Below are positions 1-64,000 of a DNA stretch of 64,000 bases, in pieces. The notes under the pieces are model-generated. The model ran no database searches. It saw nothing but the letters and a program-made list of their open reading frames with translations, and was not told where the DNA came from. Numbering within the stretch: position 1 is the stretch's first letter; every line of letters begins with the position of its first letter. Where the stretch lies: positions 61,000-124,999 of the forward strand of contig JAGCUV010000070.1 in NCBI GenBank assembly GCA_017962705.1, given 5' to 3'. Origin of the DNA: Bacteroidales bacterium. GTDB taxonomy: Bacteria; Bacteroidota; Bacteroidia; Bacteroidales; UBA932. Made by a program: the position numbers and the translations under genes.

Positions 1-383
1 TGATTGTGGCAGCTCTGGGCTACCTGATTATGGTCATCGCCTCCGTCAAACTGGTGTCCCCGATGGTGCTCCAGGGCGACCCGTCTCCCGACCGCGTCAG
101 TTGCGGCTACCTGATCGGCACCTACCTGGTCCTGACCTTCGCCGAACTGTTGCTCAGCCCGATGGGCATTTCCTTCGTGTCGAAAGTGGCTCCTCCGAAA
201 TACAAAGGCCTGATGATGGGTGGCTGGTTCGCCGCCACCGCCATCGGCAACTACCTCAGCAGCATCCCCTCCGCGCTTTGGAGCAAAGTTCCCCTCTGGG
301 CCAACTGGAGCATCCTGATGGGGCTTTGCCTGCTCAGCGCCGTGATGATGTTCGCGATGCTCAAGAAAATCGAGCGCATCTGA
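1..383 (+). CDS. POT/PTR-family proton-dependent peptide transporter, C-terminal part
   Basis: The reading frame is open from the window edge and ends at a TGA, so only about the last 127 residues are visible. They hold three to four hydrophobic helices and a late-helix pattern (FAELLLSPMGISFVSKVAP, then a GGWF stretch) that I recognise from proton-dependent oligopeptide transporters of the major facilitator superfamily. Known members import di- and tripeptides with protons across the inner membrane. The start lies outside the window. Substrate cannot be judged from this fragment; another MFS subfamily is possible. Confidence 0.75.
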   Translation, partial: IVAALGYLIMVIASVKLVSPMVLQGDPSPDRVSCGYLIGTYLVLTFAELLLSPMGISFVSKVAPPKYKGLMMGGWFAATAIGNYLSSIPSALWSKVPLWANWSILMGLCLLSAVMMFAMLKKIERI

Positions 384-415
384 TGCGGGTTTTTCGCGTG
401 TAAGACGCGGAAAAT

Positions 416-446
416 TTTGTATTTCCATTGAAAATCACTATCTTTG
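416..446 (+). promoter_or_regulatory. Bacteroidetes-type promoter for the rpsF operon
   Basis: TTTG at 416-419, a 19-nt spacer and TATCTTTG at 439-446 match the Bacteroidetes sigma-A consensus. It sits about 70 nt upstream of the rpsF ATG and just after the transporter stop. Confidence 0.75.
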
Positions 447-518
447 CAGCCGCTTTGGAAGGAAAATAGCCCGGAAAAAGCGGCTAAACTTTTTATTAAC
501 AATTATTTACAAAAACAA

Positions 519-857
519 ATGATCAAACAGTACGAGACCGTTTTCATTGCAACTCCCGTTTTGTCTGAGGCCCAGATGAAGGAAGCGGTTGCCAAGTACA
601 CGGATCTGATCACCGCCAACGGTGGCGAAATCGTGTACCAAGAGGACTGGGGTCGGAAGGAATTGGCTTATCCTATCCAGAAGATGACCTCCGGTTTTTA
701 TTATCTCATCGAGTTCAAGGCCGACACGCAGTTTGTCGATATCCTTGAGACCCAGTATCGCCGTGACGAGCGCATCATCCGCTTCCTCACCTTCGCGATG
801 GACAAAGACGCCGTGGCCTACGCCGAAAAGAGAAGGGCCAACAAACAAGCTGAATAA
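519..857 (+). CDS. rpsF: 30S ribosomal protein S6
   Basis: This 112-residue protein of the small ribosomal subunit pairs with S18 on the 30S platform. It begins [19 protein letters not shown] and contains the family's [10 protein letters not shown] segment, both characteristic of S6. The frame is open further upstream to 444, but that stretch would overlap the consensus promoter, so the ATG at 519 is chosen. It is followed at 12 nt by rpsR and then rplI, the usual S6-S18-L9 order. Length is normal for Bacteroidetes S6. Confidence 0.97.
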
Positions 858-869
858 GGAGGAAAGATT

Positions 870-1136
870 ATGGCACAGAACAATGAAATCCGTTATCTGA
901 ACCCTCCCACAGTAGAGGTTCGCAAGAAGAAATATTGCCGTTTCAAAAAAGCCGGCATCAAATACGTTGATTACAAGGACGCTGAATTCCTCAAGAAGTT
1001 CCTCAACGAGCAGGGTAAGATTCTCCCCCGCCGCATCACCGGTACTTCCCTGAAATTCCAGCGGAAAGTGGCCCAGGCCGTCAAGCGTGCCCGGCACCTC
1101 GGTCTGCTTCCTTATGTAACCGACCTTATGAAATAA
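870..1136 (+). CDS. rpsR: 30S ribosomal protein S18
   Basis: An 88-residue basic protein that binds 16S rRNA together with S6. The segments [20 protein letters not shown] and ARHLGLLPY are the conserved S18 core. A purine-rich AGGAGG-like site (about 857-863) precedes the ATG. It lies between rpsF and rplI with short gaps and should be co-transcribed with them. Confidence 0.98.
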
Positions 1137-1150
1137 AGGAGGACTGCGTT

Positions 1151-1591
1151 ATGGAGATTATTTTGAAGAAAGATGTTGCCAACCTCGGCAACGCTGACGA
1201 AATCGTCAACGTCAAGACCGGATACGCGGTCAACTACTTGATTCCCCAGGGATACGCCATCCTCGCCACCGCTTCCGCCAAGAAGGTGCTTGCCGAGAAC
1301 ATCCGCCAACGCGCCCACAAAGAAGCGAAGTTCATTGCCGATGCCGAGGCGCTCGCCGCCAAATTGAACGAAGTGACCGTACAGGTCAGCGCCAAGGTGA
1401 GCGAAGCCGGCAAACTCTTCGGCGCCATCACCGCCGCCCAGGTGGCCGAGGCCCTCGCCGCCAAGGGGTTCGAAGTGGACAAGAAGAACATCACCCTCGA
1501 GGCCGTAAAAGAACTCGGCACCTATGAGGCTTCCGTCAAATGCTACAAGAGCGTGAAGGGAACCGTCAAGGTCGAGGTTGTTGCAGAGTAA
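1151..1591 (+). CDS. rplI: 50S ribosomal protein L9
   Basis: A 146-residue large-subunit protein with the standard L9 plan: an N-terminal rRNA-binding domain (MEIILKKDVANLGNADEIV, then GYAVNYLIPQGYA), a long connecting helix rich in Ala and Lys, and a C-terminal domain with the KLFGAITAAQVAEAL motif. An AAGGAGG Shine-Dalgarno-like stretch lies just upstream. A terminator hairpin follows, so this is probably the last gene of the operon. Confidence 0.98.
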   Translation: MEIILKKDVANLGNADEIVNVKTGYAVNYLIPQGYAILATASAKKVLAENIRQRAHKEAKFIADAEALAAKLNEVTVQVSAKVSEAGKLFGAITAAQVAEALAAKGFEVDKKNITLEAVKELGTYEASVKCYKSVKGTVKVEVVAE

Positions 1592-1609
1592 TTTGCAATT
1601 GCTGGATAG

Positions 1610-1638
1610 AAGGCCGGCAGCAATGTCGGCCTTTTTTT
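1610..1638 (+). terminator. Intrinsic terminator after rplI
   Basis: The arms AAGGCCG and CGGCCTT form a stem around a GCAGCAATGT loop, followed at once by a run of T. It separates the ribosomal protein operon from ssrA. Confidence 0.85.
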
Positions 1639-1650
1639 ACTGAAAAATTC

Positions 1651-2049
1651 GGGGCTGCTTTGGTTTTGACAGCGCTGATATCGGACAGTAAGCACGTCGG
1701 GCGTGGGAGTTTGGCCCGTTAATCCCAGACTTCGCATTTTTTAGTTGCCAACAACAACTATGCACTCGCTGCCTGATCAACCAGGTTGACAAGGCTTAAT
1801 CGGGTCGGCCAAGGCTGCCGGTCTGACGAGTATCCCGCCATTCTTTAGGCCTGTTATGGATGGCATACGGGGTATCATTCAAACGGGATGCACAAGGCGG
1901 ATGCCTCTGCCGTCTTGCCAAGATTCAGGGGATAAGCTTCGGGTAGCCCGTCTTCCGGCAGCCCGCTGACGAAAACCCAAGGAAGACTAAACGTGTAGAA
2001 AGCTGCCTGGTGCGACGTTTGGACGGCGGTTCGAGTCCGCCCAGCTCCA
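1651..2049 (+). ncRNA. ssrA: Transfer-messenger RNA (tmRNA)
   Basis: The RNA opens with GGGGCTGCTTTGGTTTTGAC and closes with a TTCGAGTCC T-arm and CAGCTCCA, which pairs with the 5' GGGGCTG as in all tmRNAs. It rescues stalled ribosomes. The tag reading frame is at 1747-1776: after TAGTT, the resume codon GCC begins ANNNYALAA followed by TGA, so the full tag including the tRNA-borne Ala would be A-ANNNYALAA. The YALAA end is the protease signal typical of Bacteroidetes and E. coli. The CCA end is not fully encoded (CAA in the DNA). SmpB, its partner protein, is not in the window. Confidence 0.95.
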
Positions 2050-2085
2050 CAAAAAAGAGACCGGATGGTCTCTTTTTTGTGGAGC
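2044..2085 (+). terminator. tmRNA terminator: long perfect hairpin that includes the mature 3' end
   Basis: A perfect 19-bp inverted repeat (2044-2062 and 2067-2085) with a GGAT loop. The left arm begins with the last bases of tmRNA (GCTCCAC) and continues through AAAAAAGAGACC; the right arm carries GGTCTCTTTTTT and then GTGGAGC. The T run serves as the terminator tail, while the extra outer seven pairs mirror the tmRNA 3' end. Confidence 0.85.
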
Positions 2086-2180
2086 ATTCGCTCCTTTAAC
2101 CCCCGTCCGCTATCGCGGACACCCCCTGCAATATGGCAGGTGTGCCCAGTCCCCTCTTCGAGATAGGGACCAGGCACACC
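2086..2180. repeat. Hairpin-rich intergenic element after tmRNA
   Basis: Starts with a TTTAACCCCC stretch and then holds GTCCGC-TATC-GCGGAC (2105-2120), CCTGC/GCAGG (2125-2140) and a longer imperfect hairpin GTGCC...GGCAC (2142-2178). No gene is seen. A related TTTAACCCCTGTCC segment follows tRNA-Cys at about 60774, suggesting a small dispersed repeat family. Confidence 0.5.
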
Positions 2181-2217
2181 CGCCTATGACACTCCCGCCT
2201 CGGATAAACAAATGGAA

Positions 2218-2249
2218 TTTGTTTTTCTCTCGGCTTATTCGTATCTTTG
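2218..2249 (+). promoter_or_regulatory. Bacteroidetes-type promoter for thioredoxin
   Basis: TTTG at 2218-2221, a 20-nt spacer and TATCTTTG at 2242-2249, about 50 nt before the ATG. Confidence 0.75.
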
Positions 2250-2298
2250 AAGGCGGCAGCGACACAAAATGATTGTAAAACTATAAAAATAAAGAATT

Positions 2299-2655
2299 AT
2301 GGCTACTGTACACATTGGTAAAGCGGACTTTTTGAAAAAGGTCTGGAATTTTGAGGCAGATGCGAAGAATTGGAAATTTCTTGGCGACAAACCGGCGATT
2401 GTAGATTTCTATGCGACCTGGTGCGGACCGTGCCAGATGCTCTCCCCTGTTCTGGAAGAACTGTCCAACGAATACGCCGGGAAGATTGATATCTATAAGG
2501 TAGATACGGACGAAGAGGAAGAATTGGCCGGCGTGTTCGGCATCACGAGCATCCCCACGCTGATCTTCTGCCCCAAGAACGGCGAGCCGCAAATGGCCAA
2601 AGGCGCGCTCCCCAAAGAACAGCTCAAAAGCGCCATCGAGGCCCTGCTGAAATAA
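2299..2655 (+). CDS. trxA: Thioredoxin
   Basis: A 118-residue cytoplasmic thiol-disulfide reductant without signal peptide. The active site is WCGPC (Cys42 and Cys45), preceded by VDFYAT; the cis-proline loop is SIPTLIF. It has a slightly longer N-terminus than E. coli TrxA. The gene has its own consensus promoter and ends at a convergent terminator. The thioredoxin fold and active site are certain; whether it is the main thioredoxin or a paralogue is not known from the window. Confidence 0.93.
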   Translation: MATVHIGKADFLKKVWNFEADAKNWKFLGDKPAIVDFYATWCGPCQMLSPVLEELSNEYAGKIDIYKVDTDEEEELAGVFGITSIPTLIFCPKNGEPQMAKGALPKEQLKSAIEALLK

Positions 2656-2663
2656 ACCCTGCG

Positions 2664-2764
2664 CATAGAGATGCCCGGTCGCAGCCGGGCATGACGGAAA
2701 AGATGTCTGTGCGTCACCCCCGACATGATCGGGGGTCTGATCCCGGTCGAAGCCGGGCATGAAC
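2664..2764. repeat. Cluster of three REP-like palindromes
   Basis: Three short palindromes in tandem: ATGCCCGG-TCGCA-GCCGGGCAT near 2670-2693, CCCCCG-ACATGAT-CGGGGG near 2717-2735, and CCCGG-TCGAA-GCCGGG near 2742-2758. Read on the minus strand the first and third share the pattern CGTCATGCCCGGCT...GACCGGG. The same family recurs inside hemW (12930) and, as a variant, at 32240. Confidence 0.75.
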
Positions 2765-2767
2765 CAA

Positions 2768-2798
2768 AAATGACCTGCTGAAATTCGGCAGGTCATTT
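2768..2798. terminator. Bidirectional terminator between trxA and the next lipoprotein gene
   Basis: AAATGACCTGC and GCAGGTCATTT pair around a TGAAATTCG loop, with A-rich and T-rich flanks on either side. It lies between convergent genes and can serve both. Confidence 0.75.
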
Positions 2799-2812
2799 CT
2801 CATATTAAATAT

Positions 2813-4702
2813 CTAACGATATAAGACATTGAAATAATATACATACGTACGAGGGCCTGTCGCTGCGTACTCGTATTGGATACGGAACTGGCGGAGACTG
2901 TTTGTCATCGTAGTATTTAACGTCGACTCATAAACCGCTTCACTCTTCAAATCTTTTCTATACAACTCATGTTTGTCATCCTGTAATGAAATAAAAAGCT
3001 TCCCATGCACACTCGCCCCCAGAAAGACATATTTATTCCTCACAACTTTAGTAGAAACGCTGACCTCGATGTTTTCAGGAATATCAAATGAAGGACTGCC
3101 AATTCTGGGAAAATTTGCAGCAGAATAATATAAGTCCACACAATCACTTTTCCAAGTAATTGTTCCCTCCATCTTTGACCAAGGATGAGCCCCAGAGTTG
3201 GTCGGCGGGGAAACCCGATAAGGCAAGCCCGTCACATGGAGATCCCGAGAAGCATTTCCGGTGACTCCGTCGAAAGTACAGGTCGCGGTGAGGGTGTGTT
3301 TGCCCCAACTCTGGCCAGTCTTGTTGCCGATATTCACACTATTGCCAGAGAAGGTAGATGACACGCCATCGTAAGTATAGGACCAGGAGGCCGTATACTT
3401 CTCGCTATTGAGCAGGTCGTTCGCCACATTCACCTTTACGGAAAGCTCATAAACCGTCTCGGCATTCAACTTATTGGCTTCAGAAGCACCACCGGTGCGA
3501 CCGTTGGTCTTGGCATATTCGTCATAACTGCAATATCCTCCCAGCGTCACGCTAACCGAAGGGGCCGGAGCCGTAGCGGTTCCGGTAAGCTGTTTGACCG
3601 CACCGCTCTTGGAGGTGTATTGGGCCACGATGTTATACTGTCCTTGCGGCAGATAAGTCCATTCATTCGCCACGGACATCGTACCGGAAGAAGCGCTCAG
3701 ACGACGCACCACCGTACCATCCGGACGGCGCAGCTCAACGCTCCAAGCCGTAATCATCGACGCCCACTCGTCATCCACGGAAATCGGGGAAAGCACCGCC
3801 GTAGAGCCGCTGAGTTCCCCGTTGGTGGTCGTATGCGTAATCGTCACCACCGGCGTAACATCCAGCACCAGGCCCACCGTGCCAAGCGCATACAATCCGC
3901 CCGCTGCGAGCTGCATCGAATTCGGATTGACAGCCGTATATTCCTTGCCCGAAGCGGTCTTGACACGGAAACTGAAACCGGAAGGATAAGAACCCGGTGC
4001 AACCACCGCATAATAAGCCGCACCCGCCGCCAAGGACTCGACACCCACGGTCACGCTGGAAGAACCGTCGACCGACAGGGAACCGCTTCCCACATTCAGC
4101 GTAGCCGTACCGGCAATCGCCTTCCCGTCGCGGGAAGTCACGACCACCTGCTGCGCACCGTCCACATAGGAGGGCATTTTGAAGGAAATGACCGCGCAAA
4201 GGTTCTGCATCTGAAGTCCGCCCACAACGCTCCCCGCGCCCGGAACGATATCCGCCTGTCCGAAGGCCAGGGCAGCGCCATTGGCAAAAGAGCCGAGGGT
4301 CGCGGTCTGGGAAACCGGCAAGGTGGTCACCAGATTCGTGCCGTCAAATGTGGCCGCCGCATCATAAGGATACAACGCATAGATATGGGTAGCATTAAGA
4401 TGAACCTCTCCGCTGAATTGGGATTGAGAGGCATCCGCCTGGATGGTGCCGTCAAAACGATGCCCGCCGCAAGCGGAACGGTCATCGAACACGACGAGGG
4501 CGTCGCCTTCGGACCAATGCACCACGGAACCATCTTCCGCAGCCATCACGGTCTTGACCGCCGCTTTGGACGCGGGAATGGTCAACGAAGTCAAGGGTTC
4601 CTGCGACACAAGCGAGGAATCCGTCATATTTTCTTTGGAACAGGAAATAGCCGCAACAAGCGAAACGGCGGCAAAAGAAAGAAAATAGAAAAACCGTTTC
4701 AT
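2813..4702 (-). CDS. Fimbrillin-like surface lipoprotein
   Basis: A predicted lipoprotein of about 629 residues. With the start at 4702 (an adjacent ATG lies at 4705) it begins MKRFFYFLSFAAVSLVAAIS and then Cys, a clear lipobox. The frame stays open upstream but would add a basic non-signal leader. The N-terminal half has patterns of Bacteroidales fimbrillin-like proteins: HWSEGDALVVFDD, then IYALYPYD and a LPVSQTATLGSF stretch. The C-terminal half looks like a series of Ig-like beta domains and I cannot assign it. Its likely place is the outer membrane surface. A TAACTTTG promoter-like box lies about 180 nt upstream. It stands alone, convergent with trxA; function is unknown. Confidence 0.8.
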   Translation of the reverse strand: MKRFFYFLSFAAVSLVAAISCSKENMTDSSLVSQEPLTSLTIPASKAAVKTVMAAEDGSVVHWSEGDALVVFDDRSACGGHRFDGTIQADASQSQFSGEVHLNATHIYALYPYDAAATFDGTNLVTTLPVSQTATLGSFANGAALAFGQADIVPGAGSVVGGLQMQNLCAVISFKMPSYVDGAQQVVVTSRDGKAIAGTATLNVGSGSLSVDGSSSVTVGVESLAAGAAYYAVVAPGSYPSGFSFRVKTASGKEYTAVNPNSMQLAAGGLYALGTVGLVLDVTPVVTITHTTTNGELSGSTAVLSPISVDDEWASMITAWSVELRRPDGTVVRRLSASSGTMSVANEWTYLPQGQYNIVAQYTSKSGAVKQLTGTATAPAPSVSVTLGGYCSYDEYAKTNGRTGGASEANKLNAETVYELSVKVNVANDLLNSEKYTASWSYTYDGVSSTFSGNSVNIGNKTGQSWGKHTLTATCTFDGVTGNASRDLHVTGLPYRVSPPTNSGAHPWSKMEGTITWKSDCVDLYYSAANFPRIGSPSFDIPENIEVSVSTKVVRNKYVFLGASVHGKLFISLQDDKHELYRKDLKSEAVYESTLNTTMTNSLRQFRIQYEYAATGPRTYVYYFNVLYR

Positions 4703-4946
4703 CATTCCATCCCTCGAATAAATCATCATACAAAGAAGAGGTGGTCTGTCCATGCCCGGAAAACGGGCTCTGGCACAGAGGCGCCTGCGTAACGTCACAC
4801 GCAACAACTTTACACACAGGACTTTTGTAAACTGAGAAAGTCATAGTTATCTAATCGTTTAGGTTTCGGTTTTTAAACCGGCCGCAAAGTTACAATTTTT
4901 TTTAAAACATAGAAAAAAATCCTTCATTTTTAAAAAGGAAGAATCA
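4703..4946 (-). promoter_or_regulatory. Upstream region of the fimbrillin-like gene with a -7 box
   Basis: On the minus strand TAACTTTG (4885-4892) matches the Bacteroidetes -7 element, though no good -33 TTTG is placed correctly. Between it and the start codon is a leader of about 180 nt with a GGTTT/AAACC inverted repeat near 4862-4879. No coding sequence is seen here. Confidence 0.4.
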
Positions 4947-7739
4947 CTAAAGAACGAGACATTCTTTGAGAAAAGGACCGGTCACGGAAGCGGGATGGGC
5001 CGCCAACTCTTCGGGCGTGCCCTGCGCAACGATAGTACCGCCCTTCTGACCACCGTCCGGACCCATATCGATGAGGTAATCCATACTCTTGAGCACATCC
5101 AGATTGTGCTCGATTACCAGCACACTGTTGCCCTGCGCAACCAGCCGCCGCAGCGCATCTAGCAAAATGCGCACATCCTCAAAGTGCAGCCCGGTCGTCG
5201 GTTCATCCAGCACATACAGCGTTTTGCCCGTGCCGGTACGCCCAAGTTCCGCCGCCAGTTTCATCCGCTGCGACTCCCCTCCCGAAAGCGTGACGCTGGA
5301 CTGGCCCAGACGGATATAGCCCAGTCCGATTTCCTTCATCGCCCGAATGCGCTGCTCAATCTTCGGAACTTTCTCGAAAAATTCGCAAGCCTCCGAAATG
5401 GGCATTTCCAACACATCTCCGATGCTCTTCCCCTTATATTTGACGGCCAGTGTCGCCTCGTTGTAGCGTTTGCCGGCACATTCCGGGCAAATGATATTCA
5501 CCGAAGGCAGATAATTCATCTCGACGATGCGCAGCCCCACGCCCTTGCAGGCCTCGCAACGCCCGCCCGGCACATTGAACGAGAAACGTCCCGACTTGAA
5601 GCCCCGGGCCTTGGCATCCGGCGTGCTCTCAAAAAGAGCGCGGATATCCGAGAAAACGCCCGTGAAGGTGGCCGGATTGCTGCGGGGTGTCTTTCCGATA
5701 GGTGATTGATCCACCACCACGATTTTATCCAACGACTCAATCCCCGTCAACGATTCGTAAGGCAGGGATTTTACTTTGGAATGGGCCCATCGCGCCGTCA
5801 GGACGGGTACGAGGGTTTCCGTAATCAAAGAAGACTTGCCGCTGCCGCTCACGCCGCACACGCCGACCAGGCAGCCCAAGGGCAGGTTCAAAGTGACATT
5901 CTTCAGATTATTACCCGTACAACCGCTCAAAGTCAAGAAGCGGCCATTTCCTATCTCGCGACGGGATGGAACGGCTATCGCTTTTGCTCCCCGCAAATAT
6001 TGCAGCGTAATGGAGCTCGTCGCCCCCGCAGCCCCGTGCGAACCTGACGCAAAAACAGCCGCGTCCAGCGCCTCTGACGCCGGTCCGTTGTAACAGATTT
6101 CTCCCCCGTTCTCGCCGGCTCCCGGCCCTACATCCACCAGCCAGTCCGCCGCCAGCATCGTCTCGGCATCGTGCTCCACCACCATCACGCTGTTGCCTTC
6201 GTCCCGCAACATTTTCAGGGACGCAATCAATTTGCGATTGTCGCGCTGATGCAGTCCAATGGAAGGTTCGTCCAAAATATAGAGTACATTGACCAATTTG
6301 GAACCCACCTGGGTAGCCAGACGGATGCGCTGGGATTCTCCGCCCGAAAGCGAAGCCGTCGCCCGGCTCAGAGAAAGATATTCCAACCCCACATTGACCA
6401 GAAAGCCTACCCGGTCGCGCAGCTCGCGCAAAATATCGTGGGCCACCGTTCGCTCGCGTTCACCCAGCCGGTCGTCCAAGCCGTTCAGCCACTCCTGCAG
6501 CGCATCGATTTGCATTTCCGACACCTCGGTGATGGTCTTTCCATCTATCTTGAAATACGATGCTTCCTTATTCAGACGCGTGCCCTTGCACTCAGGACAG
6601 AGTTGCTTGTCTTCGATATGATCCACCAGTCCGTCGAAACTCTCCATCGTAGCGTTGATACCCTCCCCGACGCGGAACAATTCTTCCGAGCCAAAAATAA
6701 TATGGGACAGCGCTTCTTGGGGGATCTCCGCAATCGGGTCGTAGATGCTGAATCCGTATTTGCGGGCGATGGCGCGAATCATATCGAATTTTTTGTTGTT
6801 CTGCAACTTACCCAGCGGAAGAATACCGCCGTCGGCGATGCTCACGCCCGCATCGGGCACAATGGATTCCATACGGACATCGCTGATGAGCCCGAGTCCC
6901 TTGCAATAGGGACAATAGCCTTGCGGCGAGTTGAAAGAGAAGGTAAAGGGCTGGGGCTGCGGAAGCGAAATGCCGCTTTCTTCGCAGACCAGGTTTTTGG
7001 ACAGATAGGAAATAGAGCCGTCCTCTGCGTCCAGTACCATCAGGGAACCTTTGCCGTCGTGCAGGGCGCTGACCACGGAACGACGGATACGCAGGCGGTC
7101 GTCAGTTGAAGGTTTGAGCCTATCCACCACCAGTTCGATGAAATGGTTTTTGTAGCGGTCCACCGTCTCGACGGCCGCCAATTCCACGATTTCTCCGTCA
7201 ATACGGATATCCGTGAAACCGCGCCGGCGCATACGGGCGAACAGTTCCTTGTAATGTCCCTTACGGCCGGCCACGAGCGGAGCGAGCAAGTAGCATTTGC
7301 GCCCCTCGTATCGCTGGAGAATGAGATCTACCATCTGCTCGTCGGTGTAGCGCACCATCGGCTTGCCCGTGGCGGGCGAATAGGCCGTGGAAGCTTTGGC
7401 GTAGAGCAGACGCAGAAAATCGTAGATTTCCGTTATGGTCCCGACGGTGGAACGGGGGTTGTTGCCCGTCGTCTTTTGTTCGATGGCGATGATCGGGCTG
7501 AGCCCCTCGATGGTTTCAACGGGCGGTTTGTCAAGGTAGCCGATGAAATGTTTGGCATAGGGAGAGAGGGTGTCGAGGTAACGGCGGCGGCCTTCGGCAT
7601 AGATGGTGTCAAAGGCCAGGGACGATTTGCCGCTGCCGCTCAAGCCGGTCACCACCACGAAAGCGTCCCGCGGAATATCCAGACTCACATGCTTCAGATT
7701 GTTCGCTGAAGCCCCCTCTATATGTATCACCTTGCTCAT
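4947..7739 (-). CDS. uvrA: Excinuclease ABC subunit A
   Basis: A 930-residue damage-recognition ATPase of nucleotide excision repair, which loads UvrB on damaged DNA. Two ABC modules are present: Walker [10 protein letters not shown] near residue 32 and GVSGSGKSS in the second half, each with an LSGGESQR signature ([16 protein letters not shown] and [15 protein letters not shown]). Both CxxC zinc-binding pairs are visible (CPYC/CPEC and CEAC/CPEC). Length is close to the usual 940. The linker before the second ABC module is variable. Bacteroidetes often carry two UvrA paralogues; this one could be either. Confidence 0.95.
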
Positions 7740-7900
7740 TTCATTCGCTATTGCAATTATTCCTTATGCTTTACATTTACTATTGTAGAATAGGCTGTAC
7801 TCCCTTTCCGGCCTGTGCCACCCTCGGCACCATAAGAGGGAGGGGCCCAAAACTTGTTTTGGGAGGGGTCGCGAAGCGACGGTCGAGGAAAGGGAGCAGC

Positions 7901-8566
7901 CTATTCTTCTTCATACGGTTCGTTGAAGGGCTGCAGAAACGGGTTAGTCGCACGCTCGACGGCAATGGAAGTAGAGGGTCCATGCCCCGGAAACACCTCA
8001 ATTTCTCCGTCCAGCGGCAGCAACTTTGTCTGTATGCTCTCCATCAACTGGTCATAATCCCCATTTCCCAAGTCCGTGCGTCCGATGGTTCCCGCAAAAA
8101 GCGTATCCCCGCTGATGAGCAAGCGCCCCTTGCGGTCGAGATAACACACACTGCCGGGACTGTGCCCGGGCGTAGCCAGCACCTCCAGTTCCATATCTCC
8201 GAAATGCAGAACTTCCCCATCATGAATATCCCGCATCGGCACATCCAGGCTCGGCACACGCTGTCCGAGAAAATGACAGTTCTTTTCCAGTCCCTCGATG
8301 ACCGGTGCCTCGGCAAAGGAAAAATAGACCGGCAGCCCGCCGAAATCATCAGAAAGTTCCTTCACCCCCTCGATGTGATCGAAATGCGCGTGCGTCAGCA
8401 AAATGGCAAGCGGTCGCAAACCGGCCGTCCGGAAAAAGAGATAAAGCGACTTCTTTTCTTCGGGTTCATAAAAAGAGGCGTCCACCACAACACAGTCCGG
8501 TCCCTTTTCCCACAAAACCGCACAGCAGGCCCGCAGAACGCCGAAATGGAAACATTTTATATTCAT
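7901..8566 (-). CDS. MBL-fold metallo-hydrolase, glyoxalase II-like
   Basis: A 221-residue metallo-beta-lactamase-fold hydrolase. The metal ligands are all visible: THAHFDH (His59, His61, Asp63, His64), His135 in TPGHSPGS, Asp154 in ISGDTLF and His195 in FPGHGP. The spacing matches the hydroxyacylglutathione hydrolase group, which cleaves thioesters, but the glutathione-binding C-terminal helical domain is absent, so the substrate is open. Its ATG overlaps the 3' end of the aminopeptidase P gene by 4 nt, which implies translational coupling. The downstream 160 bp hold only short inverted repeats. Confidence 0.85.
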   Translation of the reverse strand: MNIKCFHFGVLRACCAVLWEKGPDCVVVDASFYEPEEKKSLYLFFRTAGLRPLAILLTHAHFDHIEGVKELSDDFGGLPVYFSFAEAPVIEGLEKNCHFLGQRVPSLDVPMRDIHDGEVLHFGDMELEVLATPGHSPGSVCYLDRKGRLLISGDTLFAGTIGRTDLGNGDYDQLMESIQTKLLPLDGEIEVFPGHGPSTSIAVERATNPFLQPFNEPYEEE

Positions 8567-10407
8567 AAAGGCAAAGTCTTTTTACGAAGCCAGGCCCGGA
8601 TAGCCGGTCCGTCCGCCGCTTCCACACGAGAAGCCAGACGCTGATAGACGCTTTCATTGTATTGATTCAGCCACTGCAATTCCTCCGGACTGAGCCAGGA
8701 AGCAATCAAGGCAGAGGTATCGAAATGACAACAGGTCAGCGTATCAAAGCGGAGCCATTTGCCAAATTCATTTTCCCCGTCTTCCACGCAAAGCACGATA
8801 TTCTCGTGACGGATGCCATGCAGTCCTTCGCGATACATTCCGGGTTCGTTGGAAGTTACCATTCCCGCACGGAAAGGCACGGTGTTGGTCGGACGTATGC
8901 TCTGCGGGCCTTCGTGCACGCCGGAGAAGAAACCCACGCCGTGGCCGGTACCGTGGCCATAATTGCGGCGTGTCTGCCACAAGTGCGTACGGGCGAGGGA
9001 ATCAAGCTGACAGCCGGGCGTCCCATCGGGGAAGACGGCCATTGACAGGCGGATCATCGCTTTCAGCACAAGGGTATAATCTTCTTTTTCAAGAGTACTT
9101 AAGGCCCCCACGGGCACCGTTCGGGTGATATCGGTAGTCCCGTAGAAATACTGGCCGCCGGAATCCACCAGATAGAGTCCTTTTCCCTGAATGATGGGCG
9201 AATCCACTTTGGGCGTGGAATAATGCGGAAGCGCAGCACCGGGGCCCCAGGCTGAAATGGTCCCGAAACTATCCCCCCGGTAGCCATCGATTTCGGCCCG
9301 GAAGGATGTGAGTTTGAGCGACGCCTCCCATTCGGTGACCGCACGGCCTTCCTGCAGCGAAGTCTCCAGCCAATACAGGAAGCGCTCTACGGCGACGCCG
9401 TCTTCCAAAAAGGCGTTGCGGAAGCCTTCGATTTCTTTGGGATTCTTGCAGGCCTTGCGCAAAATGACGGGCGAAGTCCCGGTCAGGATGCGTTCCTCTC
9501 CAAGGGCATCACACAGGGTAACATAGACTTGGGCATTCAGGGAAGCAAGATCGACGAAAATCTTTCCATCTCCCTCATCCGCATACGCATAAATGCCGGA
9601 ATAAATGCTGTCGTAAGGTTGGATCTCTATCCCTTGCGACTCCAGCAGGGCGAAACTGTCTTCCGTTTCCGAACCGTCTTCCACTTCCTCCTTGCTCACA
9701 TACCACTGCACCGTATCTGCCGTAACAAGCAAATAGGAAATAACATAGGGGTTGTAGTCAATATCGTCTCCCCGCACATTGAGCACCCAGGCTATCTGGT
9801 CGAGGGAAGAGAGCAGGATGGCATCACATCCGGGCTGCGAGGCCATGCATTCACGCAGCCAGGCGATTTTGGACAGACGTGTCTCCCCCACCTCTTGTTC
9901 GTCAAGGGTGATGATATCCGTGCACGGGATGGCCGGTCTATCCTCCCAGAGGCCGTCCAACGGGTCGCCGGCGAGCAGAATTTCCGACTCTTCATTCTGA
10001 AAAGCCGCATTGAGCGTTTCCTGCAAATACCGGACGAAGGCCACGCTCTGGCACGCACCACAGGTAGCGATACGCAGCGAACTTCGGCCGGAAAAATGCG
10101 CCGCGAGCCATTGGGGAATGGCGGTCATATCGCCCTGCAGACTTTTGTGCAGTTCCACGCCGCTGCCATCCAGTTCGGCGACAGCCTGGATAAAATATCG
10201 GGAGTCGGTCCAGAGTCCGGCGTGGTCGGCGGTAACGACGACATCCCCCGCCTCTCCGCTGAAACCGGTCAGCCACTCCACCCCCCGCCACCGGGGTGCG
10301 AAATACTCGCTCTTGTGAGGGTCCGTTCCGGAAACAATAACTGCATCATAACGATTGCGCGACATGATGTCGCGCAACTGTTCTATTCTATCGAAATGAG
10401 TATTCAT
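8563..10407 (-). CDS. pepP: Xaa-Pro aminopeptidase (aminopeptidase P, M24B)
   Basis: A 614-residue cytoplasmic enzyme that removes an N-terminal residue preceding proline. The length and three-part layout, two creatinase-like N-terminal domains and a C-terminal pita-bread domain, match the long aminopeptidase P form (XPNPEP1-like). The five metal ligands are in place: Asp in VDSGGQY, Asp in TTDITRT, His in GHGTGHGVGFF, Glu in SNEPGMY and Glu in HENIVL. It overlaps the MBL hydrolase gene by 4 nt. Confidence 0.93.
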   Translation of the reverse strand: MNTHFDRIEQLRDIMSRNRYDAVIVSGTDPHKSEYFAPRWRGVEWLTGFSGEAGDVVVTADHAGLWTDSRYFIQAVAELDGSGVELHKSLQGDMTAIPQWLAAHFSGRSSLRIATCGACQSVAFVRYLQETLNAAFQNEESEILLAGDPLDGLWEDRPAIPCTDIITLDEQEVGETRLSKIAWLRECMASQPGCDAILLSSLDQIAWVLNVRGDDIDYNPYVISYLLVTADTVQWYVSKEEVEDGSETEDSFALLESQGIEIQPYDSIYSGIYAYADEGDGKIFVDLASLNAQVYVTLCDALGEERILTGTSPVILRKACKNPKEIEGFRNAFLEDGVAVERFLYWLETSLQEGRAVTEWEASLKLTSFRAEIDGYRGDSFGTISAWGPGAALPHYSTPKVDSPIIQGKGLYLVDSGGQYFYGTTDITRTVPVGALSTLEKEDYTLVLKAMIRLSMAVFPDGTPGCQLDSLARTHLWQTRRNYGHGTGHGVGFFSGVHEGPQSIRPTNTVPFRAGMVTSNEPGMYREGLHGIRHENIVLCVEDGENEFGKWLRFDTLTCCHFDTSALIASWLSPEELQWLNQYNESVYQRLASRVEAADGPAIRAWLRKKTLPL

Positions 10408-10462
10408 CCCTTCACTAAATTATATATCTCTTCACTTCTTTATATGTAAGAGTCCAACCATT

Positions 10463-12208
10463 TTAATGGGCAGGCCGGACAAATTTCTCTTTGGCAACGG
10501 CATACTTGTCCGACCCGTCAAACACATACGGCGCATAAACATAGCCGTGATATTCGTAGGTCGGCACCATCGCTTTCTCCATCCTGTGCACGAAGCCATC
10601 ATAATCATCCGTACGATGCTTGCTCCAGGCCACTTCCGCCAGGGCGGACATACGCGGCAAAGTCATAAACTGAACGTGGTCGAACGTCTTGATGAATTCA
10701 CACCAGACATTGGCCTGGAGACCGTTGATATAGGCACTTTCTTCCTCGCTTAACTGGTCGAAAGGATTGAATTCGAAACATACCTGCAAGGGCAAATAGT
10801 GTTTCCACGGAGCCAGGTTCTCGCCCAGAGAGTCGGGATTGCAGGTCTGATGGTAATCCAGATAGCAGTTGGTGTTGGGCGTCATAATCACGTGGTTGCC
10901 CTGCTTGGCGGCGGCGATGCCACCTTTGGGTCCGCGCCAGGACATCACCGTAGCGGAAGGAGTGACACCGCCCTCGAGAATCTCATCCCAGCCGATAATT
11001 TTGCGGCCTTTGGCATTGAGATACGCCTCTATCCGGCTATTGAGATAACTCTGCAACTCGGCCTCTTTTGTAAAGCCCTGCTTTTTCATCAGCGCCTGGC
11101 ATTTCTTGCAGGTCTTCCAATGGTCGCGCGGGGCTTCATCCCCACCGATGTGGATGTATTCGCTCGGGAAAATATCGCAGATTTCGTCCAGCACATCCTC
11201 ATAGAATTGGTAGGTACTCTCTTTGCCCGGACAAACGACGCCATCCGCAAAAACGCCCCATCGGCACGCGACTTCCTTCTGCTTACCGTCGCAGGAAAGC
11301 CAGGGATAAGCGGCGATGGCACCGAGACAATGACCCGGCATTTCAATCTCAGGAATAACGGTGATAAAACGGGCGGCGGCATAGGCGACAATTTCGCGGG
11401 CCTCATCCTGTGTATAGAAGAAAGGACCGTATGGGACACCGTCATAGACATTCTTTTCTTCTTCCTTTCCTTTATAAGCTCGTCCGGCCACCGTCTGTTT
11501 GCGGACGGAACCGATTTCGGTCAATTTGGGATATTTTTTGATTTCGATGCGCCATCCCTGGTCTTCGGTCAGGTGCCAGTGAAAAACGTTCATCTTGTTA
11601 ATGGCCAGCATATCGATGAAGGTCTTGACTTCCTCCACGCTGAAGAAATGACGGCAGCAGTCCAGCAGGGCGCCACGGTGCGGAAAACGGGGGGAATCCT
11701 CGATGACGACCCCGGAGAGTTTGCGTACGCCTTGGGCATCGGCCTTTTCCTGAAGAAGAAGTTGGGAAAGCGACTGCAAACCCCAGAACACGGCTTTGGG
11801 CTCACCACCCGCCACCTGAATCCCTTTCTTGTCCACCGTCAAGCGATAGGCGTCCGCCGCCATCGTCGTATCGATAGACAGACAGAGAACGGCGTCTTCG
11901 GCTTTGTCCGTCAGGGAAACGGCCGGCAAAACGACATCCGACACAATGCGGACGTGCTTGGCGGCCGTGCTGTCGGTACCGGGGGCATAGGTCTTGGTCA
12001 TCGTCTCCGCCCAGGTGGACGCGACGGCTATCAACGATTCGTCGGCCGCATAAGTCGGGATGGAAGCAGGGACTTTGCAGGAGGAGCAGCAGACGGCCTC
12101 GATACTTTCGGGTTGAGGAACAAGGGCATACTTGCTCTCCGTCGAACAAGCGCCAAGCGCCAAAATCATAATGGCCGGAAGGGTGGAGAGAATTCGAAAC
12201 ATTTTCAT
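10463..12208 (-). CDS. Beta-N-acetylhexosaminidase, GH20, lipoprotein
   Basis: Releases terminal GlcNAc or GalNAc from glycans. The chosen start gives MKMFRILSTLPAIMILALGA followed by Cys, a lipobox, so the enzyme is probably tethered to the cell envelope; ATGs at 12202 and 12223 are alternatives. A non-catalytic GH20b domain is followed by the catalytic barrel from the DCCRHFFSVEEVK segment, with HWHLTEDQGWRIEIKKYP and the catalytic Asp-Glu in HIGGDEAPRDHW. About 580 residues, normal for Bacteroidetes members used on mucin or chitooligosaccharides. It follows hemW by about 50 nt. Confidence 0.92.
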   Translation of the reverse strand: MKMFRILSTLPAIMILALGACSTESKYALVPQPESIEAVCCSSCKVPASIPTYAADESLIAVASTWAETMTKTYAPGTDSTAAKHVRIVSDVVLPAVSLTDKAEDAVLCLSIDTTMAADAYRLTVDKKGIQVAGGEPKAVFWGLQSLSQLLLQEKADAQGVRKLSGVVIEDSPRFPHRGALLDCCRHFFSVEEVKTFIDMLAINKMNVFHWHLTEDQGWRIEIKKYPKLTEIGSVRKQTVAGRAYKGKEEEKNVYDGVPYGPFFYTQDEAREIVAYAAARFITVIPEIEMPGHCLGAIAAYPWLSCDGKQKEVACRWGVFADGVVCPGKESTYQFYEDVLDEICDIFPSEYIHIGGDEAPRDHWKTCKKCQALMKKQGFTKEAELQSYLNSRIEAYLNAKGRKIIGWDEILEGGVTPSATVMSWRGPKGGIAAAKQGNHVIMTPNTNCYLDYHQTCNPDSLGENLAPWKHYLPLQVCFEFNPFDQLSEEESAYINGLQANVWCEFIKTFDHVQFMTLPRMSALAEVAWSKHRTDDYDGFVHRMEKAMVPTYEYHGYVYAPYVFDGSDKYAVAKEKFVRPAH

Positions 12209-12257
12209 AAAGAATATATTCATTATAAATAATTTACTGTCAAAAACAAACCAACTA

Positions 12258-13433
12258 TCACACCAATTCCGCAATAATTGTATCGGAAATGAATCCGTGC
12301 TGTTCCGGAATGCGCAAGTTAGCATTTATTCTTGATTTTTCCAAATATGCCCGACGCAATAAAGCATCTACACGGGTATCTCCGCTCAGACGGCGCAGTT
12401 CCGCCTCAGGAATGCCGTCCGAAGTACGGAGGGAGAGCATCACGCGCTCCATTGCCCGCTGTGACGGAGTAAGGAGTTCGGAGCCGGGACGGCCGTCATC
12501 GGAAAGGCCGGTCTGATGGCGGATATAGGCCTCCGTATCAGAGGGATTCCAAGAGCGTCGTTCCCCATCATAAGAATGGGCCGCAGGTCCCAGTCCGACA
12601 TAGGGCGCACCAGTCCAATAAGCACTGTTGTGCACGGCCCGGTAGGGCGAAGACCCGGCAGGGCCGCTCGGGCCGGCCATTGCCGCGAAATTGGAGATTT
12701 CGTAATGCTCGTAACCGGCTTCACGCAGGCGGGCGCAAACCGTATGATACTGCTGCTCAGCCTCTTCTTCGGGACACTCGGCGTAATACCCTTGACTCAC
12801 CCGGTCGTAGAGCAGACTCCCCTCTTCTATCGACAGTTGATAGGCAGAAATGTGTTCGGGCGGTCCGCCGGGCAAAGACAGCAGGGCATCGAGGTCTGCG
12901 CCCAAAGACGATCGGCCATGACGAGCGTCATGCCCGGCTCCGACCGGGCAACCCACCCCGTAGATCAAATCCACGCTGATATTCTCAAAACCGGCTTCAC
13001 GCAAGCATAAAAAAGCACGCCGGGCTCCCTCCGCCGTATGCCGCCGATGCATCCGGGCGAGCACGTCAGCATCGAAAGACTGTATGCCCATACTCACCCG
13101 CGTCACCCCCAGCGCCTTGAGAAAAACGGCATAATCCGGCGTCACGTCATCCGGATTAAGCTCCATGGTAAACTCTTGATACTTTCCTCCTGTCACTTCC
13201 GCTACAGTCTCCACGATGCGTTGCAAAACAGCAGGAGGCAGCACCGAGGGGGTACCGCCTCCAAGATAAAGGGTGGGAATCGACAACGTGCTCCGGATTT
13301 CCTGCTGCCGGGAATGAATTTCCGCTTTCACAGCCGCCTCATAGCGGGAGGCCAGCTCCGGTGAAAACAATTCCGAATAAAAGGCACAGTAGGTACAAAA
13401 ACTCTTGCAGAACGGTATATGAAGATAAACCAT
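12258..13433 (-). CDS. hemW: HemW-like radical SAM protein (coproporphyrinogen III oxidase-like)
   Basis: A 391-residue radical SAM protein with the cluster-binding motif CKSFCTYC (CxxxCxxC) right at the N-terminus (MVYLHIPFCKSF), GGGTPS, and PEHISAYQLSIEEG. HemW is known as a heme chaperone, not a true HemN oxidase, and lacks HemN's N-terminal extension, as here. After DLIYGV, where the family normally runs directly into a short helix, there is an extra stretch (CPVGAGHDARHG and neighbours) encoded by a REP-like palindrome at 12930-12949; the frame is kept. A second Gly/Pro/Ser-rich insertion occurs near 12640-12680. Confidence 0.9.
   Translation of the reverse strand: MVYLHIPFCKSFCTYCAFYSELFSPELASRYEAAVKAEIHSRQQEIRSTLSIPTLYLGGGTPSVLPPAVLQRIVETVAEVTGGKYQEFTMELNPDDVTPDYAVFLKALGVTRVSMGIQSFDADVLARMHRRHTAEGARRAFLCLREAGFENISVDLIYGVGCPVGAGHDARHGRSSLGADLDALLSLPGGPPEHISAYQLSIEEGSLLYDRVSQGYYAECPEEEAEQQYHTVCARLREAGYEHYEISNFAAMAGPSGPAGSSPYRAVHNSAYWTGAPYVGLGPAAHSYDGERRSWNPSDTEAYIRHQTGLSDDGRPGSELLTPSQRAMERVMLSLRTSDGIPEAELRRLSGDTRVDALLRRAYLEKSRINANLRIPEQHGFISDTIIAELV
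12930..12949. repeat. REP-like palindrome inside hemW
   Basis: TGCCCGG-CTCCGA-CCGGGCA, preceded by GCGTCA, is the same family as the cluster near 2.7 kb. It lies within the coding sequence of hemW and is translated in frame. Confidence 0.75.
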
Positions 13434-13461
13434 TGCAACAGAGTCTTTTCAGCACAAGCAA

Positions 13462-14481
13462 CTAACGAAGCATCAATTCGGTGCCGCCGAGTTTGTGATG
13501 ATCCGTATAAATGTCAACGGTATAGACCCCTTTGTTCAGTTTACCCATATTCTTGAGATAGAGAACAATATCCACTTCAGAACCGTTGTAATCCACCTCA
13601 CGGCCGGCAGAAACGGGAACTTCCTCTTCGCCCGACATCATCGAGACCGGCTGTTCGGGATTGACCAGCAGATTGCCTTCCGCATCCCATACCAGCACAT
13701 ACACCATCATCGGGCCTTTGGGGGCCAAATCGTTCTCAATGAGACTCAAATGGGTTGCCAGGGTAACCACGTCACGGGCCCGGTCCGTCTTCTTGCCATT
13801 CTTGCGCTGGCCCTCCATATAGATACCGCGGGCCTTGATCACACTACCGGCCGCCACTTTGTCGCTAAGATCTCCCACCGTCTGGGTCAGTTCTTCATTC
13901 TTCTTCTGGCTTTCGGACAAGTCGCGGCGGGCACTGGCCACATCGGCTTTCAGTTTCTTGTTGGCGGTGTTGAGCGAGTCAATCTGCACAATGTAACTCT
14001 TCATGATGCTGCGCAGGGTTCCCAGTTCCTTCTCATAGCGACGGATAGCCGCCCGGTTGGTAGCTTCGGTCTTTTGAATGCGCTCGATGAGCTGATTGAC
14101 TTCTTCGCGGGAAGAGTCGAGCTGGGCATTGATGCTGGCATAGTCGGAAGAAAGGTCTTTGTAGTCGTTTTGAAGTTCCAGCATCTTCTGGGTCAGTTCC
14201 TGTTTTTCTTCATCCAGCTCATTGACCAGTTTCTGTTTGCTCACCCAGATGTAGGCCAGCACACCGATCAGCACCACGACAACACCGATGAGTATCACCA
14301 TCACGGTTCTGGCCCCGCCGTTGCCACCTCCGCCATAGGGGGCATCATCCCCTGCGGGGTCTTCGGGTCCTTTGCCGCCCCCATTTTCGATGGTAGGCTC
14401 CTGGGGGGTCCGACGGGAAACGGATTGTTCGGCGCCCGCATCGGACGACCGGGAAAAACGATGGATTCTTCTTTCAATCAT
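13462..14481 (-). CDS. Membrane-anchored coiled-coil protein of unknown function
   Basis: About 339 residues from the ATG at 14481. A Gly/Pro-rich cytoplasmic N-terminus is followed by one transmembrane helix (MVILIGVVVVLIGVLAYIWV) and about 130 residues of heptad-rich coiled coil (LVNELDEEKQELTQKMLELQ and onward). A globular C-terminal domain begins near ARGIYMEGQR and includes MMVYVLVWD and VYTVDIYTDHH. I do not recognise the C-terminal domain as a named family. A TATATTTG -7-like box lies at 14504-14511. It may be a periplasmic or envelope scaffold; that is inference from the layout only. Confidence 0.7.
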   Translation of the reverse strand: MIERRIHRFSRSSDAGAEQSVSRRTPQEPTIENGGGKGPEDPAGDDAPYGGGGNGGARTVMVILIGVVVVLIGVLAYIWVSKQKLVNELDEEKQELTQKMLELQNDYKDLSSDYASINAQLDSSREEVNQLIERIQKTEATNRAAIRRYEKELGTLRSIMKSYIVQIDSLNTANKKLKADVASARRDLSESQKKNEELTQTVGDLSDKVAAGSVIKARGIYMEGQRKNGKKTDRARDVVTLATHLSLIENDLAPKGPMMVYVLVWDAEGNLLVNPEQPVSMMSGEEEVPVSAGREVDYNGSEVDIVLYLKNMGKLNKGVYTVDIYTDHHKLGGTELMLR

Positions 14482-14580
14482 AAGGCTAAAATTTATATTT
14501 GTACAAATATACAACTATTTTTCCAATAGAGTATATTTTCCTTCAAAAAGCGCTCTATTCATCAGGTTCCCTCCCCGGTT

Positions 14581-16425
14581 TCAATCTTTTATACAACGGA
14601 CCGTCAAGGCGACCGAACGGGAACTCTGGGAATCGGTAACACCGACGCTGCCGACGGGCGTCACCCAGAAACGATACACCATACGGTTGCTCCTGTCACC
14701 GGTTTCCTTGGGATTGGTACAATTGTAATAGCCCCTGGAGTTTTCGCCGTTGTTCCAAGCCCCTGCGGAAATGCCGGCAGAACGATAAGAGGTACAAGGG
14801 AAATACAATTTCTCATCGATGAGAGCCCCGAAATCAGGTCCCGGTGCTTTTTCCAAGTTGTACAGATTGTTCAATTCGGCATATGTCGGAACGTGATACC
14901 CGTCGGGACAGGGATCGAACATCGTTTTGCCTGGTTCGGCCGAGATCTGGCCATCTCCCGTAATATTCACGTTCCACCAATCGTAGATCTTGACGTCATC
15001 GTCGAAAGTACACCAGTCGGCGATGTGGACACCGCTGATTCTATAAGAGCCATAGAATGTCAATGGATTGGCGATGGAATTGGCCAGGGACCCGTCTGTC
15101 AGGGAAGCGTGTGAAGAGAAAGGTGCATCCAGAACATTACCCACGCCCTTGGCCTGCTGCATCGGATCCTTGCGTCCCCACTGGTAATAATAGCCGTTGA
15201 ATCCCAGCGGATTGAAGTTTACTTGGTGGGCACCGATGTTCATATTGAGCCATGTCGTACCATCGGAAAGCGTCACATCGGCGATGTCGCGGTTGGCCCA
15301 GACCAGCCAGCTCCAGAGAATCCGGTCCGACGCATCGGTGGCGGCGACGATGGCCGTTCCGATGGGAAGTGTCCCCGTAACGGTCTCAAAACAGAGGTAA
15401 CCGTCGCTATAGGAATAAGTCCCCTGCACGAAAGGGTCACCGTCCGTATACAGGACTTTGGCAGATGCAATGCCCGCAGTGGAAGCCTCCAAGCCGCAGG
15501 ATGTGGTCACTCCATTGCCTTTGATGTCCGCCTTGAACTTGTATGATCCGCTTTCTTTGAGCATATAACAATTGGCCGTACCCGAGGCGGAAAGGTCGAC
15601 ATAGCGGTCCACTGCAGAGAAGGAGAGGGTCCGGTATTTGGAACGGTCCACCTCGACCGATCCGGCTTCATAGGATGTCCGGAGGCCGTTGGACAGCAAC
15701 AGCGAAACCTGCAAATCCGTATAAGATCCCGGTGCGACGACGACATGGATGGGCGTGTCGAAAGCGATGCCGGCAGGGGCTACCAGATTGACGGATTTGG
15801 CACCGGAACAAGTGACGACCGGCGTCTGATCCGGGGTGTAATTGACGATGATCGGTCCGGACATGCTTTCATTGGCGCTGACTGTCACGGACATAATGGT
15901 CTGTCCTGCAAAGTCGCCGGCGGCCGGGACAATCCGGAGCATCGAAGCCACGTTTTTAAATGCCAGTTGGCGGTCTTCTCCACAAGCGGCCACCATCGGA
16001 AAAACCTGATCGGCAAAACCGCCTGCGACATACGGCTGAATCGTCGGAATGGCGGTACTGTAAACATTCGACGCAATCGAGGCCCCCAAGGCCGGGTATA
16101 TGGCATAGAACGCATCTCCGGTCAGCGGAGTCCCCGTGCCGTAAAGAAGACTGCTGGTACTGCCGCCTTCCTTGACATACAAGGTCTTGCTCTCACTTCC
16201 GTTGGTCACAAAGATAGGATCGTCCGTCGTCCATAGCACCTTGCCGCCGTCAGAAAAATCGACGGAGGTCCTGGAGCCTTCGATAAAGGCACCGAATCCC
16301 GAGTCGTAGCGGATCTGCTCGTCGGCAAGCCGGGTATCATGGGAATTTCCCGCTTCCGTTCTGGCGCAGGAGTACACACAAAGCGAAAGGATCGCGATGA
16401 AAATAAGGGCAATTTGTCGGTTCAT
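14581..16425 (-). CDS. Fimbrillin-like lipoprotein with C-terminal FISUMP-like domain
   Basis: A 614-residue lipoprotein: MNRQIALIFIAILSLCVYS then Cys. Residues of about 40-280 follow the fimbrillin-like pattern (VLWTTDDPIFV, FYAIYPALGA). The C-terminal part (YYQWGRKDPMQQ, FDPCPDGYHVPTYAELNNLY, ending SVALTVRCIKD) matches the Fibrobacter succinogenes major paralogous domain found in many Bacteroidetes surface proteins. It is the last gene of the SusCD locus, 12 nt after its neighbour, and probably sits on the cell surface as an accessory glycan- or surface-binding protein. The role is inferred. Confidence 0.78.
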   Translation of the reverse strand: MNRQIALIFIAILSLCVYSCARTEAGNSHDTRLADEQIRYDSGFGAFIEGSRTSVDFSDGGKVLWTTDDPIFVTNGSESKTLYVKEGGSTSSLLYGTGTPLTGDAFYAIYPALGASIASNVYSTAIPTIQPYVAGGFADQVFPMVAACGEDRQLAFKNVASMLRIVPAAGDFAGQTIMSVTVSANESMSGPIIVNYTPDQTPVVTCSGAKSVNLVAPAGIAFDTPIHVVVAPGSYTDLQVSLLLSNGLRTSYEAGSVEVDRSKYRTLSFSAVDRYVDLSASGTANCYMLKESGSYKFKADIKGNGVTTSCGLEASTAGIASAKVLYTDGDPFVQGTYSYSDGYLCFETVTGTLPIGTAIVAATDASDRILWSWLVWANRDIADVTLSDGTTWLNMNIGAHQVNFNPLGFNGYYYQWGRKDPMQQAKGVGNVLDAPFSSHASLTDGSLANSIANPLTFYGSYRISGVHIADWCTFDDDVKIYDWWNVNITGDGQISAEPGKTMFDPCPDGYHVPTYAELNNLYNLEKAPGPDFGALIDEKLYFPCTSYRSAGISAGAWNNGENSRGYYNCTNPKETGDRSNRMVYRFWVTPVGSVGVTDSQSSRSVALTVRCIKD

Positions 16426-16437
16426 ATCCTGAAATTT

Positions 16438-18879
16438 TTAATGGTAACGAATGGCGATGTATGAAATCGTATTGGAATGGGTATCCGTAGAGGCATCGTT
16501 CAGACGGGCATCGGCATAATCGATGCCACTGGAACAGAGATCGCTGGTCGGTGTCAGCCGGATATACACGTTCTCTTTGCCCAGCAACTCGAGCGGGAGG
16601 GCGAAATCGATTTGCTTGAAACCGACACTGGAGGAATAGAGCGTATTGGACCACACGGAAACATCGGGTACGGTGTACTCGGCAATCAGACGCCAGTTGG
16701 CGTCATCCTGGTTGTCGGTGGTCGCCCATTCGGCTTTCCAATAGCGGGGTGCATAGAAAGTCTGGCTGGAATTGAGCGTGGCTATCTGCAACGACAGGTG
16801 CGACGCGGATATACCGGCCGTGGAAAAGTTCAGCAGCCAGGCATAAGACCTGCCGGTTTCATAGTCCCACCAGTAATTGTTGGCAAAGGCTGTGAAGCAC
16901 TCCGACGGGACATGCCCTTTTCCGCGCAGGGAGGTCGAACCTGTCGTCCCGCCATTCCAATTGATGTTCAGCGTATTTTCACCGTCTCCATACAGACAGT
17001 AAGGCGAAGGAGCGTTAGGGCCGCACCACTGGGGACGGGCGGGGTTGGTCATATCCACCAGATCAATCAGATCCATGCTGTACTTTTCGCGGGACGGGTC
17101 AAGAATGATGCCCAAACCGTTCTTGTTGCCGTAATTCAGGCCGAACATATAGTTGACGTTGTGACCTTTGGGCCCGAGATAGTCCGTGGTACCGGCCGCG
17201 AAGAAGTGCTGGTTGAAGAAACTGCCCGTGTAATCCTTGGACTCAGAGCCGGTGTACCGGGTCTGGTAAGTATGGGTAAACCAGCCGTTATCCCCGTAAG
17301 TCGGCAGACAAACGCCCCTGTTCTTGTCGGGACGCCAATAGCGGTACTCCAGCAGCAATTTGGAGAAGCCGTTTTCAAAATCATCTTGCATACCGCCCCA
17401 GACATCCTCTTTGGTCTGATGGCGCAGTTGATAGGTACCGATACGGCCGAGCGTCGGGTCAAGTTCCATCTCCGCAGGATCCGCCGCATTGCGCCAGTCA
17501 AAACGCGGGAAACGTTCGTGGACGACGACACCGGATATCGAACCGGAACCATAAGGCAGCCGGGTGCCATCGTTTCGGTATTGACAGACCGTATTGGTGA
17601 GCAAGTACATCCAATCCCCGTTGATATCCCTGATCAGGCGGGGATATTTGGAGAAACGATGGGCATTGGAGACAATGGTATATCCCTCGTTGACCGGCAT
17701 CAAATCGCCTTTACGGACGGGGATTTCCACATTCTGCAACTGGACATAGGTATAGATATCATCGTCGGTAAGATCACGGATGGATTTTCGCTTGACGGGC
17801 ACATCCGCTGCGGAACCCCGGCTCTGACCCACGATCATGGAGGCTTTGACACCGCTGATGACCAGTCGCTCGGGGTCGGAGTGCAGCACGGGACGCGTAT
17901 TGTACAGGAGCACCTGGATATGGTCGTAATGAGAAGTGATGTTCTCCTCGACCGTCGTCGTCATCAGGCAGATGCCCTGCGTGCCGTCAAAACTTTCCAG
18001 ATAAATCGTTCGCTGGTCAACGGAGTAATCGATGGACGAAGTGGTCAACTGCTCATCTTCGCCGGCATTGCGGCCCGCATTGTTGCTGACAACGATACCC
18101 TCGACAATAATATATTTTTCGATGATTTTGCCGGATTCGATATGCTCGTATTTGAGATCGCGCATCGAGACGGTCGTACCAATCCGCTCGCGTGCCGTAC
18201 GCTGGATGACATTGAAAGCCATTGAGACCGTCTCTCCCCAGCCATCGGTAAAACTGAAACGGACGATGGCCGTGCGCGGGTTGTTGTCATCCAGGTTCCG
18301 CTCGGCGTCAATGGTCATCACCCGCCGGCTTCCTTCGGCATCAGCCACGGAAATGGTCTTGATCCACCCGGCCGCCTCTTCGACTTCATAGGAAACGACT
18401 TGTTCCAATTCCTCAAAAGGAATGTTGGTATTCAGCACATAGGTACTGTCTCCTCCCGCGCCTCTGACCTGGATGGACAATTCGTCCATAAAGAGGAACG
18501 CCTCATCCAAGCCTTTCTGCTTGACGGTGATTGTGTCGCGGCGACTGTCCACATCGCTGCAGAGCACAAAGACCGCCTTGCGTTTGAACGAGCGGTTGAA
18601 GTCGCACTCGGCTTTGATGTAGTCGTTCTTGCTCCTGTCCGCCGGCAAGGCCATAAACAGCCAGTCACTGTCGGGAGTCAGCATCTCTATATGGTATGGA
18701 CCGTTGGAATAGACCGGAATGTTGATGATGCCGCCATCGGCTTCCGTCACAAATTCCTTGACGGCGGCCCCGAGCTTGACCAGCGCCACCTCTTCGCCTT
18801 CCCGTCTCAGGCAGGAAAATACGGAAAGAAGCAGCAGGCCGGCGAGGGCGGGAATGAGAATGTGGGACAATCGCTTCAT
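16438..18879 (-). CDS. BACON + DUF5689 surface lipoprotein
   Basis: An 813-residue lipoprotein (lipobox LLLLSVFSC). Residues of about 30-115 and 120-210 look like BACON or Ig-like domains (SNGPYHIEMLTPDSDWLFM; ITVKQKG), followed by a DUF5689-type OB-like region (MRDLKYEHIESGKIIEKYII; RTIYLESFDG; LTDDDIYTYVQLQNVEIPV). A C-terminal domain of about 370 residues with aromatic-rich strands may be a ligand-binding jelly-roll. It is a close tandem paralogue of the next upstream gene, whose frame is broken, so this intact copy may carry the function alone. In SusCD loci such proteins bind substrate at the surface. Confidence 0.78.
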   Translation of the reverse strand: MKRLSHILIPALAGLLLLSVFSCLRREGEEVALVKLGAAVKEFVTEADGGIINIPVYSNGPYHIEMLTPDSDWLFMALPADRSKNDYIKAECDFNRSFKRKAVFVLCSDVDSRRDTITVKQKGLDEAFLFMDELSIQVRGAGGDSTYVLNTNIPFEELEQVVSYEVEEAAGWIKTISVADAEGSRRVMTIDAERNLDDNNPRTAIVRFSFTDGWGETVSMAFNVIQRTARERIGTTVSMRDLKYEHIESGKIIEKYIIVEGIVVSNNAGRNAGEDEQLTTSSIDYSVDQRTIYLESFDGTQGICLMTTTVEENITSHYDHIQVLLYNTRPVLHSDPERLVISGVKASMIVGQSRGSAADVPVKRKSIRDLTDDDIYTYVQLQNVEIPVRKGDLMPVNEGYTIVSNAHRFSKYPRLIRDINGDWMYLLTNTVCQYRNDGTRLPYGSGSISGVVVHERFPRFDWRNAADPAEMELDPTLGRIGTYQLRHQTKEDVWGGMQDDFENGFSKLLLEYRYWRPDKNRGVCLPTYGDNGWFTHTYQTRYTGSESKDYTGSFFNQHFFAAGTTDYLGPKGHNVNYMFGLNYGNKNGLGIILDPSREKYSMDLIDLVDMTNPARPQWCGPNAPSPYCLYGDGENTLNINWNGGTTGSTSLRGKGHVPSECFTAFANNYWWDYETGRSYAWLLNFSTAGISASHLSLQIATLNSSQTFYAPRYWKAEWATTDNQDDANWRLIAEYTVPDVSVWSNTLYSSSVGFKQIDFALPLELLGKENVYIRLTPTSDLCSSGIDYADARLNDASTDTHSNTISYIAIRYH

Positions 18880-18891
18880 ATTTTTTATCTT

Positions 18892-20472
18892 TTAATTATA
18901 ACGTACGGTGATCGTACCGATACGGACTTGGCTGTTGGCTGCGCTCTGTCCGGAAGTCAACACGCCCTGCTCAATGCCGAGCGCATCCTGCCAGGTGGTG
19001 GGACTGGTCGAAGGCGCCTTGTCCGTGACCGTGTCGGCAACCTGTAGGCGGACGACCACATTGGCCTGGCCGAAACAGGCGGAAGGCAGTTTGACCAGAT
19101 GCTCCGTGAAACCCGGTGTAGCATCCTGGGAGGTGGAGCCGGACCCGCTTCCCCACCACACGATGGAGCGCTTCTTCAGGATGTCCACCGAAGGAACCCT
19201 GGAGAATGTCGTACCATTGTCGACAGAGTAGAGCACATGCCAGTGGGCCGGTCCGAAAATGGATGTCGCATCCATCGACCCGTGCCCCCAGACGATGCCG
19301 AAAACGAGATTGGAGCCGCTCAGGCCTGAGGTGGAGAACTTGATGTCGAAATATTTGCCTTCGCCGGCCGAAAAGTCCCACCATTGCTGTTTGAGACAGA
19401 TGGCAGCCTTGGAGACAAGACCTTTGAGATTGCCGGAGGAATTGCCGTTGGCCTCATTGGCGGATTTCGGCATATAGGGATTGTTGAAATCGGAAACAAA
19501 CTCGGTGCCGGCGGCGTACTTATTGAAGGTGCCGTGTCCCGTATCCGGAGTAATCTTGGGAGAGAAGTCGTTCCACGTCCACTCGCAAATGGTATTGGAG
19601 AAAGGCTGCCCGTTAAGCTGGATTTCCTCGAGGGTCATCGCACGGATTTGGTACTTGCCCAGATTGCCCCAGCGGACGGTAACGACGTTGTCCGCGACAA
19701 TCACACCGGAAAGCGTTCCTGAGCCTTGCGGGACACAGGAGCCCCATACGATGTTACTGCCGGTACGGCGCCAGGGAACGGCGGCGTTGGTCAGCATAAA
19801 GATGGCATCTCCCTTGTCATCGCTGCACAACAGCGGAGCGACATCCCAGCGGGGCGATGCCGTGCCGGAAGGATTCAATTCGTCGGCCAGCGCATAGCCT
19901 TCGGAGGCGTTGGTAAAAGCGCCGTCCTTGCACATGATTTCTACCGGAGCAAGAGACACATAGGTATAGATATCGTTGTCGGTAAGCTGGGCGATGCTGC
20001 GCTGTTTGACGGGGATGGAGGCGGAAGTTCCCGCTTCGAGGCATTCGACCTTGGCCGCAGTCAGATTCTTCACCGTAAAACGTACGGGATTGTCTTCGCG
20101 CACAAGGATGCTTCCGTTGAGATTGATGAGCACTTTGGACCAACGGGGCTGCGTATTCTGGTCGGCGGCGGTAAATTTCAACTGCACGCCGAAGTTGCCG
20201 TCCAGACTCTCCAGATAGGCCGTCCGGTCATTTTCACTGCGGTCGAAAGCGTACTGGCCGGTCTGGGGGCTGGAGCAGACATTCTTGCTGTCGGGATCGC
20301 TGACAATCCAGCCTTCGATGTAATCGTTGCGGGTGATGAGGCCCGGCGTCAGTTCACGCAACTCGGAGAAAGTAATCACCTTGTCTGCGGACTGGGTCAG
20401 CGAGTAGATGGCGCCGGCGGAAAAACCGTCTTTGGCATAGGCGACGGTAATCTGCGCGCTGCGGGCAGACAA
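18892..20472 (-). pseudogene. C-terminal part of a BACON + DUF5689 lipoprotein cut off by an in-frame TAA
   Basis: This 526-codon open stretch is in the same frame as the preceding 289-residue ORF and separated from it only by codons TAA-AAC-GCA-GGG. It has no ATG at its head (first possible start is TTG at 20472) and begins in the middle of a BACON strand (SARSAQITVAYAKDG). Joined, the two parts give 819 codons, almost the length of the intact paralogue downstream (813). It contains the DUF5689 region (FSELRELTPGLITRNDYIEG; LTDNDIYTYVSLAPVEIM) and the C-terminal domain. No other disruption is seen, so the loss is recent, or the stop is read through, or it is a sequence error. Confidence 0.8.
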
Positions 20473-20481
20473 CCCTGCGTT

Positions 20482-21351
20482 TTAATCCACGGTGAACACC
20501 AGGCCGGACTCATCCAATGCAGCCCCGCTCACCCAATCGCAGTCCGATGTCACCCTCGTTTCCGGAGAAGACCAGATGTTGTTGACGGTAGCGGGTACGG
20601 AATAACGGCTGTTGTTGGCATAGTAACTGCCGCTCGTGGAAGACAGCGTGAAGGACGGATCCAGTTTGCTTTGGACAAGGGACACGACAGTACGGGTCTC
20701 CGCACCGGAGGCGTCTTTGACATAGTAAACAACATCGGCCACGCGGTCTTCTCCCGTCGCATTGTCATCCACCGTGAAAGTCACGTTCTCTTCGGAGACG
20801 GAATAGGCGCTGACCCAGGCCCCCTCCGCCCCTGTGCCGATTTCTGCGGTCAACGTCGGGTAGCCCTGCGCATCGTAATAGACGGCACGGGCCTTTATCT
20901 CTTCCAGACAGAAGGTCAGGTTGGTCGTCATCGGAATGGAATAAGAGGTACCCTGTCGGGGCAGAACCACCCGGGGGCTATCAAAGGTGATATCGGGCGA
21001 GGTGATGGCTCCGGCCTGGACGACGTGAATGGCCTCCGTTTTTCCATCGGCCTCCAAAATGACATATACACCGCGTTTGATGCCATAATTCGTCGAATAA
21101 TGGAGAACGAAATCGCCCAGACCTTCTCCGGAAAGTTTATCCAAGGCAGCCCACTCCACCGCCCTTTCCAAACGGACGGTCCAGGGCCCGTTGGAATAGA
21201 CCATGATGTGGGTGGCCCCGGCTGTACTCTTGATCTCGAGCATCCGGGACGATACCGCCAGATCGTTCACCACGGTGTATTCTTTCTGGCAGGAAAAGAG
21301 GAGCGGCAAAACGAGAAGCGGCAAAAACAAATTACGCAGTATCTTCATCAT
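20482..21351 (-). CDS. N-terminal part of the interrupted BACON lipoprotein
   Basis: 289 residues: lipoprotein signal (MKILRNLFLPLLVLPLLFS then Cys), followed by two or three BACON-type domains with the usual SNGPWTVRLE motif and ending VFTVD before TAA at 20482-20484. It could still be made as a truncated, lipid-anchored stub without the DUF5689 and C-terminal domains. It is 8 nt after susD and belongs to the SusCD operon. See the downstream pseudogene entry for the other part of the same original gene (18892-21351). Confidence 0.8.
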   Translation of the reverse strand: MMKILRNLFLPLLVLPLLFSCQKEYTVVNDLAVSSRMLEIKSTAGATHIMVYSNGPWTVRLERAVEWAALDKLSGEGLGDFVLHYSTNYGIKRGVYVILEADGKTEAIHVVQAGAITSPDITFDSPRVVLPRQGTSYSIPMTTNLTFCLEEIKARAVYYDAQGYPTLTAEIGTGAEGAWVSAYSVSEENVTFTVDDNATGEDRVADVVYYVKDASGAETRTVVSLVQSKLDPSFTLSSTSGSYYANNSRYSVPATVNNIWSSPETRVTSDCDWVSGAALDESGLVFTVD

Positions 21352-21359
21352 TGTCGGAA

Positions 21360-22904
21360 TTAAAGTCCATATTTCTTATATTCATTGTTGTCCAGGTTGA
21401 ACTTGGAATAAGTCACTTCCTTGTCCGGAATGGGATAATACTCGTGACAGGGTCGCGCCGCCTCCTTCATCGGCATGTGGTCACTGTTCTCCTGCACGGC
21501 GGTATACCAGATGCCCCAGCGCACCAGGTCAAACTTGCGCTGGAATTCCCCATAGAGTTCGCGGGCTCGCTCACAACGGATCTCGTCCTCCAGGCGGGCC
21601 TGGGTACGATAGACATAGTCGCCGGTCTGCGCCCGCGCGCGAATCTTGTTGAGATAGGCAATGGACTTGTCGTTGTCGCCGAGGTAGAACCAGCATTCCG
21701 AAAGCATCAGCAGGGCATCGGCATAACGGAACACCTTGTAATTGTTGCCGTCCTGCGTGGTCACCATGCCCGGGCACCAGAACTTCGGGCCGGGCCAGGG
21801 CGTCGTATTCACGTCGGAAAACGCCTTCCCGTTGTACTCCCAGGCCATATTGTATTGTTTGCGGATGTCCTTGCCCAACTTGGTCTGGAGTCCCTGGCTG
21901 AAATAAGTATTCGGCCGCATGGCGGTCCAGGTCGTACATTCGTGGCCGAGCTCGGGAATCTCCACACCATCGAACGTGGCGCCGATAACGATGCCCTGTT
22001 CGTTGGTAATTCTCCGGCAGACGGGTGTACAGATGCACGCCACATTGGATGTATAGACCATGCCACCCCGAACATATATGTGCTGAATTTCCAGGATGGA
22101 TTCCGGCGTATTCTTGTTGCGGAAAGTCACATTTTCGCCGTAATCATAGGCGGAGAGGTCGCCGTAAATCGTTTCCAGGTGTTCCAACGCTCCGACGGCC
22201 GTTTCATACCAGAAAGTCCTGCGGGCGGGATCATCCTTGGTGGCATTCCACAAGGCCATCTTTCCGATGAGCATCCAGGCCGCAGAGGCTCCCAGGCGGG
22301 CGCCGGTATTGTCTGAAGTACGGGTCTGGGGAACTTTCGGAGCAATCTCCAGCAAATCTTCGATACAGGCCTTGCGGGTCTGTACCGCACACATCCTCGG
22401 GAGCGTGGCGATACGATCCATCGTTTCGTGGTCCTTGACGTCGTCGAAATAGAACGGAACATTTCCGAACATACAGGTCAAGGTATAATAATACATCGCC
22501 CGGAGGGCCTTGGCCTCGCACAACAGGCGGTCGCGCTGGGATTCGCCCAGTCCCGGCGACTTCTCAATGCCCTGAATGGCGAAGTTGCAGCGCTGAACCC
22601 CCAGATAGCCGTGTGTCCAGACCGTGGCGCCGAAACGCGGAATGGCCGGAGAAACATCCAGACGGGCATCGAGCGTCCCGGAATAGATGCGCGAAATGTC
22701 GGTCTGGCATTCCGTAATGATCATGTATGTGAAGGTGTAAATCGACTTGAGCGGTATGTAACAACCGTTGACGACGGCCTCACATTCCGAATAGGTGCGG
22801 AAAGAGTTTTCCGGCGTGGAAAGGGAAGAAGTGTCTTCCTTCAAGGAACAAGCCGGGAGAGAAAGAACGGATGCAAAGGTCAGCAGGATAAAAATTCTTT
22901 TCAT
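21360..22904 (-). CDS. SusD/RagB-family nutrient-binding lipoprotein
   Basis: A 514-residue outer-membrane surface lipoprotein (lipobox SLPAC) that forms the lid of a SusC transporter. Family features: NSFRTYSECEAVVNGCYIPL, the TPR-rich core with LLCEAKALRAMYYYTLTCMFG, and the C-terminal ERARELYGEFQRKFDLVRWG and YPIPDKE motifs. It lies 15 nt after susC. Ligand specificity is not readable; the neighbours contain no glycoside hydrolase. Confidence 0.93.
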   Translation of the reverse strand: MKRIFILLTFASVLSLPACSLKEDTSSLSTPENSFRTYSECEAVVNGCYIPLKSIYTFTYMIITECQTDISRIYSGTLDARLDVSPAIPRFGATVWTHGYLGVQRCNFAIQGIEKSPGLGESQRDRLLCEAKALRAMYYYTLTCMFGNVPFYFDDVKDHETMDRIATLPRMCAVQTRKACIEDLLEIAPKVPQTRTSDNTGARLGASAAWMLIGKMALWNATKDDPARRTFWYETAVGALEHLETIYGDLSAYDYGENVTFRNKNTPESILEIQHIYVRGGMVYTSNVACICTPVCRRITNEQGIVIGATFDGVEIPELGHECTTWTAMRPNTYFSQGLQTKLGKDIRKQYNMAWEYNGKAFSDVNTTPWPGPKFWCPGMVTTQDGNNYKVFRYADALLMLSECWFYLGDNDKSIAYLNKIRARAQTGDYVYRTQARLEDEIRCERARELYGEFQRKFDLVRWGIWYTAVQENSDHMPMKEAARPCHEYYPIPDKEVTYSKFNLDNNEYKKYGL

Positions 22905-22919
22905 TTCATGATTCCTCCC

Positions 22920-25900
22920 TTAATATCTGATTTGAACGCTGAAAGTGAATGTGCGCGCTTTGGGATAGGTGCCTATATCCGCACGACGCAGGGTGGATGA
23001 CGTACCCGAACTGGAGACGTCCGGGTCGAAACCATTGTAATTCTTCCAAAGGTAGATGTTGTCTCCAAGGGCCGTCAAAGTAATATCCCTCAACCAGTTG
23101 ACTCTTTTGGAAAGATCGAAGGTATAACTGACGCTCAAAGTTTTCAAACGAAGATAGGAAGCGTCGTAAATCATAAAGTCGCTGGGAAGGGCCGTATCCA
23201 CGCTGCCGGCACGGGGCAGGTTGGAGTCCGGATTGCGGACCGGATGCCAGGAGTTGAGCATATAGCGGTATTGATTGGCGAGGGTGGAACCCGCCATATA
23301 GAGCTCGGAGAAATTGTATATCTTGCCTCCCAAAGAGTAGGAGAAATAGACGCCTACCTTGAATCCATAAATATAGAAAGTATTCTGGAAACCGCCGTAC
23401 AGCCAGGGATCGGCCGTTCCCTGGAAGACAAGATCCTCCTGGTTGAGGGTTCCATCATGGTTGATGTCATAATATTTGGGATAACCGAGATTCTGGTTGG
23501 AAGCGCTGACATAACTCTTGGTAAAAGCATTGATGGCGATTTCATCCCGGTTGTGCCAAACGCCCGCATACTTGAAACCCCAGAGCGAGTTGAGCGGATA
23601 ACCGGACACATAACCATACATCATATAAGGGTTGTTGCCCGGTGAAGAATAAGCCGTCACGAAATCCTCGGAGCCGATATCTACGACCATCTGATCGTTG
23701 TGCGAAAAAGTCAGGGAGGTGGACCAGCTGAAATTCCTGCGAACGATATTCTGGCTCTCAATGGTGAGTTCCACCCCTTTGTTGGAAGTAATGCCAATGT
23801 TGCCGTAACGGGAAGAGTAGCCGGTCTGGGTGGGCATCTGTACGGTCAGCAGCAAGTCGGTCGTCCGGGAATAATAGTATTCGCCCGTAACACTGAGCCG
23901 TCCGTTGAAAAGCGAAAGATCTGCCGCAATATTATAAAGAGCCGTTTTCTCCCAAGTCAGGTTGGGAGAGGCCAGGCGCGAACGATAATAGGCCACCGGC
24001 TGGCTGCCGTCGAAGAGATAACCGGAAGTCGTGGAAGACAAAGCCGCCAGCGAGCGGTATTCGCTGATGGCGTCATTTCCGGTCAGGCCGGCACTGGCGC
24101 GGATGGACAAATCGTCGATCCAGGCCACATTCTTGAGAAAATCTTCGTTGGCAGCGTTCCAGCGGATCGCGCAGGAAGGGAAGAAAGCCCACTTATGGTT
24201 TTCCGCAAAGTTGGAAGCACCGTCGAAGCGGCCGGTCGCCGTGAAATAATAGCGGGATTTGTAATTGTAGTCCAAACGGCCGAAAACAGACATTTTACTC
24301 TTGGAAGCATAGGAGGTGCCGGCCGTATAGGTTTCCTTGTCTATCACCGCATTCATATTGTTCCACATGACGGCATCGTCCATATAGCCGGAGCCGGAGA
24401 GAGAGAAGTTGTGCTGGCCGGACTTGTAGCCGGAAAAACCGGCCAGGAGGTTGAGCGAATGACCGCCCGGCGGATGGAGCGTATAGCCTATCGTCGTCTC
24501 ATTGGACATTGAGTAACTGTCATACTCTTCGCGCAGGGCATCCCCGCCCTGATTCTCGCCCTTGGCGGGAAGCGTGCCGGGATAGTAGCGGTAGGTGTGC
24601 CTTTGGAAGAGGAAATAAGAAAAAGTGTTCTTGATATTGAAATTCTTGAACGGATTGATATCCGTCCTGATGGAGTGGTTGGTAGAGTGGTACTCCCTGT
24701 AATAAGTGTTCAGATCGATGAGCATCCTCGGGGTGTTGATGCGCTGGCCGCCGCCATAGAAGGGGTTCTCGGAATCCCCCGGCTTGATAAGGGGAGAAAG
24801 GTACTGGGCGGCATTCCAATAAGATGTACCGCCGATGTTGGCCTTGGACATATCCTGATGGCGGAAGGTATAAGTGCCGGCATACCCCACCTTGAGCCAT
24901 TTGAACAGTTGCCGGTCGAAAGTGAGACGTCCGGTGAAGCGGCTTTGTCCGGAATCCTGGATGATACCCTGGGTGTCATTGTAGGAGAAAGAGGCATAGT
25001 AGGACGATTTGTTTTCCTTGCCCGAAAGGGACAGCGCGTAATTCTGTGTGATGGCGGGACGGGTAATCTCAGCAATCCAGTCCGTGCCGGACATGGAGAG
25101 CGGATTTTTGTAAACCGATTCGGAAAGCGGCGTCGACCCGCCGATGCCCGGGTGATAAGGGTCACCGCCGAAATAAGCATAGTCGTTGCGGTACATCGCA
25201 AATTCGGCCGCATTCATAATGTCCAATTTGCCCGGAAGGGTGGCAACGCCCACATCCGCCTTGAATGTAATATTGGGTTTACCTGCCACGCCGCTGCCTT
25301 GCTTGGTGGTGATGATGATGACACCGTTGGCGCCGCGCGAACCGTAGATGGCCGTGGAGGAGGCGTCCTTCAGGACGGAAATGGAAGCGATGTCGTCGGA
25401 GTTGATGTCGTTGAGATCGTTGATGGCATCCATCACGCCATCCACGACAATCAACGGTTCGTTGGACGCGGTGATGGAACGGGTGCCTCGGATACGGATG
25501 GTAGCGGTGGCACCCGGTGCTCCGTCCGTTGACAGGAAGTCAGCACCGGCGACGCGTCCCTGCAGGGCATTGTCGATGGAAATGGCGGGCAAGTTCTGGA
25601 TATCTCCCATCTTCACATTGACGACGGATCCGGTGAGATCGGATTTCTTGACGCTTCCGTACCCGATGACAATCACATCTTCAAGGACGGTCTGGTCAGG
25701 TTCGAGTATGACGGTAAGCGTAGTCCTGTTTCCCACATTCACCGTTTGGGTGGCAAAACCGATGTAACTGACGGTAAGTGCGTCGCCGGGACCGGCCTGG
25801 ATGCTGAACCGGCCATTGATGTCGGTAACGACACCCGTAGAAGCATCGCTGCCAATCATGACGGCCGCTCCGGCGAGAGGGACGTTTTCGTTGTCAGACA

Positions 25901-26003
25901 CCATACCGGTGATGGTCTTCTTCTGAGCGAAGGAGACGGCCGCCGCGGCAAACCAGACCAGGGCGAGCGCAAGGATGTATTGAATCTTATTTTTCATAAT
26001 CAA
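22920..26003 (-). CDS. SusC/RagA-family TonB-linked outer-membrane transporter
   Basis: A 1027-residue TonB-dependent transporter. After the signal peptide (start at 26003, or at 25997 from an internal ATG) comes a carboxypeptidase-regulatory-like domain (TGMVSDNENVPLAGAAVMIG), the TonB box region (DVIVIGYGSVKKSDLTGSV), the plug with RIRGTRSI and PLIVVDGV, and a long beta-barrel ending in a Phe/Tyr-rich strand (ARTFTFSVQIRY). Its ATG overlaps the previous lipoprotein gene by 4 nt and susD follows. It would import the ligand captured by SusD across the outer membrane. Confidence 0.95.
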   Translation of the reverse strand: MIMKNKIQYILALALVWFAAAAVSFAQKKTITGMVSDNENVPLAGAAVMIGSDASTGVVTDINGRFSIQAGPGDALTVSYIGFATQTVNVGNRTTLTVILEPDQTVLEDVIVIGYGSVKKSDLTGSVVNVKMGDIQNLPAISIDNALQGRVAGADFLSTDGAPGATATIRIRGTRSITASNEPLIVVDGVMDAINDLNDINSDDIASISVLKDASSTAIYGSRGANGVIIITTKQGSGVAGKPNITFKADVGVATLPGKLDIMNAAEFAMYRNDYAYFGGDPYHPGIGGSTPLSESVYKNPLSMSGTDWIAEITRPAITQNYALSLSGKENKSSYYASFSYNDTQGIIQDSGQSRFTGRLTFDRQLFKWLKVGYAGTYTFRHQDMSKANIGGTSYWNAAQYLSPLIKPGDSENPFYGGGQRINTPRMLIDLNTYYREYHSTNHSIRTDINPFKNFNIKNTFSYFLFQRHTYRYYPGTLPAKGENQGGDALREEYDSYSMSNETTIGYTLHPPGGHSLNLLAGFSGYKSGQHNFSLSGSGYMDDAVMWNNMNAVIDKETYTAGTSYASKSKMSVFGRLDYNYKSRYYFTATGRFDGASNFAENHKWAFFPSCAIRWNAANEDFLKNVAWIDDLSIRASAGLTGNDAISEYRSLAALSSTTSGYLFDGSQPVAYYRSRLASPNLTWEKTALYNIAADLSLFNGRLSVTGEYYYSRTTDLLLTVQMPTQTGYSSRYGNIGITSNKGVELTIESQNIVRRNFSWSTSLTFSHNDQMVVDIGSEDFVTAYSSPGNNPYMMYGYVSGYPLNSLWGFKYAGVWHNRDEIAINAFTKSYVSASNQNLGYPKYYDINHDGTLNQEDLVFQGTADPWLYGGFQNTFYIYGFKVGVYFSYSLGGKIYNFSELYMAGSTLANQYRYMLNSWHPVRNPDSNLPRAGSVDTALPSDFMIYDASYLRLKTLSVSYTFDLSKRVNWLRDITLTALGDNIYLWKNYNGFDPDVSSSGTSSTLRRADIGTYPKARTFTFSVQIRY

Positions 26004-27232
26004 TTCTCTGCGGCGCCTCCCAGCACCTTGTCTTTTCCGCTTTTACTGCCGTTCAGGACGAAGAGGTCTTCATCCGTCTTGACATCCGTTCGGAACACAT
26101 ACAAATCATCGATAAAGATCCGGCTGCAACGGGCGGCCGGTTCCGGGCTCATTGAGCCCGCGATGATACGGATGGTCGTGTTGGCCGTAATGGGGTTGGA
26201 TGGGGTGCTGGCGACAAACACCAGGTAAGAAGCTCCTTTGAACATATCGGAGGGAAAATCCGCACTCTCCCTGTCGTATGTGGGAAGATCGGTAAATGTA
26301 ATGCTTGTTTGCCGGGTGTCGCGAATGACACCTCCTCCCTCGACGACAACAGTCAAAGTACCGTCATCCACGTCTGCCGCTGCCGGACCCGCCTTCCTGA
26401 TGACGGGCATGGGGAGTATCGGTTCGGTGCCGCCTTCGGTGTCCGGTTCCGGATCGGGATCCTCGCCGGGACCGGGACCGGGAGAGCCGCTGCCTTCTTC
26501 CACCCCTTCTGTCTGCCCGTAGAAATCTCCGATGGAAGGACCGTTCTGCACGACGGCTTTGAAAGAGACGACCAGCAAAGAGTCACCCTGGAAAGAGGGT
26601 GTGTGCGGCATGATCAGGTCCGCCCCGATACCGTTATTGCCGCCCAGCCTGACATAACCGGACTTGGCATAGCACCAGGCACTTTCCTGGCCCTCGATGA
26701 GCGTGGAAGTATAGCCGTATTTCTTTTGGGCATTGCTCCAGTTCTGAATCAGCACATCGCTGATGGTCTCATTCGGACGAAGGGAGCCGGCCAGCCAGGA
26801 AAAATCAGTTCCCACCCGTTTGACGAACCCCTGGTTTACCGTGAAGTAATTCCCCAGGAAACGTCCGGCGTCAGTCAGCATCAGCACCCCGCTCCTTCTC
26901 TCATACAAAGCGTCTTCGGAGAGTTTTTCCGCCGTAACCGTGATTTTCCATACTCCTTCAGAGATGAGTTGGGGACGGGTGATGCTCGCCCAGGCCGGGA
27001 CCCTCCCGTCCTGCCACTTGGCTTGGAAGTTCGCATTGCTCCTGATATATAAGGTGATAGATCCCCCGCAGACCGGCAGGTTGGCCCGGTCTGTGGGATG
27101 CTCCGAGGTGAGGTTTTCGTAAACGCGGATGTAGTCTTTCCGCTCTGCGTTAGGATCGTCCATCTTGCAGGAAGATGCTGTCCACAACAAAAGAAGGATA
27201 GACAGGATAGGATATGTGATGTTTTTTTTCAT
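26000..27232 (-). CDS. Surface lipoprotein of the SusCD locus
   Basis: A 410-residue lipoprotein (MKKNITYPILSILLLLWTAS, S, then Cys). The first 120 residues resemble a BACON-type beta-sandwich (GGSITLYIRSNANFQAKW). A beta-rich middle is followed by a low-complexity Pro/Gly/Asp/Glu linker near residues 245-270 and a C-terminal beta domain. The 3' end overlaps susC by 4 nt. No catalytic motif is seen, so it is probably an auxiliary binding protein of the locus. Confidence 0.72.
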   Translation of the reverse strand: MKKNITYPILSILLLLWTASSCKMDDPNAERKDYIRVYENLTSEHPTDRANLPVCGGSITLYIRSNANFQAKWQDGRVPAWASITRPQLISEGVWKITVTAEKLSEDALYERRSGVLMLTDAGRFLGNYFTVNQGFVKRVGTDFSWLAGSLRPNETISDVLIQNWSNAQKKYGYTSTLIEGQESAWCYAKSGYVRLGGNNGIGADLIMPHTPSFQGDSLLVVSFKAVVQNGPSIGDFYGQTEGVEEGSGSPGPGPGEDPDPEPDTEGGTEPILPMPVIRKAGPAAADVDDGTLTVVVEGGGVIRDTRQTSITFTDLPTYDRESADFPSDMFKGASYLVFVASTPSNPITANTTIRIIAGSMSPEPAARCSRIFIDDLYVFRTDVKTDEDLFVLNGSKSGKDKVLGGAAEN

Positions 27233-27243
27233 GGCATCGAAGA

Positions 27244-29880
27244 TTATCGGGACATATCAAATTCTACAAAGATGGGACGATGGTCCGAAGGATAGGAGAA
27301 ATGCTGGGAATCCTGCTCCGGATCGTAGATGACACTGCTGGTCACATTGGACCAGGTATCTTTGATGGTCGTGGAAAGTGTCGTCACGCGCCGGGCCATC
27401 GATTCGCTGCCATACATAATGTCTATACGGCCGGTACCGCCCGTTGAAGTGATGAAGCGTCCCGGTCCCGTGTAAGGAGACCCCGGAGCCTCCCGGACCA
27501 TATCGACCAACTGACGGCCATAGGACGGGGAACGGAATTCTTCGTTGGCATACATCCATTTCACTTTCGTCGTCTGATAAACTCCCTGCTCATCGTAATA
27601 CGGCTCGTCAAGCGGCGAAATGGAATTGGTGTCACCCATCAGCAGCCAGTTTTCCTCTTCAGGATAAGCCTGGACGGTCTTGATCATGATGCTTTGGGCC
27701 TCGTATTTCTGGTAATCACGCCCCTCCTGGTTCGCACGGCTTTCTTCTGTATTCCGGCCGGGCCAGTACAACTGGGGCCACAGATGGCAAGTGACGATAT
27801 TGATGCGCTGCCCGTCAACGGTGATTTGGAAATGACCGGCACCGTGCATAACATATTGATCGGAGACGGTCCCCGTGGTGATGCGGCGCAGCGTCGTGAT
27901 AGGGTACTTGGATGTAATGACCTGGGGATAATTGTCCCGCCACCCGCTCACGGCCGAATAATCGTGATGGAAACGCCGGGCCAGATCGTTCCACTGGGGA
28001 TCGGCATAGCCCGCCGTCGTTTCCGTATTGCTCTTTGAGCCGTTCTTGAAGAGTTTGTAATTACTCTGGCTGTCAGCGGTGGAAGTCCCCGTTTTGTAGA
28101 TGCTCTGGGCTTCGCAGAAAACGCACACATCGGGATCGTAGCGGTTCAGCCAGGCTACAAAGTTGTCAAAATCGTTGCCCTGGTCCGCCCACATACCGTT
28201 CTGGATATTGTAGAGCAGCACACGCAAGCGCTTGGCGGGAGCCGGATGTTTGACGGCGCGAATCTCCAGATTGTCGATAAAATGACCGTGGATAATATTG
28301 GCTCCCAGTTCCACGCCCCACAAAGCAAAGGCGGACGCATCGTTGAGATTGGCGCAAGTCAATTCCACGTGATGCCAGCCATCCGTATAGTTTTCGTTCG
28401 AAGGAGGGCTGAGCGTTTGACGGTCCATCAAACAGACATTGACAAAAGAATGGTTGTACGTATTGTTGCCCCCGATGCTGTGATCCAGTTCCAGGGGGAT
28501 TCCGTCGATGGTTGCGGAGGTCACGATGCCGCTATCCGTCAGACGGGTGCAGAAATCATCGTCCGTTCCGTAGCGGAAACAGATGTCGAACGAGACGTTC
28601 AAATCATAATATCCGTCCTTGAATTGGGACAAGGACTTGAAGGGTTGGATGACTCCGCGGACCTGGTCCCCTCCTCCGCAACTCACGCAACCCTGGTATT
28701 CCTGACAGCGATACATATAGGCATAACTGCCGATGTTGCGGCTGCGGACATATTCCTTGCTGACATTGGGACGCTCGCCCACGGTCCAGCCGCTCACCGT
28801 CGTCCAGTTGGCCTGGATGAAAGCGGAACCCGGGGTCTCGTTGGTCACCTTGACAAAGGCATTCTCATTGCCTTTTCGACCGGTGGGATCGTCATTGAGA
28901 TTGACCGAAGACGACGGGGCATAGGCCGACAAAGCGCTGTTGCCCTTGACGTGACCGCCCCACACGAAATTGTCGAAGTGCTCGAAGAAAAGCAAATCCG
29001 CCGGCGGTGCATACTGGAATGTAAAGGGCTTGATTTCTCCGGCGGCCAGTTGAAGGGCGGGAATGTCGAAAACCTGTCCTTTGTGATCCATATCCGTGAC
29101 CGTCAGGGTCAGGCCGGACGCATACTCGCCTTTGGACAGGACGAGATAGAAGCGCTCACCCGCCGGGGTGATAGGCACGCCTTCCCCGTCGTTGGTGCAG
29201 TTGAGGTTGACAAAATTGACCCCTTCATCCAATACGTAGCCGTTCTCGACCGTGTACGAAGCCAGGCCGGCCAGATTGTTGGCGATACTCTGCCCGGTCG
29301 CCTTGTTTTCCACGTGGACGGACGCAATCCTGGCCGAACCTTTCAGCGTAATTTCCAGAGCGGAAATCACCTCCCTGAAATCCATCCGCGCTCCGGTCGC
29401 TTCGCTGTACTCGGCATACATGGGATACGAGGCGAGTTCCTGCGCCGTTTTTCCATAAAACTGGGAGTATGGAATAATGAGATCCTTTACGGGATAATTT
29501 GCATCGGGAAGAAACCAGAATTTCGAGCCCTGCGGATAGCAGAACATCCTATAGGTGCCGGCCACAGACTCGGGGACTTCGAGATAGACCGTACCGTCCT
29601 CAGTAACAACGGGGTGATAGACGGCGGATTTCAGATAGATTTCATCTTCGGACGAGAAGGTATGACTGCCGCTCCCTACTTTGTGCCGCAAACTTTCCCT
29701 GTCTGTCCTGAGGATGAAACGGGCGACTCCTCCCTCCGGTACGAGCGGCAGGATTTCTTCCTGCCCGGAGCCGTCACCTTTGGCATATTCAACTTTCTTG
29801 TCTGTCGTACAAGAGCCGGACACTCCCGACAGGAAGAGAATGGCGGCAAGGATGGGAATAGATAAGCGTCTTATTCGCAT
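27244..29880 (-). CDS. Endonuclease/exonuclease/phosphatase-family lipoprotein
   Basis: About 878 residues from the ATG at 29880; the signal is MRIRRLSIPILAAILFLSGV, SGS, then Cys24. An N-terminal fimbrillin-like region and a middle carbohydrate- or ligand-binding-like region are followed from about residue 550 by an EEP (DNase I/sphingomyelinase-like) domain with all key motifs: YNIQNG, Glu in VFCEAQS, TCHLW, GDTNS and SDHRP. The family hydrolyses phosphodiesters such as nucleic acids, sphingomyelin or phosphoinositides. It heads the SusCD operon 11 nt before the next gene, so the locus may take up a phosphodiester-containing substrate. Which one is unknown. Confidence 0.82.
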   Translation of the reverse strand: MRIRRLSIPILAAILFLSGVSGSCTTDKKVEYAKGDGSGQEEILPLVPEGGVARFILRTDRESLRHKVGSGSHTFSSEDEIYLKSAVYHPVVTEDGTVYLEVPESVAGTYRMFCYPQGSKFWFLPDANYPVKDLIIPYSQFYGKTAQELASYPMYAEYSEATGARMDFREVISALEITLKGSARIASVHVENKATGQSIANNLAGLASYTVENGYVLDEGVNFVNLNCTNDGEGVPITPAGERFYLVLSKGEYASGLTLTVTDMDHKGQVFDIPALQLAAGEIKPFTFQYAPPADLLFFEHFDNFVWGGHVKGNSALSAYAPSSSVNLNDDPTGRKGNENAFVKVTNETPGSAFIQANWTTVSGWTVGERPNVSKEYVRSRNIGSYAYMYRCQEYQGCVSCGGGDQVRGVIQPFKSLSQFKDGYYDLNVSFDICFRYGTDDDFCTRLTDSGIVTSATIDGIPLELDHSIGGNNTYNHSFVNVCLMDRQTLSPPSNENYTDGWHHVELTCANLNDASAFALWGVELGANIIHGHFIDNLEIRAVKHPAPAKRLRVLLYNIQNGMWADQGNDFDNFVAWLNRYDPDVCVFCEAQSIYKTGTSTADSQSNYKLFKNGSKSNTETTAGYADPQWNDLARRFHHDYSAVSGWRDNYPQVITSKYPITTLRRITTGTVSDQYVMHGAGHFQITVDGQRINIVTCHLWPQLYWPGRNTEESRANQEGRDYQKYEAQSIMIKTVQAYPEEENWLLMGDTNSISPLDEPYYDEQGVYQTTKVKWMYANEEFRSPSYGRQLVDMVREAPGSPYTGPGRFITSTGGTGRIDIMYGSESMARRVTTLSTTIKDTWSNVTSSVIYDPEQDSQHFSYPSDHRPIFVEFDMSR

Positions 29881-29937
29881 AGGCAAACAAATTTTTCGCA
29901 ATAATAAACAATGAATCAATAAGAAACATGTTTATTC

Positions 29938-29987
29938 CGCTATCTTTTTTGCCTATCTTTTTTCGCTGTCTTTTTGCCTATCTTTTT
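29938..29987. repeat. Tandem repeat upstream of the SusCD locus
   Basis: Two adjoining near-identical units, 29938-29963 and 29964-29987, of the form CGCTRTC-T(5-6)-GCCTATC-T(5-6). They lie about 60 nt upstream of the first gene of the locus. They could be duplicated regulator sites or simple slippage; the spacing suggests a regulatory role but nothing proves it. Confidence 0.6.
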
Positions 29988-30046
29988 ATTTGTTTTTTCA
30001 ACTTTCTTTTGTTTGTGTTCTTAGAAACTGTTTTGGAAACAACTTC

Positions 30047-30340
30047 TTATTCATTGACGAGATAAACATCTTCTCCGTCCGCATGAAAATGCAATTTTTC
30101 CCGGGCATACTGCTCGACCGCATCCGTACCCTCCTGCATTTGGGAAATGCCCTCATCCAGATCGGCAATCTTTTCTTCCAATTCTTTTATTTCCCGCTTT
30201 TGGGATTGTTCCTCCATCCATCCGGCCGCCCAGGTGAAAACATTGTTCTTGCGAATGAGCAGAAAAATGACGAAAGCCAGAATCAGCAAAAACCAAAACC
30301 TTTTATGACCGTCGTGCCACCAAGAAAACCAATTTTTCAT
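30047..30340 (-). CDS. DivIC/FtsB-family septum formation initiator
   Basis: A 97-residue bitopic membrane protein: short basic cytoplasmic N-terminus, one transmembrane helix (FWFLLILAFVIFLLI, residues of about 15-30) and a periplasmic coiled coil (QKREIKELEEKIADLDEGIS) with the conserved ending EQYAREKLHFHADGEDVYLV. Known members join FtsL and FtsQ at the division site. It is divergent from the nucleotidyltransferase gene. Confidence 0.88.
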   Translation of the reverse strand: MKNWFSWWHDGHKRFWFLLILAFVIFLLIRKNNVFTWAAGWMEEQSQKREIKELEEKIADLDEGISQMQEGTDAVEQYAREKLHFHADGEDVYLVNE

Positions 30341-30416
30341 TTCAAACCAAGTTTGTTAGTAAATTCCAACAAAAATAACTATTTTTGTCAAAACTTACAA
30401 TAAATCATCAAGCGAT

Positions 30417-31346
30417 ATGAAACCTACTCTTTTAGTTCTTGCGGCCGGAATGGGAAGCCGTTACGGTGGACTCAAACAAATGGACGGCCTGGGCCCTTCG
30501 GGAGAAACCATTATCGATTACTCCATCTATGATGCCGTGCAAGCCGGATTCGGCAAAGTGGTCTATGTCGTCCGCGAATATTTCCGGGCCGACATGGAAA
30601 AAAGTGTCCGCGAGAAATACAAGAATGTCAAATGCATTGACGGGAGTCCCCTTGAATTTGATTTTGTCGTCCAGGAACTTGACAAGATTCCCGCCGGCTA
30701 CAGCCTCAACACCGAGCGTCAGAAGCCCTGGGGCACCGCGCATGCCGTACTGATGGGCAAAGAAGTCATCCACGAGCCTTTCGCGGTCATCAACGGAGAC
30801 GACTATTATGGCAAAGAATCCTTCCAGATTCTGGGCGACTGGCTGCGCGCCCACGAGAAAACGACCGGCTGCTACACCCTCATCGGCTTTGAACTGGACA
30901 ACACTCTCTCCGAGAGCGGCGGTGTAAGCCGGGGCATCGGGACCGCCAACGCCGAAGGCATCCTCACCCATGTGGAAGAGCATCACAACATTGCCCGCGA
31001 GGCCGATGGCAAGATTTACGGCAACAACGCCAAGGGCGAAAAAGTATGCATTCCCGACAAGGCTCTCTGCTCGATGAACATGTGGGGATTCACTCCGGAT
31101 TATTTCGACAAGAGCGAAAAGATTTTCGCCGACTTCATTAAAAAGAACATCAACGAGTTGAAGGCCGAATTCTACATTCCTTACGCCATCGACTGCATGA
31201 TCAAGGACGGTAGCGCCAAGACCGAGTTGCTGGCCACTCCGTCCCGTTGGTTCGGTGTCACTTTCAAAGAAGACCGTCCGGGCGTCGTCGCAAAATTCCG
31301 GGAATTTGCCGACAAAGGCGTTTATCCCACCCCGCTTTACAAGTAA
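30417..31346 (+). CDS. Sugar-phosphate nucleotidyltransferase family protein
   Basis: 309 residues with the N-terminal nucleotide-binding signature LAAGMGSRYGGLKQM and the NGDDYYG metal/catalytic segment typical of NTP-transferase enzymes such as glucose-1-phosphate thymidylyl- or uridylyltransferases. The exact sugar is not readable; in Bacteroidetes this subfamily is usually annotated only as nucleotidyltransferase. A TATTTTTG -7 box at 30380-30387 precedes the ATG by about 30 nt. The CPBP protease gene follows at 21 nt. Confidence 0.85.
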   Translation: MKPTLLVLAAGMGSRYGGLKQMDGLGPSGETIIDYSIYDAVQAGFGKVVYVVREYFRADMEKSVREKYKNVKCIDGSPLEFDFVVQELDKIPAGYSLNTERQKPWGTAHAVLMGKEVIHEPFAVINGDDYYGKESFQILGDWLRAHEKTTGCYTLIGFELDNTLSESGGVSRGIGTANAEGILTHVEEHHNIAREADGKIYGNNAKGEKVCIPDKALCSMNMWGFTPDYFDKSEKIFADFIKKNINELKAEFYIPYAIDCMIKDGSAKTELLATPSRWFGVTFKEDRPGVVAKFREFADKGVYPTPLYK

Positions 31347-31367
31347 TCCCCGCGGACGCATACGAAC

Positions 31368-32219
31368 ATGAAACATTCGCGTTCCCGTACCCCCTCTTTC
31401 GATCTGCTCTCGGGATTTGACTGGTTCATCCCGGGGTGGATCGATTTCATGTGGATAGGCATTATGCTGGGGGTCGGCGTGGTCATTTCCTCCATCGCTG
31501 CGATTTCCCTGAGCAAAGCCGGATTCGCCCCCATCTACGTCCAGACCATCTCATATCCCCTGCTTTTCATTCCGGCCATGTTGCTGGCATCCTCGCAAAG
31601 CCGACGCAATGTTTTCCGCATCGAGCCCCGTCCTTTAGACCGACCGGAAAACTGGAAAGGAGTGTCCGCCCTGGTGGCCGTTTCTGGAATGCTCGCTCTT
31701 GCCTTCCTGCTGGATCCGCTCAACTTGGTTTTGCCGGAACCGGACGAGAGAATCAAAGCCGCGATGAAAATGCTGGCGGACGGTCCTATTGTCATCAGCC
31801 TGCTATGTACGGCCGTTTTTGCGCCATTTTTCGAAGAATGGCTGTTCCGTGGCATCGTGCTGCGCGGACTGCTGGGAAAGATCAAACCCTTCTGGGCCAT
31901 CCTGATTTCCTCCTTGGTCTTCGGACTGTTCCATCTGAACCTATGGCAAGCCATTCCCGCCACGCTGATGGGACTGCTGCTGGGCTATGTCTATTGGAAA
32001 AGCGGTTCGTTGAAACTCACGATGCTGATGCACTGCGCCAACAACACGCTGTCCGTCATCTTAATGAACATCCACGGCGTAGATGCTTCTGATACCATCT
32101 ACGATCTTATTCCCAACAAACTGGTGTATGGAGGTATTGCAGCCGTCGCCCTCGCGGCACTGGTCGCAAGTATCATTTATTTCAGTAGAAAGACTCCCGC
32201 GCAAGCGAAAGAAGAATAA
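31368..32219 (+). CDS. CPBP-family intramembrane metalloprotease
   Basis: A 283-residue polytopic membrane protein with about seven or eight hydrophobic helices. The three conserved elements of the CAAX-protease/bacteriocin-processing family are visible: EEWLFR near residue 158, FGLFHLN, and a later HCANN (HxxxN). Family members include Rce1-like proteases and bacteriocin self-immunity proteins; the target here is unknown. It is likely co-transcribed with the preceding nucleotidyltransferase. Confidence 0.88.
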   Translation: MKHSRSRTPSFDLLSGFDWFIPGWIDFMWIGIMLGVGVVISSIAAISLSKAGFAPIYVQTISYPLLFIPAMLLASSQSRRNVFRIEPRPLDRPENWKGVSALVAVSGMLALAFLLDPLNLVLPEPDERIKAAMKMLADGPIVISLLCTAVFAPFFEEWLFRGIVLRGLLGKIKPFWAILISSLVFGLFHLNLWQAIPATLMGLLLGYVYWKSGSLKLTMLMHCANNTLSVILMNIHGVDASDTIYDLIPNKLVYGGIAAVALAALVASIIYFSRKTPAQAKEE

Positions 32220-32239
32220 GCCGGGCGAAGCCCTGCGTC

Positions 32240-32260
32240 ATTGCCGGCCTGACCGGCAAT
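32240..32260. repeat. REP-like palindrome variant
   Basis: ATTGCCGG-CCTGA-CCGGCAAT, preceded by GCGTC, between convergent genes. The CGTCAT 5' flank is shared with the TGCCCGG palindromes at 2.7 kb and 12.9 kb. Its position suggests it can also act as a terminator hairpin. Confidence 0.65.
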
Positions 32261-32893
32261 CTAAAGGATTGTAAAACCTTCTTCGCGCATTTTATTTAAG
32301 GTCTCGACGTGTCCGTCTTCCGCGACATAACCGAGGCCTTTTTCTATGACCTTGACCGTAAAGCCGGCGTTTTTGAGGTCATTGGCTGTATTATAAACGC
32401 AATATTCGGTGGCGATGCCCACCACATACACGCAGGTCTCATCAAGGATGGTCAGCACTTCCGCCAGGCTCTGGTCCGCCGCATTGCGGCCATCAAAGCC
32501 GGAGTATTGCTCGACGGCAGGGTCGCAGCCTTTGTTGAAGGTCAATTCTTCCACCACATAAGGCTTCAAAGCATCGTGCACCTCACCACCGCGCGTACCC
32601 GCGACACAGTGCGGGGGCCAGGGACCGCCCTGCTCCGCAAAAGAGCAGTGGTTGGCGGGATGGTGGTCGCACACAAAGAGAACGGGAATACCGGGGTTGG
32701 CCTCAATGAGTTTTTGGGTATACTCGACCGCCTCGACGGAATGACCGCAAGCCAGCGAGCCGCCATTGATAAAGTCATAGAGTTCGTCCACAACGACGAG
32801 GGCGGAACCCGTTTCCATTTTCACTGTTTTTTCACTGCTGCAGGACATAAGTGCCAAAAGAAATAAAGGAAGAATTTTAAAGAGCGTTTTCAT
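32261..32893 (-). CDS. pncA: Nicotinamidase with a lipoprotein signal
   Basis: A 210-residue isochorismatase-fold amidase converting nicotinamide to nicotinate. All hallmark residues are present: catalytic Asp36 (VVVDELYDF), Lys121 (FNKGCDP) and Cys165 (ATEYCVYNTA), metal ligands Asp76, His78 and His95 (CDHHPANH; WPPHCVAGT). Unusually, it begins MKTLFKILPLFLLALMS then Cys18, a good lipobox, so it is probably exported and lipid-anchored rather than cytoplasmic. It overlaps the end of pncB by 17 nt, which indicates coupling to the next salvage step. Confidence 0.88.
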   Translation of the reverse strand: MKTLFKILPLFLLALMSCSSEKTVKMETGSALVVVDELYDFINGGSLACGHSVEAVEYTQKLIEANPGIPVLFVCDHHPANHCSFAEQGGPWPPHCVAGTRGGEVHDALKPYVVEELTFNKGCDPAVEQYSGFDGRNAADQSLAEVLTILDETCVYVVGIATEYCVYNTANDLKNAGFTVKVIEKGLGYVAEDGHVETLNKMREEGFTIL

Positions 32894-34376
32894 CTTGGAA
32901 TTGGGTATTGATATCCTTGACCAAACGGTCGATGATATTCAGTTTGGTATTGTACAAATCGTCGGAAATATCGACTTTATAATAGTGCGGATTGATGAGA
33001 CGGCGCTCGCTGGGGCTCAGGCGGGCGAGGTTGGCCTGATAATAAGCCTTCTTGTCGGCAAGGGACTCCTGAAGATAGCAGCGGACGCCATTTTCTATCA
33101 TCTTCTGCTGGAGGGGCTTGGCGTGATAGGCCCCCGCTTCGAAGGTCTTGAATTTATATCGGTCGTTCTCGTCACAAATCGTGAAACTTTCCCCCGCCTC
33201 GATCTGCTGGCAGAGGCGGTCGCCACGCAGACAAGTGACATCGGCCTTGAAGATCTCCCCTTCCGGATAGTCTTTGCTGATACGCCAGGTAATCTGGAAG
33301 CCCGGGTTGATGAGTTTGGCCCTGTCTTCCGAGCGTTTGAGAACGGGTTCGCCATCGATTTGGACCAATTTATAGACATTGCCGAAACAGGGATTGCCTT
33401 TGGAGGTGGCGATGGCGTCACCCACCCCGTAGGAGTCGATGCAGGCGCCCTGCCGTTCCAAGTCGGCGATCAGGTATTCGTCCAGCGAGTTGGTCGCGAA
33501 AATCTTGCACCGCCTGAGACCGGCCTTGTCCAGAATCTGACGGACCTCGGCGGAAAGATAGGCCAGGTCACCACTGTCCAGACGCACGCCATACAAAGGC
33601 TGGTAATTGTCGTCGATGCCGGCCGCCCGGAAAGCCGCGATGGCATTCTGCACTCCGCATTTGAGGGTGTCGTAGGTGTCAATCAAGAGGATGAGCGGCT
33701 CGCCCTGGTGGGACTGGAGATAGCGGTCGAAAGCCAGACGTTCCCCGCTTACGCTGCAGCCGAAAGAAGTGATGTAACTATGGGCCATCGTACCGGTGGA
33801 ACCGCAGTCCCAGCCCATTCCCGTAAGGATATTGGAGGAGTTGGCGCAACCCGCGATGATGGCGGCTTTTGCTCCGTAGACGGCGGCCCAGGGACCATGG
33901 GCCCGGCGGGAGCCGAACTCGCTGACGGGCCGGTTGGTGGCCCGGCAGACGCGGGAGGCCTTGGTGGCGACGGCCATCTGATGGTTCATGATGCAGAGCA
34001 TCGGGGTTTCGAGCACCTGCGCCTCAATCAGCGGGGCCTCAACGATGATGATGGGCTGGGACGGGAAGGCAATCTCCCCCTCCCGCATCGCATACACATT
34101 GCCGGTGAATTTCATCCCGGCCAGGTACTGGCGGAAGGGCCTGTAGGTCTCTCCCGGCAAGAATTTTTCAAACCATTCTTCGCTTTTTCCACCCAAGCCG
34201 GCAATCATTTCCAACACCTCGTCGGTGCCGCTCACAACAGCCCAGTTGTTATTTTCGGGAGCCTTGCGGTAAAAGAGGTTGAAAACGGCCATCTGGTCCG
34301 CCTTTCCGCAATCGAAGAAAGACTTTCCCATCGTGTACTGGTACTTGTCCGAGCAGTAAGCAATATCTTCCAACAT
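32877..34376 (-). CDS. pncB: Nicotinate phosphoribosyltransferase
   Basis: A 499-residue enzyme of NAD salvage that joins nicotinate to PRPP. The start at 34376 gives MLEDIAYCSDKYQYTMGKSF; an in-frame ATG four codons upstream is possible. Family features: YQYTMG near the N-terminus, EFGSRRAHGPWAA, GTMAHSYITSFG and YGVRLDSGDLAYLS. The following gene, pncA, supplies its substrate, and the two overlap. The upstream FtsX permease gene ends 71 nt before it. Confidence 0.95.
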   Translation of the reverse strand: MLEDIAYCSDKYQYTMGKSFFDCGKADQMAVFNLFYRKAPENNNWAVVSGTDEVLEMIAGLGGKSEEWFEKFLPGETYRPFRQYLAGMKFTGNVYAMREGEIAFPSQPIIIVEAPLIEAQVLETPMLCIMNHQMAVATKASRVCRATNRPVSEFGSRRAHGPWAAVYGAKAAIIAGCANSSNILTGMGWDCGSTGTMAHSYITSFGCSVSGERLAFDRYLQSHQGEPLILLIDTYDTLKCGVQNAIAAFRAAGIDDNYQPLYGVRLDSGDLAYLSAEVRQILDKAGLRRCKIFATNSLDEYLIADLERQGACIDSYGVGDAIATSKGNPCFGNVYKLVQIDGEPVLKRSEDRAKLINPGFQITWRISKDYPEGEIFKADVTCLRGDRLCQQIEAGESFTICDENDRYKFKTFEAGAYHAKPLQQKMIENGVRCYLQESLADKKAYYQANLARLSPSERRLINPHYYKVDISDDLYNTKLNIIDRLVKDINTQFQDENAL

Positions 34377-34447
34377 AAGCCTGGTCAATTACAGGATTGC
34401 AAAGATACGAGCAAGCCGAGAGAAAAGCAAATTTTATTTGTTTAATA

Positions 34448-35599
34448 TCACTCCATCCGCATCGTAGAGGCGGGGTCGATTCTGGAAATAAAGAGAAGCG
34501 GTATCTGAAGAATAAAGAGGATGGCGGTAAATGCGATGGTATCAAAACCGATCAGCAAGGACCAGTCGATCTGGGCAGGGACATGAGAGACAAAGTAACT
34601 GGCGGGATCCAGCTTGAGCAAGTGGAAACGGTCCTGAACCAGGCAAAATACGATTGCGAGGGCATTGCCCCAAAGCAGGCCTTTGCAGACGATGCCCGCG
34701 GAAAGACGCAGATACACGCGGCGCAGCCCACGATCGGCCATTCCGAAGGCCTTGAGCGCTCCGATGGTGGAAATACTCTCGAAAAGAAGTATCAACAGGC
34801 CGGAAATCATATTGAAACCGGCGACGATGATCATCAGAATCAGGATGAAAACCACATTGGAGTCAATCAGATGGAGCCAGTCAAAAATCTGGGGATAGCG
34901 TTCCGTGACCGACAGGCAGTAAACGGGCGTGTCGTCTTCGGTGGTATGGAGGAAGAGTAAACTGCCTATTTCCTCTTTCATCTCCGCCGCCCGTTCGGGG
35001 TGTTTGAGCAGAATTTCAAAGGCGCCGACCTGCTCGCCGGTCCATCCTGCGACGCGCTGCATATCTGCCAAGGGGAGATAGACAACCAACTTGTCTTCGG
35101 TGTCGAGGATGCCTTCATAGACTTGTTCCACTTTGAGACGGCGGGCTTTGGTCTTTTCGCCCAGGAAATAGACGGTGAATTGAGCGCCTTCCTGGATTTG
35201 GAGCAACTGGGAGAGTTTGCGGGGAATGCGTGCGCAGCCCGTGCTGTCAGCACCGCCGGGAACACCCTTGAACAGTACGCCTTGGATGGCATCGGCCGTT
35301 TTGATAATCCCTACACGGGAGATGACCGGAATGAGCGCTTTCACTTCATCGAGGGCGAGGATGGGTTCTTCGTAGGCAGGATGAAGGGGAATGGGCTGCT
35401 CTTCGTCTGAAAGGAAACGTTGCTGGGGGATAATCTGAATATCACCGGACAGGGAGGACACGCCCGCGCGAATCTCTCTTCGAAAACCAGCCGAAATAGC
35501 GACGGCCAGTACAATAATGAAGAAACTCAGGGCGATGCAAATCAGGGGCAAGCGTCCTTTGAAACGGAGTTTCCGGGCGATGAAAGAAGGAGCGCTCAT
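34448..35599 (-). CDS. FtsX/LolC-E-type ABC transporter permease
   Basis: 383 residues with the layout of MacB/FtsX-type permeases: one N-terminal transmembrane helix (LPLICIALSFFIIVLAVAIS), a large extracytoplasmic domain of about 200 residues, and three C-terminal helices. LolC/E proteins extract lipoproteins from the inner membrane; the similarity in length and layout makes that likely, but no ATPase (LolD) gene is adjacent, so the role is provisional. Its ATG overlaps the methyltransferase stop by 4 nt. Confidence 0.78.
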   Translation of the reverse strand: MSAPSFIARKLRFKGRLPLICIALSFFIIVLAVAISAGFRREIRAGVSSLSGDIQIIPQQRFLSDEEQPIPLHPAYEEPILALDEVKALIPVISRVGIIKTADAIQGVLFKGVPGGADSTGCARIPRKLSQLLQIQEGAQFTVYFLGEKTKARRLKVEQVYEGILDTEDKLVVYLPLADMQRVAGWTGEQVGAFEILLKHPERAAEMKEEIGSLLFLHTTEDDTPVYCLSVTERYPQIFDWLHLIDSNVVFILILMIIVAGFNMISGLLILLFESISTIGALKAFGMADRGLRRVYLRLSAGIVCKGLLWGNALAIVFCLVQDRFHLLKLDPASYFVSHVPAQIDWSLLIGFDTIAFTAILFILQIPLLFISRIDPASTMRME

Positions 35600-36894
35600 A
35601 GTTTTACATCCATTTTGATCCGCCGCGATTTGGGATAGAGGTTATTGCAGCGGGCGCCGATATTCTTGACAAAACCAAGAGGAATGTCTTTGTAGGTCAG
35701 CAGGAGCAGCCCTTTGGGGGCGTCGGGCAGGACGAGGCTGTCGCCGTGCAGGAAGTTCAGCGCGGTCTGCTTGTCAACCCCGATGTTGGGCCAGCGGCTG
35801 CGGTCCAAGGCATAACTCGTCGGACACTCCGGCGAGGCGGCGGGGGCTTCGGCCTTCACGCTCGGAAGGGCGACAAGCCTTTCTCTCCCCATCATCCCAT
35901 TCCGAACTTTTTGAACAAGCGCGCAGAACTGGCCTTCGCCGTGGACGAGCCCGGTGAGAAGGCGGACGGCGTGGGCGGGAGCATCCGCGTCCGCAGGAGC
36001 GGCGTTCAGGCTGCTCCAGAGCAGGGTTTCACCAGCCGTTTCAGCGGCGGAAGCCTCCTGAGACATCAGGGTCTTCAAATCGATAGCTTCAAACGACCCG
36101 CTTTCCAGCAGATGATTCACACTCCCCTCATTCTCCTTCGTATTATAAGTACAAGTCGAATAAATCAGATAGCCGCCCGGAGCGAGCGCCGGAGCGATAT
36201 CATCCAGAATACTGCGCTGCAGCGCAGCACACTCTTCCACCTTCTTGGGCGACCATTGCTCAACCGCCTGCGGCTCTTTGCGGAACATCCCCTCGCCCGA
36301 GCAAGGAGCATCTACGATAATGATATCATAACACCCGGTCATCTGCCCCAGCCGCGCGGCCTGGGTATTACAGACCGTCACCTGCGGGTCGCCCCAAACT
36401 TCCACATTGTCTTTCAAAATGGCGAAGCGGCGGGCATTGTACTCGTTGGCCAACAACTCAAATCCATCCCCGAAGGCCTGGCGAAGCGAAGCCGCCGCAT
36501 CGGTGGTTTTGCCCCCGGGCGCAGCACACAGGTCCAATACACGCAAAGGGCGCTCCACAGCGGTTTTCTGTATGGCCGGAAGTTGAAGTACACGCCGCAA
36601 GACCGCTCCGACGAACATGGAGGAGGCGTCCTGTACGTAGTACGCTCCTGCGTGGAAAAGCGGATGCAAGGTATAAACTGGCCTTTTGAGCAAACGCCAG
36701 CCCTCCTCGGACCAGGGGACTTGCGTCGCGCCCTCAAGTATGGGCAAATGGGCCTTCTTCCATGGATTGAGCCGCACGCAAGCGGGAGATTCTTCGTCCA
36801 GAGCCGCCGAAAAACGTGCGAGAATCGTTTCCTCCTTTCGGACGGATACGAGGGCTTCGCGCAGCGACTCCCAGAAAGCGTCCGGCAGCAACAT
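35596..36894 (-). CDS. RsmF/NOL1-NOP2-Sun-type rRNA cytosine-5 methyltransferase
   Basis: A 432-residue SAM-dependent enzyme. SAM-binding motif LDLCAAPGGKT, motif IV with the first cysteine DAPCSGEGMFRK, and motif VI with the catalytic cysteine YSTCTYN. The C-terminal extension after residue 300, including DALDR-like and GLLLLTYKDIPLGFVKNIG segments, is the PUA-like region of RsmF, which makes m5C1407 in 16S rRNA in E. coli. The 3' end overlaps the permease gene by 4 nt and the 5' end touches the SRPBCC gene (TGATG). Confidence 0.88.
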   Translation of the reverse strand: MLLPDAFWESLREALVSVRKEETILARFSAALDEESPACVRLNPWKKAHLPILEGATQVPWSEEGWRLLKRPVYTLHPLFHAGAYYVQDASSMFVGAVLRRVLQLPAIQKTAVERPLRVLDLCAAPGGKTTDAAASLRQAFGDGFELLANEYNARRFAILKDNVEVWGDPQVTVCNTQAARLGQMTGCYDIIIVDAPCSGEGMFRKEPQAVEQWSPKKVEECAALQRSILDDIAPALAPGGYLIYSTCTYNTKENEGSVNHLLESGSFEAIDLKTLMSQEASAAETAGETLLWSSLNAAPADADAPAHAVRLLTGLVHGEGQFCALVQKVRNGMMGRERLVALPSVKAEAPAASPECPTSYALDRSRWPNIGVDKQTALNFLHGDSLVLPDAPKGLLLLTYKDIPLGFVKNIGARCNNLYPKSRRIKMDVKL

Positions 36895-37346
36895 CAGAAT
36901 TTGAAATTTTTGAGCATATCAGGATCGATGCCTTCTGGCATACGACCTTCACTGAAGGCGACCAGCGCATCCACAATTTTATCCATCGCCTCCTGCAATT
37001 TGCTGCCAATCATCATTTTCATCATGAAATTAAGATCGGCCTCCACTTTGATGGAAAAATCTGTCACACCGGGATTCGGGGTAGCATCGAAGGTAAGTCC
37101 GAGCTTGAACGCAAACGGAGAGCCGTAATCCACCAGTTCGATGTGGCTATAGGGGGTACGGGTAAGCACTTTCGCTCCGATTTCATACCCATGAACGGAC
37201 ACGAGCAGCGTATCGTAATCGGCTTTCACCATCTCTTTTTTGTCCTCCGGCAACATCATCACGAAATTACGCATATCAACGAACATCATATAGAGTTCGA
37301 ACGGAGATTTCCGCACCTGGCCGTGTTTGCTGTTGTACTCTACCAT
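36894..37346 (-). CDS. SRPBCC-fold small protein
   Basis: 150 residues, no signal peptide. The pattern of an N-terminal strand, a Phe/Met-rich helix (SPFELYMMFVDMRNFVMMLP), central strands (YGSPFAFKLGLTF) and a long C-terminal helix fits the START/SRPBCC ligand-binding fold common in Bacteroidetes; the ligand is unknown. A TATATTTG -7 box lies at 37370-37377 upstream. It is the first gene of the run that continues into rsmF-like, the permease, pncB and pncA. Confidence 0.65.
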   Translation of the reverse strand: MVEYNSKHGQVRKSPFELYMMFVDMRNFVMMLPEDKKEMVKADYDTLLVSVHGYEIGAKVLTRTPYSHIELVDYGSPFAFKLGLTFDATPNPGVTDFSIKVEADLNFMMKMMIGSKLQEAMDKIVDALVAFSEGRMPEGIDPDMLKNFKF

Positions 37347-37425
37347 TATTTTCTTATCAAATCACCGGACAAATATAATACTTTTCAACGAGTTTCACTA
37401 TCTTTACGGTTCAAATTGAAATGCG

Positions 37426-37965
37426 ATGTACAAAATCTTCATTGACGATAAGCGGGTCTGTATTTCGAACCAACGGGCGTACGAGGCGTTCTGCCGCGAG
37501 TTTTACGAAGTCAATGCCGCCGGCGGACTGGTCATGGCGAGAGCGGATGCCTTGACGGGAGTGCCGACGGAGCGATATTTATTGATACAGCGAAACGGGC
37601 TGTGGGACTTGCCCAAAGGGCATCAGGAGCCGGGGGAAGACATCCGCACCACCGCCCTGCGCGAGGTCAGCGAGGAAACCGGAATTCCGCTTGAGCAACT
37701 AAGGATTGCGGACAATGCCTCCGAGCAGGCCTTCACGCTCGGGTTCATCTGCATTACGGATCATTGCTACAAGCGGAATGGGATATGGCATTTGAAGCAC
37801 ACCTGGTGGTATGCGATGGAACTTACGAGTCCCGTCGCCCTCACCCCCCAGACCGAAGAAGGCATCACCACCGCCACCTGGGTCTCCCCGCAAGACATCC
37901 CCGTCCTGCTCACCCACGCCTACTCCTCCATCCCCGAAGTCTTAAAACACGTGCGAAGGCGTTGA
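37426..37965 (+). CDS. Nudix hydrolase
   Basis: 179 residues. The Nudix box GX5EX7REUXEEXGU is complete at residues of about 65-87 (GHQEPGEDI...ALREVSEETGI). The N-terminal extension of some 50 residues and the DLPKGH lead-in resemble ADP-ribose- or nucleoside-diphosphate-type Nudix enzymes; the substrate is not readable. It stands alone, divergent from the SRPBCC gene and 7 nt from the convergent amtB stop. Confidence 0.88.
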   Translation: MYKIFIDDKRVCISNQRAYEAFCREFYEVNAAGGLVMARADALTGVPTERYLLIQRNGLWDLPKGHQEPGEDIRTTALREVSEETGIPLEQLRIADNASEQAFTLGFICITDHCYKRNGIWHLKHTWWYAMELTSPVALTPQTEEGITTATWVSPQDIPVLLTHAYSSIPEVLKHVRRR

Positions 37966-37972
37966 GACACCG

Positions 37973-39190
37973 CTAGCTGTTGTAAGCGGTTTCGCCGTGC
38001 TCGTAGATATCGAGACCTTCTTCTTCGATGCGCGGGTCGACGCGGATACACATCGTCTTGTCGAGGACTTTCATCATGATCCAGCCCAGGCAGAAGGCCC
38101 AGGCGACAATAGCGAGCACGCCCAGGGCTTGCACCCCGAGGAAATGAAAGCCGCCGCCGTACAGCAGACCGCCGTCCGTTGCGAAAAGCCCGACGCCGAG
38201 CGTCCCGAGGATGCCGCACACTCCGTGCACCGAAATGGCGCCGACCGGGTCGTCAATGTGGAAAATGTGGTCGAAGAGGGTGACGGAACCCGTCATCGCC
38301 AAGCCGCAGAAAATGCCGATGATGGCCGCGCCGGGCATCGAAACCAGGTCGCACCCCGCCGTAATGCCCACCAAGCCGGCCAGAATGCCGTTGCAGACCA
38401 GAGACAGGGACGGTTTGCCATATAAAATCCAGGTGAAGAACAGCGTAGTGATGCCCGCCGTCGCCGCGGCCATATTGGTCGTGCAGAACACGTGCGAAAT
38501 GGCCGTCGCGTTGACCGTGCCGTCCGCCGCCAATTGCGAACCGGGGTTGAAGCCGAACCAGCCCATCCAGAGAATGAACACGCCCAGGGCGCCCAGCGCG
38601 AGGTTGTGACCGGGGATGGCCAGCGAACGGCCGTTCTTGGCATATTTTCCAATTCGGGGCCCCAGCACCATGGCGCCCGCCAACGCGATGCTGCCGCCGC
38701 AGGTATGCACCACCGCAGAACCCACAAAATCGTGGAAACCCATTTGGCTGAGCCAGCCGCCGCCCCACACCCAATGTCCTTCGATGGGATAAATCAGCAC
38801 CGAAATGATGATGGAGATGACAATGTAGGTAGAGAATTTGGTCCGCTCCGCCATCGCGCCCGACACAATGGTAGCCGCCGTCGCGCAGAACATCGTTTGG
38901 AAAATCAGAAAGCACTCTTTCGGAATATTGGTATCAGGATAGAAACTGAAATCAAAGAGGTTCCAGCTGCCGATGAAACCGTTGCCGCTGCCGTGCATCA
39001 GGGCAAAGCCCAGCATCCAGAACAGTACCGTCCCCACCATAAAATCCACAAAGTTTTTCATCAGGATGTTGGCGCTGTTTTTCGAACGGGTGAAGCCCGC
39101 CTCCACCAACGCAAATCCCGGTTGCATAAAAAAGACCAGCATAGAAGCCAGAAGGACCCATACGGTGTCCAAACCACTAATTGTTATCAT
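37973..39190 (-). CDS. amtB: Ammonium transporter
   Basis: A 405-residue inner-membrane ammonium channel of the Amt/Rh family with 11 expected helices. The paired pore histidines sit in AVVHTCGGSIALAGAMVLGP and DPVGAISVHGVCGILGTLG, and the N-terminus has MQPGFALVEAGFTRSKN. A cytoplasmic C-terminal tail ends DPRIEEEGLDIYEHGETAYN, the region that GlnK binds to close the channel. glnK lies 200 nt upstream on the same strand, so the pair probably shares the leader described at 39.8-40.06 kb. Confidence 0.96.
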   Translation of the reverse strand: MITISGLDTVWVLLASMLVFFMQPGFALVEAGFTRSKNSANILMKNFVDFMVGTVLFWMLGFALMHGSGNGFIGSWNLFDFSFYPDTNIPKECFLIFQTMFCATAATIVSGAMAERTKFSTYIVISIIISVLIYPIEGHWVWGGGWLSQMGFHDFVGSAVVHTCGGSIALAGAMVLGPRIGKYAKNGRSLAIPGHNLALGALGVFILWMGWFGFNPGSQLAADGTVNATAISHVFCTTNMAAATAGITTLFFTWILYGKPSLSLVCNGILAGLVGITAGCDLVSMPGAAIIGIFCGLAMTGSVTLFDHIFHIDDPVGAISVHGVCGILGTLGVGLFATDGGLLYGGGFHFLGVQALGVLAIVAWAFCLGWIMMKVLDKTMCIRVDPRIEEEGLDIYEHGETAYNS

Positions 39191-39391
39191 AAGTTTACAG
39201 TTTTAAAGAACAATTACAAACAATTATTAAAAAACATATCCAGCAAGAATATCTAAAATCACGCGACCATTTACCTTCGGTTTCTTCGTTCGCACCTCGA
39301 AAATATGAGCAAGCTCTATTTCACTCGGTTTGGCCTCAGTTTTCCCGTACTGGGTCGCGAAGCGACAGGGAGCGTGATTAGATATTTTTGC

Positions 39392-39739
39392 TTATTTCTT
39401 GTTCGCCAAAACGGTGTCCCCGTGCTCGCCCGTACGGATCGACCAGGTGTCATCCACCGGGCTGACGAAAATCCTTCCATCCCCCACCTCGCCGGTATGG
39501 GCGGCCGCCAGGATGGCGTCGATGGCCGGCTGGACAAACTGCTCGCGGCAGATAATGGTGATTTCGATGCGGGAGATGATGTCCGTGGAGTACATCACAC
39601 CCCTGTAGATCCGGTCTTGCCGGTCCTGGCCGATGGCCTTCACCTCCGAATAGGAGAACCAGTTGATGTCGGCCGCGAAGAGCGCCTGTTTGACCTCTTC
39701 GAAGTGCGTCTTGCGCACGATTGCTTCAATTTTCTTCAT
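39392..39739 (-). CDS. glnK: P-II nitrogen regulatory protein
   Basis: A 115-residue trimeric sensor of 2-oxoglutarate and ATP/ADP that gates AmtB. The T-loop holds Tyr45 and Tyr50 (IYRGVMYSTD), the latter matching the uridylylated Tyr51 of E. coli; the B-loop TGEVGDGRIFV is conserved and the C-terminal SIRTGEHGDT is typical. Linked to amtB, hence GlnK by context. Upstream (39740-40029) is a leader with a terminator but no second promoter that I can see, so expression may depend on read-through of that terminator. Confidence 0.95.
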   Translation of the reverse strand: MKKIEAIVRKTHFEEVKQALFAADINWFSYSEVKAIGQDRQDRIYRGVMYSTDIISRIEITIICREQFVQPAIDAILAAAHTGEVGDGRIFVSPVDDTWSIRTGEHGDTVLANKK

Positions 39740-39817
39740 GATAAAGCATTTTTATAGGGTTTAACATATTTATCTGCCCTTTTCGGGCTGTATTTCTTGT
39801 CGGATTTATCAACACAC

Positions 39818-39847
39818 AAAAAAGGCCGGTCCTTTCGAACCAGCCTT
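39818..39847 (-). terminator. Intrinsic terminator in the glnK leader
   Basis: On the minus strand AAGGCTGGTTC-GAAA-GGACCGGCCTT forms an 11-bp stem with a GAAA tetraloop (39822-39847), followed by a T tract from 39823 down. No annotated gene ends here; the only thing upstream is the short leader ORF, so the hairpin would stop transcription before glnK. Confidence 0.85.
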
Positions 39848-39873
39848 GCTCAATGTATCCCGTAATAATCTAT

Positions 39874-40008
39874 TTATCTATGATTTTGTGTTCTGCGACG
39901 ACTGGCGGAAAACAGGCACACACAAACGGGAACCAGATTATTGTTCTGGTTCTGCTGCTTGCGGTTATTCTTGGAGGAAATCCCGGAAATATGTCTGCCT
40001 ACTTTCAT
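39874..40008 (-). CDS. Gln/Asn-rich leader peptide upstream of glnK
   Basis: A 44-codon ORF beginning MKVGRHISGISSKNN and ending TQNHR before TAA. Codons 14-24 read NNRKQQNQNNN: three CAG and six Asn codons in eleven. The ATG lies about 20 nt downstream of a consensus promoter and the stop lies about 27 nt before the terminator stem. No protein function is expected; translation itself is probably the signal, with ribosomes slowing when charged tRNA-Gln or tRNA-Asn is scarce. The opposite strand is also open for part of this stretch, but has no promoter or family match. Confidence 0.65.
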   Translation of the reverse strand: MKVGRHISGISSKNNRKQQNQNNNLVPVCVCLFSASRRRTQNHR

Positions 40009-40029
40009 ATTTGTCGTCGTTCCGGGATG

Positions 40030-40060
40030 CAAAGATAATCAGCATTTTTGAAAAAGCAAA
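40030..40060 (-). promoter_or_regulatory. Bacteroidetes-type promoter for the glnK leader
   Basis: Minus strand TTTG (40060-40057), 19-nt spacer, TATCTTTG (40037-40030). An exact match to consensus, placed just ahead of the leader ORF. Confidence 0.85.
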
Positions 40061-40099
40061 CAAATTTTCAAAAAAATTGCTACCTTTATCGGTTAATTT

Positions 40100-42283
40100 A
40101 TGGCAATGAAAGAAAGACCGCAAACCACCCGCCTCTCGCTGACCGTCATCGTCGCGGCAGCCGCGCTGCTGGGCCTGACGATGGGCGTGATGTTCTACAC
40201 TTCGCACAAGATGCTTCAACAGACGGTGGAGCAACTGGTTTCCAGAGAGATGAACGCCATTTACCTGTGCATCCGCAACAAACTGGCCAAGGTGGAGGTG
40301 ACGATGGACAATATGGCCTGGGTGGCTTATGAGAATCTGGACTACCCCGACGACTTCTTCACGACCACCCGTCGTCTGGTCAAGAACAATCCGGACTTTC
40401 TGAGCAGCGGCATCGCTTTCACCCCCTATTTTTATAAGGATAGAGGAAAATGGTTCGAGCCCTTCTCCGTCCGAAGGAAAGGCGGCCCCAACCAAAAGGA
40501 CACCATCGAAGTGATGCAATTGGGATCGGCCGAACACGACTACACCAAGATGGATTTCTTCACCGTCCCCCTGGAGAAAAAAAAGAGTTGCTGGACCAAA
40601 CCCTATATGGACAACGAGGGGGCCCATACGATGGTGACCACCTATAGCGTTCCGGTCTATCTGCCGTCGGGCGAATATGTCGCTGTCGTAGCGGCCGATT
40701 TGGATGCCAACTGGATCAACGAGATTCTGGAAGAGGCCAAGACCTACAAGAGCACCCGCCGATACCTGATTTCCGGGCAATATGAATTGCTGTCCGGGAA
40801 CGACAGCCCCTTCGTTGACGAAGCCATCCAACGGATCAAGGAGGACGATACCGACCACGACGAGGACGGCTATATCACGATGAAAGATGAGCGCGGAGAG
40901 AAAATCCACGTTTTCTACCACGCCGTGGGCGGCAAGACGGACTGGATCCTGATGAACATTGTGGATGACTCTGAAATCTTCGGAAAATTGCGGAACATCC
41001 GCCTGCTGCTGACGCTGCTGGTCTGCGCCGGCCTGCTGGCCCTCGGATTCATCATCTACCGCAGCACCCGCAACTTGCAACGGCTCAACAGAATCAACGC
41101 GGAGAAAGAGCGCATCGGCGGCGAATTGCAGGTGGCCAGCCGCATCCAGCAAAGCATGCTCCCGACCCTCCACCTGCAACGGGACGATGTAGAAATTGGC
41201 GCTTCGCTGACCCCGGCCCGCGAGGTGGGCGGCGACTTGTACGACTACTTCATCCGGGACGAGAAACTGTTTTTCTGCATCGGGGACACCAGCGGGAAAG
41301 GCGCCCCGTCCGCGATGCTGATGGCTGTTACGCACTCGCTGTTCCGCGCCTTCTCCCTCCACGAGAACAACCCCGCCCGCATTATGCAGGCCGTCAACGA
41401 GTCCGCCTGCCAGGGCAACGACTCCAATATGTTCATTACCTTCTTCATCGGGGTGCTGGACCTGCCGACCGGCCGCCTGCACTATTGCGACGGCGGGCAC
41501 GACCGCCCGCTCATTCTCGGAATGTCCGGTCAAGAAGAAGCGGTCATTTCCCTTGAATGCAATCCCCACCTGCCCGTCGGCGTATGGCCCGACACGAAAT
41601 ACACGGCGCAAGAAATAATGCTGTCGCCGGGAAGCGTCCTGTTCCTCTACACCGATGGCTTGACGGAAGCAAAAGACCTAGAGCACAAGCAATTCGGTTT
41701 GGAACGCATCAAAATAACGCTGGAAGGCTGCGTGAAAGCCCACTCATCTCTCCAAGAGATTCTGCCAGCCCTTTCCCGGGAGGTAGGGCTGTTTGTGGGC
41801 GAGGCCGAGCAGAGCGACGACCTGGCGATGCTGGCCATCCGATATACGCCCCAACGCTTTGAAAGCATTTTGGACGAGACCCTCGTCCTGAAGAACAACG
41901 TCCGGGAAATCAGCAAACTCGGTCCTTTCTTCAAAGACATATCAGAAAGACTTGAAATGGATGTCAATCTGGCCCGTCAACTGCGCCTGGCCGTGGAAGA
42001 GGCCGCCGTCAATGTCATCGACTACGCCTATCCGGCCGGTACGGAAGGCGACGTGACGCTCCGAGTATTGTACGACGGGCATTGCCTCAAGACGATGATC
42101 ATCGACTCGGGCATCCCCTTCGACCCTACGGTCAAGGAGAGGGCCGACACATCCCTGTCGGCAGAAGACCGCCAGATCGGCGGACTCGGCATCCTGCTGG
42201 TGCGCGAAATGATGGATGCCATCAATTACGAACGAGACAGCGGACAGAACGTCCTGACACTGATTAAACATTTAAAAGCATAA
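40100..42283 (+). CDS. Membrane SpoIIE-type phosphatase fused to an anti-sigma-type ATPase
   Basis: 727 residues. Transmembrane helix 1 (about 13-35), an extracytoplasmic dCache-like sensor (about 36-295), helix 2 (about 296-322), a short linker coil (QVASRIQQSMLPT), a PP2C/SpoIIE phosphatase (about 345-590; metal residues in GGDLYDY, GDTSGKGAPSA, DDLAML) and a C-terminal GHKL ATPase of the RsbW/SpoIIAB type (about 595-727; EEAAVNVIDYAY, DSGIPFDP, GGLGILL). It thus holds both the phosphatase and the putative kinase arm of a partner switch in one chain. The STAS protein gene follows at 4 nt and is the obvious substrate. First gene of the NRPS operon. Confidence 0.9.
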   Translation: MAMKERPQTTRLSLTVIVAAAALLGLTMGVMFYTSHKMLQQTVEQLVSREMNAIYLCIRNKLAKVEVTMDNMAWVAYENLDYPDDFFTTTRRLVKNNPDFLSSGIAFTPYFYKDRGKWFEPFSVRRKGGPNQKDTIEVMQLGSAEHDYTKMDFFTVPLEKKKSCWTKPYMDNEGAHTMVTTYSVPVYLPSGEYVAVVAADLDANWINEILEEAKTYKSTRRYLISGQYELLSGNDSPFVDEAIQRIKEDDTDHDEDGYITMKDERGEKIHVFYHAVGGKTDWILMNIVDDSEIFGKLRNIRLLLTLLVCAGLLALGFIIYRSTRNLQRLNRINAEKERIGGELQVASRIQQSMLPTLHLQRDDVEIGASLTPAREVGGDLYDYFIRDEKLFFCIGDTSGKGAPSAMLMAVTHSLFRAFSLHENNPARIMQAVNESACQGNDSNMFITFFIGVLDLPTGRLHYCDGGHDRPLILGMSGQEEAVISLECNPHLPVGVWPDTKYTAQEIMLSPGSVLFLYTDGLTEAKDLEHKQFGLERIKITLEGCVKAHSSLQEILPALSREVGLFVGEAEQSDDLAMLAIRYTPQRFESILDETLVLKNNVREISKLGPFFKDISERLEMDVNLARQLRLAVEEAAVNVIDYAYPAGTEGDVTLRVLYDGHCLKTMIIDSGIPFDPTVKERADTSLSAEDRQIGGLGILLVREMMDAINYERDSGQNVLTLIKHLKA

Positions 42284-42287
42284 AGAA

Positions 42288-42590
42288 ATGAACACAAGCA
42301 TTGAAGAAATCGATGGCAAACTCATTGCCAACCTGGAAGGAGAAATGGACACCGCGGCGGCGATGGAAGCCGAGGAAGCGCTCAAGGTGTTGTACAACAC
42401 TAACGGGAAGGATGTCATCATCAACTGCGCGAAGTTGGAATATATCGCGTCCAGCGGCCTTCGCATCTTGCTCGGCATCCTCAAAGGGGCCAAAGCCGCC
42501 GGCAGCCGAGTGGTGTTGCGCGATGTCAACGACGACATCAAAGAGGTCTTCAAGTTGACCGGATTCATCAGCATTTTCGAGTTCGAATAA
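42288..42590 (+). CDS. STAS-domain anti-sigma factor antagonist
   Basis: A single 100-residue STAS domain. The phosphorylation loop YIASSGLRILL has candidate Ser55/Ser56, in the place of the phosphoserine of SpoIIAA/RsbV. It would be phosphorylated by a GHKL kinase and dephosphorylated by a SpoIIE-type phosphatase, both of which are domains of the protein encoded just upstream. It is 3 nt ahead of the beta-barrel gene. No sigma factor gene is in the window, so the final target is unknown. Confidence 0.9.
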   Translation: MNTSIEEIDGKLIANLEGEMDTAAAMEAEEALKVLYNTNGKDVIINCAKLEYIASSGLRILLGILKGAKAAGSRVVLRDVNDDIKEVFKLTGFISIFEFE

Positions 42591-42593
42591 TCT

Positions 42594-43991
42594 ATGAAAC
42601 ATCATTTTTGCTTGGTGCCGGTCCTGCTGGCATCAATGTTTTTTATCGTGCACGCACGCGCGCAAACGCCCGCGGGCGTGAACGCGAAAGACATGGCTTC
42701 CAAAAAGTCCGACTCGCTGAAAGTCAACAATTTTAACTTGGACTTAAATTTCCTGACCCACGGAGAAATTTGCGCCGGCGGTCTGCCCAAGGATACGGTC
42801 AATGATGACCTGGAAGTGGATAAAAGCGGAACTTCCGCCTTCCTGCTGGGCCGCGTCCGACTGATTCTGGGCTATCAACGCAAATGGCTGGAAGCCAAAC
42901 TCGTGACACAGAACTTAGCCATCTGGGGGATGAGAAGCAACATGACGATGAACTTGTATGAGGGGTGGATTAAGGCCAAAGCGCCCTTCGGGCTCTTCGG
43001 CCAGGTGGGCCGCATCGCGCTGTCCTATGACGACGAGCGCATCATCGGCGCCAACGATTTCGCTACCGCCTCTCTCTCGCACGACGTGCTGCGCATCGGA
43101 TACGAGGGCCACGGACATCAGGCGCACATCATCCTCGCTTACAACCAAAATGGAGAAAATGTGTATGGCGGCTCTTATTATGTCGGCGGGGCGCAGGCAT
43201 ACAAGAGTATGCAGACGATTTGGTACCACTATGACATTCCCAAATTCCCGCTGGGTTTCTCGCTCTTGTTTATGAATATGGGACTGCAAGCCGGACAGGC
43301 GAACACCCCGAACAACCCGGCCCGGGTCGAGTACCAGCAGATTTTCGGAGGGTACATCAAGAGCCCGTACAAGTATCTCAATGTCGAGGCTTCCTACTAC
43401 AAACAACGGGGCAAGACCATCGTGGGCGACAACCTGATGTCCTTCCCGATTGACGCTTGGATGGCGAGCGCCAAGGTTACCGGCTATCCCATCGAGCAGT
43501 TGGGTATCACGCTGGGCTACGATTACTTGAGCGGAGACGACTATGTGCCCGTGCTCTATGGCGGAAAGTTCGGCATGATCCTGCACTCGGTATACAAAGG
43601 CTTCACCCCCCTGTACGGTTCGCGCACCAAATTCTACGGCATTCTGGACTATTTTTACGAGAGTGCCTACAGCCACGGTTTCACCCCCGGTCTGCAAAAC
43701 GCCTACATCGGCGTTTCCGGGCAGCCCTTTGCGAATTTCACCTGCGGCCTGACCTACCACTACCTGGCGGTTGCGACCCAATTGGCGGATTTGAGCAGCA
43801 CCCTGGGACATAGCCTCGACGTCCAGGCCGGCTATGCCTTCACCAAGGACATCTCCCTGAAAGTGAGTTACACCTTTATGCTCGGAACGGAGACGATGCG
43901 GCGCTTGAAAGACCGGAGCGACAGCGGAAACGGCCATTGGGCCTGGTTCTCCCTGGTCGTCTCCCCCACCCTTTTCAAAACGAAATTTTAA
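42594..43991 (+). CDS. Outer-membrane beta-barrel protein (porin-like)
   Basis: 465 residues: Sec signal peptide (MKHHFCLVPVLLASMFFIVH, ARA), then a chain of alternating amphipathic strands with frequent Tyr/Gly, short turns and a terminal aromatic strand ending LVVSPTLFKTKF. This is the layout of Bacteroidetes outer-membrane porins; no TonB box or plug is seen. It sits 3 nt after the STAS gene and 6 nt before the NRPS, so it may pass the NRPS product, a precursor or a signal through the outer membrane. That role is inferred from position only. Confidence 0.75.
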   Translation: MKHHFCLVPVLLASMFFIVHARAQTPAGVNAKDMASKKSDSLKVNNFNLDLNFLTHGEICAGGLPKDTVNDDLEVDKSGTSAFLLGRVRLILGYQRKWLEAKLVTQNLAIWGMRSNMTMNLYEGWIKAKAPFGLFGQVGRIALSYDDERIIGANDFATASLSHDVLRIGYEGHGHQAHIILAYNQNGENVYGGSYYVGGAQAYKSMQTIWYHYDIPKFPLGFSLLFMNMGLQAGQANTPNNPARVEYQQIFGGYIKSPYKYLNVEASYYKQRGKTIVGDNLMSFPIDAWMASAKVTGYPIEQLGITLGYDYLSGDDYVPVLYGGKFGMILHSVYKGFTPLYGSRTKFYGILDYFYESAYSHGFTPGLQNAYIGVSGQPFANFTCGLTYHYLAVATQLADLSSTLGHSLDVQAGYAFTKDISLKVSYTFMLGTETMRRLKDRSDSGNGHWAWFSLVVSPTLFKTKF

Positions 43992-43997
43992 TCAGCG

Positions 43998-46900
43998 ATG
44001 ACAATGTCTGCGCCATTGACAAAAACACAGTACGGGCTTTATGCGGAGTGTGTTTCCAATGAGGGAAAAGCCTGTTACAACATTCCTTATTGCTATACCT
44101 TGGGCGGGAACTTGGATGGAGAAAGGCTGTGCCGCGCCATCGAGCGCGCCGTGGCCGCCCATCCCGCGCTGTTCACACGCATCGCGGTCGGCGGCAACGA
44201 CGAGCCTGTGCAAAACATCGACAGTCAGGAATCCTTTACGGTGAAAGTCGAGGAGATTGACGACATCGAAGCCGTCAAAGCCGCTTTCATCCAGCCCTTC
44301 TCGCTGTTGAAAGACCGGCTGTTCCGGATTCGCCTGCTGAAAGACAAGGAGCATTTTTACCTTTTGCAGGATATTCATCACATCATCAGTGACGGGACCT
44401 CGCGCCAGGTATTGCTTGCGGATATCCAAAGGGCCTACAATGGCGAGCCTTTGGAGCCCGAGGTCCTGACGCAGATGGAGGTGGCGGAAAAAGAAGCGGA
44501 ACTGCGAGGCAGCCCCGCTTTTGAGGAAGGGAAGAAATGGTATGCCCAACACTTTGATTGCGGGGACTGCTACTCTCCCCTGCTGCCGGACCTTGACGGG
44601 ACTGCCGTTACGGAAGCGAAGCAAAGCCGTACGATGCAGGTGGATGAAGCCCGCATCGAGGACTTCTGTCGGGAAAAAGGTATTTTCAAAAGCACTTTCT
44701 TCACGGCGGTCTATGCGTACCTGCTCGCCAAATTCAACAACGAGCAGCAGGCGTTGTTTTCTAGCATTTATAATGGTCGCAGCGACCATCGACTGGCCCA
44801 TTCCGTGGCCATGCTGGTCAAGACCTTCCCCGTCTATGCGCAGTTTACTGACGAGACTTCCATTCTTGACTTTTTGAAAGCCTGTCAGGAGCAAACGAGC
44901 GGCTGCCGGGAGCGCGAGGCCTATTCCTACAGCGATGCCGTGAGCGACCTGGGATTGCAGATCGCCACGATGTTTGCCTGGCACGGCCATCTGTTCGACA
45001 GCCGGGAGTTCTGCGGCAAGCCGATGTGTGCGGAGCGTCTGAACAACAACACCCTCGAAGTACCCCTCTATGTGAAGGGCTATCTTCGCGACGGACGCTG
45101 CTGCATCGAGGCGGAATACAGCGCCGAGGTCTATTCGACGGAATTGGTCAGCCAGTTTCTGGAGAGTTACGAGGCCGTCGCCGAGGGTTTCCTGTCGAAA
45201 GAATTTTTGCGCGAAATTGACCTGTCCACCGCTTCGCAGAGGGATTTGCTGGATCGTTTCAACGAGACGGACATTCCCTACGACGACACGCAGACCATCG
45301 TCTCGCTGTTCCGCCGGCAGGCCAAGGCCACGCCCGGGCAAACCGCCGTGGTATTCAAGGACAAGACTTATACCTACGCCGAGGTGGACGATATCAGCGA
45401 CCGCATCGCGGCCACCCTGGCGGCCAAAGGATTGGGCGCGGAAGATGTAGTCTCCATCCTGATTCCCCGCTGCGAGTGGATGGTCATCGCCTCGCTGGGC
45501 GTAAGCAAGGCCGGCTGCGCCTATCAGCCTCTCGACCCCAGTTATCCGAAAGAGCGGCTCAACTTTATGATGCAGGACGCGAATGCCAAAGCGCTGATTG
45601 CCGACGAGGCCCTGCGCCCCATCGTGGATGATTTCAAGGGCGACGTGTTGCTGACCAAGGACCTCTGTTCCTTACCTGCGGCTGACAAACTTCCCGAAGG
45701 CCCCAAGCCTGAAAGCCTGTTCATCCTGCTCTATACTTCCGGCTCCACCGGAGTTCCCAAAGGCTGCCAGTTGCAGCACTCCAATCTGGTCTGCTTCTGC
45801 CATTGGTATCAGCGCTATTTTGACCTGAAGCCGGGACACAAAGTGGCGGCCTACGCCAGTTACGGCTTCGATGTCTGTATGATGGATATGTACTGCGGCC
45901 TCACCTGCGGCGCGCCCATCTACATCATTCCCGAAGAAATGCGCCTGGACCTGGTCGCCCTGAACGACTATTTCGAAAAGGAAGCCATCACCCACGCCTT
46001 CATCACCACCCAGGTGGCCCATCAGTTCGCGACCAGCATGGAGAACCATTCCCTGCTGCATCTTTGCACGGCCGGCGAGAAACTGGCTTCCCTGACTCCG
46101 CCGAAGGGCTACCATCTCCACAACGGCTACGGCCCCACGGAGACCACCGTTCTCACCACCATCTACCGCGTGGACGAGAAACGGAAAGACATTCCCATCG
46201 GCAAGCCCCTCGACAACCTGCGCCTGTACATCGTGGACGGACGGGGACAACGCCTGCCCGTCGGCGCGGTCGGCGAACTCTGGGTGGCGGGGCCGCAGGT
46301 CAGCCGGGGCTATCTCAACCGCCCCGAAAAGACGGACGAGGTCTATATTGCCAATCCGTTTACGGACGAGGAGAAATTTGCTCGCATCTACAAGACCGGC
46401 GACATAGTTCGCTACCTGCCTTCCGGCGACATCCAATTCATCGGACGGCGGGACGGCCAGGTGAAGATTCGCGGGTTCCGCATCGAACTGAAAGAGGTGG
46501 AAGCCGTCATCCGGGATTTTCCGGGCATCAAGGATGCCACCGTACAGGCCTTTGACGAGGAAAACGGCAGCGGGAAATTCATCGCCGCCTATATCGTCAG
46601 CGACCGGACCGTCGATATCGAGGCCCTGAACAAGTTCATCCTGGAACAGAAACCGCCCTATATGGTGCCGGCCGTGACGATGCAAATCGACGCCATTCCC
46701 CTCAACCAGAACTTCAAGGTCAACAAACGGGCCTTGCCCAAGCCGGAAAAGAAAGTGGAAGCCGTCGAAGCCACCGCGGCCCCGATGAGTTTGCTGCAAA
46801 CGGAACTCTTCGAGATGATTGCCGCCATCGCCGGCAACCGGGAATTCGGCATCACCACCATTTTGGGGAAAGTGGGTCTGACCTCCATTTCCGCCATCAA

Positions 46901-49900
46901 ACTGGCCGTGCAGGCCAAAAAGCGTTTCGGGGTTTCCTTGGATGCGAAAATGCTGGTCAAAAGCGGAACGCTGCAGAGCATAGAAAACGAAATCTACCAG
47001 CAGGTGCTGTCCGGAGGCGGAACCGCCGCCGGAGCGCAGGGCGTTGCTTCCCAAACCGGATCGTCTGCCGACAGCGCGCAAAGTGCGACCGCAAAAGCCA
47101 CTGATGCGTCGGCTGACACTACAAGCCAAGCCGCCGGACCGGTGTCCGTTCCCTTGAGTTATGCCCAGACCGGCGTCTATTTTGACTGCCTGAAGAACCC
47201 TTCTACACCCCTCTACAACATTCCCTATTGCATCGCATTCCCCAAAGGGACGGAGGCGCAGGCCGTAACCGAAGCCCTCAGGGCCCTCGTCGCCAGCCAT
47301 CCCCAGTTGACCGTTCATTTCGGAGATGACGGCTCGGACATCGTGCAGACGACCGCCCCGGACCAGCCCGTTGAGATTCCCGTCAAGACGATGGGCGAAG
47401 CGGAATTCGATGCCTACAAACACGCCTTTGTCCGTCCTTTCGACCTGGCCGCAGGTCCCCTCTACCGCTTTGAACTCGTCCAAGTCGGAAATCAATTATA
47501 CCTGCTTTCCGATGTCCATCACCTGGTCTTTGACGGCGCTTCCCTGGATCTCTTCCTACAGCAACTCTGCAGCCTGATGAACGGAGAAGCCCTCGAAAAA
47601 GAAGAGTTGAGTTACGCGGACTTTGTCAAGACGCAAAAAGAGGCCGAAGGCGGTCCGGACTATCAAGCCGCCCAGGAATGGTTCAAGAGCCGTCTGGCAA
47701 ACTGCGAGGCGGCGACGGAAATCCCGTCCGACCTGGCCGAACCCGTCAAAGGAACGATTGGCAATGCCTGGGCCGAATTGGACGGGAAGGCCATCGACGC
47801 ATTCGCCCGGGATAACAACATTACGCCGGCCCACTTGATTCTCGCCGCCACCTATTATGCGCTATCCCGTTTCTCCAACAGCGAGGACCTCTGCATCACG
47901 ACCGTCTCTAACGGACGCGCCGACTTGCGTATCAGCAACACCGTAGGCATGTTTGTCAATACCCTGGCCTTGAGCGCGCATATCGGGAAACAGAGCGTAC
48001 GGGAATTCCTGCAGGAGGTCAGCGCAGATTTCGACGGGACGCTCCGCCACAAGAGTTATCCTTTCGCCCGCATTGCCGCCGACTATGGTCTGAACGCGAA
48101 AATCCAGTTCGTCTATCAACGGGGCGTCATCAGCCAATACCTCTGCCAAGGCGCTCCGCTGGCGTTGGAAGGGCTGGAACTGCCAGTTCCCAAATTCCCC
48201 ATCACCTTCTTCATCAAAGATGTGAAGAGCGTGGCCGGCGTTTGCGTGGAATACGACAACGGACGCTATTCCGCCCGCTTGATGCAGGCGCTCGCCGATG
48301 CCATCCAAGTGACGACCCTACGGATGATGGAAAATCCCGACGAGGCCCTCACTTCCCTCAGCATCCTCAGCCAGGAGGAAGAACGCCGAATCATCCAACT
48401 CGGAACGGGCAAAGAACTGGATGTGGATTTGAGCGAAACCTTCGCGGGGCTCTTCACCCGGCAAGCCGCCCGCACCCCCGACGCTCCGGCTGTCGTTGAC
48501 AAAGACAGCAGGCTCACCTACGGGGAAATGGACCGTTACTCCAACGCCCTGGCCCGCCGGCTCATCGCTTTCGGCGTGCAGTCCGATGATTTCGTCTGCG
48601 TGATGCTCGACCGCGTCAAGGAATTCCCGCTTGCGGTGCTCTCCATCCACAAGGCCGGCGCCGCCTACACCCCGCTCGATTTCGAATACCCCAACGAGCG
48701 GCTGAGTTATATGCTGGAAAATTCCGAGTCGAAGGCGCTCATCACCTCGCACGCGGTGCTGGAAGCCAAGTTGGCGGAAGGCGGACTGGAAACGGCCGCC
48801 GCCCGCATCTTCTTCATCGATGATTTTATGGCGGAAGTTACCGCTGAGGGCGATGGAAAGGCATTCGAACCCATCGACCTTTCCCGTCCCGACGGCCTCG
48901 CCTATATGATTTACACCAGCGGTTCCACGGGCAAGCCCAAGGGCGCGATGCTCCACCAAGCCGGCCTGCGCAACTTCATCGCGGTAGTCATCGATATGGA
49001 GAAACTGACCGCGGCCGACCGCATCAGCGGCCACCGTTCCTTCTCTTTCGACGCGCACATCGAGGATATGTACCCTGTGCTCACCCTCGGCGGTTCGTTC
49101 CACATTATGCCTTCGGAAATCCGCAAGGACCTGGGCGCCATCCGCCAGTTCCTCTTCGACCACCAAATCACGGGCGGCGGCTATTCGACGGCGATGACCT
49201 GTCTGTTGCTGGGCGCCTTCGACGACCTCCCCATCCGTTTCACCACGGGCGGCGGCGAGAAGATGAGCGGCGTGTACAGCGACCACATTGAAATCTTCAA
49301 TGTCTATGGTCCGACCGAGTGTACGGACGACACCTCTTATTACAGCATTGCGCCCGGCACCCGCATCGAGAACATTCCCATCGGACAGAGCGTGGCCAAC
49401 AACTGGAACTTCATCGTGGACACGGCCGGCCATCTGGTTCCCCAGGGCGTAGCCGGAGAATTGTGCTTCGCCGGTATCCAGGTGGGACGCGGCTATTGGC
49501 GCCTGCCGGAACGCACGGCCCAATCCTTCGTCGACTGTCCTTTCGTCCAGGAAGACCGCTGGGGCCGCCCTGTGCAGATGTACCACACCGGCGACCTCTG
49601 CCGTTGGAACGAAGACGGACAACTCGAATACCTGGGACGCATCGACACCCAGGTCAAATTGCGCGGATTCCGCATCGAATTGGGCGAAATTGAGAACAAG
49701 GCCCTGCAAATCCAAGGCATCAGCCAGGCGGCCGCCGAGGTCCGCAAGGTCATGGGCAACGAGCATCTGGTTCTGTATTACACCTTGGAAGAAGGCTCCA
49801 CACTAAGCGAAGAGGCCATTCAAAAGGCACTGGCAGATTCTTCCTTGGCCGACTATATGGTGCCCGACGCCTATATGCGCCTGGAGGTGATGCCGATGAC

Positions 49901-51464
49901 GCCCAACCTCAAAATCAACCGCAAGGCCCTGCCCGCCCCCGAATTGAAACGGGCCGGAGAATTTGTGGCGCCCGAAGGAGAAATGGAGACGCTGTTCGCC
50001 CAAATCTTCTCCGACGTTCTTCAAATCGAACAGGTGGGAGCGACCGACAATTTCTTCGAGATTGGCGGCACCAGCATCAATGCCATCAAGGTGATTGTGG
50101 AAGCGGGCAAGAAGGGCGTACAACTCGTCTTCAACGACCTCTTCGAGCAAAAGACGCCGCGGGCCCTCGCCGCCTACCTGGGCGAGACGAACGGGAAACT
50201 GGGATCCGGAAAGTCGCAGGCGAACAGCGAAGCGCAAGCGGCCGACGGCTTTCAGGCGAACGGCACCACGGCCGACGACAGCCCGTATGCCGAACTGAAT
50301 GCCATGCTCAGCGGCAACACCCTGGCCGCGATGCTCGCCGGCGAGCGCCAAAGCATCGGCGACGTGCTGCTGACGGGCGCCACCGGCTATCTGGGCATGC
50401 ACATTCTGGGCGAACTGCTGCTCCGCTACGATGGCCACATTTTCTGCCCTGTTCGCGCCAAGAGCGATGAAGACGCCCTTCGCCGGCTCAAAACGCTGTT
50501 CTTCTACTATTTCGGCCAAACAGAGGATTTCCGGCATCTGGAAGAGCGCGTCAGCGCCTTCGCCGCCGATATTCTCCAGCCCGACGGGCTCAAGAACATC
50601 AACCAGGAAGGCCTCACCGTCGTCAACTGCGTAGCCAATGTGAAACATTTCTCCGCCGGCAACGACATCGAACGGGTCAACATCGAATCGGTGCGCCAGT
50701 TGATTGCGTTCTGCCTGCGCACGAACGCCCGCCTGATTCACATTTCCACCAACAGCATCGCGGGATTGAGCATGGACGGCGTTCCCGGCCCCGAAGTCAA
50801 ACTCACCGAGCAGACGCTCTGGATCGGGCAGCATATTCAAGAAAATAAGTATGTCTATTCCAAGTTTATGGCGGAAAAACTGGTGCTCGAAGCCATCGCG
50901 CACGACGGCCTCAACGCCAAGATTATGCGGGTGGGCAACCTTTCCGCCCGCCAGCAGGACGGCGAGTTCCAGATCAATTTCAACACCAACAACTTCCTGG
51001 CCCTGCTGCGTGCCTATGAGGTGCTTGGAATGGTGCCGTACGAAGCCCTTGACCGGCGTTTCGAGTTCTCTCCTATCGACGAAGTGGCGCGGGCCATCCT
51101 GTTGCTGGCCACGACACCGAAGGAATGCGCCGTATTCCATCCGTGCAACATCCACCGCCAGTTCCTCTCCGACATCCTCAACGGATTTGCGGAAGCGGGC
51201 ATTAGCGTCCGGCGCGTGGAGAAGGAAGAATTCCAAAAGGCGTTGGAGAAAATGATGGAGGACCCCGACCGGGTCACCTTGCTGCGTCCGCTGATGGCCT
51301 ACAACCTGAGCAATACGCATCAGATGCGTTGGATAGAATCAACCAACGATTACACCACGCAGGCGCTCTACCGCCTCGGCTTCCAATGGCCCCTCACCGC
51401 CGCCGACTATGTCCATCGTTTTGTGGACACCATTGTCGGTTTCGATTATTTTAATGTGAAATAG
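43998..51464 (+). CDS. Two-module nonribosomal peptide synthetase with terminal reductase
   Basis: 2488 residues, C-A-T-C-A-T-R. C1 (about 5-415) has HHIISDG at about 128; A1 (about 430-913) has YTSGSTGVPKG and NGYGPTETT; T1 has Ser963 in GLTSIS, with a non-standard GKVGLTS core; C2 (about 1050-1460) has HHLVFDG; A2 (about 1480-1976) has YTSGSTGKPKG and YGPTECT; T2 has the classic FFEIGGTSIN with Ser2026; the reductase (about 2115-2488) has GATGYLG and YVYSK (Tyr2285, Lys2289). By hand alignment to GrsA the A-domain pockets read D-V-M-F-C-A-G-V and D-A-E-G-T-G-V-D; I do not assign substrates. A reductase releases the chain as an aldehyde (or alcohol). An N-terminal C domain suggests an N-acyl start unit. 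The layout matches the gut NRPS group reported to make dipeptide aldehydes and pyrazinones. Confidence 0.93.
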   Translation: MTMSAPLTKTQYGLYAECVSNEGKACYNIPYCYTLGGNLDGERLCRAIERAVAAHPALFTRIAVGGNDEPVQNIDSQESFTVKVEEIDDIEAVKAAFIQPFSLLKDRLFRIRLLKDKEHFYLLQDIHHIISDGTSRQVLLADIQRAYNGEPLEPEVLTQMEVAEKEAELRGSPAFEEGKKWYAQHFDCGDCYSPLLPDLDGTAVTEAKQSRTMQVDEARIEDFCREKGIFKSTFFTAVYAYLLAKFNNEQQALFSSIYNGRSDHRLAHSVAMLVKTFPVYAQFTDETSILDFLKACQEQTSGCREREAYSYSDAVSDLGLQIATMFAWHGHLFDSREFCGKPMCAERLNNNTLEVPLYVKGYLRDGRCCIEAEYSAEVYSTELVSQFLESYEAVAEGFLSKEFLREIDLSTASQRDLLDRFNETDIPYDDTQTIVSLFRRQAKATPGQTAVVFKDKTYTYAEVDDISDRIAATLAAKGLGAEDVVSILIPRCEWMVIASLGVSKAGCAYQPLDPSYPKERLNFMMQDANAKALIADEALRPIVDDFKGDVLLTKDLCSLPAADKLPEGPKPESLFILLYTSGSTGVPKGCQLQHSNLVCFCHWYQRYFDLKPGHKVAAYASYGFDVCMMDMYCGLTCGAPIYIIPEEMRLDLVALNDYFEKEAITHAFITTQVAHQFATSMENHSLLHLCTAGEKLASLTPPKGYHLHNGYGPTETTVLTTIYRVDEKRKDIPIGKPLDNLRLYIVDGRGQRLPVGAVGELWVAGPQVSRGYLNRPEKTDEVYIANPFTDEEKFARIYKTGDIVRYLPSGDIQFIGRRDGQVKIRGFRIELKEVEAVIRDFPGIKDATVQAFDEENGSGKFIAAYIVSDRTVDIEALNKFILEQKPPYMVPAVTMQIDAIPLNQNFKVNKRALPKPEKKVEAVEATAAPMSLLQTELFEMIAAIAGNREFGITTILGKVGLTSISAIKLAVQAKKRFGVSLDAKMLVKSGTLQSIENEIYQQVLSGGGTAAGAQGVASQTGSSADSAQSATAKATDASADTTSQAAGPVSVPLSYAQTGVYFDCLKNPSTPLYNIPYCIAFPKGTEAQAVTEALRALVASHPQLTVHFGDDGSDIVQTTAPDQPVEIPVKTMGEAEFDAYKHAFVRPFDLAAGPLYRFELVQVGNQLYLLSDVHHLVFDGASLDLFLQQLCSLMNGEALEKEELSYADFVKTQKEAEGGPDYQAAQEWFKSRLANCEAATEIPSDLAEPVKGTIGNAWAELDGKAIDAFARDNNITPAHLILAATYYALSRFSNSEDLCITTVSNGRADLRISNTVGMFVNTLALSAHIGKQSVREFLQEVSADFDGTLRHKSYPFARIAADYGLNAKIQFVYQRGVISQYLCQGAPLALEGLELPVPKFPITFFIKDVKSVAGVCVEYDNGRYSARLMQALADAIQVTTLRMMENPDEALTSLSILSQEEERRIIQLGTGKELDVDLSETFAGLFTRQAARTPDAPAVVDKDSRLTYGEMDRYSNALARRLIAFGVQSDDFVCVMLDRVKEFPLAVLSIHKAGAAYTPLDFEYPNERLSYMLENSESKALITSHAVLEAKLAEGGLETAAARIFFIDDFMAEVTAEGDGKAFEPIDLSRPDGLAYMIYTSGSTGKPKGAMLHQAGLRNFIAVVIDMEKLTAADRISGHRSFSFDAHIEDMYPVLTLGGSFHIMPSEIRKDLGAIRQFLFDHQITGGGYSTAMTCLLLGAFDDLPIRFTTGGGEKMSGVYSDHIEIFNVYGPTECTDDTSYYSIAPGTRIENIPIGQSVANNWNFIVDTAGHLVPQGVAGELCFAGIQVGRGYWRLPERTAQSFVDCPFVQEDRWGRPVQMYHTGDLCRWNEDGQLEYLGRIDTQVKLRGFRIELGEIENKALQIQGISQAAAEVRKVMGNEHLVLYYTLEEGSTLSEEAIQKALADSSLADYMVPDAYMRLEVMPMTPNLKINRKALPAPELKRAGEFVAPEGEMETLFAQIFSDVLQIEQVGATDNFFEIGGTSINAIKVIVEAGKKGVQLVFNDLFEQKTPRALAAYLGETNGKLGSGKSQANSEAQAADGFQANGTTADDSPYAELNAMLSGNTLAAMLAGERQSIGDVLLTGATGYLGMHILGELLLRYDGHIFCPVRAKSDEDALRRLKTLFFYYFGQTEDFRHLEERVSAFAADILQPDGLKNINQEGLTVVNCVANVKHFSAGNDIERVNIESVRQLIAFCLRTNARLIHISTNSIAGLSMDGVPGPEVKLTEQTLWIGQHIQENKYVYSKFMAEKLVLEAIAHDGLNAKIMRVGNLSARQQDGEFQINFNTNNFLALLRAYEVLGMVPYEALDRRFEFSPIDEVARAILLLATTPKECAVFHPCNIHRQFLSDILNGFAEAGISVRRVEKEEFQKALEKMMEDPDRVTLLRPLMAYNLSNTHQMRWIESTNDYTTQALYRLGFQWPLTAADYVHRFVDTIVGFDYFNVK

Positions 51465-51466
51465 AT

Positions 51467-52804
51467 ATGACACTGGAAGAAAGAAAGTCATTCGACCGGC
51501 AGTTCAGCCGTTTCCTGTGGTCATCCATCCTCATCGCCCTTTCCGGTTGTCTGGGCAATATCGTGGATGCCGTCATCGTGGGCCATCTGATTGGAGAAGA
51601 CGGCGTCAGCGCCATCAACCTCTCCCGGCCCGTGGTGCAGTTCATGTTCACGCTCAGCATGCTGCTCTCCACCGGGGCCGGTATGCTGGTGGGCATGGAA
51701 TTGGGAAGAAAGGACATTCCCCGCGCCACCTATATTTATTCGCTGTCGATGATTGCCTGCCTGATCGTCGGTTTGCTGTTCACGGCCGGTGGATTGTTCT
51801 TCCCTGACGCTTTCACCCATTTGTTGTGCAACAACGAGCAACTGTTCCAACCCACGCGCGATTATCTGCGGATGATGCTGATTGGCGCGCCCGCCTATAT
51901 GATGATGTGGGGATTGAGCACGATGGTAGGCGTGGACGGCAGTCCCCGGCTGGTGTCCGTCGCCATTTTGATTGACAACGCGGTCAACCTGTCGCTCGAC
52001 ATCGTGTTCATCAAATGGTTGAACTGGGGCATCCAAGGTTCCTCTACGGCGACCGTCGTCGGCCACCTGGTCGGCATTGCCTTGATGTTCTGGCACCTTC
52101 GCTACAAGGACAATCACCTGCATTTGCGCCTCAAGACCACGGCGGCCAAGTTCGGCGAGACATTTTCGCAGATTTTGTCTCAGGGAGCGCCCCTGGCCAT
52201 CGCATCCGTCTGCTTGACCCTGCTGATTTTCAGTTCCAACAGCATCGTACTGTCGTCCCTGGGCCGTGCGGGCATCTTTGCCTTCTCGGTCTGTATGAAC
52301 CTCTTGCAGATTTACAACCTGTTCCTGGCGGGGGTATGCCGCACGATTCAGTCGCTCGGTGCCATTGAGGTGGGCCGACAGGACAACGAAGCCTTCCGGC
52401 TGGTGCTGGTCAAGTCTTTCCGTTTCATCACGATTGCGATGGTCCTCACCTGCCTCTATGTGTGGCTCGACCCGCAAGGACTCGTCAAATTTTTCGGGGG
52501 CTGCACCCCCGACCTGGTCAGCGCAGGCTGCGATGCTGTGAAGGCCTTCGCCTTGAGTTTCATCCCCTTCTGCTACATTTACACCCTGATGATTGTGTAC
52601 AAACTGTACAGCCATCACAAGATGGCCCTGTTCCTGTCCTTCGCGCTCTCGCTGACGGTCATCCCCGTGCTTTGGCTGGTCGCCCGCTTCGCCCCGAACT
52701 TGATTTGGTACAGTTACCTGATCGCCTACGGTATCGAGACCGTACTGATTATTTTGTTCCACCGTATCGGGCATTTGAAATTTATCCTGCCCGAAAAGGC
52801 CTGA
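51467..52804 (+). CDS. MATE-family efflux transporter
   Basis: A 445-residue polytopic protein with about 12 helices in two homologous halves. N-terminal segment FSRFLWSSILIALSGCLGNI and the VDAVIVGHLIGEDGVSAINL stretch are typical of the NorM/DinF-like superfamily, which exports organic cations and peptidic metabolites using H+ or Na+. It starts 2 nt after the NRPS stop and is the best candidate for exporting its product across the inner membrane. Confidence 0.92.
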   Translation: MTLEERKSFDRQFSRFLWSSILIALSGCLGNIVDAVIVGHLIGEDGVSAINLSRPVVQFMFTLSMLLSTGAGMLVGMELGRKDIPRATYIYSLSMIACLIVGLLFTAGGLFFPDAFTHLLCNNEQLFQPTRDYLRMMLIGAPAYMMMWGLSTMVGVDGSPRLVSVAILIDNAVNLSLDIVFIKWLNWGIQGSSTATVVGHLVGIALMFWHLRYKDNHLHLRLKTTAAKFGETFSQILSQGAPLAIASVCLTLLIFSSNSIVLSSLGRAGIFAFSVCMNLLQIYNLFLAGVCRTIQSLGAIEVGRQDNEAFRLVLVKSFRFITIAMVLTCLYVWLDPQGLVKFFGGCTPDLVSAGCDAVKAFALSFIPFCYIYTLMIVYKLYSHHKMALFLSFALSLTVIPVLWLVARFAPNLIWYSYLIAYGIETVLIILFHRIGHLKFILPEKA

Positions 52805-52816
52805 CAGCGAGCCATC

Positions 52817-53422
52817 TTGATTTACCTGAACGACCATATTTTTGATATCGACCTGAGCGAAACCTTGCGGAAAGTGGGTCCGCAACGGGCCGAATACGCC
52901 CTGCGCTACCGCCGGGAACAGGACAAAAAACTGTCCGTAGCGGTCATTCTGCTGCTGATGGAAGGGCTGGAACGCGAATACGGACTGAGCGGGCCGCCCG
53001 TTTTTTCCTTCGGGCCGAACGGGAAACCCTTTCTGGCCGACCATCCAGAAATTCATTTCAACCTCAGCCATTGTCCCCGGGCGGCCCTCTGCGCACTCGG
53101 CGACGAAACGGTGGGCTGCGACATCGAAGCCGTCCCTGACGAATTGGACTGGGATGTCTGCCGGCATTGTTTCAACGAGGCGGAACAGGCCTCTATCAGA
53201 GATGCCGCCAACCCGCTACTGGCCTTCACCGAACTTTGGACCCGCAAGGAAGCCTACCTGAAATGGACCGGAGAAGGCCTCTGCGACGACCTCCCGGGGC
53301 TGTTTGAACGAACTATTTCGCTCCCCCGTTTCCTGACCCGCATCGCCCCCGACCAAAGTTATGTCTGGACCGTGTGCGGAAACAACCTGTCCCAAAATTG
53401 CATACCTTTTATTATAAGATGA
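52817..53422 (+). CDS. Sfp-type 4'-phosphopantetheinyl transferase
   Basis: A 201-residue enzyme that loads the phosphopantetheine arm on carrier-domain serines. Motifs: FNLSHCPRAALCA, the Mg-binding GCDIEAVPDELD and FTELWTRKEAYLKWTGEGL. The start is TTG at 52817; an in-frame TGA (the MATE stop) lies just upstream and no ATG occurs before the first motif region, so TTG is forced. Its position in the NRPS operon indicates it activates both T domains; the 3' end overlaps the next gene by ATGA. Confidence 0.92.
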   Translation: MIYLNDHIFDIDLSETLRKVGPQRAEYALRYRREQDKKLSVAVILLLMEGLEREYGLSGPPVFSFGPNGKPFLADHPEIHFNLSHCPRAALCALGDETVGCDIEAVPDELDWDVCRHCFNEAEQASIRDAANPLLAFTELWTRKEAYLKWTGEGLCDDLPGLFERTISLPRFLTRIAPDQSYVWTVCGNNLSQNCIPFIIR

Positions 53423-54375
53423 AAAAAATCTGCCAAGTCATTGCGAAATATCTGACAGTGCTGGTACTGCTGGCGGCGGTGCTGGGGTTGCTGTTTCCGG
53501 GCGTCATCCAATACCTGAAACCCGCCTATATCAATCCACTGCTGGGCGTGATTATGTTCTGTATGGGAATGACGCTCAAGACGGACGATTTCCGCGTGGT
53601 GTTCCGCCGTCCCAAGGATGTCCTCATCGGCTGCCTGGCCCAGTTCACCGTGATGCCCCTGCTGGCCTTCGCCCTGACGAAGATTTTCTCGCTGGACGCT
53701 GCCCTCGCCATTGGCGTTATTCTGGTTGGCTGCTGCCCGGGCGGTACGGCCTCCAATGTCATCACCTACCTGGCCAAAGGTGACTTGGCGCTCTCAGTGG
53801 GTATGACCGCCACTTCCACCCTGCTGGCGCCCGTCCTGACCCCGCTGCTCGTCTGGCTGCTGGCCGGTGAAAAAGTACAGGTCGATGTATTGGGGATGCT
53901 CTTGAGCATACTCTGGGTGGTAATTTTGCCTATCGGGCTCGGTCTGCTGGTGAAACGCTTCGCGCCGCGGGTTTCGGAAAGGGCGGTCGTCTATCTGCCG
54001 GCCCTTTCCACGCTGACCATCTCCACGATTGTGTTCATCGTGATTGCCGCCAATGCCGAGAAATTGCTCTCCAGCGGCCTGATTGTGATGCTGGTGGTCG
54101 TCCTGCACAACTTATGCGGATTGGGCGTCGGCTACCTCATCGGCCTGGCCCTGCGCCTGTCTCCGGCCAAGAGACGGGCCATCAGCATCGAAGTCGGCAT
54201 GCAGAACAGCGGCCTGGCTTCGTCCCTGGCCAACCTACATTTCGCCGCCTATCCGATGGCCGCCATTCCCGGCGCCATCTTCAGTGTCTGGCACAATATC
54301 AGCGGGGGGATTGTCGCCCGCCTTTTCATCCGCACAATTTCTTGCGAAAAATCGAAAAATAACTTATCTTTGTAA
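53419..54375 (+). CDS. Bile acid:sodium symporter (BASS) family transporter
   Basis: 318 residues from the ATG at 53419, overlapping the transferase stop by 4 nt. About ten helices, with the family motifs NPLLGVIMFCMGMTLK, GCCPGGTASNVITYLAKGD (first crossing) and EVGMQNSGLASSLA (second crossing). Bacterial relatives carry bile acids, pantothenate or keto acids; the substrate cannot be deduced here. The overlap places it as the seventh gene of the NRPS operon, so it may move a precursor such as a carboxylic acid. That is inference. Confidence 0.9.
   Translation: MKKICQVIAKYLTVLVLLAAVLGLLFPGVIQYLKPAYINPLLGVIMFCMGMTLKTDDFRVVFRRPKDVLIGCLAQFTVMPLLAFALTKIFSLDAALAIGVILVGCCPGGTASNVITYLAKGDLALSVGMTATSTLLAPVLTPLLVWLLAGEKVQVDVLGMLLSILWVVILPIGLGLLVKRFAPRVSERAVVYLPALSTLTISTIVFIVIAANAEKLLSSGLIVMLVVVLHNLCGLGVGYLIGLALRLSPAKRRAISIEVGMQNSGLASSLANLHFAAYPMAAIPGAIFSVWHNISGGIVARLFIRTISCEKSKNNLSL
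54342..54372 (+). promoter_or_regulatory. Bacteroidetes-type promoter for rubrerythrin
   Basis: TTG at 54342-54344, 20-nt spacer, TATCTTTG at 54365-54372, inside the 3' end of the BASS gene and about 28 nt before the rubrerythrin ATG. Confidence 0.75.
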
Positions 54376-54400
54376 AAACAATTTTTAACAATTCAAAATT

Positions 54401-54949
54401 ATGAAAAAGAGATTCAGATGTATGGTCTGCGGCTATGTGTACGAAGGTGAAAATCCTCCCGCAGAATGCCCCCAGTGCCACGTTCCCGGCAGCAAATTCG
54501 CCGAAATCAAGAGCGAAGGACTTGCTTGGGCTTGCGAGCACAAATTGGGTGACGGTCAGGTTGAGGATGCCGAAGTGCTCCAGGGACTCAAGGACCATTT
54601 TAACGGAGAATGCAGCGAGGTGGGCATGTATCTGGCGATGAGCCGTCAGGCCGATCGCGAGGGCTATCCCGAGATTGCCGAGGCTTTCAAGCGCTACGCT
54701 TGGGAAGAGGCTGAGCACGCCAGCAAATTTGCCGAACTCCTCGGTGAGATTGTCTGGGACACCAAGACCAACCTCAAGAAACGGATGGAAGCGGAGTGCG
54801 GCGCCTGCGAAGGCAAACTGGAAATCGCCAAACGCGCCAAACAACTCGGCTACGATGCGGTCCACGACACCGTCCACGAAATGGCCAAAGACGAAGCCCG
54901 CCACGGTGCCGGCTTCCAAGGCCTCTACAAACGCTACTTCGAGAAGTAG
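54401..54949 (+). CDS. Rubrerythrin with N-terminal rubredoxin domain
   Basis: 182 residues. The first 35 form a rubredoxin domain with Cys pairs [12 protein letters not shown] and CPQC; the remainder is a ferritin-like diiron domain with EEAEHASKF and KDEARHGAG (ExxH-type ligands) and earlier Glu residues in [10 protein letters not shown]. The domain order is the reverse of classic rubrerythrin, as in reverse rubrerythrins/NADH peroxidases. It reduces hydrogen peroxide in the anaerobe's cytoplasm. It has its own promoter and an inverted repeat downstream. Confidence 0.93.
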
Positions 54950-54963
54950 GTCGTTGCCTGACT

Positions 54964-54999
54964 GTCAGTAGTCTCCATTTTTTGAATGAGACTGCTGAC
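54964..54999 (+). terminator. Inverted repeat after rubrerythrin
   Basis: GTCAGTAGTCTC and GAGACTGCTGAC (one G-T pair) around CATTTTTTGAAT. The T tract is in the loop rather than after the stem, so it may be an RNA-stabilising hairpin or a weak terminator. A degenerate second copy (AGTAGTCC...GAGACTATTGAC) follows at about 55020-55052. Confidence 0.5.
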
Positions 55000-55100
55000 G
55001 AAAAGCCGGCAAAAGCGTAAGTAGTCCCCTTCTGGTGACTGAGACTATTGACAGGGTCAATATCTATCAGCGGATTATCAATCACAAAAATTGAGACGTA

Positions 55101-55373
55101 TTACATCTGTTCAAGATAACGGGACAAGAACACGTTATATACCGAATAGGTCACGTTTTGACCGGAGGGCTCAGCCAAAACCAATTCTTTTTCCGTCAAT
55201 GCCTTGATATTTCTCAATGCGGCAGAGCTGGAAGGAATTCCGTATTTTGTCAGAAAAGCGGAGGAAGTGATTTGCGACACCGTCCCTTCGGAAGCAATCG
55301 CCTTAAGCATTTTCCATTGTGACCTTGTTATCAAGCGTCTGATTTCCAGAAAGCGCTCCTTTTCGCTGTCCAA
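55101..55373 (-). pseudogene. C-terminal winged-helix part of an AAA ATPase cut off by an in-frame TAG
   Basis: This stretch is in the same frame as the ATPase ORF upstream, separated by TAG-TCC-TCC-ATC-TCT-TTT-ATC. It has no ATG (first start would be TTG). It encodes the helical, wHTH-like tail (RRLITRSQWKMLKAIASEGT; SSSAALRNIKALTEKELVL) that in intact relatives follows the ATPase. Together 55101-56228 make 375 residues plus the internal stop, the expected length of this Bacteroidetes ATPase family. Confidence 0.8.
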
Positions 55374-55391
55374 GATAAAAGAGATGGAGGA

Positions 55392-56228
55392 CTAGACATC
55401 TTCCATTCGGACTTGCTTTGCTGAGATTTCAAAAACCTTATTGCAAACTTTTTGCGTGTAATAGGTGTAATCGCGTGTCCATTCCAGAATATAACGAACC
55501 TGCTCGTCCCCGATGCTCTTTCCCCTTCGTTCAAACTGATGCTTGATAAAATCGGCGTACACCGTTTCAGAGAGTTTTTCCAAAGATAGGAAAACCGTAC
55601 TTTCATAGAAAGGAGATTTCGCATTGGTAAACATATCCGCCATAGTGTGTTTCTTACTCCCGCAATAGATGAAACGCACATTATGCAGATGTTGGATGTG
55701 CTTGCGAAGAACAGCCTCCATATTCAGTCCTTCATACTCCCGGATTTGCTGAAACTCATCTATAGCAACCACGACCTGTTGCGGATAATTCTCCAAAAAC
55801 ATCAACAGATCTTCCAGCGTACGTTGCTGCTGCTCGTTGGTTGCAAAGGCGATGGACACTTGCGGCATCCCGCTGAAAGGGTCCACCCCCAATAACGGAC
55901 GGATACTTTTCAATGCTTTCAGAAATGAAAGTATCTGGCTTTGACTCTTCAGTTGTGTCGCTACGGCCTGCGACAAGACCTTGATAGAATCCTCCAATGA
56001 AAGAGTGTCACTGATATCAGCATATACCGTTTCATAAGGAGCCCCCGTAGTTTTAATTTCATCAAACAATCTGAAAATCAAGCCCGTCTTACCCAATCTT
56101 CTTGGGGAAATCATCGTCACATTACGGCCGTTTTCAAGATGAGCCATCAATTGAGCCAACTCATTCTCACGGTCGCAAAACAAATCTTTGGACCGATATG
56201 GTTCAAGAATAAAAGGATTATCACTCAT
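55392..56228 (-). CDS. AAA-type ATPase, truncated by an in-frame TAG
   Basis: 278 residues up to the premature stop. Walker A-like SPRRLGKTGLIFRLF near residue 42, Walker B VVVAIDEFQQI and a sensor region FIYCGSKKHTM identify the STAND-like/archaeal-type ATPase group often annotated only as ATP-binding protein. The gene opens MSDNPFILEPYRSKDLFCDR. The nucleotide-binding core is complete, but the winged-helix tail is lost unless the stop is suppressed. Its promoter carries two palindromes. Function is unknown; relatives are often linked to mobile or defence-type DNA. Confidence 0.8.
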   Translation of the reverse strand: MSDNPFILEPYRSKDLFCDRENELAQLMAHLENGRNVTMISPRRLGKTGLIFRLFDEIKTTGAPYETVYADISDTLSLEDSIKVLSQAVATQLKSQSQILSFLKALKSIRPLLGVDPFSGMPQVSIAFATNEQQQRTLEDLLMFLENYPQQVVVAIDEFQQIREYEGLNMEAVLRKHIQHLHNVRFIYCGSKKHTMADMFTNAKSPFYESTVFLSLEKLSETVYADFIKHQFERRGKSIGDEQVRYILEWTRDYTYYTQKVCNKVFEISAKQVRMEDV

Positions 56229-56243
56229 ACGCTATTTTTTCTG

Positions 56244-56283
56244 CAAAGATAAGTAACAAAATGTTACTAACAAAATGTTACTT
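56244..56283 (-). promoter_or_regulatory. Promoter with twin palindromic operators for the AAA ATPase gene
   Basis: Minus strand TTTG (56274-56271), 19-nt spacer, TATCTTTG (56251-56244). Two copies of the 15-mer TAACAAAATGTTACT (56254-56268 and 56268-56282), each containing the palindrome TAACA-AAA-TGTTA, lie across the spacer and the -33 box. This placement is that of a repressor site. Confidence 0.8.
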
Positions 56284-56314
56284 GAAAAATAGCCGTAGCG
56301 AAGCGCCCATCCCC

Positions 56315-57115
56315 CTACGCTTTTCCTTTGACGAAGAGAATGGCCATCAGCGGCAACGCTAAGATGGCCATTGTTGCGCTTACAGGGAGGTAGATACCGA
56401 AGTTGGCGTAGTTGACGATGATATAAGTGATGGCGAGCAGGCCGACGCCCATCGCGGAGGATATCCAGTAGTGGCGACGGATGTCTCCGCCCGGACGGAT
56501 GACCTGGCTGAGGTTGGGGATGCCGAGGGAGATGAAGCCGATGGGGCCGCAGATGCTCACGCAACTGGTCACCAGGCACATAATCATCAGGAGCGTCAAC
56601 GCCTTTTTGAACGGAGAGAACTCGATTTCTCCCGCATTGTGGCGCGTCAGGTCACGGGCGAGCCACAACGCCGCCGCCATTCCGAGAGCAAACAACACCA
56701 GCGAGAACACAATATCCCCGTCCGTCACTTCTTCCAGACGGAAATTCGCCGCCCCCCAAAGGTAGTACTTGCGCATCAATTCGCCCGTCGGCGCGTTGGT
56801 GACCACGATGGTCCCGAGCGAGCCGATGAAGGTCCCGAACAGGATGCCGAAAGTGATGAGTTTGCGGGTATCGACCGCGAGGGTGACGAAGAAGCAGATG
56901 GCAGTGGCGGCCAGCGTGCAGAGGAAACTGCCCACCGTCAGCGAGCACCAGCCGCTCATCGTGGCCGCAGCCGCCCCCAGACAGGCCGCGCTGCCCAGGC
57001 CCAGGGAATAAACATCCCCGAGTTGGTTGCGCCAGAGGTATTGCATCTGGATGCCCCCGACCGGCAGCGCGACGCCCGAAAGGACGACGTAAAGAAGACT
57101 CAGGAAAGCAGCCAT
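56315..57115 (-). CDS. btuC: FecCD-type B12 ABC permease, N-terminally short (BtuC-like)
   Basis: 266 residues, about 65 shorter than usual BtuC/FecCD permeases (about 330). It starts inside what is normally helix 2 (FLSLLYVVLSGVALPVGGIQ, MQYLWRNQLGD) and lacks the first helix and the conserved RLPR segment. The rest is intact: GSLGTIVVTNAPTG, LRRH-like loop IRPGGDIRRHYW and the GPIGFISLGIPN gate. Upstream in its frame a TGA occurs within 15 nt, so no longer start is hidden. It overlaps btuG by 1 nt (TAATG). No btuD or btuF is in the window. Confidence 0.8.
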   Translation of the reverse strand: MAAFLSLLYVVLSGVALPVGGIQMQYLWRNQLGDVYSLGLGSAACLGAAAATMSGWCSLTVGSFLCTLAATAICFFVTLAVDTRKLITFGILFGTFIGSLGTIVVTNAPTGELMRKYYLWGAANFRLEEVTDGDIVFSLVLFALGMAAALWLARDLTRHNAGEIEFSPFKKALTLLMIMCLVTSCVSICGPIGFISLGIPNLSQVIRPGGDIRRHYWISSAMGVGLLAITYIIVNYANFGIYLPVSATMAILALPLMAILFVKGKA

Positions 57116-58185
57116 TATTCGGGCAATTCAATCACTTTTTGCGGATTGATGCCAGCCGTATCGAAAGAGGTATAGCGGGCGGGCGTCTCCCGGTTCCACA
57201 CGAGCATTTCACCGGTCGTCTTATAGTCGGAAGTCCCTATCCAAAGATAGTCCTTCGTGGCGCTCAGGGAATAAGCCTGGGTCACCTGCGCCTCGGAGGT
57301 CAGGAATGTACCCACTTTCTCGTTCTTCTGCGCGTTATGAATATAGACGGTCGCCCCCGCCGCGTTGTAGGCATCGGCCAGCACATAGAGCCTGTCACCA
57401 TAAATTGCGCACATCGCAGGACTGGCATAGTCGACATCTTGCACATAGTCAGTTCCCATAACACATACTTGGAGTTTGGCGGGAACATCGGCATAATTGC
57501 CATAACTGAGAATATACAGTCTGTCGTTGCAACGCCAAAGTCCGCAAGGGTTGTCTTTGACAGTCAGCGTTTTCTCCTCTTGGAAAGAAGTCAAGTCCAC
57601 TACGGAAAGCGTTTTTCCATAGTTGGGATAGTTCAATCCGCCCGAGTTGGCCACGTATGCTTTTTCGTTGTAGACGACAACTCCCTCCGGATAGTCCCCG
57701 ACCTTGGTCTTGCGCAGCGAAAAGTCCGTCGTGTCAATCTCTGCCAAATAGCCTTCATACAAGGTTGCATAGACCTTTCCTTCGTCGGCAGCCAACTGGC
57801 GAGGCTGCATATCGTCAGAATTGATGGTCCGGATCAGATGGAGATTGAGGTCAGTCACGAAAATTTTCTTCGAGCCGCTGATCGCAATGTAGATTTTGCT
57901 GCCATACACCATCGCATCCTGCCCCAGGTCGCCCAGATGCTGGTTGTTGGTCTGGTAGAACGCGTTGGGATAATAGACTTTCTTGACATCCTGCCAACGG
58001 CCCACGGATGCATCATTTTTGCCCCAGTCCCCATTGTTCAGGACGAGATATTTTCCCTCGCAGAAATAGGGGGCAGGCGTATCGCCGCGATTGTCCTTGT
58101 TGCAGGACGCGAAAATGGGCAGCAAGACTGCGGGAAGGAAGAGGTGGCGAACCAAGCGCCGGAAAGAAAAAGGATTCATAAGCAT
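57115..58185 (-). CDS. btuG: BtuG-like surface B12-binding beta-propeller lipoprotein
   Basis: 356 residues (alternative ATG at 58179). Lipoprotein signal ending LLPIFASC. The body is a series of repeated four-strand blades (YLVLNNGDWGKNDASVG; KIYIAISGSKKIFVTDLNLH; GKVYATLYEGYLAEIDTTDF; KAYVANSGGLNYPNYGK) typical of the YncE/DUF5074 seven-bladed propellers. In Bacteroides BtuG captures cobalamin at the surface and passes it to BtuB. Here it lies between btuB (15 nt away) and btuC, under a cobalamin riboswitch, so the assignment is strong. Confidence 0.88.
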   Translation of the reverse strand: MLMNPFSFRRLVRHLFLPAVLLPIFASCNKDNRGDTPAPYFCEGKYLVLNNGDWGKNDASVGRWQDVKKVYYPNAFYQTNNQHLGDLGQDAMVYGSKIYIAISGSKKIFVTDLNLHLIRTINSDDMQPRQLAADEGKVYATLYEGYLAEIDTTDFSLRKTKVGDYPEGVVVYNEKAYVANSGGLNYPNYGKTLSVVDLTSFQEEKTLTVKDNPCGLWRCNDRLYILSYGNYADVPAKLQVCVMGTDYVQDVDYASPAMCAIYGDRLYVLADAYNAAGATVYIHNAQKNEKVGTFLTSEAQVTQAYSLSATKDYLWIGTSDYKTTGEMLVWNRETPARYTSFDTAGINPQKVIELPE

Positions 58186-58200
58186 TTGTTATTTAAAATT

Positions 58201-60252
58201 TTATAATATAATTCGCAAGACTCCTTGCCACTGGAAACCGGGCATGGGATAACTTTTGATGATTTCATATTGCGTATCCGCCAGATTGTCCGCCCGGGCC
58301 GCCACATAGAGTTTCCAGCCCCGCAAAGGGAAGGTATGGCTCAGCGACAGCGAATGAAGCAGGTAGGCATCCAAACGATAAGTAGGCAGTTCCTGGCCGA
58401 TGGAAAAACGCTCGGAGACGCCGTCTAGGGTATAATTGACATTGATCCAGGAGGTCAGCAGAGAAAGCGTGGCGGCCCCGGTGTGACGGGGGGTATAGGG
58501 CAGTTGCTGGCGATAGGTCTTGGACTGAGCGTCTGTCACGTCTACGGCATATTGATAAGAATACTTGGCCTGCAGGGCGATGGAAATATCGGGCGAAAAG
58601 GCGTAGGAGGCGTGCAGGCTGAGATCCGTTCCCGCCGCGACCGCCTCCCCCACATTGCGCATGCTCCAGATGAACATCTTGGGAATGGCGACAATCTTGT
58701 CCCGAATCAGGTTGCAGTAGCCGTCGGCGGACAACTCCACGGACAGGGCGGCGTCCTTCCTGCCATCCGGGGTTTTCGAGCCCAGCCCCCAGGTCAGCCC
58801 GAGATTGAACTGATGAGCCCGCTCGGGAAGCAGCCCGGGATTGCCCACGCGTGCGTAGTATAAGTCATTGAAGGAGGGCATTCGGTAACTGTCTTTGTAG
58901 GAACCCCTCAGATGAAACCCTTCTGCCAGGGCGCAGGACGCGCTCAAGGAGGGAGAAAAATGCAGCCGGTCGGCGCGTTTCGGCAAGGACTGCGCTGCTG
59001 CTGCGCCTTCGTCCACCTTGTCTGTCACGTAGATGAGTCCAAGCGTCCCCCGAACGAGCCAGATGCCATGCTCGAATTTGCCCGAAAGGGCGGTGGCGCT
59101 GTGCAGGCGGCGCGGAAAGCGGGACTCGGGCATATCGGAGTCCAGTTTGGCTAAAATAATATCCTCGGCCAGCGACAACTGCCAGTCGGGATGAAGGCGG
59201 CAGGAAACGACGGCTCCCAGCGCGAGTTTGTGGTTGTCATAATTGTCCACTTCCGGCACCCGGAGCATCGCGGCATCGTTGCGATAGCGGGTGAACGACC
59301 AACTATAGGAAATATTCGCGCGGACCCGCCACCGCTCGGCATACTGGTTTTCCCACCGGACAAGGGCCGTCAAGTCCTTGTTCCAGAGATGTTCGGTCGG
59401 CTCCTGCACATAGAAGATGACAGGACCGGGAAGCCCCCTGTCCCCTTGGTCGTACATCAATTTGGCCAGCCATTGTCCCGAGGCCGTCTGGCCGAAAAGT
59501 TCCCATTGTCCCCGGCCATTCCTCACCTCCGAGCCCGCGCGACGCTGCCATTCGCTGGCATTGCCGTTCTGCACATAAAAAGGGTAATCCCCACGGGAAT
59601 AGAGAAAACTTCCCCCGATGCGCATGCTCCAATCCTTGTCGAGACGCTGTTCGTAACAGAGCCTGGGGTCCCAGGTCCCGAAGGAAGCCGCGCTGAGACG
59701 GGCGCTCAGGTGGAAAGACCGCCCTTCCCCGAAAAGCGGCCGGGCGCTCTCCAGAGAAAGGACATTGGCGGATAGTTGACGAGTAGCGCTGCTGAAGATA
59801 TCATCGGAACCGGTCATCTCGAGGCGGACGACGGAGAGTTCGCCGAGTTCAAAGCGGCTGATGTCCACTTGGGCGTTCTGCATATTTCCCATGTCAACGC
59901 CATCGTATTCGACGGCGGTATGGGCGGCACCGAGGTTGCGCACATCCACGGTCTTAAGTCCTCCTCTCCCGCCGTAATCCTTGACGCTCACGCCGGCAAA
60001 ACTGTTGAGCACCCCGGCCAGTTGTTCCTGCGCCAGGGTATCGATACGAGCGCGGCTCATCTGCCGGAGCGGAGCCGAGGAACGGATATCGCTGCGCCCG
60101 GCCGACTCCACGCGAACGCTCGAAAGAGTGTCGGAGCGAGGGCTCAAGGGGGTGTCGGCGCGAGAAATCCCGGAGTCAAAAGCAACGGCTTCCTGCGATG
60201 CGAAGGCACCGAGGAGGGTCGCAAGAAAAAAAGGCAAAATCCGTTTGCGCAT
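58201..60252 (-). CDS. btuB: BtuB-like TonB-dependent cobalamin transporter
   Basis: About 683 residues from the ATG at 60252 (an upstream in-frame ATG at 60276 would add eight non-signal residues). Signal peptide MRKRILPFFLATLLGAFASQ, plug domain with RIDTLAQEQLAGVLNSFAGV and VDVRNLGAAHTAVEYDGVDM, then a 22-strand barrel ending in GVLRIIL. TonB-dependent receptors of many kinds share this plan; the B12 riboswitch upstream and btuG downstream make cobalamin or another corrinoid the substrate. Confidence 0.92.
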   Translation of the reverse strand: MRKRILPFFLATLLGAFASQEAVAFDSGISRADTPLSPRSDTLSSVRVESAGRSDIRSSAPLRQMSRARIDTLAQEQLAGVLNSFAGVSVKDYGGRGGLKTVDVRNLGAAHTAVEYDGVDMGNMQNAQVDISRFELGELSVVRLEMTGSDDIFSSATRQLSANVLSLESARPLFGEGRSFHLSARLSAASFGTWDPRLCYEQRLDKDWSMRIGGSFLYSRGDYPFYVQNGNASEWQRRAGSEVRNGRGQWELFGQTASGQWLAKLMYDQGDRGLPGPVIFYVQEPTEHLWNKDLTALVRWENQYAERWRVRANISYSWSFTRYRNDAAMLRVPEVDNYDNHKLALGAVVSCRLHPDWQLSLAEDIILAKLDSDMPESRFPRRLHSATALSGKFEHGIWLVRGTLGLIYVTDKVDEGAAAAQSLPKRADRLHFSPSLSASCALAEGFHLRGSYKDSYRMPSFNDLYYARVGNPGLLPERAHQFNLGLTWGLGSKTPDGRKDAALSVELSADGYCNLIRDKIVAIPKMFIWSMRNVGEAVAAGTDLSLHASYAFSPDISIALQAKYSYQYAVDVTDAQSKTYRQQLPYTPRHTGAATLSLLTSWINVNYTLDGVSERFSIGQELPTYRLDAYLLHSLSLSHTFPLRGWKLYVAARADNLADTQYEIIKSYPMPGFQWQGVLRIIL

Positions 60253-60299
60253 CACACCATCATTTGCGGCATCCAACTCCCGGGACGCCGAAACAGGAA

Positions 60300-60500
60300 T
60301 TGACTGCGGCAGGTCTTCTGACTCGTTCCAACCTCCCGCCTTCTCACGCCTGGAGCCCTCTCCTTTTTTCTGTGTGGAATGAAGGCCGAAGACTTCCGGC
60401 GCAATGGCTCAGATAGGAGGCCGCTAAAAGAACTTACAGCTGCGGGAACAGCGCCGGGCTTTCACCGGCTTCCCTTTTCAAACGAGCGCGATGCCGCCCA
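60300..60500 (-). promoter_or_regulatory. Cobalamin riboswitch upstream of btuB
   Basis: Minus strand order: AAAAGGGAAGCCGGTGAAAG, then CGCTGTTCCCGCAGCTGTAA, GAGCCATTG, the GGAAGTC stretch, and the B12 box AGTCAGAAGACCTGCC (60307-60323). These are the conserved blocks of the cobalamin riboswitch. Binding of adenosylcobalamin or a related corrinoid should shut off btuB-btuG-btuC. The 5' limit of the P1 stem is approximate. Confidence 0.93.
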
Positions 60501-60537
60501 ACAGGCCTTGGCCGCGCCCATTCACCGCAATCCGACA

Positions 60538-60569
60538 CAAAAATACAAAGAAGCAAAGAAAATTGCAAA
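60538..60569 (-). promoter_or_regulatory. Bacteroidetes-type promoter of the B12 uptake operon
   Basis: Minus strand TTTG (60569-60566), 20-nt spacer, TATTTTTG (60545-60538), about 40 nt before the riboswitch. Confidence 0.75.
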
Positions 60570-60584
60570 TCAAACTCCCAGCTC

Positions 60585-60614
60585 TTGTAAATTCCAAAAT
60601 TATTGCTACCTTTG
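60585..60614 (+). promoter_or_regulatory. Bacteroidetes-type promoter of tRNA-Cys
   Basis: TTG at 60585-60587, 19-nt spacer, TACCTTTG at 60607-60614, 17 nt ahead of the tRNA 5' end. It is divergent from the B12 operon promoter. Confidence 0.75.
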
Positions 60615-60631
60615 CAGTCCCCAAACCCTTT

Positions 60632-60702
60632 GGTGCGTTGGCCGAGTGGCTAGGCATAGGTCTGCAAAACCTACTACAGCGGTTCGATTCCTCTACGCAC
60701 CT
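60632..60702 (+). tRNA. tRNA-Cys (GCA anticodon)
   Basis: 71 nt: acceptor GGTGCGT pairs with ACGCACC; D-arm GGCCGAGTGGCTAGGC region; anticodon loop CTGCAAA with GCA; T-arm GCGGTTCGATTCCTC. CCA is not encoded (CAC follows the discriminator T). One T-stem pair is G-T or mismatched compared with the usual tRNA-Cys. Confidence 0.95.
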
Positions 60703-60746
60703 CACTCGAAAGCCGGCTTAGTCGCCGGCTTTTTGCGTGAGGTGCG
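60696..60746 (+). terminator. tRNA-Cys terminator flanked by an inverted copy of the tRNA 3' end
   Basis: Inner hairpin AAGCCGGC-TTAGTC-GCCGGCTT (60710-60731) with a T tail is the terminator. Outside it, CGCACCTCAC (60696-60705, the end of the tRNA) pairs perfectly with GTGAGGTGCG (60737-60746). The plan repeats that seen after tmRNA. Confidence 0.8.
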
Positions 60747-60935
60747 GGGTTGGCCAGCCAACCCCTTTGGGCGTTTTAACCCCTGTCCTTCGGACATCCC
60801 CTTTCAGGGGAATACCGCCTTCGCTTCGCTCCCGGCGGGCGACTCCGCTGCTTCGATGTCTTCGACATCTCGCTGACGCTCCGCCTCGACGCCTGATGGC
60901 GTCTTTTTAATCGCCGGCTTTTTGCGTGAGGTGCG
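60718..60935. repeat. 29-bp direct repeat flanking a palindromic element
   Basis: 60718-60746 and 60907-60935 match at 28 of 29 positions (TTARTCGCCGGCTTTTTGCG followed by TGAGGTGCG). Between them is a hairpin-rich, non-coding segment: GGGTTGGC-CA-GCCAACCC (60747-60764), GTCC-TTC-GGAC (60785-60795), CCCCT-TTC-AGGGG (60798-60810) and more GC-rich palindromic sequence. The right copy forms the last codons (QKAGD) and stop of the glycosyltransferase gene. Confidence 0.7.
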
Positions 60936-61764
60936 AATAAAGCAGCTCTATGATTTCGGGATCGATGCTCTCGTCGAACTTACGCGCCCAGAAAACATTC
61001 TCCTGATTCAAAATCATTTCTCTGTCGCTTATGCGCCAAGTATGGGGATGTCCACCCACCCTGCGTTCCCAATCAATGAGCCTCAGATTATTATTTTCAA
61101 GTCTGGATCGAAATGGAGAATTTTGCAGGATAGTTTGCAAAAATATTTCATCGCATAAAATGGTTCCACGGAATATCGTTTGTATCCAGGACTTTTTCGT
61201 GAGAACATAGCGGGCGAAATCTTCGTCAATACTAAACCAGTTGGCGCCGTGCCGGAAGTCGACATCTCGATGGCGCCGGACGCCGAAAAAGTGCTGGGCC
61301 TTAGAGCAGAAACTGTTGAGCGTATGCAACTGGCTTTCTTGTTTGGGGAACAAGGTCCAGGTCTCGAAGCGAAGGCGGAAACGGCCCGTGGGAATGACGG
61401 AAAGCATCCATTCGCGATGAGGATGGGCATCGAAGAATTGATGAATCTCATCCTGGCTTTTTATCGGCAAGTCAGCCCCGGATAAAAGGTGATAATAGTC
61501 AAAACGGCCCACTTGGGTCGCCGCTTCCAGCAAGAGCAACTCTCCCATTATCTGGCTGAGGTCTCCCCAGCGGATATCCTTTCTCTCCGCAAGAACATGC
61601 AATTGAGCCTTGACGCAGCAACCTTGCAAGACCGTTCTATCAAATTTCGCTTTCTTGTCAATATGGACCAGTATCGCATTGCGTGCGTCATCCAGCATCT
61701 CCAGCAGCTTCCGAAGCTGGCCCGGATGATTGTGAGCCATAATCAAATATGCGTGCTTGCCCAT
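60907..61764 (-). CDS. GT14-family (core-2/I-branching type) glycosyltransferase
   Basis: 285 residues, no signal peptide. Family pattern: AYLIMAHNHPGQLRKLLEML, VHIDKKAKFD, RWGDLSQIMGELLLLEAA, YYHLLSGADLPIKSQDEIHQ, GANWFSIDEDFARYVL and DEIFLQTILQNSP. GT14 enzymes transfer GlcNAc or xylose; bacterial ones usually decorate surface polysaccharides. The final residues lie in a direct-repeat copy next to tRNA-Cys, so the true C-terminus may have been altered. It is divergent from hsdM. Confidence 0.85.
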   Translation of the reverse strand: MGKHAYLIMAHNHPGQLRKLLEMLDDARNAILVHIDKKAKFDRTVLQGCCVKAQLHVLAERKDIRWGDLSQIMGELLLLEAATQVGRFDYYHLLSGADLPIKSQDEIHQFFDAHPHREWMLSVIPTGRFRLRFETWTLFPKQESQLHTLNSFCSKAQHFFGVRRHRDVDFRHGANWFSIDEDFARYVLTKKSWIQTIFRGTILCDEIFLQTILQNSPFRSRLENNNLRLIDWERRVGGHPHTWRISDREMILNQENVFWARKFDESIDPEIIELLYSHLTQKAGD

Positions 61765-61852
61765 TCTTTACAGATGATTTTTTGACGGTCAGGTGGCTTC
61801 CCGCAAATCTACGACATTTTTGTCAAGCAGCAAGCGCCCACAGCAAAAATAT

Positions 61853-61884
61853 TTTGGAAAGCACGGGGAAAAAAGTTATTTTTG
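61853..61884 (+). promoter_or_regulatory. Bacteroidetes-type promoter of hsdM
   Basis: TTTG at 61853-61856, 20-nt spacer, TATTTTTG at 61877-61884, about 30 nt before the ATG. Confidence 0.75.
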
Positions 61885-61915
61885 TGTGATATTAAGATAC
61901 GCTTAACTCCTTGAT

Positions 61916-64000
61916 ATGGAAAGTTCCCACAGTCAGATGGTAAGCCTGATATGGAACATTGCGGACGACGTGCTCCGCGACGTGTTCTTACGTGGCCAGT
62001 ACCGTGACGTCATATTGCCGATGGTGGTTCTCCGCCGCCTGGATGCCCTCCTGGAGCCCACAAAAGAAGAAGTGGACGAGGAAGTGAAATCCCAGCAGGA
62101 AATGAAGCTGGACGTCCTTGACGAGGATGCCATCAAGGACATCACCGGCCTCAACTATTTCAACACCAGCAAGTGGACGCTGAACCGCCTGAAATCCCAG
62201 GCCACCGACAACAACGACCTCCTGTACGATAACTTCGCAGAATACCTCAACGGCTATAGCGAGAATGTCCGGGACGTTCTGAAGAACTTCGATTACTTTA
62301 CCAAGGCCAAGAAGCTGGCCGATAATGACCGCCTGTTGGCCATCATCGAGCGCATCACCGACTCCCGCATCAACCTCACCGATAAAGACATGAAGGGGCC
62401 TGACGGGCTGAAGATATCGGCGCTCACCAATATTGGCATGGGAACCATCTTCGAAGAACTCCTCCGTCGCTTCAATGAAGAGAACAACGAGGAGGCGGGA
62501 GAACACTTCACCCCGCGTGACGCCATCACCCTGCTGGCCCACCTGGTATTTGAACCTGTGAAGGATAACCTCCCCAAGATTATATCCCTGTACGATCCCG
62601 CCTGCGGTTCCGGCGGCATGCTCACGGAAGGCCGTGAATATCTCATCAGTTTGGGAGTTAGCCCGAATGCCATCCAGCTTGCCGGCACGGAAATCAACCC
62701 TGAAACCTACGCTATATGTAAGTCTGATGCCATCATCAAAGGCGTTGACCCCTCTGGCATCCATCTGGGCAACACCATTACCGAGAATCATTTTGCCGAC
62801 CAGTCCTTCGGCTTCATGCTCACAAATCCTCCGTACGGTAAATCCTGGAAGGAAGACAAGAAGAAGATATACCACGAGAAAGATCTGCTGGACGACCGCT
62901 ACTGCCTCACGCTTCTGAACTTTGCGGGCGAGGCCGAGGTTCTGGACTGCACACCACGCACGTCCGATGGTCAGCTCCTCTTTATTCTTGAAGAAGTGAA
63001 CAAGATGAAACCCATCGAGTTCCAGCCGCAGGGTGCTCGTATCGCATCTATCCACAACGGTTCCTCCCTCTTCACGGGAGACGCCGGCAGCGGTGAGAGC
63101 AACATCCGCCGCCAACTGGTGGAAAGCGATCTGGTTGAGGCCATCATCCAGCTACCGAACAACATCTTCTACAACACCGGTATCTCCACCTACGTCTGGC
63201 TCCTCACCAACAAGAAGCAGGGGAACCGTGTGGATAAGATTCAGCTCATCGATGCCTCACAGGCCTCCGAGAAACTTCGGAAGAACCAGGGCAGCCGCAA
63301 CTGCACCATCGACCCCAAGGCACGCGAAATGATTCTCCGCGCCCGCCGGAACTTTACGGATGAAGAAATCGTTGAGGGCGACCACAAGGTTGTGTCCAAA
63401 GTGTTCGATGGTGACGACTTCCGCTACTACAGCGTAACCATAGAGCGCCCGCTCCGTCTCCGCAGTCAGTTCAACGCCATCAAGATAGATGAGCTGCTGT
63501 TCGACAAGGGAAACCTGGAATTGTCCAAATGGCTGTACGACACATACAAGGATATGGTATTCACCGGCCTTGAATCCGTGATGACCGACATCAAGGAATA
63601 CCTGCAGGAGAACGAAATTAAGGTTACGGACAAGAAATTGGCTGGGCTCGTGGCTGCTGCCAAGTGGAAAGAACGCAAGGCTCTGATGGAAGCTGCGAAG
63701 GCACTGCATAAGGAAGTGGGGAACGATGTCTATATGGACTACGCCGTCTTTGCCGGTAAGATTGACGCAGCTGCCAAGAAACTGAAACTGGGATTGTCCG
63801 CGTCAGCACTGAAGACAATTGCCCGCGCCATGTCCGTCACCGATCCTGCTGCACAGCCGGTGGCGAAGAAAGAACTCAAGGCCGATGCAAAAGACCTGGA
63901 TGCATTGGAAACCACTTTCAAGGTTCCCCGCGAGCGTTTTGCCGACTATGGCTACCACCCGGCAGCAAAGGGCAAGTACATAGAATACGAGCCGGATTCC
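61916..64000 (+). CDS. hsdM: Type I restriction-modification methyltransferase subunit, 5' part
   Basis: An open frame of 695 codons from ATG at 61916 to the window end, with no stop reached. N-terminal HsdM helical domain (MESSHSQMVSLIWNIADDVL; LPMVVLRRLDALLEP), GEHFTPRDAI, SAM motif DPACGSGGM near residue 228 and the catalytic NPPYG near residue 304 mark an N6-adenine methylase. In type I systems it pairs with HsdS and HsdR, expected downstream outside the window. The C-terminal region beyond about 480 (YYSVTIERPLRLRSQF) is the longer-form extension. Confidence 0.95.
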   Translation, partial: MESSHSQMVSLIWNIADDVLRDVFLRGQYRDVILPMVVLRRLDALLEPTKEEVDEEVKSQQEMKLDVLDEDAIKDITGLNYFNTSKWTLNRLKSQATDNNDLLYDNFAEYLNGYSENVRDVLKNFDYFTKAKKLADNDRLLAIIERITDSRINLTDKDMKGPDGLKISALTNIGMGTIFEELLRRFNEENNEEAGEHFTPRDAITLLAHLVFEPVKDNLPKIISLYDPACGSGGMLTEGREYLISLGVSPNAIQLAGTEINPETYAICKSDAIIKGVDPSGIHLGNTITENHFADQSFGFMLTNPPYGKSWKEDKKKIYHEKDLLDDRYCLTLLNFAGEAEVLDCTPRTSDGQLLFILEEVNKMKPIEFQPQGARIASIHNGSSLFTGDAGSGESNIRRQLVESDLVEAIIQLPNNIFYNTGISTYVWLLTNKKQGNRVDKIQLIDASQASEKLRKNQGSRNCTIDPKAREMILRARRNFTDEEIVEGDHKVVSKVFDGDDFRYYSVTIERPLRLRSQFNAIKIDELLFDKGNLELSKWLYDTYKDMVFTGLESVMTDIKEYLQENEIKVTDKKLAGLVAAAKWKERKALMEAAKALHKEVGNDVYMDYAVFAGKIDAAAKKLKLGLSASALKTIARAMSVTDPAAQPVAKKELKADAKDLDALETTFKVPRERFADYGYHPAAKGKYIEYEPDS

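Follow-up and report, generated by a model that had tools for sequence, protein, structure and literature searches.

What decides whether glnK and amtB, the genes for a P-II protein and an ammonium transporter, are transcribed in a Bacteroidales bacterium? Nitrogen control is usually described in terms of P-II/NtrBC, GlnR/TnrA, NtcA or glutamine riboswitches. In assembly GCA_017962705.1, a 64,000-nt stretch of contig JAGCUV010000070.1 (hereafter the window) carries glnK (39392..39739, minus strand; Pfam P-II) and amtB (37973..39190, minus strand; Pfam Ammonium_transp, NCBIfam amt) as the first and second genes after a leader, designated L003 in our set. A sequence-only reading had proposed this leader to attenuate glnK-amtB by means of a peptide rich in Gln and Asn codons. 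From the analysis of the window and its relatives, we conclude that the leader is very probably a ribosome-mediated transcription attenuator with Gln and Asn control codons. The hallmarks of such a device, i.e. a promoter, a run of control codons that match the product, a terminator and a competing antiterminator strand, are all present.

Every part named in the sequence-only reading (promoter, 44-codon open reading frame (ORF), a core with nine Gln/Asn in eleven codons, and an 11-bp GAAA-loop terminator before glnK) was found again on re-reading the sequence. The promoter (40030..40060, minus strand) comprises TTTG (40060-40057), a 19-nt spacer and TATCTTTG (40037-40030). According to the accessible portion of one study (PMC7366714), TAnnTTTG with TTTG near -33 is the primary sigma factor consensus in Bacteroidetes; the window promoter fits this consensus as a sequence match. 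Directly 5′ of the leader start codon lies CGACGAC (segment 1; 40013..40019, minus strand), as taken from the minimum free energy (MFE) structure of the unmasked leader. The 44-codon ORF (39874..40008, minus strand) reads MKVGRHISGISSKNNRKQQNQNNNLVPVCVCLFSASRRRTQNHR, with control codons 14-24 (39937..39969, minus strand; NNRKQQNQNNN) being Gln or Asn at 9 of 11 positions. As stated before, GAACCAG (39952-39946) is complementary to two identical CTGGTTC copies, one beside it (39936-39930), with which it can form a local hairpin (39930..39952, minus strand), and one inside the 5′ arm of the terminator. Further downstream, GCCAGTC (segment 2; 39900..39906, minus strand) is likewise complementary to the terminator 5′ arm and is the candidate antiterminator strand. 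The intrinsic terminator itself, AAGGCTGGTTC-GAAA-GGACCGGCCTT (segments 3 and 4; 39822..39847, minus strand), has 11 pairs, two of them G-U, a stability of -17.7 kcal/mol and the T-rich tail TTTTGTGTGT directly 3′ of it; from there, it is 83 nt to the start of glnK. As the earlier reading had it, no second promoter is visible, with TAnnTTnG absent from the 80 nt past the window terminator. The leader RNA folds with z = -6.4 (0 of 200 dinucleotide shuffles were equally stable), and no other ORF of the 64-kb window combines at least six Gln/Asn per 12 codons with a terminator behind it.

Divergent from glnK, the plus strand at 40100-42590 encodes a Cache-sensor/SpoIIE phosphatase/HATPase protein and then a STAS-domain protein (Pfam), likely a partner-switching pair. 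Beyond these, at 43998-51464 (plus strand), lies the gene of a 2488-aa nonribosomal peptide synthetase; Pfam matches two stretches each for its condensation, AMP-binding and carrier domains and, at the C-terminus, an NAD-binding domain of reductase type. Rfam places a tmRNA at 1651-2052 (plus strand), a cobalamin riboswitch at 60291-60544 (minus strand) and a tRNA at 60632-60702 (plus strand) of the window.

GlnK matches were obtained in 15 of 61 congeners, 57 of 299 genomes of the family and 122 of 393 genomes of the order, many of these genomes being incomplete and many metagenome assemblies. The host genome itself contains a second P-II domain match (G000:C95:12415-12699, L002; 32.8 bits). 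In 14 out of 71 glnK loci (L003-L073), a few of which offer little sequence ahead of the gene (L019 no more than 13 nt), a terminator ends at most 150 nt before glnK. Thirteen of the 14 also have a leader rich in Gln/Asn, which supports the proposed leader-peptide attenuator of glnK-amtB; the exception, L065, belongs to another family. In many of the remaining loci glnK closely follows another gene, as judged by eye, and amtB lies within 2.5 kb after glnK in 69 of the 71. Matches to glutamine synthetase III (GSIII, encoded by glnN) occur in 43 of 61 congeners, and surveys of GSIII and AsnB yielded further leaders of glnN and separate leaders of asnB. For glnN, 11 distinct loci out of 54 combine a terminator within 150 nt with a Gln/Asn leader, a count that includes L124, recognised on second reading, and treats L128 as a repeat of L107. 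Four others (L130, L139, L151 and L155) have a terminator within that distance and no Gln/Asn ORF, and L148 has a hairpin ahead of glnN with neither a T-run nor such an ORF; these five hairpins are possibly decayed attenuators or terminators of the preceding gene. Thus, relatives with the terminator and no Gln/Asn ORF, named beforehand as a sign against the idea, are rare at glnK (1 of 14) but not at glnN (4 loci without versus 11 with the ORF). Many glnN genes have neither terminator nor leader, including most of a clade at 54-60% identity.

The resulting set comprises 40 leaders; four more (L373-L376) came later and stand outside all statistics. L150, a near-copy of L074 from another genome, was excluded before counting, as were repeats of one locus (L126, L128, L132, L195-L197, L200, L201, L229 and L326). 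For L131, L135 and L175 the start codon was corrected, and for L124 the terminator. TAnnTTnG is found within 70 nt upstream in 25 of the 40 leaders (4.7 expected from mononucleotide shuffles), and within 80 nt past the terminator in 2 of 40.

The set shows glnK-amtB to be too narrow a description of the target, correct as it is for the window. All elements found precede glnK (directly or via one gene without known function), amtB, glnN or asnB. Where glnK lies inside an operon, as in several congeners, leader and terminator precede glnN, which is the first gene of these glnN-gltBD-...-glnK-amtB operons. L074, for example, reads glnN-gltB-gltD-glnK-amtB (Pfam for glnN, gltB and the GltD-like protein), and in L075 pyrG (Pfam) and a purF-like gene, scoring 153.8 bits against the purF model's cut-off of 350, stand ahead of glnK. 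A second element of the window's own genome stands ahead of asnB on contig C29 (L312); the remainder of asnB is found together with glnN on contig C121, and the two unjoined contig ends share ~50 nt in a by-eye comparison. The asnB reading frame of L312 is broken near the end of C29, probably through an assembly-end error. In a second family (G573 and G713), the targets are a gene without known function followed by glnK, amtB, and glnN. The element thus belongs to operons, not to glnK itself, and the genes regulated, namely glnN, gltB, the gltD-like gene, asnB, glnK and amtB, have as their end products the amino acids for which its control codons stand. In L203, asnB is the target of a second leader; there (L203:11515-11860), the asnB attenuator is followed, still before the gene, by another strong GGCTGGC hairpin with no T-run, possibly a tandem or relic element. 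The gene between leader and glnK at L327:4984-5679, with counterparts in L202 and L328, encodes an exported-looking protein with no match in Pfam or NCBIfam. In the accessible part of a study on Prevotella ruminicola (PMC5552732), the nitrogen cluster includes a gene for a membrane protein of unknown function.

Over the 40 leaders, 432 of 1347 codons are for Gln or Asn, compared to 7.0-7.4% in reference genes, an enrichment that is partly by construction, most leaders having been found by that feature. The mix varies with the target. Leaders ahead of asnB are Asn-weighted, six of them having a higher Asn share of control codons than 30 leaders of glnK or glnN (p = 0.004; sequences are related, and this and the p-values below overstate independence); this comparison is without the second leader of L203 and the three leaders before the gene of unknown function and glnK. 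The leader of the second-family amtB contains Asn only (15 Asn, no Gln). Control codons total 202 CAG, 9 CAA, 140 AAT and 81 AAC over the 40 leaders; five window genes, on the other hand, prefer AAC (114 vs 38 AAT) and use CAA for 70 of 161 Gln codons. This bias may reflect charging sensitivity or RNA pairing.

Which RNA segments form the switch? The sequence-only reading had put GAACCAG/CTGGTTC at its core. An unguided alignment (A2) of 26 hand-chosen leaders out of the 40, starting ~40 nt before the stop codon end, points to a different strand. Besides the terminator, its one conserved island is a CCAGTCGG-like (CCAGTC-like) sequence near the stop codon, with no further conserved block in the aligned part; this is segment 2, GCCAGTC in the window (39906-39900), which has letters in all 26 rows. 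Segment 2 and the terminator 5′ arm are paired in 91.8% of cells, as compared to at most 44.5% for controls slid by one to three columns. The terminator clearly covaries, with 95.1% pairing and a covariation score above all 500 shuffles. Antiterminator covariation is weak: three pairs show changes on both sides, and shuffles equal this number in 258 of 500 cases, the covariation score in 30 and the percentage paired in 48. Since shuffles reach these measures, the pairing of segment 2 with the arm is mainly conserved sequence. The expectation of conserved Gln/Asn codons and compensating stem changes in relatives was borne out for the codons and the terminator, but only weakly for the antiterminator.

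Individual leaders were tested as well. The antiterminator duplex is better than its shuffles at p < 0.05 in 11 of 36 leaders (window p = 0.146), which combine to a Fisher value of 3e-10 over related sequences, and swapping arms between leaders weakens the pairing (p = 0.0075; p = 0.0099 when confined to 32 non-redundant leaders). It is part of the MFE structure of the stalled transcript in 28 of 36 leaders, compared to 29.9 expected from shuffles, a comparison that does not discriminate. Partners assigned by the ungapped 9-mer search are doubtful in L129 and L171, as is segment 2 in L204, and the pair table covers 39 of 40 leaders, with L175 left out as having no recognised core. A further pairing may protect segment 2: segment 1 can anneal to GTCGTCG (39902-39896), which overlaps it, and the corresponding duplex test yields p < 0.05 in 10 of 36 leaders (Fisher 7e-8; window p = 0.11), which makes this contact between segment 2 and the start-codon region suggestive.

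The GAACCAG/CTGGTTC pairing, by comparison, is kept in part of the set only. Its exact complementarity in the window and a compensated version of the local hairpin in L017 (GAACTGG...CCGGTTC) would suit a switch of opposite logic, in which GAACCAG has the CTGGTTC of the terminator arm as its partner, such that an exposed control region leads to read-through and a stalled ribosome to termination. We regard this as improbable: neither hairpin nor switch was seen by eye in L011, L013 and L015, the alignment has segment 2 in every row with the pairing frequency given above, and a switch of this kind would turn off glutamine synthetase during glutamine shortage. GAACCAG:CTGGTTC was rejected as the core switch, as it was not seen by eye across the wider leader set; judged from the sequences, the hairpin appears to be lineage-specific, perhaps a pause hairpin.

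Returning to attenuation through segment 2, the spacing of the parts suggests how it would operate. In 38 of 40 leaders, 15-37 nt separate segment 2 from the last control codon (median 27), so that stalling on the control codons would leave segment 2 free of the ribosome. Segment 2 ends a median of 11 nt from the stop codon end over the 40 leaders, and in 34 of them its end falls anywhere from 17 nt ahead of that point to 13 nt past it. These positions derive from a motif list drawn from the same leaders, which probably misplaces segment 2 in L024. In five leaders, i.e. that of the window (26 nt), L017, L079, L166 and L312, its end lies 26-36 nt ahead of the stop codon end and is thus too far away for a terminating ribosome to cover. 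Coverage is judged here by the size of the ribosome footprint. The direction of the switch, left open by the earlier reading, would follow from this geometry.

In the mechanism that we propose, RNA polymerase would start ~20 nt before the leader ORF, with a ribosome following. During a shortage of charged tRNA-Gln or tRNA-Asn, the ribosome would stall in the Gln/Asn run; its footprint would end before segment 2 (~27 nt from the last control codon), and the free segment 2 could pair with the nascent 5′ arm of the terminator, in which case no terminator would form and glnK-amtB would be transcribed. When both charged tRNAs are ample, the ribosome would reach the stop codon and the terminator could form. 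In most relatives, the ribosome at the stop codon would cover segment 2. In the window, L017, L079, L166 and L312, segment 2 may instead re-pair with the start-codon region behind the finished ribosome, the likelier route back to termination in these five. Matches to glutaminyl-tRNA synthetase (GlnRS) score above the cut-off in 21 of 26 genomes and those to asparaginyl-tRNA synthetase (AsnRS) in 22 of 26, with all 26 having some match to both, the lower ones including other synthetases and genes cut by contig ends. With GlnRS and AsnRS present, free Gln and Asn can be charged directly.

Scans of larger sequence sets bear on how specific the combination of leader and target is. Over 80 named glnK loci (2.56 Mb, both strands), 11 ORFs with a terminator behind them reach at least six Gln/Asn per 12 codons. 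Nine are the element, ahead of glnK, of a gene without known function and glnK, of glnN or of asnB; the other two, at the lowest threshold, are chance. In the 61 congeners, GGCTGG-type palindromes mark 47 distinct sites (55 rows, eight being second strands). Thirteen of these lie inside Gln/Asn leaders, every one ahead of glnK, glnN or asnB; 11 of the 13 were flagged by the scan (L314 with only 5 Gln/Asn in 12) and two were already known. The other 34 sites stayed unflagged even at 5 Gln/Asn in 12, in a scan that would miss a leader whose terminator has no T-run, such as L124.

The unit could also be an independent small gene, making a functional Gln/Asn-rich peptide or a small RNA (sRNA) with its own terminator, and glnK would then be expressed by unregulated leaky read-through. 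A short transcript with its own promoter and terminator would look identical, and the portion available of a study on Bacteroides thetaiotaomicron reports many sRNA candidates and small ORFs in that species (PMC7366714). We nevertheless hold this to be improbable too, and marginally more so than the reversed switch, given that the unit precedes whichever nitrogen gene heads the operon, and that Gln/Asn content, spacing and RNA segments persist, whereas the peptides differ widely: the other 39 leaders are Gln/Asn-rich, with peptide sequences mostly different from that of the window.

A covariance model separates the RNA from its codons. It was built from 26 training leaders, including that of the window, and extends from ~40 nt before the stop codon end to the terminator. 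In the host genome, it gave two matches at E <= 0.05, namely the window element and the asnB element, on which it had not been trained. In 393 genomes of the order, all eight matches of at least 48.8 bits are Gln/Asn leaders: the window element, the asnB element of its own genome, and three each in G573 and G713 of the second family. Two of the eight are training sequences (the window and one of the six from G573/G713), and others resemble the L202 training rows. The next match scores 47.3 bits. Some match at E <= 0.05 occurs in 312 of the 393 genomes, but weak matches mean little, and among the weaker ones that were read (L346-L372) there was no convincing Gln/Asn leader. This order-wide search used stricter filters and included only six genomes of the window's family.

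These data also argue against a glutamine-binding riboswitch or a protein-binding leader switching the terminator, with the ORF being incidental. In the accessible portion of one survey, glnA RNAs are indeed associated with genes for P-II, glutamine synthetase, glutamate synthase (GOGAT) and ammonium transporters (PMC2864571). However, no Rfam family matches the leader at its gathering threshold; six sub-threshold matches appear at E <= 10, the best, Thr_leader, having E = 0.27 and lying far under its gathering score, and the Rfam covariance models of glnA / Downstream-peptide, T-box and Bacteroid-trp gave no leader match. Moreover, the aligned part contains no conserved block besides segment 2 and the terminator, and all eight strong model matches have a Gln/Asn-rich ORF upstream, even though the model excludes the control codons. 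A riboswitch or known RNA family, lacking Rfam support, was rejected, and we consider this explanation very improbable.

As for its range, the attenuator candidate is present in 13 of 15 congeners with glnK, being absent from G015 and G041, versus 3 of 46 without glnK, in which only the glnN and asnB loci were read. Outside the window's family, it is absent from 14 of 16 glnK loci, with up to 12.5 kb around glnK read, and present in those of G573 and G713. Of the 80 named glnK loci, whose taxon names are those of the record titles, 73 have no element, its nine matches falling in seven loci. According to these titles, the rumen and other gut sites were the source of several of the named relatives. 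In the rumen and gut, ammonium is a main nitrogen source.

Relatives carry the device also ahead of genes that make glutamine and asparagine, which suggests that nitrogen assimilation is turned on when charged tRNA for Gln or Asn is short. The leaders would then define a glutamine/asparagine regulon that may sense both amide amino acids through tRNA charging. To a wider reading we give slightly better than even chances, namely that attenuators reading Gln and Asn charging together run ammonium assimilation, with the Gln:Asn mix tuned per target, in place of a transcription-factor nitrogen system; the programme would consist of P-II/AmtB, GSIII, GOGAT and AsnB and, in some species, of glutamine-using PyrG and a PurF-like enzyme. 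If true, expression of P-II and AmtB would be set by the speed of translation over Gln/Asn codons, tying nitrogen status directly to protein synthesis. The element is cis-acting and codon-swappable, and its signature of Gln/Asn run, spacing, antiterminator and terminator can be searched for elsewhere.

How does this compare with systems already described? In P. ruminicola 23, a cluster with glnK, amtB and asnB downstream of glnN-2 and gltBD responds to ammonium with 38-69 fold changes, the largest reported there, whose direction is given differently in different passages; the cluster is similar to those seen here in its glnN/gltBD/glnK/amtB/asnB genes, and the accessible part of that paper gives no mechanism and mentions no attenuator (PMC5552732). 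Among the 80 named glnK loci, those labelled Prevotella or Prevotellaceae had no leader that we could find.

Two RNA devices elsewhere serve related ends. The glnA RNA is a glutamine riboswitch of cyanobacteria. It shares the kinds of target (P-II, glutamine synthetase, GOGAT, ammonium transporter) and differs in being a ligand-binding RNA of other bacteria, as far as the available part of the source goes (PMC2864571), whereas here translation of a leader peptide would sense tRNA charging. As to terminator/antiterminator switches that report tRNA charging, Asn and Gln T-box leaders of Firmicutes do the same, but they recognise uncharged tRNA by direct binding and work without a leader ORF, and the window leader has no Rfam match.

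Within the phylum, the nearest likenesses are other leaders with attenuator features that precede amino-acid genes. One of them, Bacteroid-trp, attenuates trp genes. It is catalogued as RF01692 (PMC2864571), and clues to leader peptides come from Flavobacterium psychrophilum (PMC9723704), both sources being available in part; the former concerns Trp by its name, unlike the present leader, which matches no Rfam family, and the accessible part of the latter names no amino acid. Among the open-access papers listed, no Gln or Asn leader-peptide attenuator was recognised by title or the start of the abstract, so that the earlier statement that none is described for glnK-amtB stands to that extent; Lopatovskaya et al. 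2010, cited in PMC4833913 and reportedly a comparative survey of attenuators, may hold related predictions.

The mechanism class, ribosome-mediated attenuation, is well known. The trp, his, leu, ilv, thr and phe operons all have ribosome-mediated attenuators. Their anatomy, as described for amino-acid operons in the accessible portion of PMC2659441, recurs here: a promoter, a short ORF with codons for the product, an antiterminator overlapping the ORF end and a terminator before the first gene. In contrast to these classical cases, the codons are for Gln and Asn together, the targets include ammonium transport and a P-II signalling protein, and segment 1, as proposed, is formed by the region of the start codon instead of that of the control codons. 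New, judged by the open-access papers listed, is the use of Gln/Asn control codons over ammonium assimilation and P-II/AmtB.
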